64,000 nt of DNA. Source: Anaeromyxobacter sp. Fw109-5. Lineage in GTDB: Bacteria > Myxococcota > Myxococcia > Myxococcales > Anaeromyxobacteraceae. The position numbers and the translations under genes were made by a program. This document shows positions 1-64,000 of this stretch, piece after piece. Location of the stretch: contig NC_009675.1 in the NCBI RefSeq assembly GCF_000017505.1, forward strand, positions 2,356,001 to 2,420,000, given 5' to 3'. The notes beneath the pieces were generated by a model. That model had not been told where the DNA came from. It made no database searches and saw nothing but the letters and a program-made list of their open reading frames with translations. The first letter of the stretch is position 1. Each line of letters begins with the position of its first letter.

Positions 1-226
1 GCCCGAGGCGGCGCCGTTCGATCGCGTCCTCGTCACCGCCGCGGCGCCCGAGGTCCCGCCGGCGCTCACCGCGCAGCTCGCGCCGGGCGGGCGGATGGTG
101 GTGCCGGTGGGCGCCGCGCCCGGGCTGCAGGTGCTGCGCGCCGTCGACAAGGGGAACGACGGCGTGGACCTCTCGACCGACCTCATCCCGGTGCGCTTCG
201 TTCCGCTCACCGGGGCGAGCGGCTAG
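1..226 (+). CDS. pcm: protein-L-isoaspartate O-methyltransferase, C-terminal part
   Basis: The open frame enters at base 2 and stops with TAG at 224-226. The last 74 codons read as the C-terminus of the PCMT family: the stretch FDRVLVTAAAPEVPPAL, then LAPGGRMVVPVG, and the strand ending DLIPVRFVPLTG. The family repairs isoaspartyl residues in aged proteins using S-adenosylmethionine. The SAM-binding half lies outside the window, so activity cannot be judged. The next gene on the same strand begins 81 nt later. Confidence 0.85.
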   Translation, partial: PEAAPFDRVLVTAAAPEVPPALTAQLAPGGRMVVPVGAAPGLQVLRAVDKGNDGVDLSTDLIPVRFVPLTGASG

Positions 227-307
227 CGGAGCCCGCCTGGTCGAAAGTCGCGTCGCAGCAGCGCATCGGGCGGTGGTCTTCGCCCTGGTGCGTTAGACTC
301 GCGAGCG

Positions 308-823
308 ATGATCATCTGTCCGCTGTGCGAGCACGCTCAGCCCGAGGCGGGCGAGTGCGAGATCTGCGGGTACGCCCTCGAGTCCTCCGGTGACGCGGCG
401 CGGCCGCCGCCGCTGGAAGGGCTCGAGCGCGCCGGGTACGCCCCGGCGCCCGCGCTGCACGCCCTCCCGGTGGACGGCCTCGAGCCGACGGCGCACGCGC
501 GGGTCGGCCCGGTCGTCGCGCCGCCGCTCGAGCTCGAGCCGACGGGCGCCGCGCCGCTCGACGTGGACGCGCCCGCGCTGGACGGGCTGGAGCGGACCGC
601 GGCGGACCCGGTGGACGATCCGACGCCGATGTCGGCCTTCGTGGCCTGTCGCTACTGCAGGACTCCCGCGCTGCCCGGCGAGCGGATCTGCGGCCGGTGC
701 GGGATGCGCCTGTCGCTCGCCGCGGGCGGGAGCGCAGAGCGGGAGGGAGGCGCGGGGCGAGCCTGCGGCTGCGGCGCGCTCGTCCGCGGCCGCGCGTGCC
801 CGTCGTGCGGCGCGCGCGCCTGA
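308..823 (+). CDS. hypothetical protein with three zinc-ribbon-like CxxC pairs
   Basis: 171 aa, ATG start. Three pairs of CxxC knuckles are visible: CPLC/CEIC at the N-terminus, CRYC/CGRC near residue 120, and CGCG/CPSC at the extreme C-terminus. Each is spaced like a zinc ribbon. Between the first two lies an acidic proline-rich linker with a loosely repeated motif (LEGLER, VDGLEPT, LELEPT, LDGLERT). No catalytic domain or membrane segment is seen. It is probably cytoplasmic and metal-binding, perhaps an adaptor; the function is unknown. The long minus-strand frame over it is a shadow. Confidence 0.7.
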   Translation: MIICPLCEHAQPEAGECEICGYALESSGDAARPPPLEGLERAGYAPAPALHALPVDGLEPTAHARVGPVVAPPLELEPTGAAPLDVDAPALDGLERTAADPVDDPTPMSAFVACRYCRTPALPGERICGRCGMRLSLAAGGSAEREGGAGRACGCGALVRGRACPSCGARA

Positions 824-941
824 GCCCGGCGACGATCGCGCGCTCGGCCGCGAGCACCGCGACGGCGCTCCGGCCGGCCGGAGCGCGATCCCGCGACCCC
901 TTGAAATGGAGGCCTGGTCCCGGCAAATTGGCGGGTCCTCC

Positions 942-2138
942 ATGAAGACGTTCCACGATCCCGAGGTGTTCGGCCGCGTCCGGCGGCTCCCCGTCCCGGT
1001 CTCCGCCGTCGTCGCCCGGCTCCGCGACGAGGCGCTCGCGCGCGGCGTGGACGTCGTGGATCTCTCGAGGGGAGGCCTGGACCGAGGCGCGTCGCCCGCC
1101 GTCGTGGAGCGGCTCCGCGAGGCGGTGGCCGACCCGCGGCTTCACGGTCACGCCGGCCCGCTCGGCCTGCCCGAGCTCCGTGCGGCGGCCGCTCGCTGGT
1201 GGAGCCGGCGGCACGGCGTCGAGGTGGACCCCGAGCGCGAGGTGCTCGTCACCCCCGGCTCGGAGGCGGGCCTCGGGCACGCGCTGCTCGCCCTCCTCTC
1301 CGAGGGCGACACGGTCCTCGTCCCCGCGCCGGCGTATCCCCTCCACGCGTACGGGGCCGTGCTGGCGGGCGCCGAGAGCATCCCGGTGCGCGCCGGGCCC
1401 GGGGTGGACTTCTTCGAATCGCTGATGGAGGCGACCGAGAAGGCGGAGAAGCGGCCGAAGGGCATCGTGGTGAGCTTCCCCGCCAACCCGACGGCGGCGG
1501 TCGCCACGCCGGAGCTGCTCGAGAAGGTCGTGAGGTTCGCGGAGGCGCGGGGCCTGTTCGTCCTGTCGGACCTCGCCCACGGCGAGCTCGTGTTCGACGG
1601 GGGGCGCGCCCCGGCGATGCTCTCCGTCCCCGGCGCGCGCGAGCGGACGCTCGAGTTCGTGTCGCTGGCGAGCAGCCATGGGATGGCGGGCTGGCGAGTC
1701 GGGTTCTGCGCCGGGAACCCCGCCCTCGTGGCCGCGGCCGCCCGCGTGACGGGTCACCTCGGCGGCGGCCCGTTCGGCGCGACTCAGCTCGCGGCGGTGA
1801 CCGCGCTCGACGAAGGCGACGCCGGCGTCGCCGCGACCCGCGAGCGCACCCAGCGGCGGCGCGACGCGCTCGTCGCCGCCCTCGGCGCGGCCGGGTGGCG
1901 GATCCCGCCCCCCGCCGCCACCCCGTTCGCGTGGGCGCCCGTCCCGGAGCCGTTCCGGGCGCTCGGCTCCCTCGAGTTCGCGCGGCGGCTGGTCGACGAG
2001 GCCGGGGTCTGCGTCGCGCCCGGCGTGGGCTTCGGCCCGGCCGGCGAGGGGTTCGTCCGCATCGCGCTCGCGGCGGACGAGCCGCGCCTCCAGCTCGCCG
2101 CCGAGCGCATCCACGACTTTCTCCAGAAGGGCAGGTGA
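942..2138 (+). CDS. class I/II aminotransferase-like protein lacking the PLP lysine
   Basis: 398 aa from ATG 942; the open frame extends upstream but family similarity starts here. The fold type I aminotransferase layout is clear, closest to the LL-diaminopimelate/aspartate aminotransferase group: [18 protein letters not shown] near residue 105, the NPT motif at Asn182, the pyridine-binding aspartate at Asp210 in [12 protein letters not shown], and the carboxylate-binding Arg373 in EGFVRIAL. The usual SLSKxxxMAGWR segment reads [12 protein letters not shown], so Ser244 (AGC) stands where the Schiff-base lysine belongs. It ends 2 nt before thrC, so the two are probably cotranscribed. Classical transamination is doubtful; a regulatory or altered-chemistry role is possible. 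Confidence 0.8.
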
Positions 2139-2140
2139 CC

Positions 2141-3499
2141 ATGACCGCTCCCGCACCCTCGGCCTGGTTCCGCTGCGCGGAAGGCTGCGACTTCCGGGCG
2201 GAGCTCGTCGACGTCGTCTACGAGTGCCCCCGCTGCGGCGGGCTGCTCGAGGTCGAGCACGACCGCGCCGCGCTCGCCGCGCGCTCCGGCGACGAGTGGA
2301 GGGCGCTGTTCGACGGCCGCTTCAAGCTCGGGGCCTGGCCGTACGGCTCAGGGGTGTGGGGCAAGAAGGAGTGGGTCTACCCCCAGCTCGCGACCGAGAA
2401 CGTGGTCTCCATGTACGAGGGCGGCAGCCCGCTCCTCCGGGTGGATCGCTACGCGCGCGAGCTCGGCCTCGAGGACGTGTGGGTGAAGGAGTGTGGCGTC
2501 ACGCACACCGGGTCGTTCAAGGACCTGGGCATGACGGTGCTCGTCTCCGCGGTGAAGGAGATGCGCGCGCGCGGCCGTGAGGTGCGGGCCGTCGCCTGCG
2601 CCTCCACGGGCGACACCTCCGCCGCGCTCAGCGCCTACTGCGCCGCCGCCGGCATCCCGAGCGTGGTGCTCCTGCCGCGCGGCAAGATCTCGACGGCCCA
2701 GCTCGTCCAGCCCATCTCGAACGGTGCGCTCGTCCTCGAGCTCGACACCGACTTCGACGGCTGCATGCGCGTCGTGCGGGACCTCGCGCGCACGAAGGAC
2801 ATCTACCTCGCGAACTCGATGAACTCCCTGCGCATCGAGGGGCAGAAGACCGCCTCCATCGAGATCGCGCAGCAGCTGGGCTGGACCACGCCGGACTGGA
2901 TCGTCATCCCGGGCGGGAACCTGGGGAACGCGAGCGCCGTGGGGAAGGGCTTCCAGCTCATGAAGGAGCTGGGGCTGGTCGACCGGCTGCCACGGCTCGT
3001 GGTCGCCCAGGCGGCGCAGGCGAACCCCCTCTGGAAGGCCACCAGCGGCGCTGGGGTCAAGCCCACCACGGCGGTGACGGTCGAGCCCGTCCCGGCGCAG
3101 CGGACGCTCGCGTCGGCGATCCAGATCGGCGCGCCGGTCTCGGCCCGGCGCGCCCTGCGCGCGCTCGAGGCGCTCGACGGCGTCGTCGAGCAGGCCACCG
3201 AGCAGGAGCTCGCGGACGCCGCCGCGCGGGCAGATCGCGCCGGCCTCTTCACCTGTCCGCACACGGGCGTCGCCCTCGCGGCCCTCGAGAAGCTCGCGGC
3301 GCGCGGCGCCGTCCGCCGCGGCGAGCGGGTGGTGGTGATCTCCACCGCGCACGGGCTCAAGTTCTCGGACTTCAAGGTCGGTTACCACGACGGGACGTTG
3401 CCGGGGATCGCGTCGCCGCTGCGGAACCCGGGGGTCCGCCTGCCGGCGACCCTCGGCGCCGTCCAGGACGCGATTGCCGCCCGCTTCGGGCGGGGGTAG
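2141..3499 (+). CDS. thrC: threonine synthase
   Basis: 452 aa, ATG 2141, only 2 nt after the aminotransferase-like gene. It catalyses the last step of threonine synthesis, O-phosphohomoserine to threonine, with PLP. An N-terminal zinc-ribbon-like segment (CAEGC and CPRC within the first 35 residues) is followed by the PLP motif [10 protein letters not shown], with Lys127 as Schiff-base lysine, then the [15 protein letters not shown] phosphate-binding loop region and [11 protein letters not shown]. Length and order match bacterial threonine synthases with the zinc-ribbon head. No homoserine kinase or dehydrogenase gene is in the window. Confidence 0.92.
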
Positions 3500-3510
3500 A
3501 AACGGCCCCG

Positions 3511-3882
3511 ATGGAGACCGCGTCCCACCCTCAAGACCCCGCCGTGCTCCGCGTCGAGCACGACGCGCTCGCCGCACGCCTCGAGATCCGCCGCTCGGTC
3601 GACCACGTCCGCCGCGGCGCGTACGTGGGGTTCGCCGCGGTCATCGCCTTCGGCCTCGCGGTGAAGCTCGCCTGGGACCGCTGGGGTACGCCGGCGCCCG
3701 GCGTCGTCCGCAAGATCCCGACGGGCCCGCCGCTCTTCTTCTACGTCGCGGCGCTCATCGCGGTGGTCCTCGTCGTCCTCACCGTCAGGGAGCTCGTCCG
3801 CGCGCGCAGGCTGATGCGCGAGGAGGACGCCCTCTTCGCGCGGCTGGTCGCGCTCCGCGACGCCCTCGGGCTCGAACGCTGA
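3511..3882 (+). CDS. small membrane protein, two TM helices
   Basis: 123 aa, ATG start 11 nt after thrC. Two hydrophobic helices are visible, around residues 37-53 (AYVGFAAVIAFGLAVKLAW) and 74-93 (LFFYVAALIAVVLVVLTV). A short basic/charged N-terminus and a charged, probably helical C-terminal tail flank them. No recognised family. It sits tightly between thrC and tmk (1 nt before tmk), so it is likely part of the same transcript, but nothing ties it to threonine or nucleotide metabolism. Confidence 0.65.
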   Translation: METASHPQDPAVLRVEHDALAARLEIRRSVDHVRRGAYVGFAAVIAFGLAVKLAWDRWGTPAPGVVRKIPTGPPLFFYVAALIAVVLVVLTVRELVRARRLMREEDALFARLVALRDALGLER

Positions 3883-3883
3883 C

Positions 3884-4528
3884 ATGCCCGCGCGACGCGA
3901 TCGGCGGGGCCGCTTCATCGTCCTCGAGGGGCTCGACGGGGCGGGGACGACGACGCAGGCGCGCCTGCTCGGGGATCGCCTGCGCGCCTCCGGGCGCTCG
4001 GTGCACGTCACCGCCGAGCCCTCCGGTGGCCCAGTCGGCAGCCTCGTCCGCCAGGTGCTCTCGCGCCGCGTGGTCGGCGGGCGCGGGGAGGGCGAGCTCG
4101 ACGCCGGCGCCCTCGCGCTGCTGTTCGCGGCCGACCGGCTCGACCACGTGGCGGCCGAGATCGCCCCCAAGCTGGCCGGCGGCGTCGACGTGGTGTCCGA
4201 CCGCTTCACGCTGTCGTCGCTCGCCTACCAGGGGCTGACGACGGGCGACCTGCCCTGGGTCGAGGCGATCAACGGGCGGGCGGCCACGCCCGACGTGACG
4301 CTGTTCCTGCGCGCCCGCCCCTCGGTCGCGCTGAAGCGGCGGCGCGCGGCCTCCATCGATCCGGAGCTGTACGAGGTCTCCGAGTTCCAGCGCGCGGTGG
4401 CGCGCAGCTACGACCGCGGCATCGAGCGGCTCCGCGCGGCGGGACAGCGAGTCGTGGAGCTGGACGGCGAGGCGCCGGTCGAGGCGGTGTCCGCCGCGGT
4501 GTGGGCCGAGGTAGAGGCGCTCCCCTGA
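3884..4528 (+). CDS. tmk: thymidylate kinase (P-loop Lys replaced by Thr)
   Basis: 214 aa, normal for dTMP kinases, which convert dTMP to dTDP with ATP. Family marks: FIVLEGLDGAGTTTQ at the N-terminus, the DR(Y/F) motif in VSDRFTLSSLAYQG, TLFLRARPSVALKRR and a C-terminal helix. The Walker A loop normally reads GxDGxGK(S/T)T; here residue 22 is Thr, not Lys (codons ACG ACG ACG). That is unusual for a P-loop kinase, although the rest of the fold looks intact. The start lies 1 nt after the stop of the upstream small membrane protein gene. Confidence 0.88.
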   Translation: MPARRDRRGRFIVLEGLDGAGTTTQARLLGDRLRASGRSVHVTAEPSGGPVGSLVRQVLSRRVVGGRGEGELDAGALALLFAADRLDHVAAEIAPKLAGGVDVVSDRFTLSSLAYQGLTTGDLPWVEAINGRAATPDVTLFLRARPSVALKRRRAASIDPELYEVSEFQRAVARSYDRGIERLRAAGQRVVELDGEAPVEAVSAAVWAEVEALP

Positions 4529-4599
4529 ATCGAGCTCTCCGGCAGCGCGCCCCGTCGGCGCTGTTTGCGCGGCGAGCGACCGTCCCCTAGGTAGAGGGA

Positions 4600-5346
4600 A
4601 TGCCCGGTCCCACGGCCATCCTCGTCGTCGTCGGCAACGAGGTGCTCTCTGCCAAGGTGCAGGACGAGAACGGCCCCTGGGCGGCGAGGCGCCTGCGCGA
4701 GCTCGGCGTCCGGCTCGACGCGATCCTGACCCTGCCGGACCGGCTGGACGACGTGATCGAGGCGGTCGATCGCGCCCGCCGGCGTGCCACCTGGGTGTTC
4801 ACCTCCGGTGGCGTCGGGCCCACCCACGACGACGTGACGGTCCCTGCCGTGGCACGCGCGCTCGGGCGGCCGCTGGTGCGCTCCGGCCCGCTCTGCGAGA
4901 GCATCCGCGCGATGCACCGCCGCCACCACGACGGCGCCGAGGCGCCCGAGGCCGCGCTGCGGATGGCGGACGTGCCCGAGGGGACCCGCCTCCTCGGCGA
5001 TCCGTCCTTCCCGACGCTGGCCGTCGAGAACGTGGTGATGCTCCCGGGGGTCCCCCAGTTCTTCCGCTGGCAGTTCGACCGGATCGCGCCCCTGCTCGCC
5101 GCCGCGCCGTTCCACCTCGCCTGCGTCTTCCTCGCGCTCGGCGAGGACGCGCTCGCGCCCGCCCTTTCGCGGGTCGCCGAGGCGCACCCGTGGGTCGAGA
5201 TCGGCAGCTACCCGCGCTTCGACGACGCGGACCACCGCGTGAAGGTCACGATCGAGGCGAAGGACGGCGCGCGCGTCGACGCCGCGCTCGCGGCGCTGCT
5301 CGCGGCGCTGCCGGAGGGAGCGGTCGTGCGTACGGAGCCGCGGTGA
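4600..5346 (+). CDS. molybdopterin-binding / CinA N-terminal domain protein
   Basis: 248 aa, ATG 4600 preceded by AGAGGGA. The first ~170 residues form a MoCF_biosynth domain: AILVVVGNEVLSAKVQDEN at the start and the signature FTSGGVGPTHDDVTVPAVA. The family includes MoaB/MogA and the N-terminal half of CinA. The C-terminal deamidase domain of full CinA is absent; a ~75-residue tail resembling the CinA linker (YPRFDDADHRVKVTIEAKD) is present instead. It may act in nicotinamide nucleotide repair or bind a pterin; the substrate cannot be told from sequence. It follows tmk after a 71-nt gap. Confidence 0.82.
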   Translation: MPGPTAILVVVGNEVLSAKVQDENGPWAARRLRELGVRLDAILTLPDRLDDVIEAVDRARRRATWVFTSGGVGPTHDDVTVPAVARALGRPLVRSGPLCESIRAMHRRHHDGAEAPEAALRMADVPEGTRLLGDPSFPTLAVENVVMLPGVPQFFRWQFDRIAPLLAAAPFHLACVFLALGEDALAPALSRVAEAHPWVEIGSYPRFDDADHRVKVTIEAKDGARVDAALAALLAALPEGAVVRTEPR

Positions 5347-5392
5347 CCCCGCGGGAAGGGCGGAGCGCGGCCGGGGGGACCTCGGAGCCGGC

Positions 5393-5593
5393 TCAGGGCT
5401 CGAAGCGCTCGATCTTGCCGGCCTTCTGCAGCACCTCGAGGGCGCCGAGCGTTGCCTTCTCCTTGTCGTTGCCCTGGATCTTGACGACCAGGGGCGCGGC
5501 GCCGGGCGGGTACACCGCGACGGCCCAGCTGTCGCCGAGATCCTTGTCCACCAGGACCCGGCATTCCATGCTTCCGATGAACGCGCGTGCCAT
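5393..5593 (-). CDS. small conserved-looking hypothetical protein
   Basis: 66 aa. The ATG at 5593-5591 is preceded on the minus strand by a strong Shine-Dalgarno (GGAGGAG, about 8 nt upstream), which fixes the start inside a much longer open frame. The protein begins MARAFIGSMECRV and is compact, soluble and evenly charged, with a predicted beta-rich N-terminal half and a C-terminal helix (KATLGALEVLQKAGKIER). There are no cysteine pairs and no membrane segment. It lies convergent to the CinA-like gene and divergent (51 nt) from the cytochrome lipoprotein gene. Function unknown. Confidence 0.65.
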   Translation of the reverse strand: MARAFIGSMECRVLVDKDLGDSWAVAVYPPGAAPLVVKIQGNDKEKATLGALEVLQKAGKIERFEP

Positions 5594-5644
5594 GCGGGAT
5601 CGCTCCTCCGGGGTGCGCGCACGGTATATCCCGAAAGGCAGCCG

Positions 5645-6481
5645 ATGAGAAACCCGTGCTTCGTCCTCCTGCTCGCGGCCGCGGCCTGCTCCTCGTCGGG
5701 CCCGCGGCTCCCGCGCGCCGCGACGGGGGCGCAGGTGATCGAGATCCGCGGAGCGCTGGAGGAGGGTCCGTTCCTCCTCGGCGAGGCGGACCTGGCCGCC
5801 CTGCCGCGCCGCGCCGTTCGCGGCCTCGACCCCGTCACCGGTCGTGAGGCGAGCTGGGAGGGGACGCCCCTGGCGCTGCTCATCTCCGACCGCGCCGCGC
5901 CGAAGAAGGGGACGGACACGGTGATCGTGCGCACCGCCGAGGGCACCGCCGTGCCCATCCCGCTCACCTTGATCCGTCAGCTCCGGCCGGTGCTCGCGGA
6001 CCGGGCCGACGGGGCGCCCATGGCGACGCGGGTCCTCGCGTGGCCGAACCTGGAGCGGGCGGGCCTCCCCACCGATCCACGACAGGGGTCCTGGTGGGCG
6101 CGCGGTGTGCGCACGCTCGAGATCGTGTACTGGCAGGGGACGCTGGGGAACGCGCTCGCGGCCCCGGCCGGGGCACCCGACCGCGCCCGGCTCGGCTCCG
6201 ACGAGTACGGATCGCGCTGCGTCGCCTGCCATCGGCTGCGCGGCGCCGGCGGCGAGCGTGGGCCGGATCTCACCCGCGTGGCCGACCGCCTTCCCCACGA
6301 TCGCTTCATCGCGCTGCTGGAGCGTCATCCGCTCCGCGCGGACGGGGGGAGCGAGCCGCCCGGGTCGGAGGCGAGCGAGGATCTCTGGGTCTTCCTTCGC
6401 GCGGTCGCGGCGACGACGGACGGGCAGGGCGCCACGCCGAAGCCGGCGGCCGCGGCGGCGGGGATGCCGGACCCACCGTGA
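5645..6481 (+). CDS. monoheme cytochrome c lipoprotein with molybdopterin-oxidoreductase-like domain
   Basis: 278 aa. The N-terminus is a lipoprotein signal (hydrophobic LLLAAAAC, lipid-modified Cys15 expected), so the protein should sit on a periplasmic membrane face. Residues ~25-165 resemble the oxidoreductase molybdopterin-binding fold (DPVTGREASWEGTPLALLI; RGVRTLEIVYW) but show no cofactor-binding cysteine, so this half may be a non-catalytic scaffold. A single CVACH heme-binding motif follows near residue 195, with a downstream Pro and helix as in class I cytochromes c. Likely a periplasmic electron carrier; the partner is unknown. The C-terminus is alanine/proline-rich. Confidence 0.75.
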   Translation: MRNPCFVLLLAAAACSSSGPRLPRAATGAQVIEIRGALEEGPFLLGEADLAALPRRAVRGLDPVTGREASWEGTPLALLISDRAAPKKGTDTVIVRTAEGTAVPIPLTLIRQLRPVLADRADGAPMATRVLAWPNLERAGLPTDPRQGSWWARGVRTLEIVYWQGTLGNALAAPAGAPDRARLGSDEYGSRCVACHRLRGAGGERGPDLTRVADRLPHDRFIALLERHPLRADGGSEPPGSEASEDLWVFLRAVAATTDGQGATPKPAAAAAGMPDPP

Positions 6482-6487
6482 AGTACG

Positions 6488-6898
6488 CTAGACGGCCCAG
6501 ATGAACCCGATGCGGACGCCCACCAGCTCGGCGATCTGCTTCGCGATCTGCTTCCCGTCGCGCCCCGCCACCCAGCGCGGGATCACCACGTGGAACTCTC
6601 CCCCGGTGAGCTCCGCCGCCGACGCGAAGAGCTGCCAGCGGCTCGCCACGTCCTCGAGCGTCACCGGCCCGGGCGAGAGGACGTCGAGGAACACCGGCTT
6701 GGGTGACTCGCAGAACAGCGCCGGGCGGTGATCGCGCATCGCGCCGTGGATGACCTCCGGCTGCTCCCAGCCCGGGAGGTCCGCGCGGACGCCCGCGTAG
6801 CCGGCCAGCGGAAGGGTCTCGGCCATCAGCCGGATGAACGCCTCCTTCTGGACGTCGTTCACCGCCTCGACCGTGGTGCTGGTTCCGAACGTCTCCAT
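6488..6898 (-). CDS. hypothetical protein, possible inactive restriction-endonuclease-like fold
   Basis: 136 aa; the ATG at 6898-6896 gives a protein starting METFGTSTTVEAV. No strong Shine-Dalgarno is visible. The central pattern (VRADLPGWEQPEVIHG, RPALFCESPKPVFLDVLSPG, then ASRWQLFASAAELTGGEFHV) recalls myxobacterial proteins with a PD-(D/E)XK-like core, but the expected E-x-K is not evident, so nuclease activity is unlikely. It converges with the cytochrome lipoprotein gene (6-nt gap) and diverges from the desaturase. The fold assignment is tentative. Confidence 0.6.
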   Translation of the reverse strand: METFGTSTTVEAVNDVQKEAFIRLMAETLPLAGYAGVRADLPGWEQPEVIHGAMRDHRPALFCESPKPVFLDVLSPGPVTLEDVASRWQLFASAAELTGGEFHVVIPRWVAGRDGKQIAKQIAELVGVRIGFIWAV

Positions 6899-7063
6899 GG
6901 CGCTGCCAGGCGGTGAGCGGCGGCTTCCCGCGGTCCTGGCCTCCACACGAACGGTGGGCCTCGCCCGCGCACGGCGCATCCCCCGGGGTCCGGAGACACG
7001 CGCCCGCTCGCGCGCTCGCGGTGACCCGCCCATGACGGCCGCTCGACAGATCCACGGCTGCAC

Positions 7064-7945
7064 ATGCCTGCCACCCGAGCTGCCGATGTCGACGCGATCG
7101 CCTGGACCCGCTCGCTCCCCTTCTTCGCCGTTCACGCCGTCGCCCTGGCGACGCCCTTCCTCGCGCCCGTCGAGGGGCGATGGGTCGCCCTCGCGATCGG
7201 TCTGTACCTGACGAGGATGTTCGGCATCACCGCCGGGTACCACCGCTACTTCTCCCACCGGGCCTTCCGCACGTCGCGCGGCTTCCAGCTCGTCCTCGCG
7301 GTGCTCGGCGCCTCGTCCGCACAGAAGGGGCCGCTCTGGTGGGCCGCCCACCACCGCGACCACCACCGGCACTCGGATCGCCCCCCCGACATCCACTCGC
7401 CGCTCGAGCGGGGCTTCTGGTGGAGCCACGTGGGCTGGATCCTCGCGCGCCGCCACGACGCGACCAAGCTCGAGCGCGTGAAGGACCTCGCCAGGTACCC
7501 CGAGCTTCGCTGGCTCGACCGGTGGCACCTCGCTGCGCCGCTCGCGCTGGCGGGCGTCCTGCTCCTCGCGGGCGGCGTGCCCGCGCTGCTGTGGGGCTTC
7601 TTCGTCTCCACGGTGCTGCTGTGGCACGGCACCTTCGCCATCAACTCGCTGGCGCACGTGTTCGGCCGCAGGCGCTACGAGACGGGGGAGGGGTCCCGCA
7701 ACGGCCTCCCCCTCGCGCTGCTGACGCTCGGCGAGGGCTGGCACAACAACCACCACTTCTACCCGTCGAGCGCGAACCAGGGGTTCTTCTGGTGGGAGGT
7801 GGACGTGACCTACTACGTGCTGCGCGGGCTGTCGGTGCTGCGCGTCGTGCGCGATCTGCGCACGCCGCCCGACCGAGTCCGGTACGCCCATCGCGCGGCC
7901 GCGGAGCCGGCGGCCCGCTCCGTGGTCCTGCAGGACGCGGGCTAG
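7064..7945 (+). CDS. membrane fatty-acid (acyl-CoA/acyl-lipid) desaturase
   Basis: 293 aa integral membrane di-iron enzyme. The three histidine boxes of delta-9-type desaturases are present: HRYFSH near residue 61, HRDHHRHSD near residue 98 and GWHNNHHFYPSS near residue 227. Hydrophobic segments lie before the first box and between the second and third boxes. The enzyme inserts a double bond into saturated acyl chains using O2 and reduced electron carriers, so it implies at least microaerobic membrane-fluidity control. The electron donor is not encoded alongside. It is divergent from the 6488-6898 gene with 165 nt between. Confidence 0.9.
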   Translation: MPATRAADVDAIAWTRSLPFFAVHAVALATPFLAPVEGRWVALAIGLYLTRMFGITAGYHRYFSHRAFRTSRGFQLVLAVLGASSAQKGPLWWAAHHRDHHRHSDRPPDIHSPLERGFWWSHVGWILARRHDATKLERVKDLARYPELRWLDRWHLAAPLALAGVLLLAGGVPALLWGFFVSTVLLWHGTFAINSLAHVFGRRRYETGEGSRNGLPLALLTLGEGWHNNHHFYPSSANQGFFWWEVDVTYYVLRGLSVLRVVRDLRTPPDRVRYAHRAAAEPAARSVVLQDAG

Positions 7946-8038
7946 GAGACGCCCGGTTCACCCACGGGGGTGGGGCGCGATCGTGACCTCGCCACGGCGC
8001 CGCCTCGCGCTTAGAGTGGCGGCGCACCGGAGGCGCAC

Positions 8039-9421
8039 ATGGAACGGCTGTCACTGGACGTGAACGGTTGCTTCGACCCCGCCGCGGGCGGCCTCGCGGT
8101 CCCGGCGCTCGACGCGCTGGCGCCCGCCGCGCGCGCGGCGTTCGAGGGGTTCGAGGCGCGGCGCCGCTCGGGAGAGCTCGGCTTCGCGGACCTCCCCGCC
8201 GATGGGGCCGCCGCGGACGCGAGCGTCGCGCTCGCGCGTGAGCTGGCGGAGCGGTTCGAGAACCTGGTCGTCCTGGGGATCGGCGGCAGCTCCCTCGGTG
8301 GCCGCGCCATCGTGTCCGCGCTCGCGCACCCGTACCACAACCTGCTGCCGCGCGATCGTCGCGGCGCCCTGCGCGTGTTCTTCCCGGACAACTCGGACCC
8401 GGCCACCTTCGAGGCGCTGCTCGGGACCCTCGACCTCGAGGAGACCTGCTGGGCGACGATCACCAAGTCCGGCGGGACCGCGGAGACCATGGCGCAGCAC
8501 CTCGCGCTGCGCGAGCGCTGCATCGCCCGCTTCGGCGAGGACGGCTACCGGGAGCGTTGCGTCCTCGTGACCGATCCGTCCAAGGGCGCGCTGCGCGCCA
8601 TCGCGGACGCCGAGCGGCTCCGCGCGCTGTCGGTCCCTCCCAGCGTGGGGGGGCGCTTCAGCGCGCTCACCGCGGTCGGCCTGCTGCCCGCGGCCGCCGC
8701 CGGCGCGGACGTCACCGCCCTCCTCGCGGGCGCGGCCGCGATGGAGTCCCGCTGCCGATCCGCTTCCCTGCGGGAGAACCCGGCGCTCCTCTACGCCGCG
8801 GTGCTGCACCTCATGGATCGCGAGAAGGGCCGCCACGTCCACGTGCTCATGCCGTACGCGGACGGGCTGCGCGACACCGGCGACTGGTTCGTCCAGCTCT
8901 GGGCGGAGTCGCTCGGGAAGCGCCCCGACGTCGGCCCGACGCCGTTCCGCGCGGTGGGCGCCACCGATCAGCACTCGTCGGCCCAGCTGATGATGGAGGG
9001 CCCGCACGACAAGGTCGTCACCTTCGTGCGCGTGGTGCAGCCGCGCGCCGACGTCTCCATGACGGTCCCGGACGTCTACCGGGGGCACGCGGAGATCGCC
9101 TACCTGGACGGCCACACGATGGGCGAGCTCATCGAGGCGGAGCGGCGCGCCACGGAGGCCGCCCTCCGCAAGGCGGGCCGCCCGACGATCTCCGTCCAGC
9201 TCCCGCGCCTCGACGCCCGGGCGATGGGCGAGCTGCTCATGCTCCTCGAGCTCGCGACCGCGTACGCGGGCGGCCTCTACGGGGTGAACGCGTTCGATCA
9301 GCCGGGGGTGGAGGCCGGAAAGCGCTACGCCCAGGGGCTCCTCGGCAGGCCGGGCTACGAGAAGGCGCGCGACGAGCTGCTCGCGCGGGCGAGCCCGGCG
9401 CCGGAGCTCGTCCTGGCGTAG
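8039..9421 (+). CDS. pgi: glucose-6-phosphate isomerase
   Basis: 460 aa, ATG 8039 after CCGGAGGCGCAC (good Shine-Dalgarno). It interconverts glucose-6-phosphate and fructose-6-phosphate in glycolysis and gluconeogenesis. Visible family marks are VVLGIGGSSLGGRAI, ITKSGGTAETMAQ (SIS phosphosugar-binding), GATDQHSSAQLMMEGP and the C-terminal GVNAFDQPGVEAGK with the conserved catalytic lysine. Length matches the shorter Bacillus-type PGI rather than the ~550-residue enterobacterial type. It ends 5 nt before the convergent acyltransferase gene. Confidence 0.95.
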   Translation: MERLSLDVNGCFDPAAGGLAVPALDALAPAARAAFEGFEARRRSGELGFADLPADGAAADASVALARELAERFENLVVLGIGGSSLGGRAIVSALAHPYHNLLPRDRRGALRVFFPDNSDPATFEALLGTLDLEETCWATITKSGGTAETMAQHLALRERCIARFGEDGYRERCVLVTDPSKGALRAIADAERLRALSVPPSVGGRFSALTAVGLLPAAAAGADVTALLAGAAAMESRCRSASLRENPALLYAAVLHLMDREKGRHVHVLMPYADGLRDTGDWFVQLWAESLGKRPDVGPTPFRAVGATDQHSSAQLMMEGPHDKVVTFVRVVQPRADVSMTVPDVYRGHAEIAYLDGHTMGELIEAERRATEAALRKAGRPTISVQLPRLDARAMGELLMLLELATAYAGGLYGVNAFDQPGVEAGKRYAQGLLGRPGYEKARDELLARASPAPELVLA

Positions 9422-9426
9422 CTCGG

Positions 9427-10683
<1,257 letters not shown>

Positions 10684-10776
10684 GCCGACCCCTATAGACG
10701 TGCGCCCGGCAGGCGTCAAACGGGCGGACGGGGTTCCGGCGGCGCGGCGGTCCGCCCCCTGTGATACGACAGCGCC

Positions 10777-12582
10777 GTGCCGCGCATCCAGGTCCTGCCC
10801 CCCGGGCTCGTGAACCAGATCGCCGCGGGCGAGGTGGTCGAGCGCCCCGCCTCCGTCGTGAAGGAGCTCGTCGAGAACGCGCTCGACGCGGGCGCCACGT
10901 CCGTGTCGATCGACGTGGAGGAGGGCGGGCTCGCGCTCGTGCGGGTCGCGGACGACGGCTGCGGGATGAGCGCCGACGACGCCCAGCTCGCCCTGGAGCG
11001 CCACGCGACGTCGAAGCTGCGCGACGCCGAGGGGCTCGCGGCCATCGCCACAATGGGCTTCCGGGGGGAGGCGCTCCCCGCGATCGCCTCGGTGGCGCGC
11101 TTCCGGCTCGACACGGCGCCGGCCGAGGACGGGGCGGGCACGCGGGTGGAGGTCGAGGGCGGCGGGCGGCCGTCGTCCGGGCCCGTGGCGCGCCCGCGCG
11201 GTACGACCATCGAGGTCCGCGACCTGTTCTTCAACACGCCGGCCAGGCGCAAGTTCATGCGCGCCGCGGCGACGGAGTCGGGGCACGTGACGGAGGCGGT
11301 CGTCCGGCTCGCGCTCGCGCGGCCCGACGTGGGGTTCACGCTGCGGTCCGCGGGGCGCCTCGTCCTCGGTTCGCGGGCCGGCGCCGCGGCCGCAGACCGC
11401 GCGGCGCAGGCGCTCGGGCGCGACGCGCACCGGCACCTCGTCCCGGTCGACGCCGGGCGCGGGAACGTCCGCGTGCGCGGCCTCGTCTGCTCTCCCGATC
11501 ATTCGGAGGCGACGGGGCGTGCCCTCTACCTGTTCGTGAACGGCCGCTACGTTCGGGACCGCGGGGCCGCGCACGCGGTGCTCCGCGCGTTCGCCGGGAC
11601 GCTCCCGCCCGGACGGCACCCGGCGGGCGTGCTGTTCGTGGAGCTGCCGCTCGATCGGGTGGACGTGAACGTCCACCCGCAGAAGCTGGAGGTGCGCTTC
11701 GCCGAGGCCCGCGAGGTGTACGACGCGCTCTTCCACGCGATCGCGGGGACGCTCCGCACGGCGCCCTGGCTGGCGCACGGCCGCGCCGGGGGGAGTGCCC
11801 CGCCGGGTCCGGTCGCCCTGACGCCGCCGGGCGGCGCGGGGAGCGACGAGACCGCCGCAGTGCTCGCCTGGGCGCGCGAGGCCCACGCCCCCGAGGGCAG
11901 CGGCGCGCTCGTTCCGCCTCCGTCGCCCGTGCCCGGCGCGAGCGGCACGTTCGCGTTCGCGATCCCGGACGAGGCGGGGCTGGCGCGGCCCGCCGGGTAC
12001 TTCGCCTCCCTGCGCTACGTCGGGCAGCACGCGCGCACGTATCTGCTGTGCGAGGCGCAGGGAGGGACGCTCGTCGTGATCGACCAGCACGCGAGCCATG
12101 AGCGGCTGCTGTTCCAGCGCCTGCGCGAGGTTTTCCGTACGCGCAAGCTCCCCGTGCAGCCGTTCCTCCTCCCGCAGGTCGTGACCCTGCCGCCGGCCGT
12201 GGCGCGCGCGCTGGAGGGCGGCCTGCCGGAGCTCGCCCGCCTCGGGTTCGACGTGGAGCCGTTCGGCGGCGACAGCTTCGCCGTGAAGGGCGCGCCCGCG
12301 GCGCTCGCCGGAGTGGATCTCGAGGCGCTGCTGCTCGACCTGTCAGCTCAGCTCGAGCTGGTGGGCAGCGGCACGGCGGTCGACGAGGCGCTGCACGATC
12401 TGCTCGCCACGATGGCCTGTCACGCGGCGGTGCGGGCGAACCAGGAGGTCGCGCCAGAGGAGGCCCGCGCGCTGCTCGACGGCCTCGACGCGATCGACTT
12501 CAAGGCGCGCTGCCCGCACGGCCGCCCCGTCGTCTTCGAGCTGCCGCTGGCGGAGCTCGAGCGGCGGGTAGGGCGTCGATGA
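10777..12582 (+). CDS. mutL: DNA mismatch repair protein MutL
   Basis: 601 aa, GTG start. The N-terminal GHKL ATPase is intact: [40 protein letters not shown] and [14 protein letters not shown] Pro/Ala linker (about residues 330-410) leads to the C-terminal dimerisation/endonuclease domain. The metal motif DQHA(x)2E(x)4E reads D436-QHASHE442-RLLF-Q447, so the final Glu is Gln; [10 protein letters not shown] and CPHGRPVV, which accompany endonuclease-type MutL, are present. MutL couples MutS mismatch recognition to strand removal. mutS lies 21 kb downstream rather than adjacent. The gene is divergent from the acyltransferase (93 nt). Confidence 0.95.
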
Positions 12583-12621
12583 AAGCTCGTCGCGGCGTCG
12601 ATCGTCCGCCGCAAGAAAGGT

Positions 12622-12680
12622 AGCTCTCGGCGCGGTCTCGAGTTGCACGAGCGAAGAGGCGAGCGACCGCGCCGAGAGCT
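12622..12680. repeat. 16-bp perfect inverted repeat, 27-nt loop
   Basis: AGCTCTCGGCGCGGTC at 12622-12637 is the exact reverse complement of 12665-12680. It starts 40 nt after the mutL stop codon. No T-run follows on either strand, so it does not look like a simple intrinsic terminator, though it could stop transcription with Rho or fold in a transcript. Confidence 0.85.
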
Positions 12681-12743
12681 CCCAGACGGGAAAGCGCTGT
12701 CTCGCGGTATGGGGGGGTTACCGAGAGCAGCGTGACTTCCTGA

Positions 12744-12763
12744 TCGATTGACTCTTCAATCGA
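12744..12763. repeat. 8-bp perfect inverted repeat, 4-nt loop
   Basis: TCGATTGA at 12744-12751 pairs with TCAATCGA at 12756-12763 around CTCT. The arms are AT-richer than the genome average. It is part of the hairpin cluster after mutL; it could be an operator or an RNA hairpin. Confidence 0.7.
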
Positions 12764-12767
12764 CGTG

Positions 12768-12791
12768 CCGTCCGGGTTGCGGATCGGACGG
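12768..12791. repeat. 7-bp perfect inverted repeat, 10-nt loop
   Basis: CCGTCCG (12768-12774) pairs with CGGACGG (12785-12791). It follows the previous hairpin by 4 nt. Weak alone, it is listed because it completes a run of three adjacent inverted repeats. Confidence 0.5.
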
Positions 12792-13037
12792 GAACGAATT
12801 CAGGGGGTTGAGAAGCGACGGCGTAGGCCAGGCGCTGCTCGGATTTCAGCTCTGAAAGGTGTGGTTGCAGGTTTGAAGGGATGGGCAGACCCTTCTGGGG
12901 AGACTGTAAAAGCAACACCGGGAGGATGGCAAAGTTCACGTCACCGCTTGCCTGGCCGGCTCTCCGCGCTCGCCGGATTCCGCCCAGATCCTGAATGTTC
13001 TTCCAATTCCCCGGGCGAGCGCGGATCGGCACCGCCG

Positions 13038-13205
13038 ATGCAGTCCCGATCCGTCGTGCAGGGCGCCATCACCAGCCGGGACGTGCTCCTCCACTCCGTG
13101 ACGATCGTCCGGCTCTTCGGACCTGCCTTCTACGTCCGCTGTCTGCGGGCGATGCTGAGCGGTCGCCCCTGCACGTTCCTCGAGGTGCTGGCGGAGCGCC
13201 GTTGA
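13038..13205 (+). CDS. small hypothetical protein (55 aa)
   Basis: ATG 13038 to TGA 13203-13205. The open frame runs further upstream, but only from this ATG are third positions nearly all G or C, as in true genes here. The product starts MQSRSVVQGAITSRDV and has a hydrophobic middle (IVRLFGPAFYV) with basic surroundings. No clear Shine-Dalgarno is seen and no family is recognised. It lies between the hairpin cluster and the 13263 gene. Confidence 0.4.
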   Translation: MQSRSVVQGAITSRDVLLHSVTIVRLFGPAFYVRCLRAMLSGRPCTFLEVLAERR

Positions 13206-13262
13206 GCCCGCCCGCGCGCTGAACACTCGACGCGGCGTCGGCCGTTTGGCACAGTCCGGCGC

Positions 13263-13790
13263 GTGTCGAGGGACCCTCGCTACAGCAAATACCGTACGGC
13301 GCTCTGGCTGCTGTACTTCGGCGTCATCGCGCTCGCCCTCGCGGTCGTGGTGACGAGCGTCGTGCGTAACCTGCGTGGACCGCACCGCCCCCCGGCGACG
13401 GGTGCGCTCCCGACCCGCGCCGCCCTCCGCGTCTGCGTGACCGAGCTCGAGGCGCTCCACGCCGAGCAGAACGAGCGGGCCTGGCGGCTCGCCGACGACA
13501 TCGGCGAGAAGGACGCGGTCCAGCGCTGGCAGGTGTGGGCGCGCGAGTGGGAGCAGCGCGTGGACGATCTGGCCGACCGCTGCAGGCTGGACGCAGCGGA
13601 TCCGGACCCGCAGGGCTTCGGTGGCCGCGCGGAGCTCGCCCGCGCGAGGGAGGCGGTGCTGGAGCTCCACCGGGCGTACGGCGCGCAGGTGAACCGCTTC
13701 GCGCAGGAGGAGGCGAACCTCGCCCATCGCGCGGCGGCCTCGCTGCGCGAGGCGCGCGAGGCGCTCGCCCGTCCACCGGAGCGGCGTTGA
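13263..13790 (+). CDS. single-pass membrane protein with helical soluble domain
   Basis: 175 aa, GTG start (MSRDPRYSKYRTALW). A transmembrane helix is evident at about residues 14-35 (LLYFGVIALALAVVVTSVV). The remaining ~130 residues are highly charged and helical (ERAWRLADDIGEKDAVQRW; AQEEANLAHRAAASLREAR), with two cysteines at about residues 59 and 107. Probably anchored in the inner membrane with a periplasmic or cytoplasmic helical bundle. It converges on the lipoprotein gene at 13836 with 45 nt between. Function unknown. Confidence 0.65.
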   Translation: MSRDPRYSKYRTALWLLYFGVIALALAVVVTSVVRNLRGPHRPPATGALPTRAALRVCVTELEALHAEQNERAWRLADDIGEKDAVQRWQVWAREWEQRVDDLADRCRLDAADPDPQGFGGRAELARAREAVLELHRAYGAQVNRFAQEEANLAHRAAASLREAREALARPPERR

Positions 13791-13835
13791 TCCCCACGGC
13801 GGCTCCGCCCCCCGCTCGTGGGCTCGATCCTTCGA

Positions 13836-14443
13836 TCACCCGGCGGGCGGCTTCGGGCAAGCGACGTCCGCCGACGGCGTCACGGTGAGGAACAGCCACC
13901 GGTAGACCTGCACCTCGAAGCCCAGCTTGGGCTGGCGGTAGGGGAGCTCGGCCGTCGGCGTGTCGAAGTTGGGATCGAAGCCGTTCGACACCACGAGCTC
14001 GACGACGTGGAGCGCCCCCGCGGTGCCGCTCGCGCCGCTGCCGGCGACGGAGGCGTACTGATAGGGCGGGAACTCGAAGGAGCGCGTCTCCCGGTCGAAG
14101 CTGTCGTCGCCGGCCCCGAGGAGATCCTCGGCGAACTGCGGCGTCACCGTCGGCCGGGCCGCGAGGTCGTAGTTCACGAACCAGCGCGCGACGATGGGCT
14201 CGATGGTGTTCGCGTCGCGCAGGGTCGCGCGCAGCGCGTAGAGCGGCGCCTCGGGGCAGCCGGCGGGGACGCGCACCACGGTCTCCGGGAACGGCACGGT
14301 GCGGAAGGTGTCGTTCACCACGACGCGCGGCGGCGTGACGGGTTGCCCCTCGGGATAGTCGGGCAGCGGCTGCGGCAGCGGGCAGCCGACGAGGAGCGCC
14401 CCGAGCGGCGCCGCCAGGAGCGCCCAGGCGCGGAGATCGCCTC

Positions 14444-14447
<4 letters not shown>
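13836..14447 (-). CDS. hypothetical lipoprotein of the kinase/sigma-54 operon
   Basis: 203 aa. The signal MRGDLRAWALLAAPLGALLVGC ends in a good lipobox (LVGC, Cys22). The mature part is beta-rich and proline-rich with no recognised domain, including ANTIEPIVARWFVNYDL and ALHVVELVVSNGFDPN. It also has two further cysteines (near residues 64 and 197) that could form a disulfide. Its ATG overlaps the stop of the sigma-54 activator (ATGA), so it is translationally coupled as the last gene of the minus-strand signalling operon. It could be an envelope component made with the pathway; the role is unknown. Confidence 0.75.
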
Positions 14448-16264
<1,817 letters not shown>

Positions 16265-16278
16265 GTCTGGCCTCTGGG

Positions 16279-17121
16279 CTAGAACGCCCACTCGAGCGAG
16301 ATCGAGCCGCCGCCGCCTCCCGGGGCGACCTCCGTCTCGACGATCGGCACGTAGTGCTGGTGGGCATCCCACACGCCGTACGCGTACAGCGCCCAGAACA
16401 GCCCCGCGGAGACGTACTTCACCGCGTCGACGCGGCCGAGCAGCTCCCGGTCCGAGTCGGAGTACGGCGGGCTCGAGCAGCCCGGCTGGCCGGAGATGCA
16501 GGTCCGGGTCCGGTCCTCGGCGAGCTGGTTGTGGAAGACGATCGCCCCGAGGTTCACGAGGCCGGCCACGATCTGGCCCGCCGCGATGGCGGTCCCCTTC
16601 GCGCGATCGCCGTTCTGGAACTGCCCCGCGCCGAGCGGCATCCAGTTGAACAGGTAGAGCCGCTCCTGCACGCGCACGACCTTGGTCGGAGGCCCGGTGC
16701 GCGCGCGCTCCTCCGCGAGCAGCCGGCGCTTCGCCTCGTCGGCGAGGCGTTCCTGCTCGCGCAGGGCGCGACGCCGCTCCCGCAAGGGCGCGAGCGCCGG
16801 CTCGTGCTCGCGCTTCACCCGATCGAAGAACTCGACGATCGGCGGCGGGACGAGGAACGGATCGAGCGCGTAGTCCGGGTCGTGGGAGAGGAGGTTCACG
16901 AACGCCGCCCGCGCCTGGGCCTGATCGCCGAGCTGGAACTCGGAGATCCCCAGCATCCGGTAGGCGTCGATGGCCTGCTCCTCCGTGAGCGGCGGGCTCG
17001 TGGCGAGGTAGCGGCGCAGGGTGCCGGCCGCGTCGGCGTACGCGCCGAACTCGAACCGGTCCTTGGCGCGCTTCAGCTCAGGCGGAGCCGTCAGCGCGAG
17101 CGCGAGCAGGAGCGGGATCAC
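16279..17121 (-). CDS. exported TPR-containing protein
   Basis: 280 aa. A short signal peptide (MIPLLLALALTAP) precedes a tetratricopeptide-like helical region at ~18-105 (AYRMLGISEFQLGDQAQAR). A charged coiled-coil stretch follows at ~110-145 (REQERLADEAKRRLLAEE), then a region with two hydrophobic segments (GTAIAAGQIVAGLVNLGAI; VSAGLFWALYAYGVWDAH). It ends in a glycine run and a terminal aromatic residue (SLEWAF), as in some outer-membrane-associated proteins. Its start overlaps the kinase stop (ATGA type), so it belongs to the kinase operon. It may be an envelope partner of the kinase's external domain; that is inference. Confidence 0.72.
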   Translation of the reverse strand: MIPLLLALALTAPPELKRAKDRFEFGAYADAAGTLRRYLATSPPLTEEQAIDAYRMLGISEFQLGDQAQARAAFVNLLSHDPDYALDPFLVPPPIVEFFDRVKREHEPALAPLRERRRALREQERLADEAKRRLLAEERARTGPPTKVVRVQERLYLFNWMPLGAGQFQNGDRAKGTAIAAGQIVAGLVNLGAIVFHNQLAEDRTRTCISGQPGCSSPPYSDSDRELLGRVDAVKYVSAGLFWALYAYGVWDAHQHYVPIVETEVAPGGGGGSISLEWAF

Positions 17122-19082
17122 GGGCGGGCGTCTCCTGGCTGGGTGCTGGCGGCGGCGGGCCGCGCGGCGCCGGGCGCCGGGACCGGCGCCGGCGCCGGCG
17201 CCGACGCCGGCGCGGCCACGACCACCTCGCCGCCGGCCCGGAGCTTCACCTGGACGTCGCGCGCCGCCGCGCCCGCGATCTCGAGCCCGATCCGGGCGGG
17301 CGCCTCGTAGGGGCTCTCCGCGCCGCCGGGCACGGGGATGGCGAACGCCGTCCGCTGCGACTCGCCGGCCGTGCCGACGAGCTTGCCGTCCACGTACACG
17401 CGCGTCGCCGGGTCGCCCTCCACGCGCAGGCGGGCGGGGCGCGGCACGAGCGGGACGCGCAGCTCGCCGACGCGCTGCGCCTCCTCTGCCGTGATCTCCC
17501 GCACGAACGGCGCGCAGCAGGCGTGATCGAGCTGGATGACGTGCGGCCGGCCGGGCGCCAGCGAGAACCGCACCAGCTGCTCGCCGCGCGCCACCTCGAC
17601 GCCGTCGAGCAGCGCGCGCTGGGCGTATGGACGGACGTGCACGGTGAGCGTCGCCGGCGGGCGAGGCGGGGCGGAGCCCTCGCGCGGGGCCCCCGGTCCG
17701 CCCGGGCGCGCGCCGCGCGGAGCCGGCGCGGAGCGCTCCTGGGTCTTCGCGGCGGGCGGATCGATGGAGGGCTCGGGGGCCTCTGGCGCGGCGTCGGCCC
17801 CCGGAGCCTCGGGGGTCGGGGCGCCACTCGGCGCGCGCGCCTCGGCGGCCGGGGGCCGGGCCGGCGGAGCCCCCGCGGGCGGCGCGACGGCCGGGCGCGG
17901 CGCGAGCGCGATGACGGCGGCGATCCCCGCGGCGAGGGCCACACCCGCGCTCGAGAACGCAGCGGTCCGCCTCAGGCGGCGCCGCCGGGAGAGGCGGGCG
18001 AGCTTCGCGGGGATCTCCGCGTTGCCGGGGTCTATCGCGAGGACGCGGGAGTAGAAGCCGAGCGCGCGGGCCGGGGAGCCCCCGGCGAGCACCGCGTCCC
18101 CGCGCTCCGTCAGCGCGGCCACCGCCCTCGGCGGGAACGAGGCCTTGAAGGCGGCGGGATCGCGCAGGAACGCGACGAGCTCTTCCTCCGGCCGCGCCAG
18201 GCCGCTCTCCGCGAGGAGCCGGTCGAGCGCGTCGCGCACCTCCGCGGCGCTGGCGGGGCGCTTCTCGGGGGCGAGCGAGAGGCAGCGCAGGATCAGCTCG
18301 GCGAGCCCGTCGGGGACGCGCGGGTCCGCCGCGCGCGGATCCTCGAAGTCGGCCTCGAGGACGCGCCGGAGGATCGCGGTGGGGTTCGACGCGGCGAAGG
18401 GCAGCTTCCCGGTGGCCAGCCAGTACAGGATGGTGCCGAGCGAGAACAGGTCGCTGCGCGCGTCCGCCTCGCGCCCCTCGACGATCTCCGGCGCCATGTG
18501 GTGCGGCGACCCGACGAGGGCGCCGGTCATCGTCATGCGCTCGTCCGACGCGAGGATGCGGGCGATCCCGAAGTCCGCGAGCTTCACGGCGGGCCGCTCG
18601 CCCTCGTGGACGAGGACGTTCTCGGGCTTGAGATCGCGGTGGATCACGCCGGCGGAGTGCGCGTGGACGAGGGCGTCCACGAGCGCGCGCCCGACGAGCG
18701 CGGAGAGCTCGGGGAACCCGAACCCCACCTCCGCCGCGAAGGCGCGCAGGGTCCGCCCGCGCACGTACTCGGTGACGAGGTAGCTGTCCGCCGCCCCGTC
18801 GCCCGAGTAGTCGTAGATCTCCACGATCCCGGGGTGGGAGAGGCGCGCGACGGCCCGCGCCTCCCGCGAGAAGCGGGCGCGCGACTCCGGCGCGGAGGCG
18901 AGGTGCGGGTGCAGCAGCTTGACCGCTACCTCGCGGTCGAGGGCGGTATCGCGGCCGCGGTACACGACGGCCATGCCCCCGCTCCCGACCTGCTCGAGCA
19001 GCTCGTATCGGCCGAGCCTGCGGATCACCGCGCTCCCGCCCTCGAACGCCTCGCGCTCGGTTGGGTCATCACGTGCCGCCAC
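17118..19082 (-). CDS. membrane-anchored Ser/Thr protein kinase with PEGA-like external domain
   Basis: 654 aa. The PknB-type kinase domain occupies ~20-285: glycine loop VGSGGMAVVYRG, VAVKLL lysine, HRDLKPENVL catalytic loop, DFG and an APE-like MAPEIVEG. A single transmembrane helix lies near residue 385 (FSSAGVALAAGIAAVIAL). The Pro/Ala-rich periplasmic part contains PEGA-like units (TLTVHVRPYAQRALLDGVEV; RLRVEGDPATRVYVDGKLVG). All catalytic residues are present, so it should be active. It is the first gene of a four-gene minus-strand operon whose third gene carries an FHA domain, suggesting a phosphothreonine relay to a sigma-54 activator. Confidence 0.93.
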   Translation of the reverse strand: MAARDDPTEREAFEGGSAVIRRLGRYELLEQVGSGGMAVVYRGRDTALDREVAVKLLHPHLASAPESRARFSREARAVARLSHPGIVEIYDYSGDGAADSYLVTEYVRGRTLRAFAAEVGFGFPELSALVGRALVDALVHAHSAGVIHRDLKPENVLVHEGERPAVKLADFGIARILASDERMTMTGALVGSPHHMAPEIVEGREADARSDLFSLGTILYWLATGKLPFAASNPTAILRRVLEADFEDPRAADPRVPDGLAELILRCLSLAPEKRPASAAEVRDALDRLLAESGLARPEEELVAFLRDPAAFKASFPPRAVAALTERGDAVLAGGSPARALGFYSRVLAIDPGNAEIPAKLARLSRRRRLRRTAAFSSAGVALAAGIAAVIALAPRPAVAPPAGAPPARPPAAEARAPSGAPTPEAPGADAAPEAPEPSIDPPAAKTQERSAPAPRGARPGGPGAPREGSAPPRPPATLTVHVRPYAQRALLDGVEVARGEQLVRFSLAPGRPHVIQLDHACCAPFVREITAEEAQRVGELRVPLVPRPARLRVEGDPATRVYVDGKLVGTAGESQRTAFAIPVPGGAESPYEAPARIGLEIAGAAARDVQVKLRAGGEVVVAAPASAPAPAPVPAPGAARPAAASTQPGDARP

Positions 19083-19235
19083 GCATCACCGCACACCCGC
19101 GACGCTCCTGCCGCGGCTCCGCTCCGGATCGCGACGGCGGGGGCCGGATCGGGCGGTGCACTATGACACGGATGCCGCGCCTCAGCCATCATGTGCGCTG
19201 GGCACGCGCGCGACCGAGGGGCCGCCGGCCGCCCG

Positions 19236-20291
19236 CTACCAGGCGGGGAGAGCCCCTGGGCGGGAGCTCGGCAGGAACCTCCCGGCGGCGAGCGCCCGGA
19301 TGGTCTCGGGGATGGCCTCGGTGGAGAGGGGGTGGAGGGCCTGGAAGCCGAGCGCCGCGAGGCGGCTCGTGTCGTAATAGTGGTCGGCGCTCATCCAGTG
19401 GATGGCCTCTCGCTCGACGCGAGGCGCGCGCGCCTCCGTCGCGCCCGTCCGCGCCGCGAGCCGGCGCCAGGCGCGCTCGAGCCGGCCGTTGACGGGGCCG
19501 AGGAGCGCCCGATCCGGCACGTGCCGCACGAGCCAGAGGAGCGCGGCGGTGAGGCGGGGCAGCGTCGGGAGGACGCGCCCCGGCGTGAACCCCAGCGCCG
19601 CCAGCGCGACCGCGAGGTGCTCCGCGAGCGGCAGCGGGGCCTCGTCTCCCACGTTGAAGGCGCGCCCCACGACGTCGCGGTCGTCCGGGTGCTGCACGAC
19701 GTGCACGACCGCGCGGGCGAGGTCCTCGACGTGCACGAGGTGCGCGACCGGGCCGCGCCGGATGATCGGGATCCGCTGCCGGCCTCCCAGCAGCGCGAAG
19801 AAGGTGAGGGCGCGGACGGGGCCGCCGGTGAGGCCGGGGCCGTACAGGATGGTCGGGCGCAGCACGGTGAGCGGCGCGCCCCGGCGGAACTCCGCCCAGC
19901 TCGCCTGCTCCGCGCGCCACCGGATGCGCTCGAGCGCGGTGCGCGGCGCCTTGAGCTCGCCCTCGCGACAGGGCAGGTTTCGCGGCGTCCCGTAGACCGC
20001 GGCGGTCGAGACGTGCACGAGCCGGCGGGCGCCGGCCTCGCGCGCGAGCGCCGCGACCGCGCCCGCCGCGGCCGCCTCGATCCGCGCCCGGGAGCGCTCG
20101 TCGAGATCCCGCGGCGTGCGCACGCCCAGGTGGACGACCGCCTCCGCGCCGCGCGCGTCGATCTCCAGGCGCGGGCGGCCGTCGGGCGCGATCGGCGCGT
20201 GCCGGACGGAGAGGCCCGCGCGCCCCAGCGCCGCGGCGACGGCATCGGGGATCGCGCCGGGAGAGCCTGTCAGGATCGCGAAGCGCTCCAC
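19236..20291 (-). CDS. NAD(P)-dependent epimerase/dehydratase-like protein, degenerate motifs
   Basis: 351 aa from GTG 20291 (MERFAILTGSPGAIP). The extended SDR fold is recognisable from VHVSTAAVYGTP, LRPTILYGPG, VHVEDLARAVVHVV and AFNVGDEAPLPLAEHLAVAL. The nucleotide motif TGxxGxxG reads TGSPGAIP. The YxxxK catalytic pair is not found where expected (LERIRWRAEQASW), so it may bind a nucleotide without normal catalysis or be a divergent sugar/lipid epimerase. It is 153 nt downstream of the Ser/Thr kinase start on the same strand and not obviously cotranscribed with it. Confidence 0.75.
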   Translation of the reverse strand: MERFAILTGSPGAIPDAVAAALGRAGLSVRHAPIAPDGRPRLEIDARGAEAVVHLGVRTPRDLDERSRARIEAAAAGAVAALAREAGARRLVHVSTAAVYGTPRNLPCREGELKAPRTALERIRWRAEQASWAEFRRGAPLTVLRPTILYGPGLTGGPVRALTFFALLGGRQRIPIIRRGPVAHLVHVEDLARAVVHVVQHPDDRDVVGRAFNVGDEAPLPLAEHLAVALAALGFTPGRVLPTLPRLTAALLWLVRHVPDRALLGPVNGRLERAWRRLAARTGATEARAPRVEREAIHWMSADHYYDTSRLAALGFQALHPLSTEAIPETIRALAAGRFLPSSRPGALPAW

Positions 20292-20468
20292 GCGGCGAGT
20301 GTACGGCCGCGGGGGCTCCGGGAACAGCCGCCGGGCGCGGCGAGCCCGCCGGGGCACCGCCGCGCTCGACCCGGGGAGGCGTTCCCGGGGGGCCACGAGA
20401 CCCGACGGGTACGCCCCGGGGCGCCGAGCCTTTCCCGGCGGGGCAAGCGTAGACGCCGCGGGCTCTGG

Positions 20469-20482
20469 AAGGCGATCGCCTT
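20469..20482. repeat. 14-bp perfect palindrome in a hairpin
   Basis: AAGGCGATCGCCTT is self-complementary and contains the octamer GCGATCGC. GGCTC (20461-20465) and GAGCC (20484-20488) extend it to an imperfect hairpin of 28 nt. It lies in the 232-nt gap between the aldo/keto reductase and epimerase genes, both on the minus strand. It may be a protein-binding site or a transcript hairpin; no T-tract supports termination. Confidence 0.6.
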
Positions 20483-20523
20483 TGAGCCCTTGGCTCCCGT
20501 CGGTCTTGGCGGGGGGCAACGCC

Positions 20524-21516
20524 TCAGCGCTCGCTGTCGAGGTGCTTCATCTGCTCGGCGGGGTAGCGTGTGCCCGCGATCGCATCCTTCGGTAGGACCG
20601 CCTCCGCAGCGGCGACGTCGGCTGGCGACAGGGGCTTGTCGAGCGCACCGAGCACGTCGCGCAGCTGCTTGCGCGTGCGCGCGCCGACCACGGGAACGAA
20701 CGTGGGTTGCTTCGCCAGCACCCACGCCACCGAGAGCTGCGCGGGTGTCATCCCGCGCTCGACAGCGAACGCATGGAACCGCGCGACGGCCGCTCCATTC
20801 CGCTCGCCGGCCTCGCCGCTGAAACGAGGGAAGTGCCCGCGGACGTTGCCCTTGCCGGCGACCGTGCTCCCCGTCAACAGCCCGCGAGACAGGACGCCGA
20901 AGAGCGTCGCGCCGATCCCGAGCTCCGCGAGCGCGGGGAAGATGGCCTCCTCCGGCCCTCGCGTGACGATGGCGTACTCGATCTGCAGGTCGACGATGGG
21001 ATGCACCTTCGCCGCGCGCCGGATGGTCTCGACCCCCACCTCGGAGAGCCCGACGTGGCGCACGTAGCCGGCCTTCACCAGCTCGGCGATCGCGCCCACG
21101 GTCTCCTCGATGGGCACGCCGGGGTCGAGCCGGGCGGGCCGATACACGTCGATGACGTCGGTGCCGAGCCGCCTCAAGCTGTAAGCGGCGAAGCTCTTCA
21201 CGGACGCAGGGCGCGCGTCGAAGCCCAGCGCGGCGCCATCCGGTCCGCGCAGGGCGCCGAACTTCACCGAGAGCTGCACCTTGTCGCGTCGCCCCTCGAG
21301 GGCGCGCCGAACGAGCAGCTCATTGTGCCCCATGGCGTAGAAGTCGCCCGTGTCGATCAGCGTCACGCCGCGCTCGATGGCCTCTCGGATGGTCGCGATG
21401 CTCTCGGTGTCGTCCGACGGTCCGTACGCCCCAGACATCCCCATGCAGCCGAGGGCGACAGGAAACACCGATGGGCCCGCGTCTCCGAGTCGTCTCCTGC
21501 GGTCAGGATCGGTCAT
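20524..21516 (-). CDS. aldo/keto reductase
   Basis: 330 aa, ATG 21516 after GGGAAGAGGGAGCC. The (beta/alpha)8 aldo/keto reductase pattern is clear: VALGCMGMSGAYGP, GVTLIDTGDFYAMGHNE with Asp and catalytic Tyr, SVKFG with the Lys, and NADPH-site VVGARTRKQL. The usual YxxHRxDP segment reads VYRPARLDPGVPIEE, so the catalytic His position is Ala, as in a YRPARLDP variant group that I recall but cannot verify here. It reduces small aldehydes or ketones with NADPH; substrate unknown. The gene is divergent from a TetR regulator with two shared operator-like palindromes, so induction by an electrophile or xenobiotic is plausible. Confidence 0.88.
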   Translation of the reverse strand: MTDPDRRRRLGDAGPSVFPVALGCMGMSGAYGPSDDTESIATIREAIERGVTLIDTGDFYAMGHNELLVRRALEGRRDKVQLSVKFGALRGPDGAALGFDARPASVKSFAAYSLRRLGTDVIDVYRPARLDPGVPIEETVGAIAELVKAGYVRHVGLSEVGVETIRRAAKVHPIVDLQIEYAIVTRGPEEAIFPALAELGIGATLFGVLSRGLLTGSTVAGKGNVRGHFPRFSGEAGERNGAAVARFHAFAVERGMTPAQLSVAWVLAKQPTFVPVVGARTRKQLRDVLGALDKPLSPADVAAAEAVLPKDAIAGTRYPAEQMKHLDSER

Positions 21517-21542
21517 GGCTCCCTCTTCCCTTTTCGATCTAT

Positions 21543-21590
21543 CCGGAACACGGTTCCGGTATTCGTGAGAGATACGGACCACTGTTCCGG
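21543..21590. promoter_or_regulatory. twin operator palindromes between akr and tetR genes
   Basis: Site 1, 21543-21559, is a perfect dyad CCGGAAC-ACG-GTTCCGG. Site 2, 21574-21590, is ACGGACC-ACT-GTTCCGG, matching site 1 at 13 of 17 positions. The centres are 31 bp apart, close to three helical turns. They lie between the divergent aldo/keto reductase and TetR starts, the classical position for an autoregulating TetR-family repressor. Confidence 0.75.
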
Positions 21591-21639
21591 TTGTCAAGCG
21601 GCGTCCGTGCGGGCAGGATTCGACCGAGGAAGGGACGAC

Positions 21640-22290
21640 GTGCGGCGATCCAGGAAGGCAGCAAGGCCCAAGGAGAAGGAGCAGGCCCCTCTGGCGCGCA
21701 CCGTGCGCGCCGACGCTCAGCGCAACCTCGATGCGTTGCTCGAAGCAGCCAAGGCTGCCTTCGCTGCCTCGGGAGTCGACGCGCCCGTGCGTGAGATCGC
21801 CGCACGGGCAGGGGTGGGCGTCGCCACCGTCTATCGTCACTTCCCGCAACGCTCCGACCTGGTCGCGGCCGTGTACCGTCGCGAGGTCGATGCGTGCGCG
21901 GCTGCCGCCTCCGCCCTGGCGCGCGAGCTCGAGCCGGGCGAGGCGCTGGCGCGGTGGCTCCATCGATACACGAGCTTCATCGCCACCAAGCGCGGGCTCG
22001 CGGCGGCCTACCACTCCGGAGTTCCGGTGTTCGAGGCGCTGCCGGCGTATTTCCGGGAGCACCTCGAGCCGGCCCTCCAGGCGCTGCTGGACGCCGCGGT
22101 GGCCGCGGGACGGGTCCGCCCCGACATCGCGCCGTACGAGCTGCTGCGGGCCGTCGCGAACCTCTGCCTCTCAGGCGCCGACGTCGGACCTCATCACAGT
22201 CGCCAGATGGTCGACCTGCTCATCGACGGGCTGCGCTACGGCGCACGCGGGGCGGAGCTCCCAGCGAAGGGGAAGCGACCTCCGGGTTGA
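21640..22290 (+). CDS. TetR-family transcriptional regulator
   Basis: 216 aa. GTG 21640 is chosen because AGGAAGG lies 8 nt upstream; an in-frame GTG at 21607 is a weaker alternative. The N-terminal helix-turn-helix is typical: NLDALLEAAKAAFAASG, then VREIAARAGVGVATVYRHFP. The C-terminal ~140 residues are an all-helical ligand-binding/dimerisation domain (YTSFIATKRGLAAAYHSG; PYELLRAVANLCLSG). The first ~20 residues are basic. It most likely represses itself and the divergent aldo/keto reductase through the palindromes at 21543-21590. Confidence 0.9.
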   Translation: MRRSRKAARPKEKEQAPLARTVRADAQRNLDALLEAAKAAFAASGVDAPVREIAARAGVGVATVYRHFPQRSDLVAAVYRREVDACAAAASALARELEPGEALARWLHRYTSFIATKRGLAAAYHSGVPVFEALPAYFREHLEPALQALLDAAVAAGRVRPDIAPYELLRAVANLCLSGADVGPHHSRQMVDLLIDGLRYGARGAELPAKGKRPPG

Positions 22291-22403
22291 TGCGCCGGCG
22301 CGCGCTGCCGACGGTGGCTCCAGCGGCGCCTTCGAAGAACGCGCCGACGCCGCGCGGCCGAGCCCGGTCCGCGAGCCGGCGCCGAACACGTCTCGCTCAC
22401 CTC

Positions 22404-22451
22404 GCCACGGCACCGGGCGCGGCGCGCCCGGTGCCGTGGCGTGCGGCTTTT
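22404..22451. terminator. strong hairpin between convergent tetR and lon genes
   Basis: A 17-bp perfect stem (22404-22420 with 22424-22440) encloses a 3-nt GGC loop. On the plus strand a TTTT run follows at 22448-22451, so it best fits an intrinsic terminator for tetR. On the minus strand it lies 19 nt after the lon stop but lacks a T-run, so it may serve both genes only partly. Confidence 0.8.
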
Positions 22452-22458
22452 CGGCGTC

Positions 22459-24945
<2,487 letters not shown>

Positions 24946-25362
24946 CGCCGTCTCCTTGGCCGATACGGAGCGAATGGGATACCCGCGTGAGCCGCGGATA
25001 TCAATGAAAAGCGTTTGACCTGTCAGGCGTTACGGGTGCGAGGGGCGGCGGTGGCGGTAGCAGCCGCACCCTGCGGGCGGTCCCGCCGATGCGTCAGTCC
25101 TCGTTCAGGGCGGTTCTCCCGGGACGCGGGACGGTTCGGCCGTCCGGCTCGCCCCCGGGACCGCCCGGATCGGTGCGCACCGGGCCGCTCGAGGGCGCCC
25201 ACAGGCCGGAGCCTGGCGTGCGCGAGTCGTCGCCGGAGCCGGAGACGTACCCGGAGCGGTGCGGAATCTGCTGCGGTGCCGCTTCGGGTCCCTCCGCGGG
25301 GGACCATGCATGCATGCGGGTCATGATCTCTGCATAAGGACTGCTACCGCGTAGGCAAGCAG
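24946..25362. other. 417-nt divergent intergenic region upstream of lon
   Basis: Short frames cross this stretch on both strands but none has a ribosome site or codon bias, so it is treated as non-coding. It contains the candidate lon promoter (24998-25026). Near the other end it holds a 12-bp palindrome CATGCATGCATG at 25305-25316, about 47 nt before the GTG of the next gene. No tRNA or repeat array is present. Confidence 0.6.
24998..25026 (-). promoter_or_regulatory. candidate sigma-70-type promoter of lon
   Basis: On the minus strand CTGACA (-35, one mismatch to TTGACA) is followed after exactly 17 nt by TGATAT (-10, three matches to TATAAT). The spacer is AT-rich for this genome. The -10 ends 52 nt before the lon ATG. 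No clear heat-shock consensus is seen. Confidence 0.4.
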
Positions 25363-26466
25363 GTGAACACCTTGGGCGGCGTGTCGCCCGGTGCGCATGC
25401 GCTCGTGCTCCTGGCCGGCGTCGCCCTCGGCGTCGCCGCGGTCGGCGCGTGGCGGCTGATCTCCGCGCGGCGCCGGGCGGGGCTCAGCGCTCCGGTCGAG
25501 CGCGTTCTCGCGGGCGCGTTCGAGTGCTTCGGGGACGCGGTGATCGTGCTCGGGCGCGACGGCCGCGTCGCGCGCGCGAACGGCGCGGCGCTGCGGCTCG
25601 CCGGCTCCGACGTGGCGCCGCTCGTCGGGAAGGACGTCGCCGTGATCTCGGAGGCGCTGGCGGCGCTTCGCCAGGGGCTCGCGCGCGCGCACGCCACGCA
25701 AGGCACGGTCTCCCTCCGCACCGGCGTCCGCGCGCACGCGGCCATCGTGCGGGTGACCGGGACGCCGCCGGTGGAGGTGGTCGTGCTGCGCGCCGAGCCT
25801 CCGCGCGCGGCGCCGCCGCCGTTGCCCGCGAGGGCGCCGTCCCTCCCCGAGCCGGCGCGTCTCGGCGAGGTGCTCGCCGGGGCCGCCGCGAGCGTGAGGG
25901 GGCCCGTGGCGCGCGCCGCGACGGCCGCCTCCTACCTGCGCCTCCTGGCGCCGCCGCTCCCCCCGCGCGCGGCGGAGCAGCTCACGCTCCTCGACGAGGC
26001 GCTCGACGAGGCCGCGCGCCGCGTGGGGGAGCTGCACGGCGCGGCGGAGAAGGCCGCGAGCGCGCCGCGCGCGGTCGATCTCGCGCCGCTCGTGTCCGAT
26101 CTGCTCGCCGCCTGGTCGCCGCCGGCAGGCGTGCGCGTCCGCAGCGCGATCGAGCCGGCCGTCGCGCTCGCCGAGGATCGCCCGCTGCGGGCCGCGATCC
26201 GCGAGGCGCTGCGCGCGGCCGGCGCGGGCGCGGGCCGCGGCGCGGAGATCGCGGTCCACGTCGGCAGGCGCGGGGCGTCGGCGGTCGTCGAGATCGCGGG
26301 CGGCGCAGGCGGCGACGACGGCGACGCGGCGGCGGTCGCGCGCGCGCTCGTCGCGCCGCACGGCGGCCGGGTGGAGGACGAGGCGGTGCCGGGGCGAGGG
26401 CGGATGCTGCGCATCCTCCTGCCGCGCGCTGCCGAGGCCGCCCACCCGCACGCACCTCCGGTTTGA
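25363..26466 (+). CDS. degenerate sensor histidine-kinase-like membrane protein
   Basis: 367 aa, GTG start. There is one N-terminal hydrophobic helix at ~11-31 (HALVLLAGVALGVAAVGAW). A PAS-like segment follows at ~45-145 (CFGDAVIVLGRDGRVARANGAA). An all-helical region at ~165-235 lies where HisKA would be; it reads SVRGPVARAATAASYLRLL and has no phosphoacceptor His in an H-box context. The C-terminal ~100 residues keep a faint HATPase outline (GGRVEDEAVPGRGRMLRILLP) but lack recognisable N and G boxes. It may be a pseudokinase or scaffold. No response regulator gene is adjacent. Confidence 0.6.
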   Translation: MNTLGGVSPGAHALVLLAGVALGVAAVGAWRLISARRRAGLSAPVERVLAGAFECFGDAVIVLGRDGRVARANGAALRLAGSDVAPLVGKDVAVISEALAALRQGLARAHATQGTVSLRTGVRAHAAIVRVTGTPPVEVVVLRAEPPRAAPPPLPARAPSLPEPARLGEVLAGAAASVRGPVARAATAASYLRLLAPPLPPRAAEQLTLLDEALDEAARRVGELHGAAEKAASAPRAVDLAPLVSDLLAAWSPPAGVRVRSAIEPAVALAEDRPLRAAIREALRAAGAGAGRGAEIAVHVGRRGASAVVEIAGGAGGDDGDAAAVARALVAPHGGRVEDEAVPGRGRMLRILLPRAAEAAHPHAPPV

Positions 26467-26514
26467 CGTCCGCCCAGGCTGCGATAGCATCCCGAGGCTT
26501 CCACGGGAGGCTGC

Positions 26515-27354
26515 ATCGTCCGGCTCGGCCACATCAGCGATCTCCACGTCTCCGACCGGAGCCGCTACCCGCGCAACGGCTTCTCGGCGCGCGACTGCGA
26601 GCGGCACTCCGCCCGGCTCGCGAAGGGGCTGCTCGATGCCCTGCGCGAGGTCGGCGTCGACCACCTCGTCGTCACCGGTGACGTGACCTTCTCCGCGGAG
26701 CCGCGGGAGTTCGAGCGGGTCGCCGATCTGCTCCGGCCGTTCGCGGAGGCGCGCAAGCTCACGGTCGTGCCCGGCAATCACGATCTGTGGACCGAGGAGT
26801 CGGTCGAGACGGCCCGCTTCCTCCGCGCGCTCGGCCCCGACGGCCTCGGGATGAAGAAGGCCGCCCCCAGCTATCCGCACGTGGTGCCGCTCGGCGAGGA
26901 GGCGGTCCTCGTGGCGCTGGACAGCGCCCGCTGGGGCGAGGACCCGTGGACGACCCCCGGCCGGCTCGGGAGCGATCAGCTCCGGGCCGCGCGCGAGATC
27001 GTGCGCGAGCACGCGAAGCTCGGGCGGGCGGTCGTGCTCGCCCTGCACCATCACCTCGTCCTGCCCCCGGAGCGCGTCCCGTCGGACGCGCACGTCGCGA
27101 GGATGCCGCTCGCCGACGCCGATCAGGTGGTCCGGCTCGTCGCCGAGCTCCCCGTCGCCGCCGTGCTGCACGGCCATCGCCACACCGCCTTCCGGGTCGA
27201 TCTGCCCGGCGCCGCCGGCGCGACGCCGGTCCTCTGCGCGGGCTCCGCCTCGCGCGTGGCGGACGAGCCGGTCCGCCGCGCGCGCGCTTACGTGTACGAG
27301 CTCGATCGCACCGGCGTCCGGAGCGTCGAGGCGCTCGTCTCCGGATCGGAGTGA
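26515..27354 (+). CDS. metallophosphoesterase with apparent ATC start codon
   Basis: 279 aa if translation starts at ATC 26515. All calcineurin-like motifs are present: HISDLHVS, VVTGDVTFSAEP, VVPGNHDLW, ALHHHLVLPP and LHGHRHTAF, so a two-metal phosphodiesterase/phosphatase is expected. The first in-frame ATG, GTG or TTG after the upstream stop (TAG 26485-26487) is GTG 26683, which would remove the DLH and GD metal ligands. A Shine-Dalgarno GGGAGG at 26505-26510 points to a start near 26515-26518 (ATC or GTC). It is the first gene of a tight three-gene unit with the 27360 and 28289 genes. Substrate unknown. Confidence 0.82.
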   Translation: MVRLGHISDLHVSDRSRYPRNGFSARDCERHSARLAKGLLDALREVGVDHLVVTGDVTFSAEPREFERVADLLRPFAEARKLTVVPGNHDLWTEESVETARFLRALGPDGLGMKKAAPSYPHVVPLGEEAVLVALDSARWGEDPWTTPGRLGSDQLRAAREIVREHAKLGRAVVLALHHHLVLPPERVPSDAHVARMPLADADQVVRLVAELPVAAVLHGHRHTAFRVDLPGAAGATPVLCAGSASRVADEPVRRARAYVYELDRTGVRSVEALVSGSE

Positions 27355-27359
27355 ACCCC

Positions 27360-28280
27360 ATGAAGAAGCTCTTCCTCGTCGCGGTGCCGGTCGGGCTCGC
27401 CGTGCTCGCCATGGTCTTCCTCACGTCGAGCGCGCGCGAGCGCGGCGACGCGTACGAGGCGCAGCTCGAGCGCGCCCGGCTGAAGCGCGACTTCTCCGAG
27501 CGGGCGGGCGCGGCGCGGACCATCCCCTCGGATCGGCTGCCGGAGTGGCGCGACGAGATCGCGGCGCTCTCCCGCTGGTACTTCGACGAGCTGCAGGCGA
27601 TCCGGAACCGTCACCCCGGCGAGCCCGTGCGCCCGAACGCGGTGGAGGCGGCCGCCTCGGATCGCAAGAGCAAGCTCGACGCCGGCGCGCGCGCGCAGCT
27701 CGAGGACTTCCAGCGCTTCGCCGACGGCCGCCTCGCGCTGCTGCGCGAGGGACGGTACGCGCCGGTGCAGTCGATGATCGCCGAGGGGCTGCGGCTCGAT
27801 CTCGTCGCGGTGGAGACCGGCTCGCCGCCCGAGGGCGGGGCGCCGGGCCTCCGGATCGACTTCGCGCTGTGGGGCGCGCCGCGCTTCCTCGAGCGGGAGA
27901 AGGGCGGGGAGCGCACCACGGTGGTGCGCAGCGTGGTCCCGGTCTCGTTCAAGCGGCTCGCCTTCCACTTCATCGGCGCGGACGGCAAGCCCTACGGCGA
28001 GATGAGCGGCGGCGGAGAGCCGTACCAGAAGCTCGCCGACCCGGAGCGCTTCGCGGACGACTTCCCGCCCGGCGTGCTGTTCGGCACCTGGTACGTGGAG
28101 CTCTTCCCGCGCGAGGCCACCGAGGTCCGCCTCGAGATCCAGGCCGACGTCCGCGGCGCGAGCGGCGCCGTGCGGCCGGCCACGTTCCTGGCGCAGCTCC
28201 CCGTCCCGGACGGCTGGAAGCTCCCGCCGGGCGCGGTGTTCCAGGCGGAGGTGCGCGAGGCGGCGGCGGCCCTGCAGTGA
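27360..28280 (+). CDS. membrane-anchored hypothetical protein
   Basis: 306 aa, ATG 27360, 5 nt after the phosphoesterase. One N-terminal transmembrane or signal-anchor helix (LFLVAVPVGLAVLAMVFLTS) precedes a charged region (~30-120) and a beta-rich C-terminal region. The latter includes LRIDFALWGAPRFLEREK, VPVSFKRLAFHFIGADG and FGTWYVELFPREATEVRLEI. No cysteine pairs and no known catalytic motif. Probably faces the periplasm. The next gene begins at or just after its stop, indicating cotranscription. Function unknown. Confidence 0.7.
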   Translation: MKKLFLVAVPVGLAVLAMVFLTSSARERGDAYEAQLERARLKRDFSERAGAARTIPSDRLPEWRDEIAALSRWYFDELQAIRNRHPGEPVRPNAVEAAASDRKSKLDAGARAQLEDFQRFADGRLALLREGRYAPVQSMIAEGLRLDLVAVETGSPPEGGAPGLRIDFALWGAPRFLEREKGGERTTVVRSVVPVSFKRLAFHFIGADGKPYGEMSGGGEPYQKLADPERFADDFPPGVLFGTWYVELFPREATEVRLEIQADVRGASGAVRPATFLAQLPVPDGWKLPPGAVFQAEVREAAAALQ

Positions 28281-28288
28281 GGCCCGGG

Positions 28289-29605
28289 GTGGCGACGACG
28301 CGGAAGGCGGGAGGGAAGGGGAAGGGGAAGGGCGGCGGCCCGGCGCGCAAGCGCGCGGCCGCGCGCGTCGAGACGCCCGCGCTGCCGGATCCCGGAGGCG
28401 ACGCGCCGCTCGAGGAGCTGTCGCGGGACGCGCTCTCGGTGTTCCTCTACGCCGCGCTCCTGCCGGAGGAGACCCGCGCCCTCGTGAAGGCGCTCGGCCT
28501 GTCGGTGCCGGGCTTCCGCACCGAGGGGCTCTCGGACGTGGAGCGCAGCGACGTCCTCGCCGACGAGATCCGGGCCCGCCCGGCCACCCGCGCCCACGCG
28601 CTCGACGCGCTCCGCAAGGCGTTCGGGGCGCCGCCGCTCGTCGCCGTCCCCCTCGACGCGCGGACGGCGGACGACCTCCTCACCGTCGGCGCGTCGGACC
28701 ACGGCCTCACCCTCGCGCTCTGGCGCGTCCTCGCCGATCCGGCGGCGGAGGTGCGGGCGCGGGCCACCCCGCTGCTCGACGAGCTCGTGAAGGAGTACTA
28801 CGGGCCGGGCCCCGGGGACGGCGCGCGCGGGGAGGCCAAGGCCGCGCCGCGCGAGCAGGGGCCCGATCTCGCCGCCCGGCTGGCCGCGCTGGAGAAGGAG
28901 CTCGCGGAGGCGCGGGCCCGCGTCGAGTCGGGGCGCAAGAAGTCCGAGGAGCAGCGCGACAAGCTGCAGGCCTGGCTCAAGGACGCGCGCGCCCGCGCCG
29001 CCCAGGCGGTGGACGACGCCGCGCGCGCGCGCGAGTCGGCGGAGGCGGCGCAGCGGGCGCGCGAGCGGGCCGAGGCCGAGGCCGCGGCCCTGCGGGCCAC
29101 CGACGCCGCCGCGGAGGCGCAGCGCGCCCGCGCCGCCGCGCGCGAGCTCGAGGTGCGCGCGGTGGCGGCCGAGTCGCGGCTCGCGCGCCAGGAGGAGCGC
29201 GAGCGCGAGCTCGAGGCGGCGCTGCGCGAGGCCCGGCGGGCGGAGACCGAGCGCGGCCCGGCCGCTCAGCCGGCGGCCGTGGAGGCGGACGAGCCCGAGG
29301 ACGCGCCCGCGTCGTGGCTCATGCCGATGTTCACGCGAGAGTTCTATGACTCGCTGGAGGGGTGGGATCGCCGGGTCCAGCGGGCCGCGTTCAAGCAGGC
29401 GTACCTGCTCGCGCAGGACCACCGGCACCCCAGCCTGCGCGCGCTGCCGCTCGAGGGGCTCCCGGGCTATTACCGGGTGCGCGTCGCGACCGACGTTCGG
29501 CTCCTGTACCGCCGTGGGGAGAGACAGAACGCGATCGAGGTGCTCTCCCTCATCGACCGGGAGGATCTCGATCGCTACGTGCGCCAGGCCAAGACGCGGG
29601 CGTGA
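28289..29605 (+). CDS. long coiled-coil protein with C-terminal RelE/ParE-like domain
   Basis: 438 aa from GTG 28289 (GAGG 6 nt upstream); GTG 28277, overlapping the previous stop, is an alternative. Order: basic Gly/Lys tail (1-25), helical globular segment (~30-165), a coiled coil at ~190-320 very rich in Ala, Arg and Glu, an acidic linker, and a ~90-residue C-terminal domain. The last domain matches the RelE/ParE pattern: EFYDSLEGWDRRVQRAAFKQ, HPSLRALPLEGLPGYYRVRV, VRLLYRRG, ending AIEVLSLIDREDLDRYV. Such domains normally stand alone beside an antitoxin gene. Here none is adjacent, suggesting a domesticated or autoinhibited form. Confidence 0.72.
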   Translation: MATTRKAGGKGKGKGGGPARKRAAARVETPALPDPGGDAPLEELSRDALSVFLYAALLPEETRALVKALGLSVPGFRTEGLSDVERSDVLADEIRARPATRAHALDALRKAFGAPPLVAVPLDARTADDLLTVGASDHGLTLALWRVLADPAAEVRARATPLLDELVKEYYGPGPGDGARGEAKAAPREQGPDLAARLAALEKELAEARARVESGRKKSEEQRDKLQAWLKDARARAAQAVDDAARARESAEAAQRARERAEAEAAALRATDAAAEAQRARAAARELEVRAVAAESRLARQEERERELEAALREARRAETERGPAAQPAAVEADEPEDAPASWLMPMFTREFYDSLEGWDRRVQRAAFKQAYLLAQDHRHPSLRALPLEGLPGYYRVRVATDVRLLYRRGERQNAIEVLSLIDREDLDRYVRQAKTRA

Positions 29606-29656
29606 CGCGCAGCGCGCGCTCCCGCAGGGGCCCGCGCGCCGCGCATCCCGCGGCGC

Positions 29657-29893
29657 CTACTCGGCGCCCTCGAGGTTCTGAATCTCGACCCCGAGGCCGT
29701 TCGGTTCGCCCGGTCCCGCAGCTGGCCGGCGGCCACGGCGGCTCCGAGGCGGCGGCGTCTCGGCCGCCGACAGCTCCTTCCCCGCTGCGAGCAGCCGGGC
29801 CCACGCCTCCGCGGACGGGGTCGCCCGGGCGGCCTCGAGGGCCTCCCGATACGTCTGCCGCGCCGCGTCGAGCCTGGGATTCGCCTTCGCCAT
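29657..29893 (-). CDS. small basic hypothetical protein
   Basis: 78 aa. ATG 29893 follows GGGAGGGAGGCGAGG on the minus strand, a strong ribosome site that selects this start within a longer frame. The N-terminal half is helical (LDAARQTYREALEAARATP), the middle is Pro/Arg-rich (PPPRSRRGRRPAAG), and the tail is acidic. It converges on the coiled-coil/RelE gene with 51 nt between; it is not in the usual antitoxin position, but a partner role cannot be excluded. Confidence 0.55.
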   Translation of the reverse strand: MAKANPRLDAARQTYREALEAARATPSAEAWARLLAAGKELSAAETPPPRSRRGRRPAAGPGEPNGLGVEIQNLEGAE

Positions 29894-30086
29894 CCTCGCC
29901 TCCCTCCCGAGTAATCGCTCCGGCCGGGTCCGGTCCGGACACAGCGCAAGATAGGGGCAGAGGTAGGGCGAGGTAAGCCGAGCCCCGCGAACCACGTGGG
30001 CTCCGCACGCGCAGGGGGTCGGCGTGCCCGGGCACGTAAACGAACAGTGAATCAGCCCGCGGAGGGGCGAGGCGCCCGGCTGGCGC

Positions 30087-30782
30087 TCAGCCGAGCTTGC
30101 GGTAGACGCCCACGACGACGCCCAGGATCATGGTGGTGCGGAAGTCGGACCCGCGGACGTAGATGGGCGCCATGCGCGGGTTCGAGGGCTGGAAGCGGAC
30201 GCGGTCCCCCTCGAAGTAGACCCGCTTCACCGTGGCCTCCTCGTCGATCATGGCGACCACGATGTCGCCGTCCTCGGCGTGGAGCTGCTTCTTCACGAAG
30301 ATGTAGTCGCCGGGGAGGATCCCGTCGCCGATCATCGAGTCGCCCTGCACGCGCAGGCCGTACACCTTCTTGTTCGTGCCGAGCAGGAAGGAGTCCACCT
30401 GCACGGTGTCCTCGACGCGCTCCTGCGCCAGGATCGGCTGACCGGCGGCGACGCGGCCGAGGATGGGGATCTCGACGAGCCGCCCCGCCGGCTTCAGCCC
30501 CACGGCGGGCGTCCGCGTGAACGGGACGACGTTGGAGGCGCGCGCGCCGCCGCCGAGGACCTCGCGCGCCTGGGGCGTGGGGATGAGGGCGCGCGACTTC
30601 ACGGGATCACGGGTGAGGAAGCCCTTGCGCTCGAGCGCCTTCAGGTGGTCGTTCACGCCGTTCGTCGAGCGGATGTCGAGCGCCTCCCCGATCTCGCGGA
30701 TGGTCGGGGGGTAGCCGTTGTCCTCGATCTGCCGTGCGATGAAGCGGAGCACCTCGAGCTGCCGGTCCGTGAGCGCGTCCAT
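30087..30782 (-). CDS. lexA: LexA repressor
   Basis: 231 aa, ATG 30782 after TGGAGG. The N-terminal winged helix ([26 protein letters not shown]) binds SOS operators. The cleavage site is Ala113-Gly114 in RVAAGQP, and the peptidase dyad is Ser149 (QGDSMIGDG) and Lys186 (ATVKRV), so RecA-stimulated self-cleavage should work. The linker is longer than in E. coli LexA (202 aa). A CTGAAC...GTTCAG palindromic arrangement just upstream is a likely autoregulatory site. The gene is divergent from a polytopic membrane protein. Confidence 0.96.
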
Positions 30783-30801
30783 CGATCCTCCAGGAGCTGG
30801 A

Positions 30802-30832
30802 CTGAACGTCGGTATACTGTCCTGGCGTTCAG
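30802..30832. promoter_or_regulatory. candidate LexA operator upstream of lexA
   Basis: CTGAAC (30802-30807) and GTTCAG (30827-30832) are inverted copies flanking a central GTATAC palindrome (30812-30817). The published Myxococcus xanthus LexA box ends in GTTCAG, and the segment CTGTCCTGGCGTTCAG resembles it at many positions. It lies 20-50 nt before lexA and 65 nt before the divergent gene, so both could be under SOS control. Confidence 0.6.
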
Positions 30833-30896
30833 AAGGCAAGAAAGACGCCGTGGTTCCGCGGTTGCCCGCGCGGCGCGGCGAGGCTACGGTCCGCGC

Positions 30897-31805
30897 GTGC
30901 CCCCGTCCTTCGGTGCCGCCCTGGGCCTCGGCCTCTCCGCCTTCCGCCGCGAGCCGTGGCTGCTCGCGCCGGGGCTCCTCGTCGCCCTCGCCCGGCGAGC
31001 GCTGACGTGGCCCGCCATCGTCGTCGCCTGGACCCTCGTCGCGCGCGGGGCGCTCCTCGCCTTCTCGGAGCGACCGCTCGACCCGGGCGCCGCCATCGGC
31101 GGCGCGCTCGCCGTCCTCGGCTCCCCCAGGTTCCTCGGGCTCGTCGGGGGGCTGTGGCTCGCAGGGGTGCTGCTCGGCGCCGCGCTGCGCGTCGTGTGGC
31201 TCGCGGGCGCCCTGCCGACGCTGGGCGGGGCCGCGGCCGGGCCGGTCGGCGCGCCGCGCTTCGCCGCCGGCGTCGCCTTCGGGACGCCTCGCGTGCTCGG
31301 CACCGCGCTCCTCGGGTTCCTCGTCGATCTCTCGGCGTCCCTCTTCGCCTTCACGCTCGCGCTGGCGTCGCTGTGGATCACCGTCCACGCCGCGGGCGGG
31401 CGCGCCTCGGCGACGCTCGCGGCGGCCGTCGCGGGCGCGCTCACGCTCGCCGTGGCGGTCCCGCTCGCGCTCGCCGTGATCGCGGAGGCCGCGGTGGCGC
31501 GCGCGGCGGTCCTGCTGGAGGGGCCGGGCGCGGCCTTCGCCGCCGCGGCGCGGCGGTTCCTCGCGCGCCCGGGCACGTTCGTCCTCGCGGCGATGATCTT
31601 CGGAGTCGTGGCGGCCGTCGCGCCCGCGGCGGTGGAGGCGTTCGGAGGGATCGCGACCGGGTTCGCGCGCGGGGCGCCCGCCGCCGTGCTCCTCGGGCCG
31701 AACCTCATGCTCGCCGTCGCGGGGGCGGCGATCGCGGCCGCCGTCGACCTCGCCTGGCTCGGGACCCTGGCCGCGCTGTCCTGCGCCGACGCGCCCGGCC
31801 GCTGA
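30897..31805 (+). CDS. polytopic membrane protein of unknown function
   Basis: 302 aa, GTG start ([16 protein letters not shown]). Roughly six hydrophobic helices are visible, including [84 protein letters not shown] and [17 protein letters not shown]. No transporter signature, charged pore motif or cofactor site is evident. It is divergent from lexA and convergent with the UbiB-type kinase gene (12-nt gap). It may be SOS-regulated through the shared region. Confidence 0.65.
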
Positions 31806-31817
31806 CGTCCTGGGGCC

Positions 31818-33497
31818 TCAGCGCTGCAGCAGCTGGCGCAGGGAGATCTTCCGCAGCCGCTGGCTCGCCGCGTGGTACGCCGCCGCGAGCGCGGAGAGGA
31901 CCACGGCGCTGCCCAGCGCCAGCCAGCCGAGGACCGGCGCGGAGCGGCTCGCCAGCACCACCAGCCCGCCCACCGTCAGCCCCGCGGCGAGGAGCCCGAG
32001 GAAGACCATGACGCCGAGCGCGCGGACGTGCCCTCCGATGCGGTCCATCGCCTCGCCCGCCACGTTCACGCGGAACTTGCCGCCCTCGAGATCGACGAGG
32101 ATCTGGCTGAGCTGACTCGGCACGTCCTCGGCGAGCCCCTGCAGCTTGAGCAGGGACTTCATGAGCATGCCGGAGGCGTCGGAGGGGTTGAAGCGCGAGA
32201 GCAGGAGCTCCTTGGCGTACGGCAGCCCCACCTCGAGCACGTCGAGCTTCGGGTAGATCCGCCGGATGATCCCCTCGATGGTGATCGAGGCCTTCGCCAG
32301 GACGGCGTACTCCTTCGGGATCCGGATCCGGTGGCGGATGGCGAGATCGAGCAGGTCCCGGAGCAGGGTCGCGCTGCGGATCTCGTCGAGCTTGAGGCCC
32401 AGGTAGCGGTCCAGGATCGCGCGGATGTCCTCGCGGAAGTCGGCGATGGGGGTGTGCGAGTCCGGGACGCCGATCCGGTTGAGGAGCCGGGCGACGGTGT
32501 CCGGATCGCGCAGCGCGACCGCCACGATGAGCGTGACGAGCGCCTCCTGCTGCGCCCGCGTGAGCCGGCCCACGAGGCCGAAGTCGAGCAGGGCGATCCG
32601 GTCGTCCGGGAGGACGAGGATGTTCCCCGGGTGAGGATCGCCGTGGAAGAGCCCGTCCTCGAAGAGCTGCCGGAAGGACGTCTCGATCACGTTCTTCGCG
32701 ACCTGCTCGAGGTCGTGCCCGTTCTCGGGGCGGACGTCCGAGATCTTGGTCCCCTCGACGTAGTCGAGGGTGAGGATGGTCGGGGAGGAGAGCTCCGCGT
32801 GGACGCGGGGGATGACGACGACCTTGCGCCCCACCGCCGCGTCCCGCATCTCCCGCGCGTTCCGCGCCTCGTTGCCGAAGTCGAGCTCCTCGTGAACGGT
32901 CCGATCGAACTCCTCGATGATGTCGGTGGGCGTGTAGATGCCGGTCTCCTCGATCACCGCCTCGAGCAGCCGCGCGAGGTAGTGGAGGAGGGCGAGGTCG
33001 GACTCGATCTGCTCGCGGATCCGGGGGCGCTGCACCTTCACGACGACGGGCTCGCCCGCGTGCGTCACGGCGCGGTGGACCTGGGCGATGGACGCGCTCG
33101 CGAGCGGCACCTCGTCGAGCGACGCGAACAGCTCCTCGACGGGGTGGCCCAGGCCGCGCTCGATCTGGTGCAGGACCTCGGCGATCGGCAGGGGAGGGCA
33201 GTCGTCCTGCAGCGCCTCGAGCTCGTCGATCCAGTGCGACGGGAGCACGTCCGGGCGGGTCGAGAGGAGCTGGCCCAGCTTCGTGAACGTCGGCCCCAGC
33301 TCGGCGAGGAGCTGCCGGAACCGCGCGGCGGTCTTGTGATCGGGCGGCGGCGGCGGCGCGCCCTCCACCGGCGGGGCGTCGCGCCCGAGCACGTCGCGGA
33401 GCCGCGTCTTCTCGAGGTAGGAGCCGAAGCCGTGCCGCGCGACCGCGTAGGCGATCTGGCGGAGCCGGTTGAGATCCTGGAGGGTGCGCTCGAGCAT
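31818..33497 (-). CDS. ABC1/UbiB-family atypical kinase
   Basis: 559 aa, ATG 33497. The UbiB/COQ8-like core is complete: the KxGQ motif in PTFTKLGQLLSTRPDVLP, the Ala-rich loop VPLASASIAQVHRA, the kinase Lys in VVVKVQRP, FHGDPHPGNILVLPD and LLDFGLVG. Two C-terminal transmembrane helices (VFLGLLAAGLTVGGLVVLA; LGWLALGSAVVLSALAAAY) anchor it to the membrane. Family members support ubiquinone/menaquinone or isoprenoid lipid metabolism, possibly by ATPase action. It is divergent from mutS (105 nt). Confidence 0.92.
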   Translation of the reverse strand: MLERTLQDLNRLRQIAYAVARHGFGSYLEKTRLRDVLGRDAPPVEGAPPPPPDHKTAARFRQLLAELGPTFTKLGQLLSTRPDVLPSHWIDELEALQDDCPPLPIAEVLHQIERGLGHPVEELFASLDEVPLASASIAQVHRAVTHAGEPVVVKVQRPRIREQIESDLALLHYLARLLEAVIEETGIYTPTDIIEEFDRTVHEELDFGNEARNAREMRDAAVGRKVVVIPRVHAELSSPTILTLDYVEGTKISDVRPENGHDLEQVAKNVIETSFRQLFEDGLFHGDPHPGNILVLPDDRIALLDFGLVGRLTRAQQEALVTLIVAVALRDPDTVARLLNRIGVPDSHTPIADFREDIRAILDRYLGLKLDEIRSATLLRDLLDLAIRHRIRIPKEYAVLAKASITIEGIIRRIYPKLDVLEVGLPYAKELLLSRFNPSDASGMLMKSLLKLQGLAEDVPSQLSQILVDLEGGKFRVNVAGEAMDRIGGHVRALGVMVFLGLLAAGLTVGGLVVLASRSAPVLGWLALGSAVVLSALAAAYHAASQRLRKISLRQLLQR

Positions 33498-33602
33498 GCG
33501 ACGGGGCGGACTGTAGCACCGCGATCCCGGGCCCGCCACGCGGCGTGCGGGTCCGCGCGCGGGGCGCGGGGTGGGCGCGGCGTGGTAGAACCCCACGGCC
33601 CG

Positions 33603-36251
33603 ATGCCGGAGATCGCCCAGCCCACGCCGATGATGCGGCAGTACCTCGAGACGAAGGCGAGGTACCCCGACGCGCTGCTGTTCTTCCGGCTGGGCGACTT
33701 CTACGAGCTCTTCTTCGAGGACGCGCTCACCGCGTCCGAGGCGCTGCAGATCACGCTGACGGCGCGCGCCAAGGGCGACGACAAGGTGCCGATGTGCGGC
33801 GTGCCCCACCACGCCGCCCGCGGCTACGTCGCCCGCCTGCTCGAGAAGGGGTTCAAGGTCGCCATCTGCGATCAGGTCGAGGAGCCCGGGAAGTCGGCGA
33901 TCGTGAAGCGCGAGGTCACGCGCGTCGTGACCCCGGGCATGGTGTTCGACGACCAAGTGCTCGATCCGCGGGAGGCGAGCTACCTCGGCGTGGTCGCGCT
34001 GGCGGAGGGCCGCGCGGGGCTCGCGCTCCTCGACGCCTCCACCGGCCAGCTCCAGTGCGGCGAGGTGCCCGACGACGCCCGCGCCGTCGACGAGCTGCGG
34101 CGCGCCGGGGTGCGCGAGCTCGTGCTGCCGCTCGGCGCGGACGCCGCGCGCGCGGAGCGGATCGAGCGGGCGGTGGGCGTCCCCGCCGCGCGGCGGCCGG
34201 CCGCGGACTACGAGCGCGCCGACGATCGGCTCCGCCGCCACCTGGGCGTGGCGAGCCTCGACGGCTTCGGGGTGGGCGGGGAGCCGCTCGGGCTCGCCGC
34301 CGCGGCCGCCGCGCTCGCCTACCTCGCGGACACCCAGCGCGCGACGCCGCGCCACGTGGATCGCGTCTCGCGCCTGCGGACGGAGGACGTGCTCCTCCTC
34401 GACGAGGCGACCCGTACGAACCTCGAGCTCGAGCGGACGCTCAACGGGGGCCGCAAGAAGGGTTCGCTCCTCGCGCTCCTCGATCGGAGCGTCACCGCGC
34501 CCGGCGGGCGGCGCCTGGCGGAGTGGCTGCGCTACCCGCTCACGGAGCTCGCCCCGATCCACGCCCGGCTCGACGCGGTCGAGGAGCTCGCCGGCGCCTC
34601 CGTCGCGCGCGAGGACCTCGCGGCGGCGCTTCGACCGGTCGCCGACGCGGAGCGGCTCCTGTCGCGCCTCGTGCTCGGCCAGGGGAACGCGCGCGACCTG
34701 CGCGCGCTCGCGGGCGCGCTGCTGGCGCTCCCCGCGCTCGCCGAGCTGCTCGGCGGCCGCGCCGCCGCGCTCCTGCGCGACGCGGGCGAGGGGACGCGCG
34801 GCCTGGAGGAGCTCGCCGCGCACCTCGATCGCGCCGTCGCGGAGGAGCCGCCGGCGACGCTCCGGGAGGGCGGGATCATCCGGCGTGGGTTCTCGCCAGA
34901 GCTCGACGAGATCGTCGCCGTCGCCGAGGACGGCAAGGGGTTCATCGCCCGGCTCGAGGCGCGCGAGAAGGAGCGGACGGGGATCGGCTCGCTCAAGGTC
35001 CGCTTCAACAAGGTGTTCGGGTACTACCTCGAGGTCACGAAGGCGAACCTGCACGCGGTCCCCTCCGACTACGAGCGGCGCCAGACCACCGTCGGCGGCG
35101 AGCGGTTCGTCACCCCGGAGCTGAAGCGCTTCGAGGAGACCGTGCTCACGGCCGAGGAGCGGCGCATCGCCGTCGAGGGCCGGCTGTTCGAGGAGCTCCG
35201 CCAGCGGGTCGCCGAGGCGGCCCCGCGGATCCGCACCGCCGCCGACGCGGTCGCCACCGCGGACGCGCTGCTCGCGCTCGCGCGCGTCGCGGCGGAGCGG
35301 GGCTACTGCCGGCCGGAGGTGGACGGCTCGGAGGTGCTCGAGATCGTGGACGGGCGCCACCCGGTGGTGGAGGCGGTGCTGCCCGAGGGGCCCGCCGGGT
35401 TCGTGCCGAACGACGTGCTCGTCGCCTCCCGGGGGGCGCTCGAGTGCGAGCGGCTCGGGGCGCTGCACGTGATCACCGGGCCCAACATGGCCGGCAAGAG
35501 CACCGTCATGCGGCAGGCGGCGCTCGTGACGTTGCTCGCGCAGATGGGGGCCTTCGTGCCGGCGCGGAAGGCGCGGGTGGGGATCGTCGACCGGATCTTC
35601 ACGCGCGTGGGCGCGTCCGACGACCTCGCGCGAGGTCGCTCCACCTTCATGGTCGAGATGACCGAGACCGCGGCCATCCTCCACAACGCGACGCGCCGCT
35701 CGCTGGTGGTGCTCGACGAGATCGGGCGCGGCACCTCGACCTTCGACGGCGTCTCGATCGCGTGGGCGGTGGCGGAGCACCTCCACGACCAGGTGGGCTG
35801 CCGGACGCTGTTCGCCACCCACTACCACGAGCTGCAGGACCTCGCGCGCGAGCGGCCGGCGGTGAGGAACCTCACCGTGGCGGTGCGCGAGGTCGGCGAT
35901 CGGGTGGTGTTCCTGCGCAAGCTCGTGCAGGGCGGCGCCTCGCGGAGCTACGGCATCGAGGTCGCGAAGCTCGCCGGCCTCCCGGCGGAGGTGCTCGCGC
36001 GGGCGCGCGAGATCCTGAAGAACCTGGAGGCGCTCGAGGTCGACGAGGGCGGCCACGCCGCGCTCGCGCGCGGGCGGAAGACCCGGCGGGCGGACCCGCA
36101 GAGCCAGCTCGGCCTGTTCGCGCCCGCGCCGGCCCCGGCGGACCCGGCGCTCGAGGAGATCGCGAGCGCCCTGCGCGCGACCGAGATCGACGCGCTCCGC
36201 CCGCTCGACGCGCTGAACCTCCTCGCCGCCTGGCGCGCGAAGCTGCGCTGA
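33603..36251 (+). CDS. mutS: DNA mismatch repair protein MutS
   Basis: 882 aa, ATG 33603 (MPEIAQPTPMMRQYLETK). The mismatch-recognition Phe-x-Glu is in FRLGDFYELFFEDA; connector, lever (NLELERTLNGGRKKGSL) and clamp regions follow. The ATPase has Walker A ITGPNMAGKSTVMRQ (near residue 626), VLDEIGRGTSTFDG and ATHYHELQDL. The C-terminal tail ends in a helix typical of tetramerisation segments. It works with MutL (10777-12582). The internal frame is uninterrupted at high GC3; the very long minus-strand frame opposite is a shadow. Confidence 0.97.
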   Translation: MPEIAQPTPMMRQYLETKARYPDALLFFRLGDFYELFFEDALTASEALQITLTARAKGDDKVPMCGVPHHAARGYVARLLEKGFKVAICDQVEEPGKSAIVKREVTRVVTPGMVFDDQVLDPREASYLGVVALAEGRAGLALLDASTGQLQCGEVPDDARAVDELRRAGVRELVLPLGADAARAERIERAVGVPAARRPAADYERADDRLRRHLGVASLDGFGVGGEPLGLAAAAAALAYLADTQRATPRHVDRVSRLRTEDVLLLDEATRTNLELERTLNGGRKKGSLLALLDRSVTAPGGRRLAEWLRYPLTELAPIHARLDAVEELAGASVAREDLAAALRPVADAERLLSRLVLGQGNARDLRALAGALLALPALAELLGGRAAALLRDAGEGTRGLEELAAHLDRAVAEEPPATLREGGIIRRGFSPELDEIVAVAEDGKGFIARLEAREKERTGIGSLKVRFNKVFGYYLEVTKANLHAVPSDYERRQTTVGGERFVTPELKRFEETVLTAEERRIAVEGRLFEELRQRVAEAAPRIRTAADAVATADALLALARVAAERGYCRPEVDGSEVLEIVDGRHPVVEAVLPEGPAGFVPNDVLVASRGALECERLGALHVITGPNMAGKSTVMRQAALVTLLAQMGAFVPARKARVGIVDRIFTRVGASDDLARGRSTFMVEMTETAAILHNATRRSLVVLDEIGRGTSTFDGVSIAWAVAEHLHDQVGCRTLFATHYHELQDLARERPAVRNLTVAVREVGDRVVFLRKLVQGGASRSYGIEVAKLAGLPAEVLARAREILKNLEALEVDEGGHAALARGRKTRRADPQSQLGLFAPAPAPADPALEEIASALRATEIDALRPLDALNLLAAWRAKLR

Positions 36252-36274
36252 TCGGCGCACGATCCCGGGCCTGC

Positions 36275-36398
36275 GTCCCTCGACCCCGCCCGGCGCGGGG
36301 CCTACGCTCGGGACGAGCGGAACATGGCCGAACGCCTCGCCGGGCGTCGCTGCGCTTCCCCGTCCCGGGCCCGTCATCCCGAGCGAAGTCGAGGGACG
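36275..36398. repeat. REPIN-like inverted pair of short dispersed repeats
   Basis: CGTCCCTCGAC at 36275-36285 plus GCTCGGGA at 36307-36314 reappear inverted as TCCCGAGC at 36377-36384 plus GTCGAGGGACG at 36388-36398. The pair of conserved words is split by 21 nt in the left copy (GC-rich, itself partly palindromic) and by 3 nt in the right copy. It lies downstream of mutS. A third single copy is at 45442-45481. This is the layout of REP/REPIN elements. Confidence 0.75.
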
Positions 36399-36437
36399 GT
36401 CTCGTGCGCCTTGCAGCTCCCGAGGCAGGCTGCCGGC

Positions 36438-36468
36438 AAAAAAAGAGGGGCCGGGAGACCGGCCCCTC
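36438..36468 (-). terminator. intrinsic terminator of the first c7 cytochrome gene
   Basis: Minus-strand order: 10-bp stem GAGGGGCCGG/CCGGCCCCTC (36459-36468 with 36445-36454), 4-nt loop, then seven T (A-run at 36438-36444). It starts 30 nt after the stop of the 36499-36780 gene. Confidence 0.92.
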
Positions 36469-36498
36469 CACCCTAAGCTGATCTCGGAGCGGCGCGCG

Positions 36499-36780
36499 TT
36501 ACGCCTTCTTGTGGCACTCCGCGCACTTCGCCGGGCCCTTCGCCTCCTTCTTGTGGCACTCGACGCAGAGGGCGTGGCCCTTCTCCTTGTCGAGCTCGAG
36601 CTTGCCGCCCGCGGCGCTGGCGTGGCAGGTCTCGCACTTCAGCGCGGCGTGCGTCTTGTGGTTGAAGGTGACGTTGCCGTTCTTCGCCTCGAGCGTGGCC
36701 GGGGCGGCCGGCGCGTCGGCGGCGATGGCGGCGCCCGCGAAGAGGACGGCGGCGACGAGCGAAGCGATTCGGATCTTCAT
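36499..36780 (-). CDS. periplasmic triheme cytochrome c7
   Basis: 93 aa, ATG 36780 (MKIRIASLVAAVLFAG), with a signal peptide cleaved after AIAA or close by. The ~70-residue mature protein has three CxxCH heme sites, CETCH, CVECH and CAECH, plus extra His residues (FNHKTHAALK; GHALC) for bis-His ligation. This is the PpcA/c7 class of low-potential periplasmic electron shuttles used in metal and humic reduction by Geobacter and relatives. A paralogue lies just upstream (36982-37260) with similar sequence. Each has its own terminator, so they are probably transcribed separately. Confidence 0.9.
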   Translation of the reverse strand: MKIRIASLVAAVLFAGAAIAADAPAAPATLEAKNGNVTFNHKTHAALKCETCHASAAGGKLELDKEKGHALCVECHKKEAKGPAKCAECHKKA

Positions 36781-36921
36781 CTTGCTGACCTCGCGTGTTC
36801 GCATTCACGGCGGGTGAATCCCGCCGCGGCGTGACGCCGCAATGTAGAGCGACGCGATCGCGCGAGGCTGCGGTTTGAGGGCGCGCGTCGGGGCGCCGCA
36901 GGCGCGGGGTGGAGCGCGCAC

Positions 36922-36952
36922 AAAAACAGAGGGGCCGGTGTCCCGGCCCCTC
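36922..36952 (-). terminator. intrinsic terminator of the second c7 cytochrome gene
   Basis: Minus-strand stem with the same 10-bp arms as the other cytochrome terminator (36943-36952 with 36929-36938), 4-nt loop, then CTGTTTTT-type tract (A-run 36922-36926). It lies 30 nt after the stop of the 36982-37260 gene, the same distance as in the paralogue. Confidence 0.9.
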
Positions 36953-36981
36953 CCGTCACTACGGACGACGCGTCGAGCGCG

Positions 36982-37260
36982 TTACGCCTTCTTGTGGCAC
37001 TCCGCGCACTTCGACGGGCCCTTCGCCTCCTTCTTGTGGCACTCGATGCAGGTGGCGTGAGCCTTCTCCTTGCCGAAGCCCTCGATCTTCCCGCCCTCGG
37101 CGGTGGCGTGGCAGGTCTCGCACTTCACGGCGGAGTGCTTCGAGTGCTCGAAGGTCACGTTGCCGTTCTTCGCCTCGAGCGTAACCGGGGCGGTGGGGGC
37201 GGCAGCGTGGGCGGCGACGGCGAACACGACGGCGAACAGCGCAGCGAGGTACTTGGTCAC
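36982..37260 (-). CDS. periplasmic triheme cytochrome c7 (paralogue)
   Basis: 92 aa. GTG 37260 is preceded by AGGAG at 9 nt on the minus strand. Signal peptide MTKYLAALFAVVFAVAAHAA, then a mature domain with heme motifs CETCH, CIECH and CAECH and the shared end KKEAKGPSKCAECHKKA. It differs from the neighbouring paralogue mainly around the first and second hemes (EHSKHSAVK; GKIEGFGKEKAHAT). Both are expected to carry electrons across the periplasm. The 154 nt upstream are locally AT-richer and probably hold the promoter, but no clear -35/-10 pair was found. Confidence 0.9.
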   Translation of the reverse strand: MTKYLAALFAVVFAVAAHAAAPTAPVTLEAKNGNVTFEHSKHSAVKCETCHATAEGGKIEGFGKEKAHATCIECHKKEAKGPSKCAECHKKA

Positions 37261-37414
37261 TTTTCGTGCTCCTGAGATCGGGGCGGACCAGCCCGCCCGG
37301 CTTAGGGACGGCGGAGCCTACTCGATATTCAGGGGTCGAGACACAATTGCGATCGGGTGCGTCGACGACCGGGTTCCACTGAGAGAGGGTCTCAGTTTGT
37401 GGTGTCCGGAGGCG

Positions 37415-38080
37415 TCAGGCCAGCTCGAGCACGGCGGAGACCAGCTTGTCGATTCCGGTGGCGACCGCTCCGATCCAGGGTCCGAGCATGTAGGCGGGTG
37501 TCGACACGACCTTGAGGCGCTCGTCGATGGCGATCTCGTCCACTTTGCACTCCACGTGACGGGCGCCCCAGGACGCGATCGCCGCCGCCGTGTCCGCGTC
37601 GTCGCCGATCGTCACCTTCACGCCCTCGCCGCCCAGCAGGCGCGCCGCGATGACGGGCGAGATGCAGATGAAGCCCATGGGCTTCGACGCCGCGCGCATC
37701 TCGCGCACGATCCGCTCGACCTCCGGGAGCACCCGCATCCCGCGCCCCTCGACGGCGAAGGAGCAGAGGTTCTTCGCCGCGCCGAAGCCCCCCGGGAACA
37801 CGAGCGCGTCCACGTCGCTCGCGGAGAGCTCGGCCAGATCGCGGATCTTGCCGCGGACGATGCGCGCCGACTCGGCGAGCACGTTGCGTCGCTCGCCCTC
37901 CGCCGGCGCCTGGCGCAGGTGATCGACGACGTGCATCTGCTCCACGTCCGGCGCGGCGGCGACGAGGGCCGCGCCGCGTCGATCGAGCGAGAGCAGCGTG
38001 CAGGTCGCCTCGTGGATCTCGGCGCCGTCGAGGAAGCCGCAGCCTGCGAGGACGACGCCGACACGCTTCGGGTTGGCCAT
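37415..38080 (-). CDS. elbB: isoprenoid biosynthesis glyoxalase ElbB (DJ-1/PfpI superfamily)
   Basis: 221 aa, ATG 38080. Typical ElbB marks are GVVLAGCGFLDGAEIHEA at the N-terminus, VFPGGFGAAKNLCSFA in the middle, the nucleophile-elbow cysteine in PMGFICISP, and TPAYMLGPWI near the end. The family has glyoxalase III-like activity and was linked to isoprenoid supply in E. coli, though its physiological role is uncertain. Length matches the ~217-residue family. It stands alone on the minus strand, divergent from the amidase gene. Confidence 0.92.
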   Translation of the reverse strand: MANPKRVGVVLAGCGFLDGAEIHEATCTLLSLDRRGAALVAAAPDVEQMHVVDHLRQAPAEGERRNVLAESARIVRGKIRDLAELSASDVDALVFPGGFGAAKNLCSFAVEGRGMRVLPEVERIVREMRAASKPMGFICISPVIAARLLGGEGVKVTIGDDADTAAAIASWGARHVECKVDEIAIDERLKVVSTPAYMLGPWIGAVATGIDKLVSAVLELA

Positions 38081-38210
38081 CGGGAAACCTCCGTCGCACG
38101 GGAGGTGGGGATCCTACGCCGGGGCGGGGCGGTGCGACAGCGCCCCACCGCGGGGTGCGGCCGGGCGAAAAGTGGACGTCGATATCGGCGGGGCGGAGAG
38201 TGGTCGCCTC

Positions 38211-40016
38211 ATGGGCCGTGGCACGCTCGCCCTCCTCCTCCTCTTCTCGATCGGGGCCCCCACCGGGACGCCCGCCGCGCCGCGCCGCGGCAAGGACTCG
38301 GTCTCTGCGCGCGCCTCCAAGAAGCCCGCCGTTCGCGCGGCCCGGGCGCCCGCCAAGGCGGCGCGCGCCGCGCCGCGGGCGCGGGGGAGCCGCCTCGAGC
38401 GGGCCAAGGAGGACATGCGCGCGCTCACGCGCGATCGTCAGAAGCGGCGCTACCGGCACCACTGGGAGCGCGCCATCGCCGGGCTGATCCAGGCGGCGAA
38501 GGGACGGGAGCGGGCGCCGGCGCTGGTCGAGGCGGCGCGCGCGCGCTACGCGCTCTACCGCTGGTCGGCGGACGAGTCCGATCGCGAGAAGGCGCTCCTC
38601 AACGCGCGGCGCGCGGCGGAGCTCGGCTCGCGCGAGGCGCGGCAGCTCGTGGCCGCCATCCGCCGCGAGGCGGGCGACGATCGTCCCGCGCCGAGGCCGG
38701 CGCGCAGGCCGGACGCTCCGGCCACCCCCGTTCCCGAGGAGTCGCCGCAGGACTCGGAGCCCGATCCCGAGCTCGACGCCGCAGTGGCGGATCTCACCGG
38801 CGCTGGAGCCGCGCCCGCGCTCGCGCTCGGCGAGTCCGGCGGGGAGGGCAAGGCGCGCGTCACGGAGGTGCGCACCTGGTCGAACGACGACTACACCCGC
38901 GTCGCCATCTACCTGTCGCACTGGGTGGGATGGCAGCAGCTCGAGCTCGCGCCCTCAGCCGGGCTCCCGCGCCGGCTCGCGGTGGACCTCCGCCCGGCGC
39001 TGCTCGCCGGGCGTGCGCTGGCGCGGCCGGTCGCGGGCGAGCGGGTGGACAGGGTCCGCGCGGCGCAGAACGACGCGGAGACGGTGCGGGTGGTGCTCGA
39101 TCTCCCCGGCACCGACCGCGTGCAGCTGTTCGGGCTCGACGATCCGCCGCGCCTCATCGTGGACGTCGGGACGGCGTCGGCGCGCAGGAGCGTCGCGGAG
39201 GCGCGCCCGCCGGAGCCTGCCCAGCGGGACCCCGGGCCCGCCCCGGAGCCGGGGCGCGCCGCGGCCGCGGTGCCCGCCTCTTTCGAGCGCGTCGAGCGCG
39301 GGCCCGAGCACGAGCTGTCCGGGCGGATCCGCCGCGTGGTCGTCGACGCCGGGCACGGCGGACACGACCCGGGCGCCATCGGACCGCGCCGCGTGCGCGA
39401 GAAGGACGTGACCCTCGCGATGGCGAAGCGGCTCGCGAAGCGGCTGCGCGCGGAGGGCTTCGAGGTGGTGCTCACCCGCAAGAACGATCGGTACCTGGCG
39501 CTGGAGGAGCGCACCGCGATCGCCAACACCGCCGGCGGCGATCTGTTCGTCTCCATCCACGCGAACGCCCACCCCCGCCGGAACCGCAGCGGGGTCGAGA
39601 CCTACTTCCTGAACGTCGCGGACGATCGCTACGCCGCGCGGCTCGCGGCGCGCGAGAACGGGGTCGAGCTCGCGGACCGCGGCGACGGGGACGTCGGCCG
39701 GATCCTCACCGACCTCGACGCCAAGGCGAGCGCGGGCGCTTCCCGGCGGCTCGCCGGGCTCGTGCAGCGCGAGCTCACCACGGGCGTCCGCTCACGGGTG
39801 GGAGAGGTGCGGGACCTCGGGGTGAAGAGCGCGCTCTTCTACGTGCTGCTCGGCGCGCGCATGCCCGCGGTGCTGGTGGAGACGGCGTTCATCTCGAATC
39901 GCGTCGAGGAGCGGCGACTCGCCTCCGCGAGCTACCAGGAGGAGGTCGCGGCCGGGATCGCCCGCGCCGTGACCTCGTTCGCGCGGAGCGAGGCGCGGGT
40001 GGCCTCGGTCCGTTGA
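38211..40016 (+). CDS. N-acetylmuramoyl-L-alanine amidase (AMIN + Amidase_3)
   Basis: 601 aa from ATG 38211 (MGRGTLALLLLFSIGA), a signal peptide. A basic/helical region (~20-160) and a Pro-rich linker are followed by an AMIN domain at ~215-320 (VTEVRTWSNDDYTRVAIYLS; DRVQLFGLDDPPRLIVDVG) that targets peptidoglycan or septal sites. The zinc amidase occupies ~375-600: VVVDAGHGGHDPGAIGP, REKDVTLAMAKRLAKRL, DLFVSIHANAH and VLVETAFISN with the catalytic Glu. It cleaves the amide between MurNAc and L-Ala during cell separation. Similar to AmiC, but the extra N-terminal region is distinctive. Confidence 0.92.
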   Translation: MGRGTLALLLLFSIGAPTGTPAAPRRGKDSVSARASKKPAVRAARAPAKAARAAPRARGSRLERAKEDMRALTRDRQKRRYRHHWERAIAGLIQAAKGRERAPALVEAARARYALYRWSADESDREKALLNARRAAELGSREARQLVAAIRREAGDDRPAPRPARRPDAPATPVPEESPQDSEPDPELDAAVADLTGAGAAPALALGESGGEGKARVTEVRTWSNDDYTRVAIYLSHWVGWQQLELAPSAGLPRRLAVDLRPALLAGRALARPVAGERVDRVRAAQNDAETVRVVLDLPGTDRVQLFGLDDPPRLIVDVGTASARRSVAEARPPEPAQRDPGPAPEPGRAAAAVPASFERVERGPEHELSGRIRRVVVDAGHGGHDPGAIGPRRVREKDVTLAMAKRLAKRLRAEGFEVVLTRKNDRYLALEERTAIANTAGGDLFVSIHANAHPRRNRSGVETYFLNVADDRYAARLAARENGVELADRGDGDVGRILTDLDAKASAGASRRLAGLVQRELTTGVRSRVGEVRDLGVKSALFYVLLGARMPAVLVETAFISNRVEERRLASASYQEEVAAGIARAVTSFARSEARVASVR

Positions 40017-40079
40017 GCCGAGCCCGCCGGCCGCTGCGAAGCCGGGCGAGGCCGCGTTCACCCCCGTATATTCCCGGAC

Positions 40080-42863
40080 ATGCGCCAGCCCGACGTCCAC
40101 CCGAGCCTGCCGGTCGCGGCGCCCTTCGAGCTGGAGGAGCGCCTGCGGGAGCTTCCCCCGCTCACCGGCGACGTGAAGGCGGACTTCGCCGCGCAGCGCC
40201 GGTTCGTCGAGGAGGTGCACCGGGCGGGCGGGAGCGGGCACACCGTGGTGCGCCTGCAGAGCGCCGCCATGGACCGGATCGTCGCGGCGCTCTGGGAGCG
40301 CGCCTGCGCGGCGGCCGCGGAGGAGCACGCGGCCTCGCCCCTCTCGCTCGTGGCGATCGGCGGCTACGGCCGGCGCGACCTCGCCCCGTTCAGCGACGTG
40401 GACCTCCTGGTGCTGCACGGCGCGGGCGAGCCGGACGCCTTCGCCAAGACCGCCAGCCAGCGGTTCCTCTACGCGCTCTGGGATCTCCGGCTCGAGGTCG
40501 GTTACGGCGTGCGCGATCTCGCGGCGTGCGATCGGCTCGCGCGGGAGGACCACACCGCCCGCACCGCGCTCCTCGACCTGCGCTGGCTCGGCGGGGATCG
40601 CGCGCTCTACCGGGAGCTCGAGCGCGAGGAGCTCCACGGGCTGTCCGCCGAGAAGGTCGAGAAGTTCCTGGCGGACAAGCTCGGGGAGATGCGCGCGCGG
40701 CGCGAGCGGTTCGGCGACTCGATCTACCTGCTCGAGCCGAACGTGAAGGAGTCGGAGGGCGGGCTCCGCGACCTGCAGGCGGCGCTGTGGCTCGCGCGCG
40801 TGCGCTTCAAGGTCGCGGGCATCACCGACCTGCTCGCGCGGGCGCTCCTCCCCGAGCGCGAGATCCGCGAGATGCGGCGCGCGCGGGACTTCCTGTGGCG
40901 CGTCCGCAACGAGATGCACTACCTCGCCGGCCGCAAGTGGGACCAGCTCACCTTCGACGTCCAGCCGCCCGTGGCGCAGGCGATGGGGTACGTCGACGGC
41001 GAGCACGGGTCGGGCGTCGAGGAGTTCATGCGCCACTACTACCTCGCGGCGAAGACCGTGCTGGTGGCCTGCGACGCGATCGTGGACCGCTGCCTCGAGC
41101 CGGAGGCCGCCAAGGGCTGGCGGATGGTGCCGCCGCCCGCCGCCACCATCGGCGCGGAGCGGGTGGTGCCGGTGCTGGGCGGCAAGCCCGCGCGCACGGC
41201 GGACCGGCACATCCCCGGCGGCGAGTTCAAGGTGTTCCGGGGCAGGCTCACCGTGGTGGACACCGACGTCCTGAAGCGCTCGCCCGCCGCCCTCGTGCGC
41301 CTGTTCGCCACCGCCGACCGGGAGCAGCTGGACCTGTACCCGTTCGCGCGCGACCTCGCCGCGCAGGCCGCGGAGGAGCTCCCGCCGGAGGCGGCGACCG
41401 ACCCGGAGCTGAACCAGGAGCTGCTCGCGTGCTTCTCGCGCCCCGGCACGCGCGGACGGTTCCTCACGCTGATGCACGAGATCGGGGTGCTGCCGCGCCT
41501 CCTCCCGGAGTTCGCGCGCGTGACGGCGCGGCGGCAGATCGACGTCTACCACGTGTACACCGTGGACGTTCACACGCTGTTCGCGGTGCGCCGGCTGTTC
41601 GCGCTCCGCTGCGGCGACGTGAAGGAGGACGGCCTCGGCGACCTCGCCAGGAGCGTGCAGCGGCCGCTGGCGCTCTACCTCGGGACGCTGTTCCACGACA
41701 TCGGCAAGGGCGCCGGGAAGGATCACTCCGCCCGCGGCGCCGAGATCGCCGCCGAGGCCTGCGTGCGGATGGGGCTCGACCCCGCGGACGCGGCGGACAT
41801 CGAGTGGCTCGTGCTGAAGCACCTGCGCATGAGCGCCGTCGCGCAGCGGCGCGATCTGTCCGACCCCGATCTCATCCACGCCTTCGCCGAGGAGATGGGG
41901 ACGAAGGACCGGCTGGACAAGCTGTACCTCCTGACCTACGCCGACGTCGCCACGGTCGGCCCCCGCACCTGGACCGACTGGAAGGCGCGCCTCATCCGCG
42001 AGCTGTACGGGAAGACGCGCGAGGTGCTCGAGGGAGGAGAGCGGCGGCCGGAGCCCGGGACGGCGGAGGCTGCGGGACGCGAGCGCGTCGCGGCGGCCCT
42101 CCGCGCGGGCGCGGCGGGCGCGGCGGAGCACGAGCGGTTCCTGCAGGCGATGCCCGCTCGCTACTTCCTCACGGTCGATCCCGCGCACGCGCCCGGCCAC
42201 CTGCGGCTCCTGCGCCGCGGGGCGGCGCTCCCGGTCGCGACCGCGCTCCGCCACCACCACGCGCTCGGCTACTCGGAGCTGTCGCTCACCGCGCGCGACC
42301 GGCCCGGCCTGCTCGCCACGGTCGCCGGCGTCCTCGCCGCGCACCGCATCGACATCCAGCACGCGGAGGTCTTCTCCACGCCCGACGGCTCCGACCTCGG
42401 CCGGCTCGCCGGCCGCGCGCTCGACGTGTTCGAGCTACGCGGGCCGGACGAGCGCGCCGTCGAGCCCGCGCGCTGGCGCGCGGCCCGCACGGATCTCGCC
42501 CGCGTCCTGGCGGGAGAGGAGGGGCTCGACGCGCTCCTCGCCCGTCGCCTCCGCGCCTCCTCGCTCCCCGAGAAGCCGCTCCCACGCGTGCCGACCAAGG
42601 TCGTCATCGACAACGACAGCGCGCGGGCGCACTCGGTGGTGGACGTCTTCACGGCCGATCGCGTGGGCCTCCTGCACACGCTCGCTCGCACGTTCTACGA
42701 GCTGGGCCTGTCGGTGGATCTCGCTCGCATCGCCACCGAGGGCCACCGGGCGTCCGACGCCTTCTACGTCCGCACGCCGGACGGGGCGCCGCTCGAGGGC
42801 GAGCGGGCCGCGCGCGTGGTCGCTGCCCTGACCGCCGCCGTCTCCCGCTCCGAGCAGGGCTGA
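40080..42863 (+). CDS. glnD: bifunctional PII uridylyltransferase/uridylyl-removing enzyme
   Basis: 927 aa, a normal GlnD length. The nucleotidyltransferase has GGYGRRDLAPFSDVDLLVL (Gly-Gly at 94-95, Asp-x-Asp at 106-108). The HD uridylyl-removing domain begins near residue 540 with LFHDIGKGAGKDHSARG. Two C-terminal ACT domains (from ~730, SLTARDRPGLLATVAGVLA; from ~853, VFTADRVGLLHTLARTF) sense glutamine. GlnD modifies PII to report nitrogen status. No glnB or glnA lies in the window. It starts 63 nt after the amidase. Confidence 0.95.
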   Translation: MRQPDVHPSLPVAAPFELEERLRELPPLTGDVKADFAAQRRFVEEVHRAGGSGHTVVRLQSAAMDRIVAALWERACAAAAEEHAASPLSLVAIGGYGRRDLAPFSDVDLLVLHGAGEPDAFAKTASQRFLYALWDLRLEVGYGVRDLAACDRLAREDHTARTALLDLRWLGGDRALYRELEREELHGLSAEKVEKFLADKLGEMRARRERFGDSIYLLEPNVKESEGGLRDLQAALWLARVRFKVAGITDLLARALLPEREIREMRRARDFLWRVRNEMHYLAGRKWDQLTFDVQPPVAQAMGYVDGEHGSGVEEFMRHYYLAAKTVLVACDAIVDRCLEPEAAKGWRMVPPPAATIGAERVVPVLGGKPARTADRHIPGGEFKVFRGRLTVVDTDVLKRSPAALVRLFATADREQLDLYPFARDLAAQAAEELPPEAATDPELNQELLACFSRPGTRGRFLTLMHEIGVLPRLLPEFARVTARRQIDVYHVYTVDVHTLFAVRRLFALRCGDVKEDGLGDLARSVQRPLALYLGTLFHDIGKGAGKDHSARGAEIAAEACVRMGLDPADAADIEWLVLKHLRMSAVAQRRDLSDPDLIHAFAEEMGTKDRLDKLYLLTYADVATVGPRTWTDWKARLIRELYGKTREVLEGGERRPEPGTAEAAGRERVAAALRAGAAGAAEHERFLQAMPARYFLTVDPAHAPGHLRLLRRGAALPVATALRHHHALGYSELSLTARDRPGLLATVAGVLAAHRIDIQHAEVFSTPDGSDLGRLAGRALDVFELRGPDERAVEPARWRAARTDLARVLAGEEGLDALLARRLRASSLPEKPLPRVPTKVVIDNDSARAHSVVDVFTADRVGLLHTLARTFYELGLSVDLARIATEGHRASDAFYVRTPDGAPLEGERAARVVAALTAAVSRSEQG

Positions 42864-43078
42864 GGATGTTCCCCTAGGGAGGGTGGCGGAGCCCGTCCGC
42901 GCCCCCGACCTCGCGCGTCCCGCGCGAGGCGCCGCCCGCGTCCTCCACGAGGGGAGCGCGAGCGGCTCGTCCGGGCACCACCAAAAAGATGCGGGATGGC
43001 GCGCCCTTGTCCAGCCGACCGGGCGTGGACACCGTGTTGCGCGGGCGGTTGGGGAAGGGGAAGGGAAGCAAGCGTCGC

Positions 43079-44029
43079 ATGAACGATGTCATCCGAATCG
43101 GGATCGTCACCGCCTGGCCCGAGGACGATTGGCACAGCAAGCGGCTCGTCACCGCCTTCGCTCGCCACGGCGAGGCGGCGGTGATCGACCCGGCGGAGCT
43201 TTCGGCCATCGTGAGCGAGCAAGGCGTCGTCTCGGTGCGTGCTGCGGGTCTCGGGTCCGAGGCCTTCGACGCCTTCGTGCTCGCGCGCGGCATGGGTCGC
43301 ACCGGCGACGCCGACGTGCAGTTCGAGATCTACCGGGCGCTGGAGGATTCGGGGGCGGTGGTGGTGAACCGCATCGATCCGCTCCTCGCCGCCCAGGACA
43401 AGTTCCGGTCGTCCTGGCTGCTCGCGCGCGCCGGCGTGCCGACGCCTCCCGCCGCGGTCGCGCAGACCTCCGCCGGCGCGGCGGAAGCGCTCGCCGGGCT
43501 CGGCGAGGCGGTGATGAAGCCCATCGCGGGCTCGCTCGGCGAGGGGGTCCAGCGGGTGCGCGCGGACGCTCCAGGGCGGGCGTCGGCGCGGGAGCGGATC
43601 GCCCGCGACGGGGCGGTCTATCTACAGTCCTACGTTCCACACCCCGGACGCGACGTCCGGGTGTTCGTCGTCGGGGGAAGGGGCCGCGCCGCGATGGAGC
43701 GGTACGCGCCTCCCGGGGAGTGGCGCACGAACGTGTCCACCGGTGCTCGGGTCGAGGCAGTGCCGCTCGGGGCCGAGCTGGCGGCGGTGGCGGAGGCGGC
43801 GGCGGAGGCGATCGGGCTCGACTACGCAGGCATCGACCTGGCGGTCGGACCCGAGGGTCCCACCGTGATCGAGGTGAACGGGAACCCCAGCTGGCAGGGG
43901 ATCCTCGAGGCCACCGGCCTCGACATGGCGGAGGCGATCGCCGAGCACGTGCTCGGACGGGCGCTGCGCCGGCGCGGGGCCAGCGACCACATTGTTCCTG
44001 ATTGGACGACGGGGGCGACACATGGCTGA
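43079..44029 (+). CDS. RimK-type ATP-grasp ligase coupled to KGG-repeat proteins
   Basis: 316 aa. ATG 43079 is favoured over ATG 42989 because homology begins at IRIGIVTAWPEDD and purine-rich GGAAGGGGAAGGGAAG precedes it. ATP-grasp features: VMKPIAGSLGEGVQRV, LQSYVPHPGRDVRVFVVGG, YAGIDLAVGPEGP and the metal-binding IEVNGNPSWQGI. The RimK/MptN group joins a carboxylate to an amine through an acyl-phosphate, using proteins, cofactors or peptides as acceptors. Its last 8 nt (ATGGCTGA) overlap the start of the KGG-repeat gene, implying coupled translation. That protein is therefore a candidate substrate, by inference. Alternatively it acts on a pterin or small molecule. Confidence 0.85.
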   Translation: MNDVIRIGIVTAWPEDDWHSKRLVTAFARHGEAAVIDPAELSAIVSEQGVVSVRAAGLGSEAFDAFVLARGMGRTGDADVQFEIYRALEDSGAVVVNRIDPLLAAQDKFRSSWLLARAGVPTPPAAVAQTSAGAAEALAGLGEAVMKPIAGSLGEGVQRVRADAPGRASARERIARDGAVYLQSYVPHPGRDVRVFVVGGRGRAAMERYAPPGEWRTNVSTGARVEAVPLGAELAAVAEAAAEAIGLDYAGIDLAVGPEGPTVIEVNGNPSWQGILEATGLDMAEAIAEHVLGRALRRRGASDHIVPDWTTGATHG

Positions 44030-44414
44030 AGAGAAGAAGGGCGGCAGCAAGGGAGCGATGACGGTCTCTGAGGCCGGTCGCAAGGGTGGCGTGCGGGTCC
44101 GCGAGACGCGGGGTCGCAAGTTCTACGAGGAGATCGGCAAGAAGGGCGGCGAGACCGTGAAGGCCGAGCGGGGCCGCAAGTTCTACGAGGAGATCGGCAA
44201 GAAGGGCGGCGACACCGTCAAGGCGGAGCGCGGCCCTCGCTTCTACGAGGAGATCGGCAAGAAGGGCGGCGAGACGATCAAGGCCGAGCGCGGGACGCCC
44301 TTCTACGAGGAGATCGGCCGCAAGGGCGGCCACAAGGTCCGCGAGCTCATCGAGAAGGGGAAGGCGGGCGCGGAGGAGGATCTCGGCGCCGGCCACGGGG
44401 GCGGAGAGCGGTAA
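44022..44414 (+). CDS. KGG-repeat stress-type protein with 20-residue tandem repeats
   Basis: 130 aa from ATG 44022, inside the end of the ATP-grasp gene. Head: MAEEKKGGSKGAMTVSEAGR, including MTVSEAGRKGG. Then units of exactly 20 residues based on GRKFYEEIGKKGGETVKAER, three clear units and a fourth altered one (GTPFYEEIGRKGG) that runs into the tail KVRELIEKGK. The KGG motif is that of GsiB/Con-10/plant Em (LEA group 1) proteins: very hydrophilic, Cys-free, probably disordered, linked to desiccation or general stress. Neighbouring an ATP-grasp ligase, the repeats could instead be modification sites. DNA units share a 60-bp period. Confidence 0.85.
   Translation: MAEEKKGGSKGAMTVSEAGRKGGVRVRETRGRKFYEEIGKKGGETVKAERGRKFYEEIGKKGGDTVKAERGPRFYEEIGKKGGETIKAERGTPFYEEIGRKGGHKVRELIEKGKAGAEEDLGAGHGGGER
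44109..44348. repeat. 60-bp tandem repeats encoding KGG units
   Basis: Four in-register 60-bp units; TTCTACGAGGAGATCGGC recurs at 44120, 44180, 44240 and 44300. Differences are mostly synonymous or at three variable residues, and the last unit diverges most. Selection for the protein repeat with occasional unequal exchange is the likely origin. Confidence 0.93.
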
Positions 44415-44447
44415 CGCACCGACGAGGTGCTCTGGAGGGGGGACACG

Positions 44448-44642
44448 ATGGCGGACGAAGAGAAGAGCGCGCGGCGCGGTGAGCCGGAGGAAGGTCGCCG
44501 CGGGATGACGGTCTCCGAGGCGGGGCGCAAGGGCGGCATCGCCGTGCGGGACGAGCGAGGCCACGCGTTCTACGAGGAGATCGGCCGCAAGGGTGGGCAG
44601 AAGGTGCGGGAGCTCATCGAGCGCGGGAAGAACCGCGGCTAG
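44448..44642 (+). CDS. short single-unit KGG-repeat protein
   Basis: 64 aa, ATG 44448 after CTGGAGGGGGGACACG, a strong ribosome site. It shares the head MTVSEAGRKGG and the tail FYEEIGRKGGQKVRELIERG with the preceding gene but has no internal 20-residue repeats, i.e. head plus tail only. It lies 33 nt downstream and before a terminator, so all three genes form one unit. It is a paralogue, either a minimal stress protein or a second substrate for the ligase. Confidence 0.82.
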   Translation: MADEEKSARRGEPEEGRRGMTVSEAGRKGGIAVRDERGHAFYEEIGRKGGQKVRELIERGKNRG

Positions 44643-44675
44643 CTCCGCAATGGGCAGGCGGCGACGCCGCCAGAG

Positions 44676-44714
44676 GCGCCCGTCCGGGTCTTCCCGGGCG
44701 GGCGCGCTCGTTTT
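44676..44714 (+). terminator. intrinsic terminator closing the ATP-grasp/KGG operon
   Basis: A 13-bp stem (44676-44688 with 44693-44705, one G-T pair) around a TCTT loop is followed by GCTCG and TTTT at 44711-44714. It starts 33 nt after the stop of the second KGG gene. Confidence 0.8.
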
Positions 44715-44806
44715 CGCGGTCAGTGCGGCTCCCCTTCCGGCCGCTGGAAAAGGTGGGGCGTCCTGCACTCCCTCCGAGCGGGCGAAAGCTGCTAGAAAGA
44801 GGCCCC

Positions 44807-45430
44807 ATGACGGTCGCCCCCATCGTCGAGATCGATCCCCTGCACCCCCAGCCCCGAGTGGTCGAGCGGGCGGTCTCGGTGCTCTCGTCCGGAGGCCTGC
44901 TCGCCTTCCCGACGGACACCTATTACGGGCTCGGCTGCGACCTCTTCGACAAGCGCGCCATCGAGCGCATCTACCAGCTGAAGCAGCTCCCGCGCTCGCA
45001 CGAGCTGTCCTTCATCTGCCAGGACCTCGCCGAGATCTCTCGCTACGCCATCGTCGACAACGCGGCCTACCGCGTGCTCCGCCGCAAGGTCCCCGGGCCG
45101 TACACCTTCATCCTGCCCGCCACGCGCCTGGTCCCCGACCTCGTGCTGCGGCGCCAGAAGACGGTGGGCATCCGCATCCCCGACAGCCCCATCGCGCTCG
45201 AGATCGTCCGTCGCCTCGGACACCCGCTCATCTCGACCTCCGCGGCGACGCCCGGCGGCGAGGTGCTCATCGACGCGCACGACATCAAGGAGCAGCTCGG
45301 CCACGGCCTCGACCTCGTGCTCGACGGCGGCTACAAGCCCAACGAGCCGTCCTCGGTGATCGATCTCTCCGGGGCCGAGCCGCGCGTGCTCCGCGCCGGC
45401 AAGGGCGACGTCTCGGACCTGCTGGCTTGA
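44807..45430 (+). CDS. YrdC/Sua5/YciO-family protein (threonylcarbamoyl-AMP synthase-like)
   Basis: 207 aa from ATG 44807 (AGAAAGAGG upstream). The Sua5/YrdC fold shows in LSSGGLLAFPTDTYYGLGCD, IERIYQLKQLPRSHELSFI, VPGPYTFILPAT, GIRIPDSPIALEIV and ISTSAATPGGE. The true TsaC motif KxR is often K-R-P; here KQLPRSHELSF is closer to the YciO branch, whose role is less clear. TsaC makes threonylcarbamoyl-AMP for tRNA t6A. No other t6A gene is nearby, so the exact branch is uncertain. Confidence 0.88.
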   Translation: MTVAPIVEIDPLHPQPRVVERAVSVLSSGGLLAFPTDTYYGLGCDLFDKRAIERIYQLKQLPRSHELSFICQDLAEISRYAIVDNAAYRVLRRKVPGPYTFILPATRLVPDLVLRRQKTVGIRIPDSPIALEIVRRLGHPLISTSAATPGGEVLIDAHDIKEQLGHGLDLVLDGGYKPNEPSSVIDLSGAEPRVLRAGKGDVSDLLA

Positions 45431-45441
45431 ACGGCCGCTCT

Positions 45442-45481
45442 TCCCGAGCGTAGCGCCGCGGCGCAGCGGGCAGTCGAGGGA
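45442..45481. repeat. single copy of the TCCCGAGC-N-GTCGAGGGA repeat
   Basis: TCCCGAGC (45442-45449) and GTCGAGGGA (45473-45481) are separated by 23 GC-rich bases beginning GTAG, as in the left half of the pair at 36275-36398. It lies between the YrdC-like gene and xerD. It supports a dispersed repeat family in this genome. Confidence 0.65.
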
Positions 45482-45519
45482 GAACTGGACCGCCGGGCGT
45501 CCCGCGCTATCGTCGGGAC

Positions 45520-46416
45520 ATGTCGCCGCTCGAGCCCGCGCTCGATCTGTTCGTCGCCCACGTCCGCGTGGAGAAGGGGCTCGCCGAGAACAGCGTGGAG
45601 GGCTACCTCCGCGACCTGCGCCGCTACGTCGAGCACCTCGACGCGCTGGGGATCGGCGCCTGGGAGCGGGTGGGCCGCATCGAGATCCAGGCGCACCTGG
45701 GCGAGCTGGTCCGCAGGGGGCTCTCGCCCCGGTCCCAGGCGCGGGCGCTCTCCGCCATCCGCTCCCTGCACCGGCTGCTGTTCGCCGAGAAGCTCACTCC
45801 GGTCGACGCCGGCGACGAGCTCGACGCTCCCAGGCCGGGCCGGAAGCTGCCGGAGCTGCTCTCGCACGACGAGATCGCGCGGCTGCTCGCCAGCCCCGAC
45901 CCGCGCAGCGCCGCCGGCCTGCGGGACCGGGCGATGCTCGAGCTGCTGTACGCCACCGGGCTGCGCGTCTCCGAGCTCGTCTCGCTCGGCCTCAACGACG
46001 TGAACCTCGAGACGCGGGTGCTCGTCGCGCGCGGGAAGGGGAACAAGGAGCGGATCGTGCCGGTGGGCGCGCCCGCGGCGGAGGCGGTGAAGGCCTACCT
46101 CGCGGTCGGGCGCGAGCGGCTCCTGCGCGGGCGGCGCTCGAAGGACCTGTTCGTCTCGCCGCGCGGTGGCCGCCTGACGCGGCAGGGCTTCGCGAAGCTG
46201 CTCGGGCGGCACGCGCGCGCGGCCGGCATCCGGCGACGGATCTCGCCGCACAAGCTCCGGCACTCGTTCGCGACCCACCTCCTCGAGGGCGGGGCGGATC
46301 TGCGCGCCGTGCAGGCGATGCTGGGCCACGCCGACGTGTCCACGACGCAGATCTACACGCACGTGGATCGCAGCCACGTGCGGCGGCTGTACGACCGGTT
46401 CCATCCCCGCGCGTGA
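45520..46416 (+). CDS. xerD: tyrosine recombinase XerD
   Basis: 298 aa. The N-terminal core-binding domain (FVAHVRVEKGLAENSVEGYL) and C-terminal catalytic domain are both complete: Arg in LLYATGLRVSELVSL, Lys in ARGKGNKERIVPV, HKLRHSFATHLLEGGAD with His and Arg, LGHADVSTTQIYTHV with His and the nucleophile Tyr. XerD with XerC resolves chromosome dimers at dif near the terminus under FtsK control. No flanking att or cargo suggests a mobile element, so a housekeeping role is likely. XerC versus XerD was judged by overall resemblance only. Confidence 0.9.
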   Translation: MSPLEPALDLFVAHVRVEKGLAENSVEGYLRDLRRYVEHLDALGIGAWERVGRIEIQAHLGELVRRGLSPRSQARALSAIRSLHRLLFAEKLTPVDAGDELDAPRPGRKLPELLSHDEIARLLASPDPRSAAGLRDRAMLELLYATGLRVSELVSLGLNDVNLETRVLVARGKGNKERIVPVGAPAAEAVKAYLAVGRERLLRGRRSKDLFVSPRGGRLTRQGFAKLLGRHARAAGIRRRISPHKLRHSFATHLLEGGADLRAVQAMLGHADVSTTQIYTHVDRSHVRRLYDRFHPRA

Positions 46417-46596
46417 GCGCCGGGGGGCTCCAGGCTCCGGGCAGCGGGACGGCCCGCCCCGTACCTCCCGGGAGCCCTCGGACCGAGGCCCGAAGCCTCC
46501 TCCGTCCGCCCGATCGTGCGCGAGCGAGCGACCGTCGTCCGCGTTGACCGGTCCCCCCCGTGCTGCTAAAGAACCCCCTTTCCCTGCGAGGACTTA

Positions 46597-47247
46597 GTGG
46601 GTCTCCTGTCCGATCCAGCGGGCGCGGTGATGAACCTCATCGTGCTCCTGCTCTCCCTGACCTTTCACGAGTTCTTCCATGCCTGGTCGGCCTGGAAGCT
46701 CGGGGACGACACCGCGGCGCGCCTCGGCCGGCTCACCCTGAACCCCGTCCCGCACATCGATCCCATCGGGACCCTGCTCTTGCCGCTCCTCGGGGCTCCC
46801 ATCGGATGGGCCAAGCCCGTGCCCGTGAACCCGGCGCGGTTCCGGCGAGACGTGCGGCAGTCCACCGGCGACATCCTGGTCAGCGCGGCGGGACCGCTCT
46901 CGAACCTGCTCCTCGGCACGATCGCCGCGATACTGCTCGGGATCCTGCTGCGCCTCGCGCCCGAGGCCGTCGGGCCGGGCGAGGCGGGCCGAGCGCTGCT
47001 CGTCCGCTTCATGATCGTCAACACCGGGCTCGCCATCTTCAACCTGCTCCCGGTGCCACCCCTCGACGGCAGCCACGTGGCCGAGAACCTCATGCCCCTC
47101 CGGCTGAGGCCGGCGTGGGAGCAGTTCGCCCGCTTCTCGCCCTTCGTCCTCGTGGCGCTGATCGTGTTCGGCCGCGGCATCATCTACCCGCCGATCATGT
47201 TCGTGTTCGGCCTCCTCCAGCAGCTGACCCTCTCCATCGCCACCTAG
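46597..47247 (+). CDS. site-2 protease family (M50) membrane zinc metalloprotease
   Basis: 216 aa, GTG 46597 with GAGGA upstream. The HExxH zinc motif is in SLTFHEFFHAWSAWKLGD within the first transmembrane helix. The second ligand region LLPVPPLDGSHV follows about 120 residues later, in the usual FNLLPxPPLDG form. Several hydrophobic helices are present and no PDZ domain, placing it in the short M50B branch of unknown substrate rather than RseP. It begins the run M50, trpS, scpA, scpB, rluB, which is conserved in many bacteria. Confidence 0.88.
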   Translation: MGLLSDPAGAVMNLIVLLLSLTFHEFFHAWSAWKLGDDTAARLGRLTLNPVPHIDPIGTLLLPLLGAPIGWAKPVPVNPARFRRDVRQSTGDILVSAAGPLSNLLLGTIAAILLGILLRLAPEAVGPGEAGRALLVRFMIVNTGLAIFNLLPVPPLDGSHVAENLMPLRLRPAWEQFARFSPFVLVALIVFGRGIIYPPIMFVFGLLQQLTLSIAT

Positions 47248-47253
47248 AGCTCG

Positions 47254-48252
<999 letters not shown>

Positions 48253-48276
48253 GGCGCACGGGGGCGTCCCTTCTCG

Positions 48277-49179
48277 ATGGCCAGGCGACACCCGGAGAGC
48301 GATGCGGTCGCCGGCGCCGAGCAGGCGGCGCAGGAGGCCTCCGCGCGCGCCGCCGCGGAGGCGTTCCGCGTCACGCTCCCGCCGCTGCGGGCCGGCGAGC
48401 CGCCGTTCGAGGGTCCCCTCGACCTCATCCTGCACCTCGTGAAGGAGCACGAGGTCGACCTGTTCGACATCCCCATCGCGCGGATCACCGAGAGCTACCT
48501 CGCGACGCTCGAGGCGATGCGGGAGCTGGACATCGACATCGCCGGCGAGTTCCTCCACATGGCGGCGCAGCTCATGCTGATGAAGTCGAAGCTGCTGCTG
48601 CCGCGGACGGAGGTCGCGGAGGACGCGCCGGGCGCCGACGAGTCCGGCGTCGATCCGCGCGCCGAGCTGGTGCGGCGGCTGCTCGAGTACCAGAAGTACA
48701 AGGCCGCCGCGGAGGAGCTCGGAGAGCGCGACATCCTGGACCGCACGGTGTTCGCCCGGAAGGCGCGGGTCGAGCGGCCGGTCGCGGCCGAGGGGCCCGA
48801 GGGGCTCGCCGACGTCTCGGTGTTCAAGCTGATCGAGGCGCTCGACCGGGCGCTGAAGCACGCGCGCCCCGAGCACACGCACGAGGTCGTCACCGACCGC
48901 CTCTCCATCAGCGACGCGATCGCGCGGGTGGCGGACGTGCTACGGCTCTCGCGCAGGGCCACGTTCGAGGAGCTCCTCTCCGGGCCGGCCGAGCACCGGC
49001 ACACGCGCGCCGACGTGATCGCGACGTTCCTCGCCATCCTGGAGATGGCGAAGCTGAAGCTGGTGCGGATCTTCCAGGCCTCGCTCGACGAGGCGGGCCC
49101 CGGCGCGGAGATCCTCGTCGAGGCGAAGGACACCCTCGGGGACGACGTGCCCGCCGCCGGCGGGGAGGACTATCGATGA
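48277..49179 (+). CDS. scpA: segregation and condensation protein A
   Basis: 300 aa. Kleisin subunit of the SMC-ScpAB condensin, closing the SMC ring at the ATPase heads. N-terminal ScpA signature FEGPLDLILHLVKEHEVDLFDIPIARITESYL, only partly quoted by its key parts: GPLDLILHL, DLFDIPIA and AGEFLHMAAQLMLMKSKLLLP. The C-terminal winged-helix part includes IATFLAILEMAKLKLV. Slightly longer than usual, with an extra Ala-rich N-terminus. ATGA overlap with scpB. Confidence 0.93.
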   Translation: MARRHPESDAVAGAEQAAQEASARAAAEAFRVTLPPLRAGEPPFEGPLDLILHLVKEHEVDLFDIPIARITESYLATLEAMRELDIDIAGEFLHMAAQLMLMKSKLLLPRTEVAEDAPGADESGVDPRAELVRRLLEYQKYKAAAEELGERDILDRTVFARKARVERPVAAEGPEGLADVSVFKLIEALDRALKHARPEHTHEVVTDRLSISDAIARVADVLRLSRRATFEELLSGPAEHRHTRADVIATFLAILEMAKLKLVRIFQASLDEAGPGAEILVEAKDTLGDDVPAAGGEDYR

Positions 49180-50234
49180 CGGTGGAGCTCGACGACCCGA
49201 ACACCCCCGCCGAAGGCGCGCCCGAGGAGCGGCCCGAGGCGGCGGAGCCCCCCGCCACGCAGGCGGAGCCCGCCCAGGAGCGGCCGGCGTCCTCGAGGCC
49301 GAGCGGCGTCTCGGACGCCGAGCTCCGCGCGATGCAGGCCGCCGAGGAGGCGAAGGCGGGCGATCCGGAGCTCGAGGAGGTCGAGTCCGCCGCCATCGAC
49401 GCGCCCGGCTCGGACGAGGAGAAGGAAGAGCCGTTCGAGAAGCTCGCGGCGGCCGCGAAGCGGCTCAGCGCGGAGCGCGTGCGGACCATCATGGAGACGC
49501 TGCTGTTCCTGGCGGAGCGTCCGCTCACCTCGGAGGAGCTGCGCCAGGCCACCGGCGTCGACCTCGAGCGGATCGAGAAGGCCCTCGACAAGCTGTCGGG
49601 CCACTACCGGGAGGGCGTCTGCGGGATCGTGCTGCACGAGGTGGCCGGTGGGTGGCAGCTCCGCAGCTCGCCCGACAACGCCGCCTTCTCCCGCCGCTGG
49701 CTCAAGGTGAAGCCGCAGCGGCTCACCCGCGCCGCGCTGGAGACGCTCGCGATCATCGCCTACCGCCAGCCCGTCACGCGGCCGGAGATCGAGGAGATCC
49801 GCGGGGTGGACTGCGGCGCCGTGGTGAAGGCGCTCCTCGAGCGCAAGCTCATCAAGATCCTCGGCAAGAAGGAGGAGCCGGGCCGGCCCATGCTGTACGG
49901 CACGACCCGCGAGTTCCTCGAGTTCTTCGCGCTCAAGGACCTCGCCTCCCTCCCGACGCTGCGCGAGTTCCACGAGCTCTCCGAGGAGCACCGCGACATC
50001 GTGGAGAAGCAGCCGGAGACGCAGGACGGCGGCATCTCCGGCATCGTGGCCGACCTCGCGGACGAGAAGCTGCGCGCGGATCTGGAGGCGAAGCGCGCCG
50101 AGAGCGACGCCGCCCTCGAGGAGCTGGAGCGCGCGATGGAGGCGGCCGACGAGAAGGCGCGCGTGGCCCAGGCTGCGCTCGACGACAAGAAGAAGGACGA
50201 GGCGGCGGACGAGCCGCCGGGGACGGGCGGCTAG
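49176..50234 (+). CDS. scpB: segregation and condensation protein B
   Basis: 352 aa, ATG 49176 overlapping the scpA stop. An acidic Pro/Glu-rich N-terminal extension of ~100 residues precedes the two winged helices of ScpB: TIMETLLFLAERPLTSEEL, then LETLAIIAYRQPVTRPEIEE, IRGVDCGAVVKALLERKL and MLYGTTREFLEFF. A helical Glu/Lys/Ala-rich C-terminal tail follows. ScpB dimers bind ScpA in the condensin complex for chromosome segregation. The core is ~180 residues, so both tails are lineage additions. Confidence 0.93.
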   Translation: MTVELDDPNTPAEGAPEERPEAAEPPATQAEPAQERPASSRPSGVSDAELRAMQAAEEAKAGDPELEEVESAAIDAPGSDEEKEEPFEKLAAAAKRLSAERVRTIMETLLFLAERPLTSEELRQATGVDLERIEKALDKLSGHYREGVCGIVLHEVAGGWQLRSSPDNAAFSRRWLKVKPQRLTRAALETLAIIAYRQPVTRPEIEEIRGVDCGAVVKALLERKLIKILGKKEEPGRPMLYGTTREFLEFFALKDLASLPTLREFHELSEEHRDIVEKQPETQDGGISGIVADLADEKLRADLEAKRAESDAALEELERAMEAADEKARVAQAALDDKKKDEAADEPPGTGG

Positions 50235-51298
50235 TGGCGGGCGACGAGAAGGGTGGGCCGGACGGCGTCCGCCTGCAGAAGTACCTGGCGGAGGCCGGCG
50301 TCGCCTCGCGCCGCAAGGCGGAGGAGCTCATCCTCGCCGGGCGGGTGAAGGTGAACGCGCGCGCGGTCACGGTGCTCGGCTCGAAGGTCGACCCGGCGCG
50401 CGACCTCGTCACGGTGGACGGGCGCCTCGTCTCGCGCAGCGAGACGCGGAGCTATTACCTGCTGTACAAGCCGCCGGGGTGCGTCACGACCGCGTCCGAC
50501 CCCGAGGGCCGCCCCACCGCGCTCGAGTACCTGCGCGGCGTGAAGGAGCGGGTCTTCTCCGTCGGCCGGCTCGACTTCGACGCCGAGGGCGCGGTGCTGT
50601 TCACCGACGACGGCGAGCTCGCGAACCGGCTCGCCCACCCTCGCTACGGTCACCGTCGCACCTACCTCGTGAAGGTGCGAGGCGAGCCGCCGCCGGCCGC
50701 CCTCGAGCGGCTGGTCGCGGGGGTGCGGCTCGAGGACGGCCCCGCGCGCGCGCTCGAGGCGGTGCCGCACGAGCGCGCCGAGCGGAACGTCTGGATCCGG
50801 GTGGTCGTCGGGGAGGGGCGCTTCCACCTCGTGAAGCGGCTCTGCGAGGCGGTCGGGCTCCAGGTCCAGCGGCTCTACCGGCCCGAGTTCGGCGGCATCA
50901 CGGTGGAGGGGCTGCGGCCCGGGCAGTTCCGCCCCCTCGCCCCGGTGGAGGTGCGGGCCCTCAAGACCGCCGTGGGGCTGGCCGGCGGTGCGCCCGCGGT
51001 CGCGCCGCGGGAGCTCCCGCGCGCCGCGCGGCGGCACGGCCACGGCCCGCCCGCGCCGCCGGAGCTCGCGCCGGCGCGTCGCGAGGGCGAGCGCGGCGAG
51101 CCTGGGCGCCGGGAAGGCAAGGAGCTCCCACCGCGCGGAGAACCGCGCGTGCGCGGGCGCGGCGAGGACGCCGGGAGAGGGCCGCGCGGAGAGCAGCGGC
51201 AGCGCGGGCGCGGCGAGGACGCCGGGAGAGGGCCGCGCGGAGGTGCCGGCGGTGCTCGGCGCCCGCCGCGGGGCGGTGGCGACCGGCGCGGTCGCTGA
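50234..51298 (+). CDS. rluB: 23S rRNA pseudouridine synthase (RluB/RsuA family)
   Basis: 354 aa, GTG 50234 overlapping the scpB stop (TAGTG). S4 RNA-binding domain at ~12-60 (VRLQKYLAEAGVASRRKAEEL), then the RsuA/RluB/E/F catalytic domain with YYLLYKPPGCVTT, the catalytic Asp in SVGRLDFDAEGAVLFT, and VVVGEGRFHLVKRLCEAVG. The C-terminal ~110 residues are Arg/Gly/Pro-rich and end in two 17-residue repeats containing RGRGEDAGRGPRG, probably an RNA-binding tail. RluB, sensu E. coli, modifies U2605 of 23S rRNA; the exact target here is inferred. Gene order scpA-scpB-rluB is classical. Confidence 0.93.
   Translation: MAGDEKGGPDGVRLQKYLAEAGVASRRKAEELILAGRVKVNARAVTVLGSKVDPARDLVTVDGRLVSRSETRSYYLLYKPPGCVTTASDPEGRPTALEYLRGVKERVFSVGRLDFDAEGAVLFTDDGELANRLAHPRYGHRRTYLVKVRGEPPPAALERLVAGVRLEDGPARALEAVPHERAERNVWIRVVVGEGRFHLVKRLCEAVGLQVQRLYRPEFGGITVEGLRPGQFRPLAPVEVRALKTAVGLAGGAPAVAPRELPRAARRHGHGPPAPPELAPARREGERGEPGRREGKELPPRGEPRVRGRGEDAGRGPRGEQRQRGRGEDAGRGPRGGAGGARRPPRGGGDRRGR
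51151..51242. repeat. two 41-bp direct repeats, 51-bp period, in the rluB tail
   Basis: Bases 51151-51191 and 51202-51242 are identical over 41 bp. The offset of 51 bp is 17 codons, so frame is kept and the Arg/Gly-rich tail is duplicated. Identity at every third position suggests a recent duplication. Confidence 0.93.
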
Positions 51299-51361
51299 CG
51301 CGGCTCGCAGGTCGTCCTGCTCCTTGCGCGTCCCCCGGGTCCTGGCGGAGCATGCCCGGTC

Positions 51362-53269
51362 ATGTTCCCGCGCCGCTCCCTGGTCCTCGCCGCTTCGCTG
51401 ATCGCCATGGCCTGCCGGCGCGGGGAGCTCGACGCACCCGAGCCGGAGCGGCGCGCCGCCGCGGTCCGCTCGGCGGGGAGGAGCGGAGAGCTCCCGGTCC
51501 TGCTCGTCGCCCAGCGCGACCCGAGCGCCCTCGTCCGGCGCGCCGCGGCCGAGGCGTTCGCGGCGCGCGGCGGTCCAGGAGCGACCGAGGCGCTCGGGGC
51601 GCTGCTGCTCGACGCCGACGCCGAGGTCGCCGCGACGGCGGCGCGGGGCCTCGCCGCGCTCGGGACCGACGGGACGGCGCGCGAGGATCTCGTCCGGGCC
51701 TACGGCGCCGCGCGACCCGCGACGCGCGCGGCCATCGCCGACGCCCTCGACGCCCTCGGCGTCTCGCTGCGCGAGGCCGTCGAGGCGGAGGCCCGCGCCC
51801 TGTGGGAGCGGAACGTGGCGGCGCTCGCCGCCGACGCCGGCCCCTCGCGCGCCGGCGCCGCTGAGGAGATCGGGGCGAGCGCCCGCGCCGAGGCGGTGCA
51901 GCGGCTCCTGCCGCTCGTGGACACCAATCGCAACCCCGAACCCGCGCTCGCCGCCGCCGCGTCGCGCGGCCTCGCGGAGGCGGGAGACTGGAAGGCGCGA
52001 CCGTTCCTCGAGGCGCTCCTCGAGGAGGGGGACGTGCCCACCGTCGAGGCCGCGGCGGCGGCGCTCGCGCGCCTCGGCGATCCGGCCGCCGCCGCTCCGC
52101 TCGCGCGGCTCGCCGCGGACGGGCCCGGCCGGATCGCCTCGGCCGCCGCGGACGCGCTCGCCGCGCTCCCCGCCGCGCCGGAGGTCGGCGCGGCACTCTG
52201 CGGCGTCGCCCTCCGCACGCGCGACCCGTCCATCGCGGCGCTCGTCGCCCGGGCGGCGGCGGCGCACGAGGCGAGCTGTCCGGAGCGTCAGCTGGTCGCG
52301 CGGCTCGGCCGCAGCGCCGCCGCGCCGATCTCCGCGCTGGCCGAGCTCGCCCCGCCCTCGTCCCAGACCGCCGCGCGCGTCGCAGCCCTGCTGGACCCCG
52401 GCAGGGCCGATGCCCCGACCCGCGCGGCCGCGGCGCGCTTCCTCGCGAGGACCGGCCAGGCCGCCTCCGGCGCCGCCGTGGCGCGGCGCGCGGCCGCGCT
52501 CGCCGCCCGCGCGAGCGGCGGCGCGGAGGGCGGGCTCGCGCCGGAGGAGGCGGAGGAGCTCGGCGCGCTGCTCGCCGCGGCGGGGCGGCTCCGCGCCGAC
52601 GGGGCCGAGGCGCTCCTCGGCCCCGGGCTCGCCGATCCGCGCCCGGCCGTGCGGGTGGGCGCCGTCGAGGGGCTCTCGCAGCTGGGCGCGCCCGGCGCGG
52701 TCGCGCGCGTGGCGGCGGCGCTCGCCGACCCCGAGCTGCGGGTGCGCCTCGCCGCGGCGGAGGCGCTCGGACGCCAGGGCACGCGCGGCGCCGCGGCCCT
52801 CGCGAAGGCGTGCGGCGCGCCGCGCTCGCGGGAGCCGGAGTGGAGCGCCGCGCTCGCGCGCGCCCTCGGGGAGGCGGGCAGCGCAGAGGCCGTGCCCGCG
52901 CTGACCGCGCTCCTCGAAGGAGAATCCGCGGGGATCGCGGCGGCGGCGCTGGCGAGGACGGGCGCGCCCGGCGCGTCCGCGCCGCTCGCGGCCTACCTGG
53001 CCCGTCCCGACGCGCCGGCGCGCGCCGGGGCGATCGAGGCCCTCGCCGCGCTCGGGGCGCGGGACGCGGCGCCGGTGGTGGCCGCGCAGCTCACGCACGA
53101 CCTGCCGGAGGTCCGCGCGGCGGCGGCGCGCGCGCTCGGGAAGATGCGGTACGAGCCCGCCTCGGCGCGGCTCGAGGCGCTGCGGAGCGACTACTACGGG
53201 CGGGTTCGCCGGGCCGCGGTGGAGGCGCTCGCGAAGCTGCCGGCCGGCGCGCCCCGGCCGCGGCCCTAG
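51362..53269 (+). CDS. HEAT-repeat lipoprotein
   Basis: 635 aa. The signal MFPRRSLVLAASLIAMACRR has a lipobox-like AMAC (Cys18). The rest is a regular array of ~30-residue helical repeats in the HEAT/PBS-lyase style, such as VRRAAAEAFAARGGPGATEA, VRVGAVEGLSQLGAPGAV, VRLAAAEALGRQG, and at the end VRAAAARALGKMRYEPA. Such solenoids serve as protein-protein scaffolds. It is predicted to be membrane-tethered in the envelope. Its stop overlaps the stop of the convergent gene by 3 bp (CCTAGG). Partner unknown. Confidence 0.85.
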   Translation: MFPRRSLVLAASLIAMACRRGELDAPEPERRAAAVRSAGRSGELPVLLVAQRDPSALVRRAAAEAFAARGGPGATEALGALLLDADAEVAATAARGLAALGTDGTAREDLVRAYGAARPATRAAIADALDALGVSLREAVEAEARALWERNVAALAADAGPSRAGAAEEIGASARAEAVQRLLPLVDTNRNPEPALAAAASRGLAEAGDWKARPFLEALLEEGDVPTVEAAAAALARLGDPAAAAPLARLAADGPGRIASAAADALAALPAAPEVGAALCGVALRTRDPSIAALVARAAAAHEASCPERQLVARLGRSAAAPISALAELAPPSSQTAARVAALLDPGRADAPTRAAAARFLARTGQAASGAAVARRAAALAARASGGAEGGLAPEEAEELGALLAAAGRLRADGAEALLGPGLADPRPAVRVGAVEGLSQLGAPGAVARVAAALADPELRVRLAAAEALGRQGTRGAAALAKACGAPRSREPEWSAALARALGEAGSAEAVPALTALLEGESAGIAAAALARTGAPGASAPLAAYLARPDAPARAGAIEALAALGARDAAPVVAAQLTHDLPEVRAAAARALGKMRYEPASARLEALRSDYYGRVRRAAVEALAKLPAGAPRPRP

Positions 53270-54993
53270 GGCGCCGGCGCCGGCGGAGGGGCCATCGTCG
53301 TCGGCAGCACGGTCACCTGCTGCCCGAAGCGCGAGCGGAGCGCGGCGCCGAACGTGATGAGCGCCCCGGCCACCCAGGCGAGCGCGCCGAGCAGCGGGAT
53401 CTCGGTCACGAGCACGACGATCGCGGTGCCGACGGCGAGCTGCACGACCCACGCGCCCCGCTGGACGCGCAGCGGCAGCGATCGCCCCACGTGGAAGGCG
53501 AGGGCGGTGAACCCGAGCACCCCGGCGGCCAGCACGAGCAGGGCGACGACCGCGACGAGCGGGATGCCGATGACCGTCACGACGAGGAGGAGCACGAGCA
53601 GCGGGGTCACGACGATGCCGAGCAGGCCCGTGAAGATCGACCTCCACGGACTCGCGATCATCGCCCCCGCGACCGAGTCCACCCGCCGGGGGAAGAGCGC
53701 GACGACGAGGAGGCCGAGCGCGAAGAACAGCGCGAACTTCGCGAGCGCCTGCCCGATGGCCCAGAGGGCCGAGTCGCCCCCTCCGAAGAGCAGGCTCGAG
53801 CCGAACAGGCCGGCGAGGCCGCCGAGCCCCGGGACCCCGACGCTGGTCTGCTCGCCGCCGATGGCGGCGTGCGGATCGGGCTTCACGCTCCCGCCCACGG
53901 CGGTGGCGTTCTGCTCGATCACGGCGCCCGGCCCCACCTCCACGCTCCCCATCACGGCGGTCACCTCGCGCGCGCTGGCGCCGCCCTCCAGCTTGACGCT
54001 GCCGAGCACCGCCACGACGTCCCGCGCGACCGCGCCCGGCTCGAGCCGCACGTTGCCGCGGAGGGCCACCACGTCGCGAGCCACCTCGCCCGAGCGGATC
54101 GTCACGTCGCCGTTGACGACCCGGTCGCGCGAGTCGGAGCCCGTCTCGGGGCCGTCGCGCCACTCCTCGGCGTCCCGCATCGCGCGCTCGGCGTCGCGCA
54201 GGGCGCGCTGCGCGTGCCGGCGTGCCTCCTCGCCGACGCCTGCGAACCCGTCGAACGGCGACTGGCGCACGGTCACCACGCCGCCCTGGAGCTCCGCGGT
54301 GAGGCCGGCCTGATCGAGCACCGCGCGCAGCGCGTCCTCGACGGCGATCGCGTTGAACACCCCGGACACCTGGCCGCGCACGCCGGGCGGGATGACGATG
54401 GAGAGGCCCCCCGCGGCCGCGATCTGTCGGAGCGCGTCGTCGACGTCCGTGCCCTCGAACTCGCCGGTGAACCGCTTGCCGCTCGGCTTCCCGAAGCCGG
54501 CGAGGGTGGGCCGCCGCTCGACGGGGAGGGTCGAGGGGGAGACGACCACCGTGTCGCGGCGGCGCGACGCCTCGAGGCGGGTGCCCCTCAGGGCGGCGCG
54601 CATCGCCTCCTCGACCGGCACGTCGCGGAGCTTCAGGACGAGCTGGATGTTCCCGGTCCTGCCGGTGTTGAGGACGAGGTTCCATCCTGCGGCGTCGGCG
54701 ATCTGCTCGAGGGCGTCGTCGAGCGAGACGGTGTCCGCGAGCGTGACCCGCTTGCCGGAGGGCTCCGCCGGCCAGTCGCCGACGAGCGGATCGAGCTCGC
54801 CCGGGGGCGGCGGCGGCGGGGGGAGCGGCGTGGGCACGGGGCTCCCCGCCGCGCGAGGGCCGGGCGCAGGCGGGGAGGGCCGCGGCGGCGGCGGCGGCGA
54901 CTCCGCGCCGGGGCGGGTCGCCTGCGCGAGCTGACGGGGCGGCGCCTCGAGCGAGGGCTGGAACACGAGGGCGGCGAGGAGGAGCGCGAGCAT
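53266..54993 (-). CDS. STN-domain / polymer-forming / membrane fusion protein in the ECF operon
   Basis: 575 aa, ATG 54993, 10 nt after the anti-sigma gene. Order: hydrophobic signal (MLALLLAALVFQPS), Pro-rich linker, two STN-like domains (~80-150, SLDDALEQIADAAGWNLVL; ~190-255, VDDALRQIAAAGGLSIVIP), as in secretins and TonB receptors. Then a bactofilin-like beta ladder (~300-375) with units such as GEVARDVVALRGNVRLEPG, GAVARDVVAVLGSVKLEGG and GSVEVGPGAV. Finally four hydrophobic helices (FALFFALGLLVVALFP; LLVLLLVVTVIGIPLVAVV; VVQLAVGTAIVVLVTEI). STN modules without a secretin or receptor barrel are unusual. It may be an envelope-stress sensor or assembly factor. Confidence 0.8.
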   Translation of the reverse strand: MLALLLAALVFQPSLEAPPRQLAQATRPGAESPPPPPRPSPPAPGPRAAGSPVPTPLPPPPPPPGELDPLVGDWPAEPSGKRVTLADTVSLDDALEQIADAAGWNLVLNTGRTGNIQLVLKLRDVPVEEAMRAALRGTRLEASRRRDTVVVSPSTLPVERRPTLAGFGKPSGKRFTGEFEGTDVDDALRQIAAAGGLSIVIPPGVRGQVSGVFNAIAVEDALRAVLDQAGLTAELQGGVVTVRQSPFDGFAGVGEEARRHAQRALRDAERAMRDAEEWRDGPETGSDSRDRVVNGDVTIRSGEVARDVVALRGNVRLEPGAVARDVVAVLGSVKLEGGASAREVTAVMGSVEVGPGAVIEQNATAVGGSVKPDPHAAIGGEQTSVGVPGLGGLAGLFGSSLLFGGGDSALWAIGQALAKFALFFALGLLVVALFPRRVDSVAGAMIASPWRSIFTGLLGIVVTPLLVLLLVVTVIGIPLVAVVALLVLAAGVLGFTALAFHVGRSLPLRVQRGAWVVQLAVGTAIVVLVTEIPLLGALAWVAGALITFGAALRSRFGQQVTVLPTTMAPPPAPAP

Positions 54994-55003
54994 GGAGTCT
55001 CCG

Positions 55004-55531
55004 TCAGGCGGCTTCGACGCGCGCCTCGGGCGCGGGCATGAGGCGCGCGAGCGCGACGAGCAGCGGGATCGCGAGGGCGGCCCCGGCGAGGATGATCTGC
55101 AGCCGGAACGCGCCGACGAGCGCCGGGACGAACCCGGCGCCGATGCGGATCGCGCGGGCGGCGTCGCCGAAGCGGTCCGCCACCGCCGAGACCGCGGGCG
55201 CCCACGGGCCGGCCCCGGCCGCCACGAAGGCGACGACGGTGGCGAGGGCCACGCCCGCGAGGATGCCGAGCGCCCAGTTGCGCTCCCGGGCGGCGGCGCG
55301 CTCGTGCGCGTCGATGCGCGTGAAGACGCCGGCGGTGAAGTCATCCGGGAGCGGCGGGAGCTCGAGGTCCTCGAGCGCCACCGCGAGCATGCGGTACGAC
55401 TCCACGGCGGCCTGGCACGCGCCGCACCCCGCCAGGTGCCGCTCGACCGCGGCGGTCTCCGCGTCCAGGAGCGCGCCGTCGACGACCCGCTGGGCCTGCG
55501 CGTCGGTGAGGTGTCCGTCGAACGTGTTCAT
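55004..55531 (-). CDS. anti-sigma factor with zinc-finger motif
   Basis: 175 aa, ATG 55531 overlapping the sigma-factor stop (ATGA). The N-terminal cytoplasmic part has the ZAS motif His-x3-Cys-x2-Cys in VERHLAGCGACQAAVESY that binds ECF sigma factors. Two hydrophobic segments follow (WALGILAGVALATVVAFVAAG; IILAGAALAIPLLVALARLM), so it is an inner-membrane protein. It most likely sequesters the sigma factor encoded immediately upstream. No classic regulated-proteolysis site can be identified by eye. Confidence 0.88.
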   Translation of the reverse strand: MNTFDGHLTDAQAQRVVDGALLDAETAAVERHLAGCGACQAAVESYRMLAVALEDLELPPLPDDFTAGVFTRIDAHERAAARERNWALGILAGVALATVVAFVAAGAGPWAPAVSAVADRFGDAARAIRIGAGFVPALVGAFRLQIILAGAALAIPLLVALARLMPAPEARVEAA

Positions 55532-56187
55532 CGCGTGACCTCCGCGCCGGGCTCGGCGAGCGCCGTCTTGAGCCGGGCGCGCGCGCGGTGGAGCCAGGTC
55601 ATTACGGTGCCGATGGGGACGTCCAGCGTCGCGGCGATCTCCTTGTAGGAGAGGTGCTCGACGTGGAAGAGGTGCACGACCTCGCGATAGTTCTGGGGCA
55701 GCGCCGCCACCGCGGCCTCGAGCGCGCCCGCGAGCTGGCGGCGCTCCAGCGCCTCGTCGCCGCGCTCCGCTGCGGGATCCGCGAGCTCGCGCGGCGCGCC
55801 GTCCTCCGGCTCGGCGTCGAGCTCGAACTGCTGCGCCTCGGGGAGGCGCCGGCGCAGGACGTCGAGGCAGTGGTTGCGTGCGATGCGGAGCACCCAGGGC
55901 GCGAACGGCTGGCCGGGATCGTACGTCGAGAGCGCCGCGAAGGCGCGCGCGAACGTCTCCTGGGCGGCGTCGCGCGCCTCCTCCGGGTGGCGCAGCAGAC
56001 GGAAGCAGAGCCCGAACACGGCGCGCTTGTGCACGTCGACGAGCTGGCCGAACGCCTTGCGGTCGCCCTTCGCGGCAGACCGCGCAAGGGCGGCCTCGCC
56101 GGTCATGACCGGAGGCCCCAACGAGCGCTCCTCCACCTGCCACGAGAGGGCGAACCGTAGATCGGCGACGGCGGCGACCGCAATCAT
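55528..56187 (-). CDS. ECF-family RNA polymerase sigma factor
   Basis: 219 aa from ATG 56187; ATG 56106 (192 aa, starting MTGEAALARSAAKG) fits the family better and may be the true start. Region 2 is clear: FGQLVDVHKRAVFGLCFRL, EEARDAAQETFARAF, PWVLRIARNHCLDVLRRR. Region 4: LEAAVAALPQNYREVVHLF, LSYKEIAATLDVPIGTVMTW. It lacks regions 1 and 3, as in all ECF sigmas. On the minus strand GGAACT at 56289-56284 resembles an ECF -35 element and could mark autoregulation, but no convincing -10 follows. It is first in a three-gene operon with the anti-sigma and STN fusion genes. Confidence 0.92.
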   Translation of the reverse strand: MIAVAAVADLRFALSWQVEERSLGPPVMTGEAALARSAAKGDRKAFGQLVDVHKRAVFGLCFRLLRHPEEARDAAQETFARAFAALSTYDPGQPFAPWVLRIARNHCLDVLRRRLPEAQQFELDAEPEDGAPRELADPAAERGDEALERRQLAGALEAAVAALPQNYREVVHLFHVEHLSYKEIAATLDVPIGTVMTWLHRARARLKTALAEPGAEVTR

Positions 56188-56305
56188 GGAGAAACCTACG
56201 GATCCTGCCGGGTTCTATTTCGCCCGGACGCCCGCAGGCGCCGGGAGCGCGGGGGCGGGCGGCGGTCTGGTCAATTCCCGGGGAGTTCCGAGGCGTTGGG
56301 TGGCG

Positions 56306-57544
56306 TCACACGAGCCCGGCCGCGCGCTCGGCGAAAAGGATCGCGAAGCTCACCGCGAGCGTCGCCGCCGTGACCAGGGCGCCGATGCGGAAGAAGCGCC
56401 AGAACCCGATCCCCGCTCGGGACCCCGCCTGCTCGAGGACGATCAGGTTCGCCACCGAGCCCACGATCGTCAGGTTACCCGCGAGCGTGGACGCGAGCGC
56501 GGTCGCGAGCCAGAGCAGGCGGGGTTCCGCGAGGCGGGGGATCCACTCGCCCGCGAGGACCACGAAGGGCACGTTCGAGACGACCTGCGAGGCCGCCACC
56601 GCGAAGCCGCCGAACACCAGCGCCTGCCGCGCCGCGCCCTCGCCCAGCGCCGGCGCGACCGCCTCGTACATCGCCGCCGCTACCCCGGAGCGTCCGACGC
56701 CCGCCACGATGACGAAGAGCCCCGCGAAGAACACGAGCAGCGGCCAGTCCACGCGCTGGAGCGCCTCGCGCGGCGCGGGCCCGGCGACCGCCATGCACAG
56801 GGCGGCCGCGAAGAGCGCGGTCCACGAGAGCGGGAAGCCTGCCAGGAAGCCGGCCACCGCGAGCGCCGTGGCGCCGAGGGCGCGGGCGAGGAGCCGCCGA
56901 TCCAGGACGGGCGGCGCCACCCGGGTCGGGGCGAGCGCGCGCCGAGGCAGCTCGCCGCGAAAGACGAGCTGGAGGACCAGGGCGACCACGGCGAGCGACG
57001 CGAGCGCCGGCAGCGCCAGGGCGGAAGCGAAGTCCGCGTAGGAGATCCCCGAGAGCGTCCCGACGATCATGTTCTGGGGGTTGCCGGTGAGCGTCGCGAC
57101 CGATCCGGCGTTCGAGCCGAAGGCGAGGGCGAGCAGGTAGGGCAGGGGCGGCAGCTCGGCGTCCTCCACGACGCGGAGCACGATGGGCGTGACCATCACG
57201 CAGACCGTGTCGTTCACGAGCAGCGCCGAGAGGGCCCCGCCGGCGAGGACCACCGCCCACAGCAGCGCCCGCGGGGTGCGCACCGCCTGGAGGATGCGGA
57301 AGCTCGTCCAGCGGAAGAAGCGCGCCTCGGCGAGGTACGCGGAGAGGATCATCATGCCGAGCAGCAGCCCGAGCGTGTCGCCGTTCACCGCCGCGCCCGC
57401 CTCGCGCGGCGTGAGCACGCCCGTCGCGACCATCAGCGCGGCGCCCAGGAGCGCCGCGGACGGGCGGTCGAGCGAGAGGAATGGCAGGCGCCCCGCCGCG
57501 ACCGCGAGGTAGGCCACGGAGAAGACGGCGACGGCGGCGACCAT
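56306..57544 (-). CDS. SLC13/ArsB-NhaD-type membrane transporter
   Basis: 412 aa, ATG 57544; GTG upstream is possible. About ten to eleven transmembrane segments. The ion-transporter superfamily signatures occur in two related halves: ALLVNDTVCVMVTPIVL with SNAGSVATLTGNPQNMIVG, and SQVVSNVPFVVLAGEWI with LAGNLTIVGSVANLIVLEQ. Members move arsenite, Na+/H+ or dicarboxylates; the substrate cannot be decided. It lies 118 nt upstream of the ECF operon on the same strand and is divergent from rtcA. Confidence 0.85.
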   Translation of the reverse strand: MVAAVAVFSVAYLAVAAGRLPFLSLDRPSAALLGAALMVATGVLTPREAGAAVNGDTLGLLLGMMILSAYLAEARFFRWTSFRILQAVRTPRALLWAVVLAGGALSALLVNDTVCVMVTPIVLRVVEDAELPPLPYLLALAFGSNAGSVATLTGNPQNMIVGTLSGISYADFASALALPALASLAVVALVLQLVFRGELPRRALAPTRVAPPVLDRRLLARALGATALAVAGFLAGFPLSWTALFAAALCMAVAGPAPREALQRVDWPLLVFFAGLFVIVAGVGRSGVAAAMYEAVAPALGEGAARQALVFGGFAVAASQVVSNVPFVVLAGEWIPRLAEPRLLWLATALASTLAGNLTIVGSVANLIVLEQAGSRAGIGFWRFFRIGALVTAATLAVSFAILFAERAAGLV

Positions 57545-57640
57545 GGACGCGCGTTCTAGCACGGCAGACCCCTGGAGGGTCGAGCGGCTGCCCCCCGCGC
57601 GACCGCGAACTGGCGGCGGGCGACGGGCTAAATTCGAGCC

Positions 57641-58765
57641 GTGCCCCACCATCTTCCGATCGTCCTGGACGGCAGCGCCGGAGAGGGGGGCGGCCAGATC
57701 CTCAGGACGGCCCTCGCGCTCGCGGCCATCACCGGGAAGCCCTTCGCCATCGACCGCATCCGCGCGAACCGCGAGAAGGCAGGGTTGCGCCCGCAGCACC
57801 GCGAGGCCGCGCGCGCCGTGGCCCGGCTGTGCGACGCTCGGCTCGAAGGGGACGAGGTCGGCGCGACTCGCCTCGAGTTCGTGCCGCGGCGACCCGTGCG
57901 GGCGGGCGAGTGGGCGTTCGACATCGGCACGGCCGGCTCGACGCCGCTCCTGTTCCAGACCGTCTGCTGGCCGCTCGCGCTCGCCGGCGCGCCGTCCACG
58001 CTGACCTTGCGAGGTGGCACGCACCAGGACCACGCGCCGAGCTTCCACTACCTCGCGCTCGTGTGGGCGCCGGCGGTGGCGCGGCTCGGGTTCCGCTTCG
58101 AGCTGGGCCTCCAGGCGGCGGGGTTCTACCCGGAGGGCGGCGGCGAGTTCACCGCGCGCGTCGAGCCCGCGCACGCGATGCCGGCGCTCGACCTGCGCCA
58201 CCGCGGCACGCTGCAGGACGTGGAGGTCGTCTCGATGGTGTGCGGCCTCGGGTTCGAGGTCGCCGAGCGGCAGGCGGCGCGCGCGATGCGCCTGCTGCGC
58301 GACGCCGGCATCTCCGCCCAGGCGGAGCGCGTCCCCCTGCCGTCGCGAGCTTCGCGCGGGGGGCACGTCCTCGTCGTCTCGACCTTCCAGCGCGGCCGGG
58401 CCGGACACGGTGCGGTGGGAGAGCCCGATCGCTCGCCGGAGGAGACCGCGGAGGAGGCGGTGCGCGACTTCCGGGCCTACCTCGAGGGCGGCGCCGCCCT
58501 GGATCGCCACCTCGGCGACCAGCTCCTCCTGCCCGCCGCGCTGCTCGCCGCGGGCCTCGTCCCGGCGGCGCCGGGCGTCGTGCCCACGACGCGCTACACG
58601 GTCCACGCGGTGACGAAGCACCTCACCACGAACGCCGACGTGATCCGCCGCTTCCTCGACGTGGAGATCGCGATCACGGGCGGCGAGGGCGAGGAGGGCG
58701 ACGTGCGCGTGCAGCCCCCGGGCGCCACCGCGGAGGTGGTGCCGCTGCCCCCGTCGCCCCAGTAG
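57641..58765 (+). CDS. rtcA: RNA 3'-terminal phosphate cyclase
   Basis: 374 aa, GTG start. It turns an RNA 3'-phosphate into a 2',3'-cyclic phosphate via an RtcA-AMP intermediate. Family marks: IVLDGSAGEGGGQILRTALAL, RANREKAGLRPQH, GTAGSTPLLFQT, GFYPEGGGEF, and LDRHLGDQLLLPAAL with the adenylated His. RtcB, usually its partner in RNA repair, is not nearby, and no sigma-54 RtcR-type regulator adjoins. The C-terminus has a short Glu/Gly-rich tail. Stands alone on the plus strand. Confidence 0.95.
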   Translation: MPHHLPIVLDGSAGEGGGQILRTALALAAITGKPFAIDRIRANREKAGLRPQHREAARAVARLCDARLEGDEVGATRLEFVPRRPVRAGEWAFDIGTAGSTPLLFQTVCWPLALAGAPSTLTLRGGTHQDHAPSFHYLALVWAPAVARLGFRFELGLQAAGFYPEGGGEFTARVEPAHAMPALDLRHRGTLQDVEVVSMVCGLGFEVAERQAARAMRLLRDAGISAQAERVPLPSRASRGGHVLVVSTFQRGRAGHGAVGEPDRSPEETAEEAVRDFRAYLEGGAALDRHLGDQLLLPAALLAAGLVPAAPGVVPTTRYTVHAVTKHLTTNADVIRRFLDVEIAITGGEGEEGDVRVQPPGATAEVVPLPPSPQ

Positions 58766-58774
58766 CCGCGGGAC

Positions 58775-59722
58775 CTACACCCAGCGCCTCCGGCGGAAGA
58801 ACGCCCAGAGCGCGAGCGGCATCACCGCCACGACCGAGAGGACGAGCGGCACGGCGATCCGTGGCGGGACGATCTGGAGGTTCATCCCGAAGAACCCCGC
58901 GACGAAGTTGAGCGGCAGGAAGATCGTCGCCACGAGCGTGAGCCGGGCGGTGAGCCCCGAGAGCCGGTTGTTGGTGCGCGACAGGTACGCATCCATGGCG
59001 GAGGCGAGGAGGTCGCGGCTGGTGTCGATCTCCTCCGCGAGCCGGACGGTGTGGTCGACGACGTTGCGGAAGTAGATGGCGGTCGCCTCCCGGACGAGGG
59101 GCTGACCCGGGCGCGCCAATCCGGCGAAGACCTCGCGCTGCGGGGCGAGGCGCCGGCGGAGCAGCCCGTGCGTCCGGCGCGCCGCGACGATGCGAGGGAG
59201 CAGGTCCTCGTCGGGCGCGACCCCGTCCGGCTGGGACGCGAGGTCGGCGAGCTCCTCGACCTCCTCCGTGAGGGCGTCGGCGAGGGCGAAGTGCACGTCG
59301 GTCATCGCGTCGTGGACGAGGTAGAGCGCGAAGTCCGGGCCGCGCTCGAGGAGGGCGGGCTCCTCGGCGCAGCGGGCGAAGACGCGGTCGAGCTCGGCGA
59401 GGGGAACGCGGTGGACCGTCACGACGGCCTCGGCGGTGAGGAACGCGTGCAGCTCGTGCGAGCGCAGGTCGGTGTCGTCGGGCGTGGGCGCCACGCGGTG
59501 CACCACGCAGAACAGGCTCTCCGGGTACGGCTCGTACTTGGGCCGCTGGTCCTCGTGGGCGCAGTCCTCCAGCGCGAGCGGGTGGAACCCGAAGGTCGCC
59601 CCCAGGAACGCGAGCGTCTCTGCGTCCGGCGTGCAGTCGATCCAGAGCCGCGCACCGCGCTGGACGAGCTCCCGCCCGCCGGCCGTCACGCGCCCCGCCT
59701 CCCACCGGATCACTCGAAGCAC
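58775..59722 (-). CDS. corA: CorA-family divalent-cation transporter
   Basis: 315 aa. The large cytoplasmic N-domain (PLALEDCAHEDQRPKYEPY; LVHDAMTDVHFALADAL) is followed by the long stalk helix and two C-terminal transmembrane helices. The signature loop FFGMNLQ (GMN) lies between them (VATIFLPLNFVAGFFGMNL; IAVPLVLSVVAVMPLALW). Basic C-terminus RRRRW. It passes Mg2+ (also Co2+/Ni2+) as a pentamer. Converges on rtcA with 9 nt between. Confidence 0.93.
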   Translation of the reverse strand: MLRVIRWEAGRVTAGGRELVQRGARLWIDCTPDAETLAFLGATFGFHPLALEDCAHEDQRPKYEPYPESLFCVVHRVAPTPDDTDLRSHELHAFLTAEAVVTVHRVPLAELDRVFARCAEEPALLERGPDFALYLVHDAMTDVHFALADALTEEVEELADLASQPDGVAPDEDLLPRIVAARRTHGLLRRRLAPQREVFAGLARPGQPLVREATAIYFRNVVDHTVRLAEEIDTSRDLLASAMDAYLSRTNNRLSGLTARLTLVATIFLPLNFVAGFFGMNLQIVPPRIAVPLVLSVVAVMPLALWAFFRRRRWV

Positions 59723-59815
59723 GCGCCCGCCTCCCCGCGCCCCGGACGATCCGGGCGCCGGGGGGAGCCTAGCATCGCGTGGCGGCGGGCGGCGTCATGG
59801 TGTAAGCGAGGGTCC

Positions 59816-60202
59816 GTGCGGAGCCCCGTCCTCGCCCTCGTGATCGCCGCGGTCGTCGGCTGCGCTCCCCGCGCGGCGCGCCCGCCGCCGCCCGTCCGCG
59901 CCGGGACGCCGGAGGAGGCGTTGCGCGCCTTCACCGACGCCCTGCGGGAGGAGCGCTTCGCCGCGGCGCAGTCCCTGCTCTCCGCGCGCTGGCGAACGGC
60001 GTACACGCCGGAAAGGCTCGCCGTGGACCTTCGGGGCGCGGGTCCTGCCGGGCGCGAGGCGGCGCAGCGCGTCGCGTCGGCGCTCGCGGAGGGGGCCCCG
60101 CTCGAGCGGAACGGCGTCACCGCCCGCCTCCCACTCGGGGGTGATCGCGCCGCGTCGGTGGTCCGCGAGCAGGACGGCTGGAAGGTGGACGCCCTGGAGT
60201 GA
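59816..60202 (+). CDS. small lipoprotein, hypothetical
   Basis: 128 aa, GTG 59816. Signal MRSPVLALVIAAVVGC with lipobox VVGC (Cys16). A short Pro-rich linker leads to a ~100-residue domain: TPEEALRAFTDALREERFAA, ERLAVDLRGAGPAG, ending SVVREQDGWKVDALE. This pattern (helices then a beta-hairpin ending in DGWKVD) recalls NTF2-like/DUF4878-type lipoproteins. Divergent from corA (93 nt). Function unknown. Confidence 0.75.
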   Translation: MRSPVLALVIAAVVGCAPRAARPPPPVRAGTPEEALRAFTDALREERFAAAQSLLSARWRTAYTPERLAVDLRGAGPAGREAAQRVASALAEGAPLERNGVTARLPLGGDRAASVVREQDGWKVDALE

Positions 60203-60271
60203 GTCGTCGACGTCGAGCGGCGCTCACGCGGCGTTGAGAAGCCCCCGGGCGGCGGCTATAAAGGCGCTCCC

Positions 60272-61357
60272 ATGCCGCTCGATCCCACGACCGCCCTCGA
60301 CGCCCTCCGCAAGGTGATGGACCCCGAGCTCCGCCGCGACCTCGTGTCGCTCGGGATGGTGAAGGACGTCGTGGTCGAGGGCGACACCGTCCGGCTGAAG
60401 GTCGAGCTCACCACGCCGGCGTGCCCGCTCAAGGACACCATCGGCCGCGACGTGAAGGCGGCCCTGGAGGGCGCCGGGTTCCGCAGCGTCGAGCTGTCCT
60501 GGGGCGCCCAGGTCCGCGCGGCGCCGGGAGCCGCCCAGGGTCAGCTCACGCCGGGCGTGAAGAACATCATCCTCGTCGGTGCGGGCAAGGGCGGGGTCGG
60601 CAAGAGCACGGTGGCGGTGAACCTCGCAGCGGGTCTCGCGCGCACGGGGGCGAAGGTGGGCATCCTCGACGCGGACATCTACGGACCGTCCGTCCCCATG
60701 CTGACCGGCGTCACCGACCGGCCCACCTCCAGGGACGGCAAGAAGCTCGAGCCCCTCCACGCCCACGGCATGAAGGTGATGTCGATCGGGTTCCTCGTGG
60801 ATCCCGACCAGGCCCTCATCTGGCGCGGGCCGATGGTGACGGGCGCGCTCATCCAGCTGCTGCGCGACGTGAACTGGGGCGACCTCGACTACCTCGTCCT
60901 CGACCTGCCGCCGGGCACCGGCGACATCCCGCTCACGCTCGCCCAGAACGTCCGGGCCGCCGGCGTGGTGCTCGTGTCGACGCCGCAGGACCTCGCGCTC
61001 GCCGACGTCATCCGCGCGAAGCTCATGTTCGACAAGGTCTCCATCCCGGTGCTCGGCATCGTGGAGAACATGTCCGCCTTCGTCTGCCCTCACTGCCGCA
61101 GCGAGACCGCCATCTTCGACAAGGGCGGCGCGCGGACGGCCGCGGAGAAGATGGGCATCCGCTTCCTCGGGGACGTTCCCATCGACCTCGCCATCCGCGA
61201 GGGCGGCGACAAGGGGGTGCCGGTGGTCGTCGGGCAGCCGGACAGCCCGCAGGCCGCGGCGCTCCTCGCGGTGGCGAAGAACGTCGCGGGCGCGGTGAGC
61301 ACGCAGGTGCTGAAGGCGCCGCGCCTGCCGGTGATCGGCGCGCAGCCGCGCGCCTGA
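60272..61357 (+). CDS. apbC: Mrp/ApbC-family iron-sulfur cluster carrier ATPase
   Basis: 361 aa. N-terminal MIP18/DUF59 domain (~1-80: LDALRKVMDPELRRDLVSLG; TTPACPLKDTI). Then the ParA-like P-loop ATPase with deviant Walker GKGGVGKSTVAVNLA, ILDADIYGPSVPML, DYLVLDLPPGTGDIPLTLA and the cluster-binding CxxC in SAFVCPHCRSE. It transfers [4Fe-4S] clusters to apoproteins in the cytoplasm. It begins a plus-strand run with two small genes that follow within 11 nt and with overlap. Confidence 0.93.
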   Translation: MPLDPTTALDALRKVMDPELRRDLVSLGMVKDVVVEGDTVRLKVELTTPACPLKDTIGRDVKAALEGAGFRSVELSWGAQVRAAPGAAQGQLTPGVKNIILVGAGKGGVGKSTVAVNLAAGLARTGAKVGILDADIYGPSVPMLTGVTDRPTSRDGKKLEPLHAHGMKVMSIGFLVDPDQALIWRGPMVTGALIQLLRDVNWGDLDYLVLDLPPGTGDIPLTLAQNVRAAGVVLVSTPQDLALADVIRAKLMFDKVSIPVLGIVENMSAFVCPHCRSETAIFDKGGARTAAEKMGIRFLGDVPIDLAIREGGDKGVPVVVGQPDSPQAAALLAVAKNVAGAVSTQVLKAPRLPVIGAQPRA

Positions 61358-61367
61358 CGAGGCGACC

Positions 61368-61820
61368 ATGGAGCGACCGCCGCCGGAGCAGGACGATCCC
61401 TTCGCCCCGCCTGACGAGCTGCAGCTCGAAGGCGGTGACGCCGCCGAGGGCGGAGGGCCGCGCGGGCTCATCCCCGACGCGGTGAAGAAGGCGATCCTGG
61501 CCGGCGTGGGCGCGGTGTTCATGACGGAGGAGGGCGCCCGCCGGCTCGCGCGCGACTGGAAGTTGCCGAAGGACGTGATCGGCTTCGTCGGCACCCAGGC
61601 CCACGCCGCGAAGGACGAGATCCTGCGCGCGGTCGGCGACGAGATCCGGCGCTTCCTCCAGTCCGAGGCGCTCCGCCGCGAGTTCCTGAACGCGCTCGCG
61701 GACAGCACCGTCGAGGTGAAGATGGAGATCCGGGTGCGGCCGGACGCGCACGGCACGCCGCGCGCCGAGGTGAAGAGCGCCGCGCGGCGGAAGCCCGCGA
61801 AGAAGGGCCGCAAGCGGTGA
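61368..61820 (+). CDS. hypothetical protein of phasin-like character
   Basis: 150 aa, ATG 61368, 10 nt after apbC. An acidic disordered N-terminus (first ~30 residues) leads to helices (PDAVKKAILAGVGAVFMTEE; KDEILRAVGDEIRRFLQSEA). A beta-like VEVKMEIRVRP and a very basic tail (ARRKPAKKGRKR) follow. Amphipathic helices plus a Lys-rich tail recall phasin or DNA/granule-associated proteins, but no family is certain. It overlaps the next gene by 4 nt. Confidence 0.65.
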   Translation: MERPPPEQDDPFAPPDELQLEGGDAAEGGGPRGLIPDAVKKAILAGVGAVFMTEEGARRLARDWKLPKDVIGFVGTQAHAAKDEILRAVGDEIRRFLQSEALRREFLNALADSTVEVKMEIRVRPDAHGTPRAEVKSAARRKPAKKGRKR

Positions 61821-62155
61821 GGCGCGCCGCGCGTCTCCTGGCGCTGCTCGGCGCGATCGCGGTGGGGCTGTTCCTCGCCCGGGCGGCACCCGAGGACGTC
61901 GTGCTCGTCTACGATCTCCCCGGCGCGGCGGCCGCCACGACGCTCGACATCGAGCTCCGGCGGGACGGCGAGGTGATCCGGCGCGCGGAGTTCCCGGTGG
62001 GGGCGCGGGAGCGGCAGATCCGGCACGCGCTCCGGCTCCCACGCGGCCGTTACGGGCTCGCGTGGCGCACGGCCGGACCCGAGGGGGCGCGGCGCGGGGA
62101 GCGGGACCTCGAGGTGACGGAGGAGGGTACGATCGTGCTCCCGCTGGGGCGGTAG
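61817..62155 (+). CDS. exported hypothetical protein
   Basis: 112 aa, GTG 61817 overlapping the previous stop (GTGA). The N-terminal signal or anchor (LLALLGAIAVGLFLARAAP) is followed by a small beta-sandwich-like domain (EDVVLVYDLPGA, TLDIELRRDGEVIRRAEF, RYGLAWRT, ERDLEVTEEGTIVLPL). No cysteines in the mature part. Probably periplasmic. Function unknown; translational coupling suggests it works with the 61368 gene. Confidence 0.65.
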   Translation: MRRAARLLALLGAIAVGLFLARAAPEDVVLVYDLPGAAAATTLDIELRRDGEVIRRAEFPVGARERQIRHALRLPRGRYGLAWRTAGPEGARRGERDLEVTEEGTIVLPLGR

Positions 62156-62208
62156 CCCGGCGCTCTCCGCCCTGGCCTGCGCGCCGACCCCTGAACATCG
62201 TGAGGGAG

Positions 62209-62769
62209 ATGATCGACCTGCACTTCCTCGCGGATGGGCTCGCGGTCGGCGCACGGTTCCCGATGCAGGCGGCGGCTCGCCTGGCGGGAGAGCACAAGAT
62301 CACCAGGGTGGTCGACGTGCGCGTCGAGGCCTGTGACGACGCGGCCGTCCTCGCGCTCCACGGCATTTGCCTCCTGCACCTCCCCACCCACGACACCTGC
62401 GCCATCTCCCAGCGGATGATCCGGGAGGGCGTGTCCTTCGTCTGCCGGGCCCTCGAGCGCGGCGAGCGCGTCCTGGTTCACTGTCAGTACGGCATCGGAC
62501 GAAGCGCCCTGCTCGCGCTGTGCGTGCTCGTCGCGCGGGGCCGCGCGCCGCTCGAGGCGCTCGCGCTCGCCAAGGACGCGCGCCCGGTGGTGTCGCCGAG
62601 CCCGGAGCAGCTCGAGGCGTTCATCGAGTTCTGCGAGCGCCATCGCGGCGACGCCGGCGCTCCCTGGTCCGTGCCGACGTTCCACGAGCTCGCCGAGATC
62701 GCCTACCGCGACCTCGATGGCCGCGCCTCGCGGGAGGCGGCGCGGGCGGCCTCCACGCGCGCCGGCTAG
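62209..62769 (+). CDS. dual-specificity/tyrosine protein phosphatase
   Basis: 186 aa from ATG 62209; GTG 62200 three codons earlier is possible. The Cys-based phosphatase loop is canonical: [17 protein letters not shown] (HCx5RS). The general-acid region is [15 protein letters not shown] with Asp in a THD loop, and [18 protein letters not shown] precedes it. Size and motif fit the DSP/PTP group acting on phosphotyrosine or phosphoinositide-like substrates. It could counter the Hanks-type kinases of this organism. A separate promoter is likely, given 53 nt after the previous gene. Confidence 0.88.
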
Positions 62770-62927
62770 CCCCGGCGCGCGCACCGCGGGCCCAAGGCTC
62801 CTGGCGGCGAGCTCGCGCTGGTCGCGCCCCGCCTGAGGTCTCGCCTCCGAAGCCCGTTCGGGACAGGCTCGGGGCGCTCATCACCACAGGCGGGACCGCG
62901 CCCACGCGGCCTGCACGGGAGGCGCGG

Positions 62928-63782
62928 ATGGCCATCGAGCGGATCGCGATCGTCGGGGCGGGGCAGATGGGGTCCGGCATCGCACAGGTCGCCGCGGCGG
63001 CCGGGCTCTCGGTCGTGCTCGCCGACGCCGCGCCGGAGCTGGCGCGCAAGGCCGTCGAGAAGCTCGGGGCGACCCTCGGCAAGCTGGTCGAGAAGGGCAA
63101 GATGTCCGCCGCCGATCGCGACGCGATCCTCGGCCGGATCGAGCCGGCCGCGCGCCTCGAGGACTGTGCCGGCGCGGACCTCGCGGTGGAGGCGATCGTC
63201 GAGAACGAGGGGGTGAAGAAGGAGCTCTTCCGCAAGCTCGACGCGCTCCTGCCCGCGCACGCGCTCCTCGCCTCCAACACGAGCTCGATCTCCATCACCG
63301 CGCTCGCCGCGGCCACGAGGCGGCCCGCGCAGGTCATCGGGATGCACTTCATGAACCCGCCGCCGGTGATGCAGCTCATCGAGATCGTCCGCGGCCTGCA
63401 GACCTCGGACGCCACCTACGAGGCCGTCGTCGCGCTCGCGAAGCGATTCGGCAAGACGACCGTCACCTCGAAGGACTCTCCGGGGTTCATCGTGAACCGG
63501 ATCCTCATCCCCCTCCTCAACGAGGCCTGCTTCGCGCTGCAGGAGGGGCTCGCCTCGCCGGAGGACATCGACGCCGGCGTGAAGCTGGGCCTCAACCACC
63601 CGATGGGCCCGCTCACGCTCGCGGACTTCATCGGCCTCGACACCTGCCTGTTCATCGCCGAGGTGCTGCACCGGGAGCTCGGCGACGACAAGTACCGGCC
63701 GGCCCCGCTGCTCCGCCAGTACGTCGCGGCGGGCTGGTACGGCCGGAAGACGGGCCGCGGCTTCTACCGCTACGACGCCTGA
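62928..63782 (+). CDS. hbd: 3-hydroxybutyryl-CoA dehydrogenase
   Basis: 284 aa, ATG 62928 after GGGAGG. NAD-binding [18 protein letters not shown] at the start, the catalytic stretch [30 protein letters not shown] with the active-site His, and C-terminal domain motifs [17 protein letters not shown] and [19 protein letters not shown]. It oxidises 3-hydroxyacyl-CoA or reduces acetoacetyl-CoA. An enoyl-CoA hydratase gene begins 33 nt later, so a beta-oxidation or butyrate-type unit continues beyond the window. Confidence 0.95.
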
Positions 63783-63815
63783 CACGGCGGCCTCGGGCGG
63801 CCTTCGGAGACGACG

Positions 63816-64000
63816 ATGACCTACGAGAACATCCTGTGGGACGTGCAGGACGGGATCGGCACGCTGACCTTCAACCGGCCGAAGGTCCTGAACGCGATGA
63901 ACGCCCGGACCTTCGAGGAGCTCGCCGACCTGGTACGGGCGGTCGAGGCAGACCCGGCGCTCCGGGCGATCGTCGTGACCGGCGCCGGAGAGAAGGCCTT
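63816..64000 (+). CDS. enoyl-CoA hydratase/isomerase, N-terminal part
   Basis: ATG 63816, open to the window end (61 codons). MTYENILWDVQDGIGTLTFN is followed by RPKVLNAMNARTFEELADLV, then AIVVTGAGEKAF, the classical crotonase start with NRPKxLNAM. The oxyanion-hole and catalytic Glu regions lie beyond the window. It would add water to enoyl-CoA next to the 3-hydroxybutyryl-CoA dehydrogenase step. Confidence 0.88.
   Translation, partial: MTYENILWDVQDGIGTLTFNRPKVLNAMNARTFEELADLVRAVEADPALRAIVVTGAGEKA

Follow-up and report, generated by a model that had tools for sequence, protein, structure and literature searches.

In Anaeromyxobacter sp. Fw109-5, a gene for a RimK-type ATP-grasp ligase stands directly before two genes for KGG-repeat proteins, and the same order of ligase and KGG genes was found at 24 of 24 loci of this ligase clade, 21 in five families of the order Myxococcales and three in the remote phylum UBP13. 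Such a layout is far beyond chance. Because the ligase always directly precedes KGG genes in two unrelated phyla, it probably modifies KGG proteins, and the comparison of loci strongly supports a functional coupling of these genes. We lean slightly towards reading the three genes of Fw109-5 as an operon for a modified hydrophilin, in which the ligase would extend carboxylates of the KGG repeats by an amino acid, probably glutamate. A limited search of open-access papers returned no earlier description of the pairing, which is weak evidence of absence.

The window, the whole stretch of 64,000 nucleotides that was analyzed, is part of a single chromosome of 5,277,990 bases. The block described here is encoded on the plus strand and sits between glnD and sua5, names that we assigned by eye from the translations. 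The ligase (316 aa, 43079..44029) carries a Pfam RimK domain (E 1.1e-25), and its catalytic residues are intact, as judged from orthologs, the alignment and an AlphaFold model with a pLDDT of 90. KGG1, the proposed substrate (130 aa, 44022..44414), starts inside the ligase stop region, ATGGCTGA, giving an overlap of 8 nt; the sequence-only reading of this DNA had reported this overlap, and the coordinates agree. Within the C-terminal codons of the ligase, a GGGGG at 44011..44015 is the probable ribosome-binding site of KGG1, judging from the sequence and from the way the junction is kept. KGG1 consists of a head and four 20-residue units, encoded by a 60-bp tandem repeat at 44108..44330 (period 60, 3.7 copies, 86% matches). 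The repeats had been called exact, which holds for the 20-residue period and not for the units, since these are only near-identical (GRKFYEEIGKKGGETVKAER, GRKFYEEIGKKGGDTVKAER, GPRFYEEIGKKGGETIKAER). Downstream follows KGG2, the head-plus-tail version noted earlier (64 aa, 44448..44642), a proposed second substrate that stands after KGG1 in all Anaeromyxobacteraceae loci. A terminator-like hairpin was found at 44676..44705, where an intrinsic terminator had been claimed; it is a plausible terminator and probable operon end, with one hairpin found against 0.5 expected by chance.

KGG and LEA-like proteins are widespread protectants, thought to act as unmodified disordered chains. KGG1 and KGG2 are by sequence ordinary members of the KGG/group 1 LEA-like hydrophilins (GsiB, YciG, plant Em), both scoring above the Pfam KGG (PF10685) cut-off of 20.4 bits, KGG1 with 40.7 bits and four units and KGG2 with 29.6 bits and two units; KGG1 also matches LEA_5. 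They differ from those proteins in being tied to a ligase and in the unusual invariance of the core. The same genome has a further 61-aa KGG gene of a plant-LEA-like type (GYSELGHKGG) at about position 1561430 of the chromosome (L121:5427-5612), and no ligase was seen beside it.

We searched 195 genomes of the phylum for orthologs of the ligase, and a single scan covered 84,980 species. High-scoring orthologs (E < 1e-53) occurred in five families of the order Myxococcales, and the species scan, besides weak matches, returned members only in Myxococcales and UBP13; it used two short peptide patterns, so that further members may be missed. Samples of 396 and 392 genomes from two other phyla contained no member of the clade; the best matches there reached 217 and 230 bits, full-length members scoring at least 357 bits. 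None was found on plasmids either, all matches there being below 60% identity and at most 39% among the matches listed. Each Myxococcales ligase with downstream DNA present was followed by one to five KGG genes on the same strand. At the 13 loci of Anaeromyxobacteraceae the first KGG gene always begins inside the ligase gene, by 8 nt in twelve and by 11 nt in one, and elsewhere in the order it begins 6 to 99 nt behind it. At one locus (L108) the ligase is split across two contigs and only its 3' end adjoins the KGG gene. In all three UBP13 genomes available, with a GC content of 0.49-0.54, the ligase is followed by a run of five or six KGG genes. In L129 (6096-7055), one of these genomes, the ligase frame continues into FYEETGHKGGRKVKKLIEEGKRALDEGR, a fusion at the ligase C-terminus that corresponds to the C-terminal half of a KGG gene standing separately in the two sister genomes. 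The fusion comes from a single, probably metagenome-assembled genome and may be a chance frame-joining deletion. At another UBP13 locus a divergent ClpP-like gene, recognized by eye, lies upstream of the ligase (L128:1651-2322).

By comparison, no KGG gene was found at 39 loci that carry another RimK-like gene (from the same phylum, paralogs of the window ligase, from other phyla, mch-linked or S6-type); a few of these loci had short flanks or overlapped. Fisher's test on the clade loci against these controls gave 6e-18, a value that overstates the pairing because related loci are not independent and some controls are short-flanked or overlapping. The setting of the pair varies, from glnD-sua5 in most Myxococcales families to icd- and murA-like genes in family f4 (L104), an adjoining nadC-like gene in family f8 (L106) and the UBP13 loci, and KGG is the sole neighbor common to all settings. 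The link between enzyme and repeats, which had been proposed from the layout of one locus together with a neighborhood survey as its check, thus gained support from this survey: in two phyla, in several settings and with one fusion, all orthologs found lie directly before KGG genes, which points to a functional link.

A shared operon need not mean that the two proteins act on each other. The ligase may instead produce a small protective molecule (for example a glutamyl dipeptide or some other glutamylated metabolite) and share its operon with KGG for a common stress response. We consider this unlikely, although it is consistent with the small products made by RimK-like and NAGGN-synthetase-like ATP-grasp enzymes, with a weak similarity of the ligase to NAGGN synthetase in the model search, with near relatives that act on cofactors and with KGG genes that work without the ligase. 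Against it, no second biosynthetic gene (acetyltransferase, amidotransferase or transporter) is kept beside the ligase, KGG being the only constant partner; a common stress role alone would not predict adjacency at every locus across phyla, and in L129 the ligase is fused to a KGG unit.

In a phylogeny built from 42 sequences, the KGG-linked ligases formed one group (support 84/94), which clustered with LysX and the mch-linked ligases as nearest non-KGG relatives and apart from S6-type RimK. The other RimK-like genes of the window genome fell away from this clade, one of them on the RimK side of the tree (L008). The protein scored above the cut-off of the RimK family alpha-L-glutamate ligase model TIGR00768 (169.9 versus 143.4 bits) and below those of S6-type RimK (PRK10446, 90.9 versus 331 bits) and LysX (141.6 versus 275.6 bits). 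The ATP-grasp of the GAK system (TIGR04356) was discarded as a candidate at 122 bits versus a cut-off of 300. Among solved folds, the nearest to the model were RimK (Z 30.5) and LysX/ArgX (Z about 29.5), which attach amino acids to proteins, and more distant ones were glutathione synthetase (Z 24.6), PsnB (23.9) and MdnB/C (20-22). By sequence, tree and fold, the ligase is a specialized branch of the RimK/LysX/MptN group.

Residues K108, K147, R194, N218, D253, E265 and N267, which serve ATP, metal and catalysis, are invariant in the clade and the same in RimK. Invariant or nearly invariant residues specific to the clade (A12, S20, D79, Q81 and Y85) are concentrated in the N-terminal part, which belongs to the region that holds the glutamate chain in RimK (PMC10092738). 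The chemistry therefore seems to be retained, and the acceptor site seems to have changed. The ligase resembles RimK in its fold, its catalytic residues and presumably the addition of an amino acid to a small protein, and differs from it in identity (26-28%), in its separate tree branch, in its KGG partner and in the N-terminal acceptor region, where the position of RimK Arg8 appears to be taken by Ala12. LysX/ArgX likewise place an amino acid on a small acidic partner protein, LysW; in contrast to LysW, KGG proteins do not end in a conserved Glu, and no gene of a lysine or arginine pathway lies beside the ligase.

The sequence-only reading had likened the locus to graspetide operons and had offered two chemistries, crosslinks and glutamylation, of which the latter is now the better supported. 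That the ligase makes internal lactam or ester crosslinks within the KGG repeats, in the manner of a graspetide synthetase, we regard as improbable. An ATP-grasp enzyme does adjoin a small repeat-bearing substrate, each KGG unit has a conserved Glu and Lys, and PsnB and MdnB/C belong to the same superfamily and share the fold (Z 20-24). The ligase nevertheless scored far below the cut-offs of the graspetide maturase models (TIGR04187, 47.1 versus 350 bits; TIGR04185, 16.9 versus 425 bits), and its fold is nearer to RimK and LysX/ArgX. Graspetide precursors are recognized by a conserved Ser/Thr and Asp/Glu in each core repeat, whereas the Thr of the ETVKAER repeat is A, S or T among the ligase genomes, which excludes ester rings as a general feature. 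We rejected membership in the graspetides on the combined evidence of model scores, tree, fold and the variable Ser/Thr, and the analogy with their operons is not supported.

A pterin or methylofuran-type cofactor as the acceptor, with KGG as a bystander, had been named earlier as the outcome that would refute a link to the repeats. MptN is the best NCBIfam match (NF040720, 206.5 bits), and ligases of mch operons are among the tree neighbors, including MyfB, which adds glutamates to methylofuran (PMC8141765). However, the MptN cut-off of 350 bits was not reached, residues specific to the KGG-linked clade differ from those of MptN and MyfB, and no mch or C1 genes were seen at the ligase loci. 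Furthermore, MCH, the marker of H4MPT, was absent from 9 of 9 ligase genomes tested, with control archaea positive; a methylofuran/H4MPT pathway is therefore not the reason for the ligase gene, and we rejected a cofactor ligase as the main reading, its probability being very low. Given the kinship with MyfB, glutamate is the most plausible candidate for the amino acid added to KGG.

In 13 genomes the ligases are only 62-86% identical to that of the window, and yet the 104-residue KGG1 core shows no or almost no differences; KGG1 is more conserved than the neighboring glnD, sua5, xerD, trpS and scpA. KGG1 also occurs, nearly as well conserved, in about 75 genomes of family f6 and in families f2, f3 and f5, in which the ligase was not found. 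This stability means that KGG1 has a role independent of the ligase and counts against a strict dependence on the enzyme; as KGG proteins also occur without the ligase, modification would be optional. It is barely credible that the pairing only reflects an ancestral arrangement around glnD and sua5 and has no functional meaning: in most Myxococcales KGG1 does lie there, whether or not the ligase is present, but the pair is kept in unrelated settings (f4, two f8 genomes, UBP13) with varied spacing and changing neighbors. The AlphaFold model of KGG1 (pLDDT 48) has no confident fold and was too poor to use; a protein without confident predicted fold is thus more conserved than its housekeeping neighbors, with or without ligase. 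In the ligase-free family f6 (L085, L086, L087), a small conserved gene and then two membrane genes separate KGG1 from sua5. The two membrane genes resemble cation antiporters and may be a further link to stress. Right behind the ligase in families f9 (L102:6982-7479, L107:7315-7644) and f4 (L104:7155-7424), the KGG gene encodes a Lys/Ala-rich N-terminal tail like that of histone H1, hinting that some KGG proteins may bind DNA.

For glutamylation of KGG, the leading candidate for the acceptor is the second Glu of FYEEIG. In the ligase genomes this residue never varies in units 2-4, and some units of the ligase-free families have Q, A, T or S in its place. The correlation with the ligase (5/6 versus 0/4 groups, p = 0.048 uncorrected) is a post hoc one, drawn from inspection of all columns over only ten groups, and family f4 breaks it in unit 1. 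The C-termini of the KGG proteins vary freely, which argues against a C-terminal acceptor, and C-terminal glutamylation as on S6 was therefore not favored. In the reaction that we propose, the ligase would bind ATP and convert a carboxylate to an acyl phosphate, which would then react with the amine of a free amino acid, glutamate being the most likely one. This carboxylate would most likely belong to a side chain of the KGG unit and less likely to the C-terminus. Each KGG protein would gain negatively charged branches that may alter its hydration or binding under stress. A broader form of this idea is that one enzyme is dedicated to a disordered, desiccation-type hydrophilin and modifies each of its repeats, through glutamate chains that branch from an internal Glu, as in tubulin, or through crosslinks within the protein; this is possible, though doubtful.

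The enzyme itself belongs to the RimK family; the system is a novel variant, in which a protein ligase appears to serve a hydrophilin specifically. If such a ligase is indeed tied to KGG proteins in two phyla, some KGG/LEA-like proteins would be enzymatically modified and protein glutamylation would extend to a new class of targets, with the ligase and its KGG proteins as a ready enzyme-substrate pair for testing. Modification of every repeat, if true, would turn them into switchable stress proteins of bacteria, with an enzyme controlling their charge or shape.
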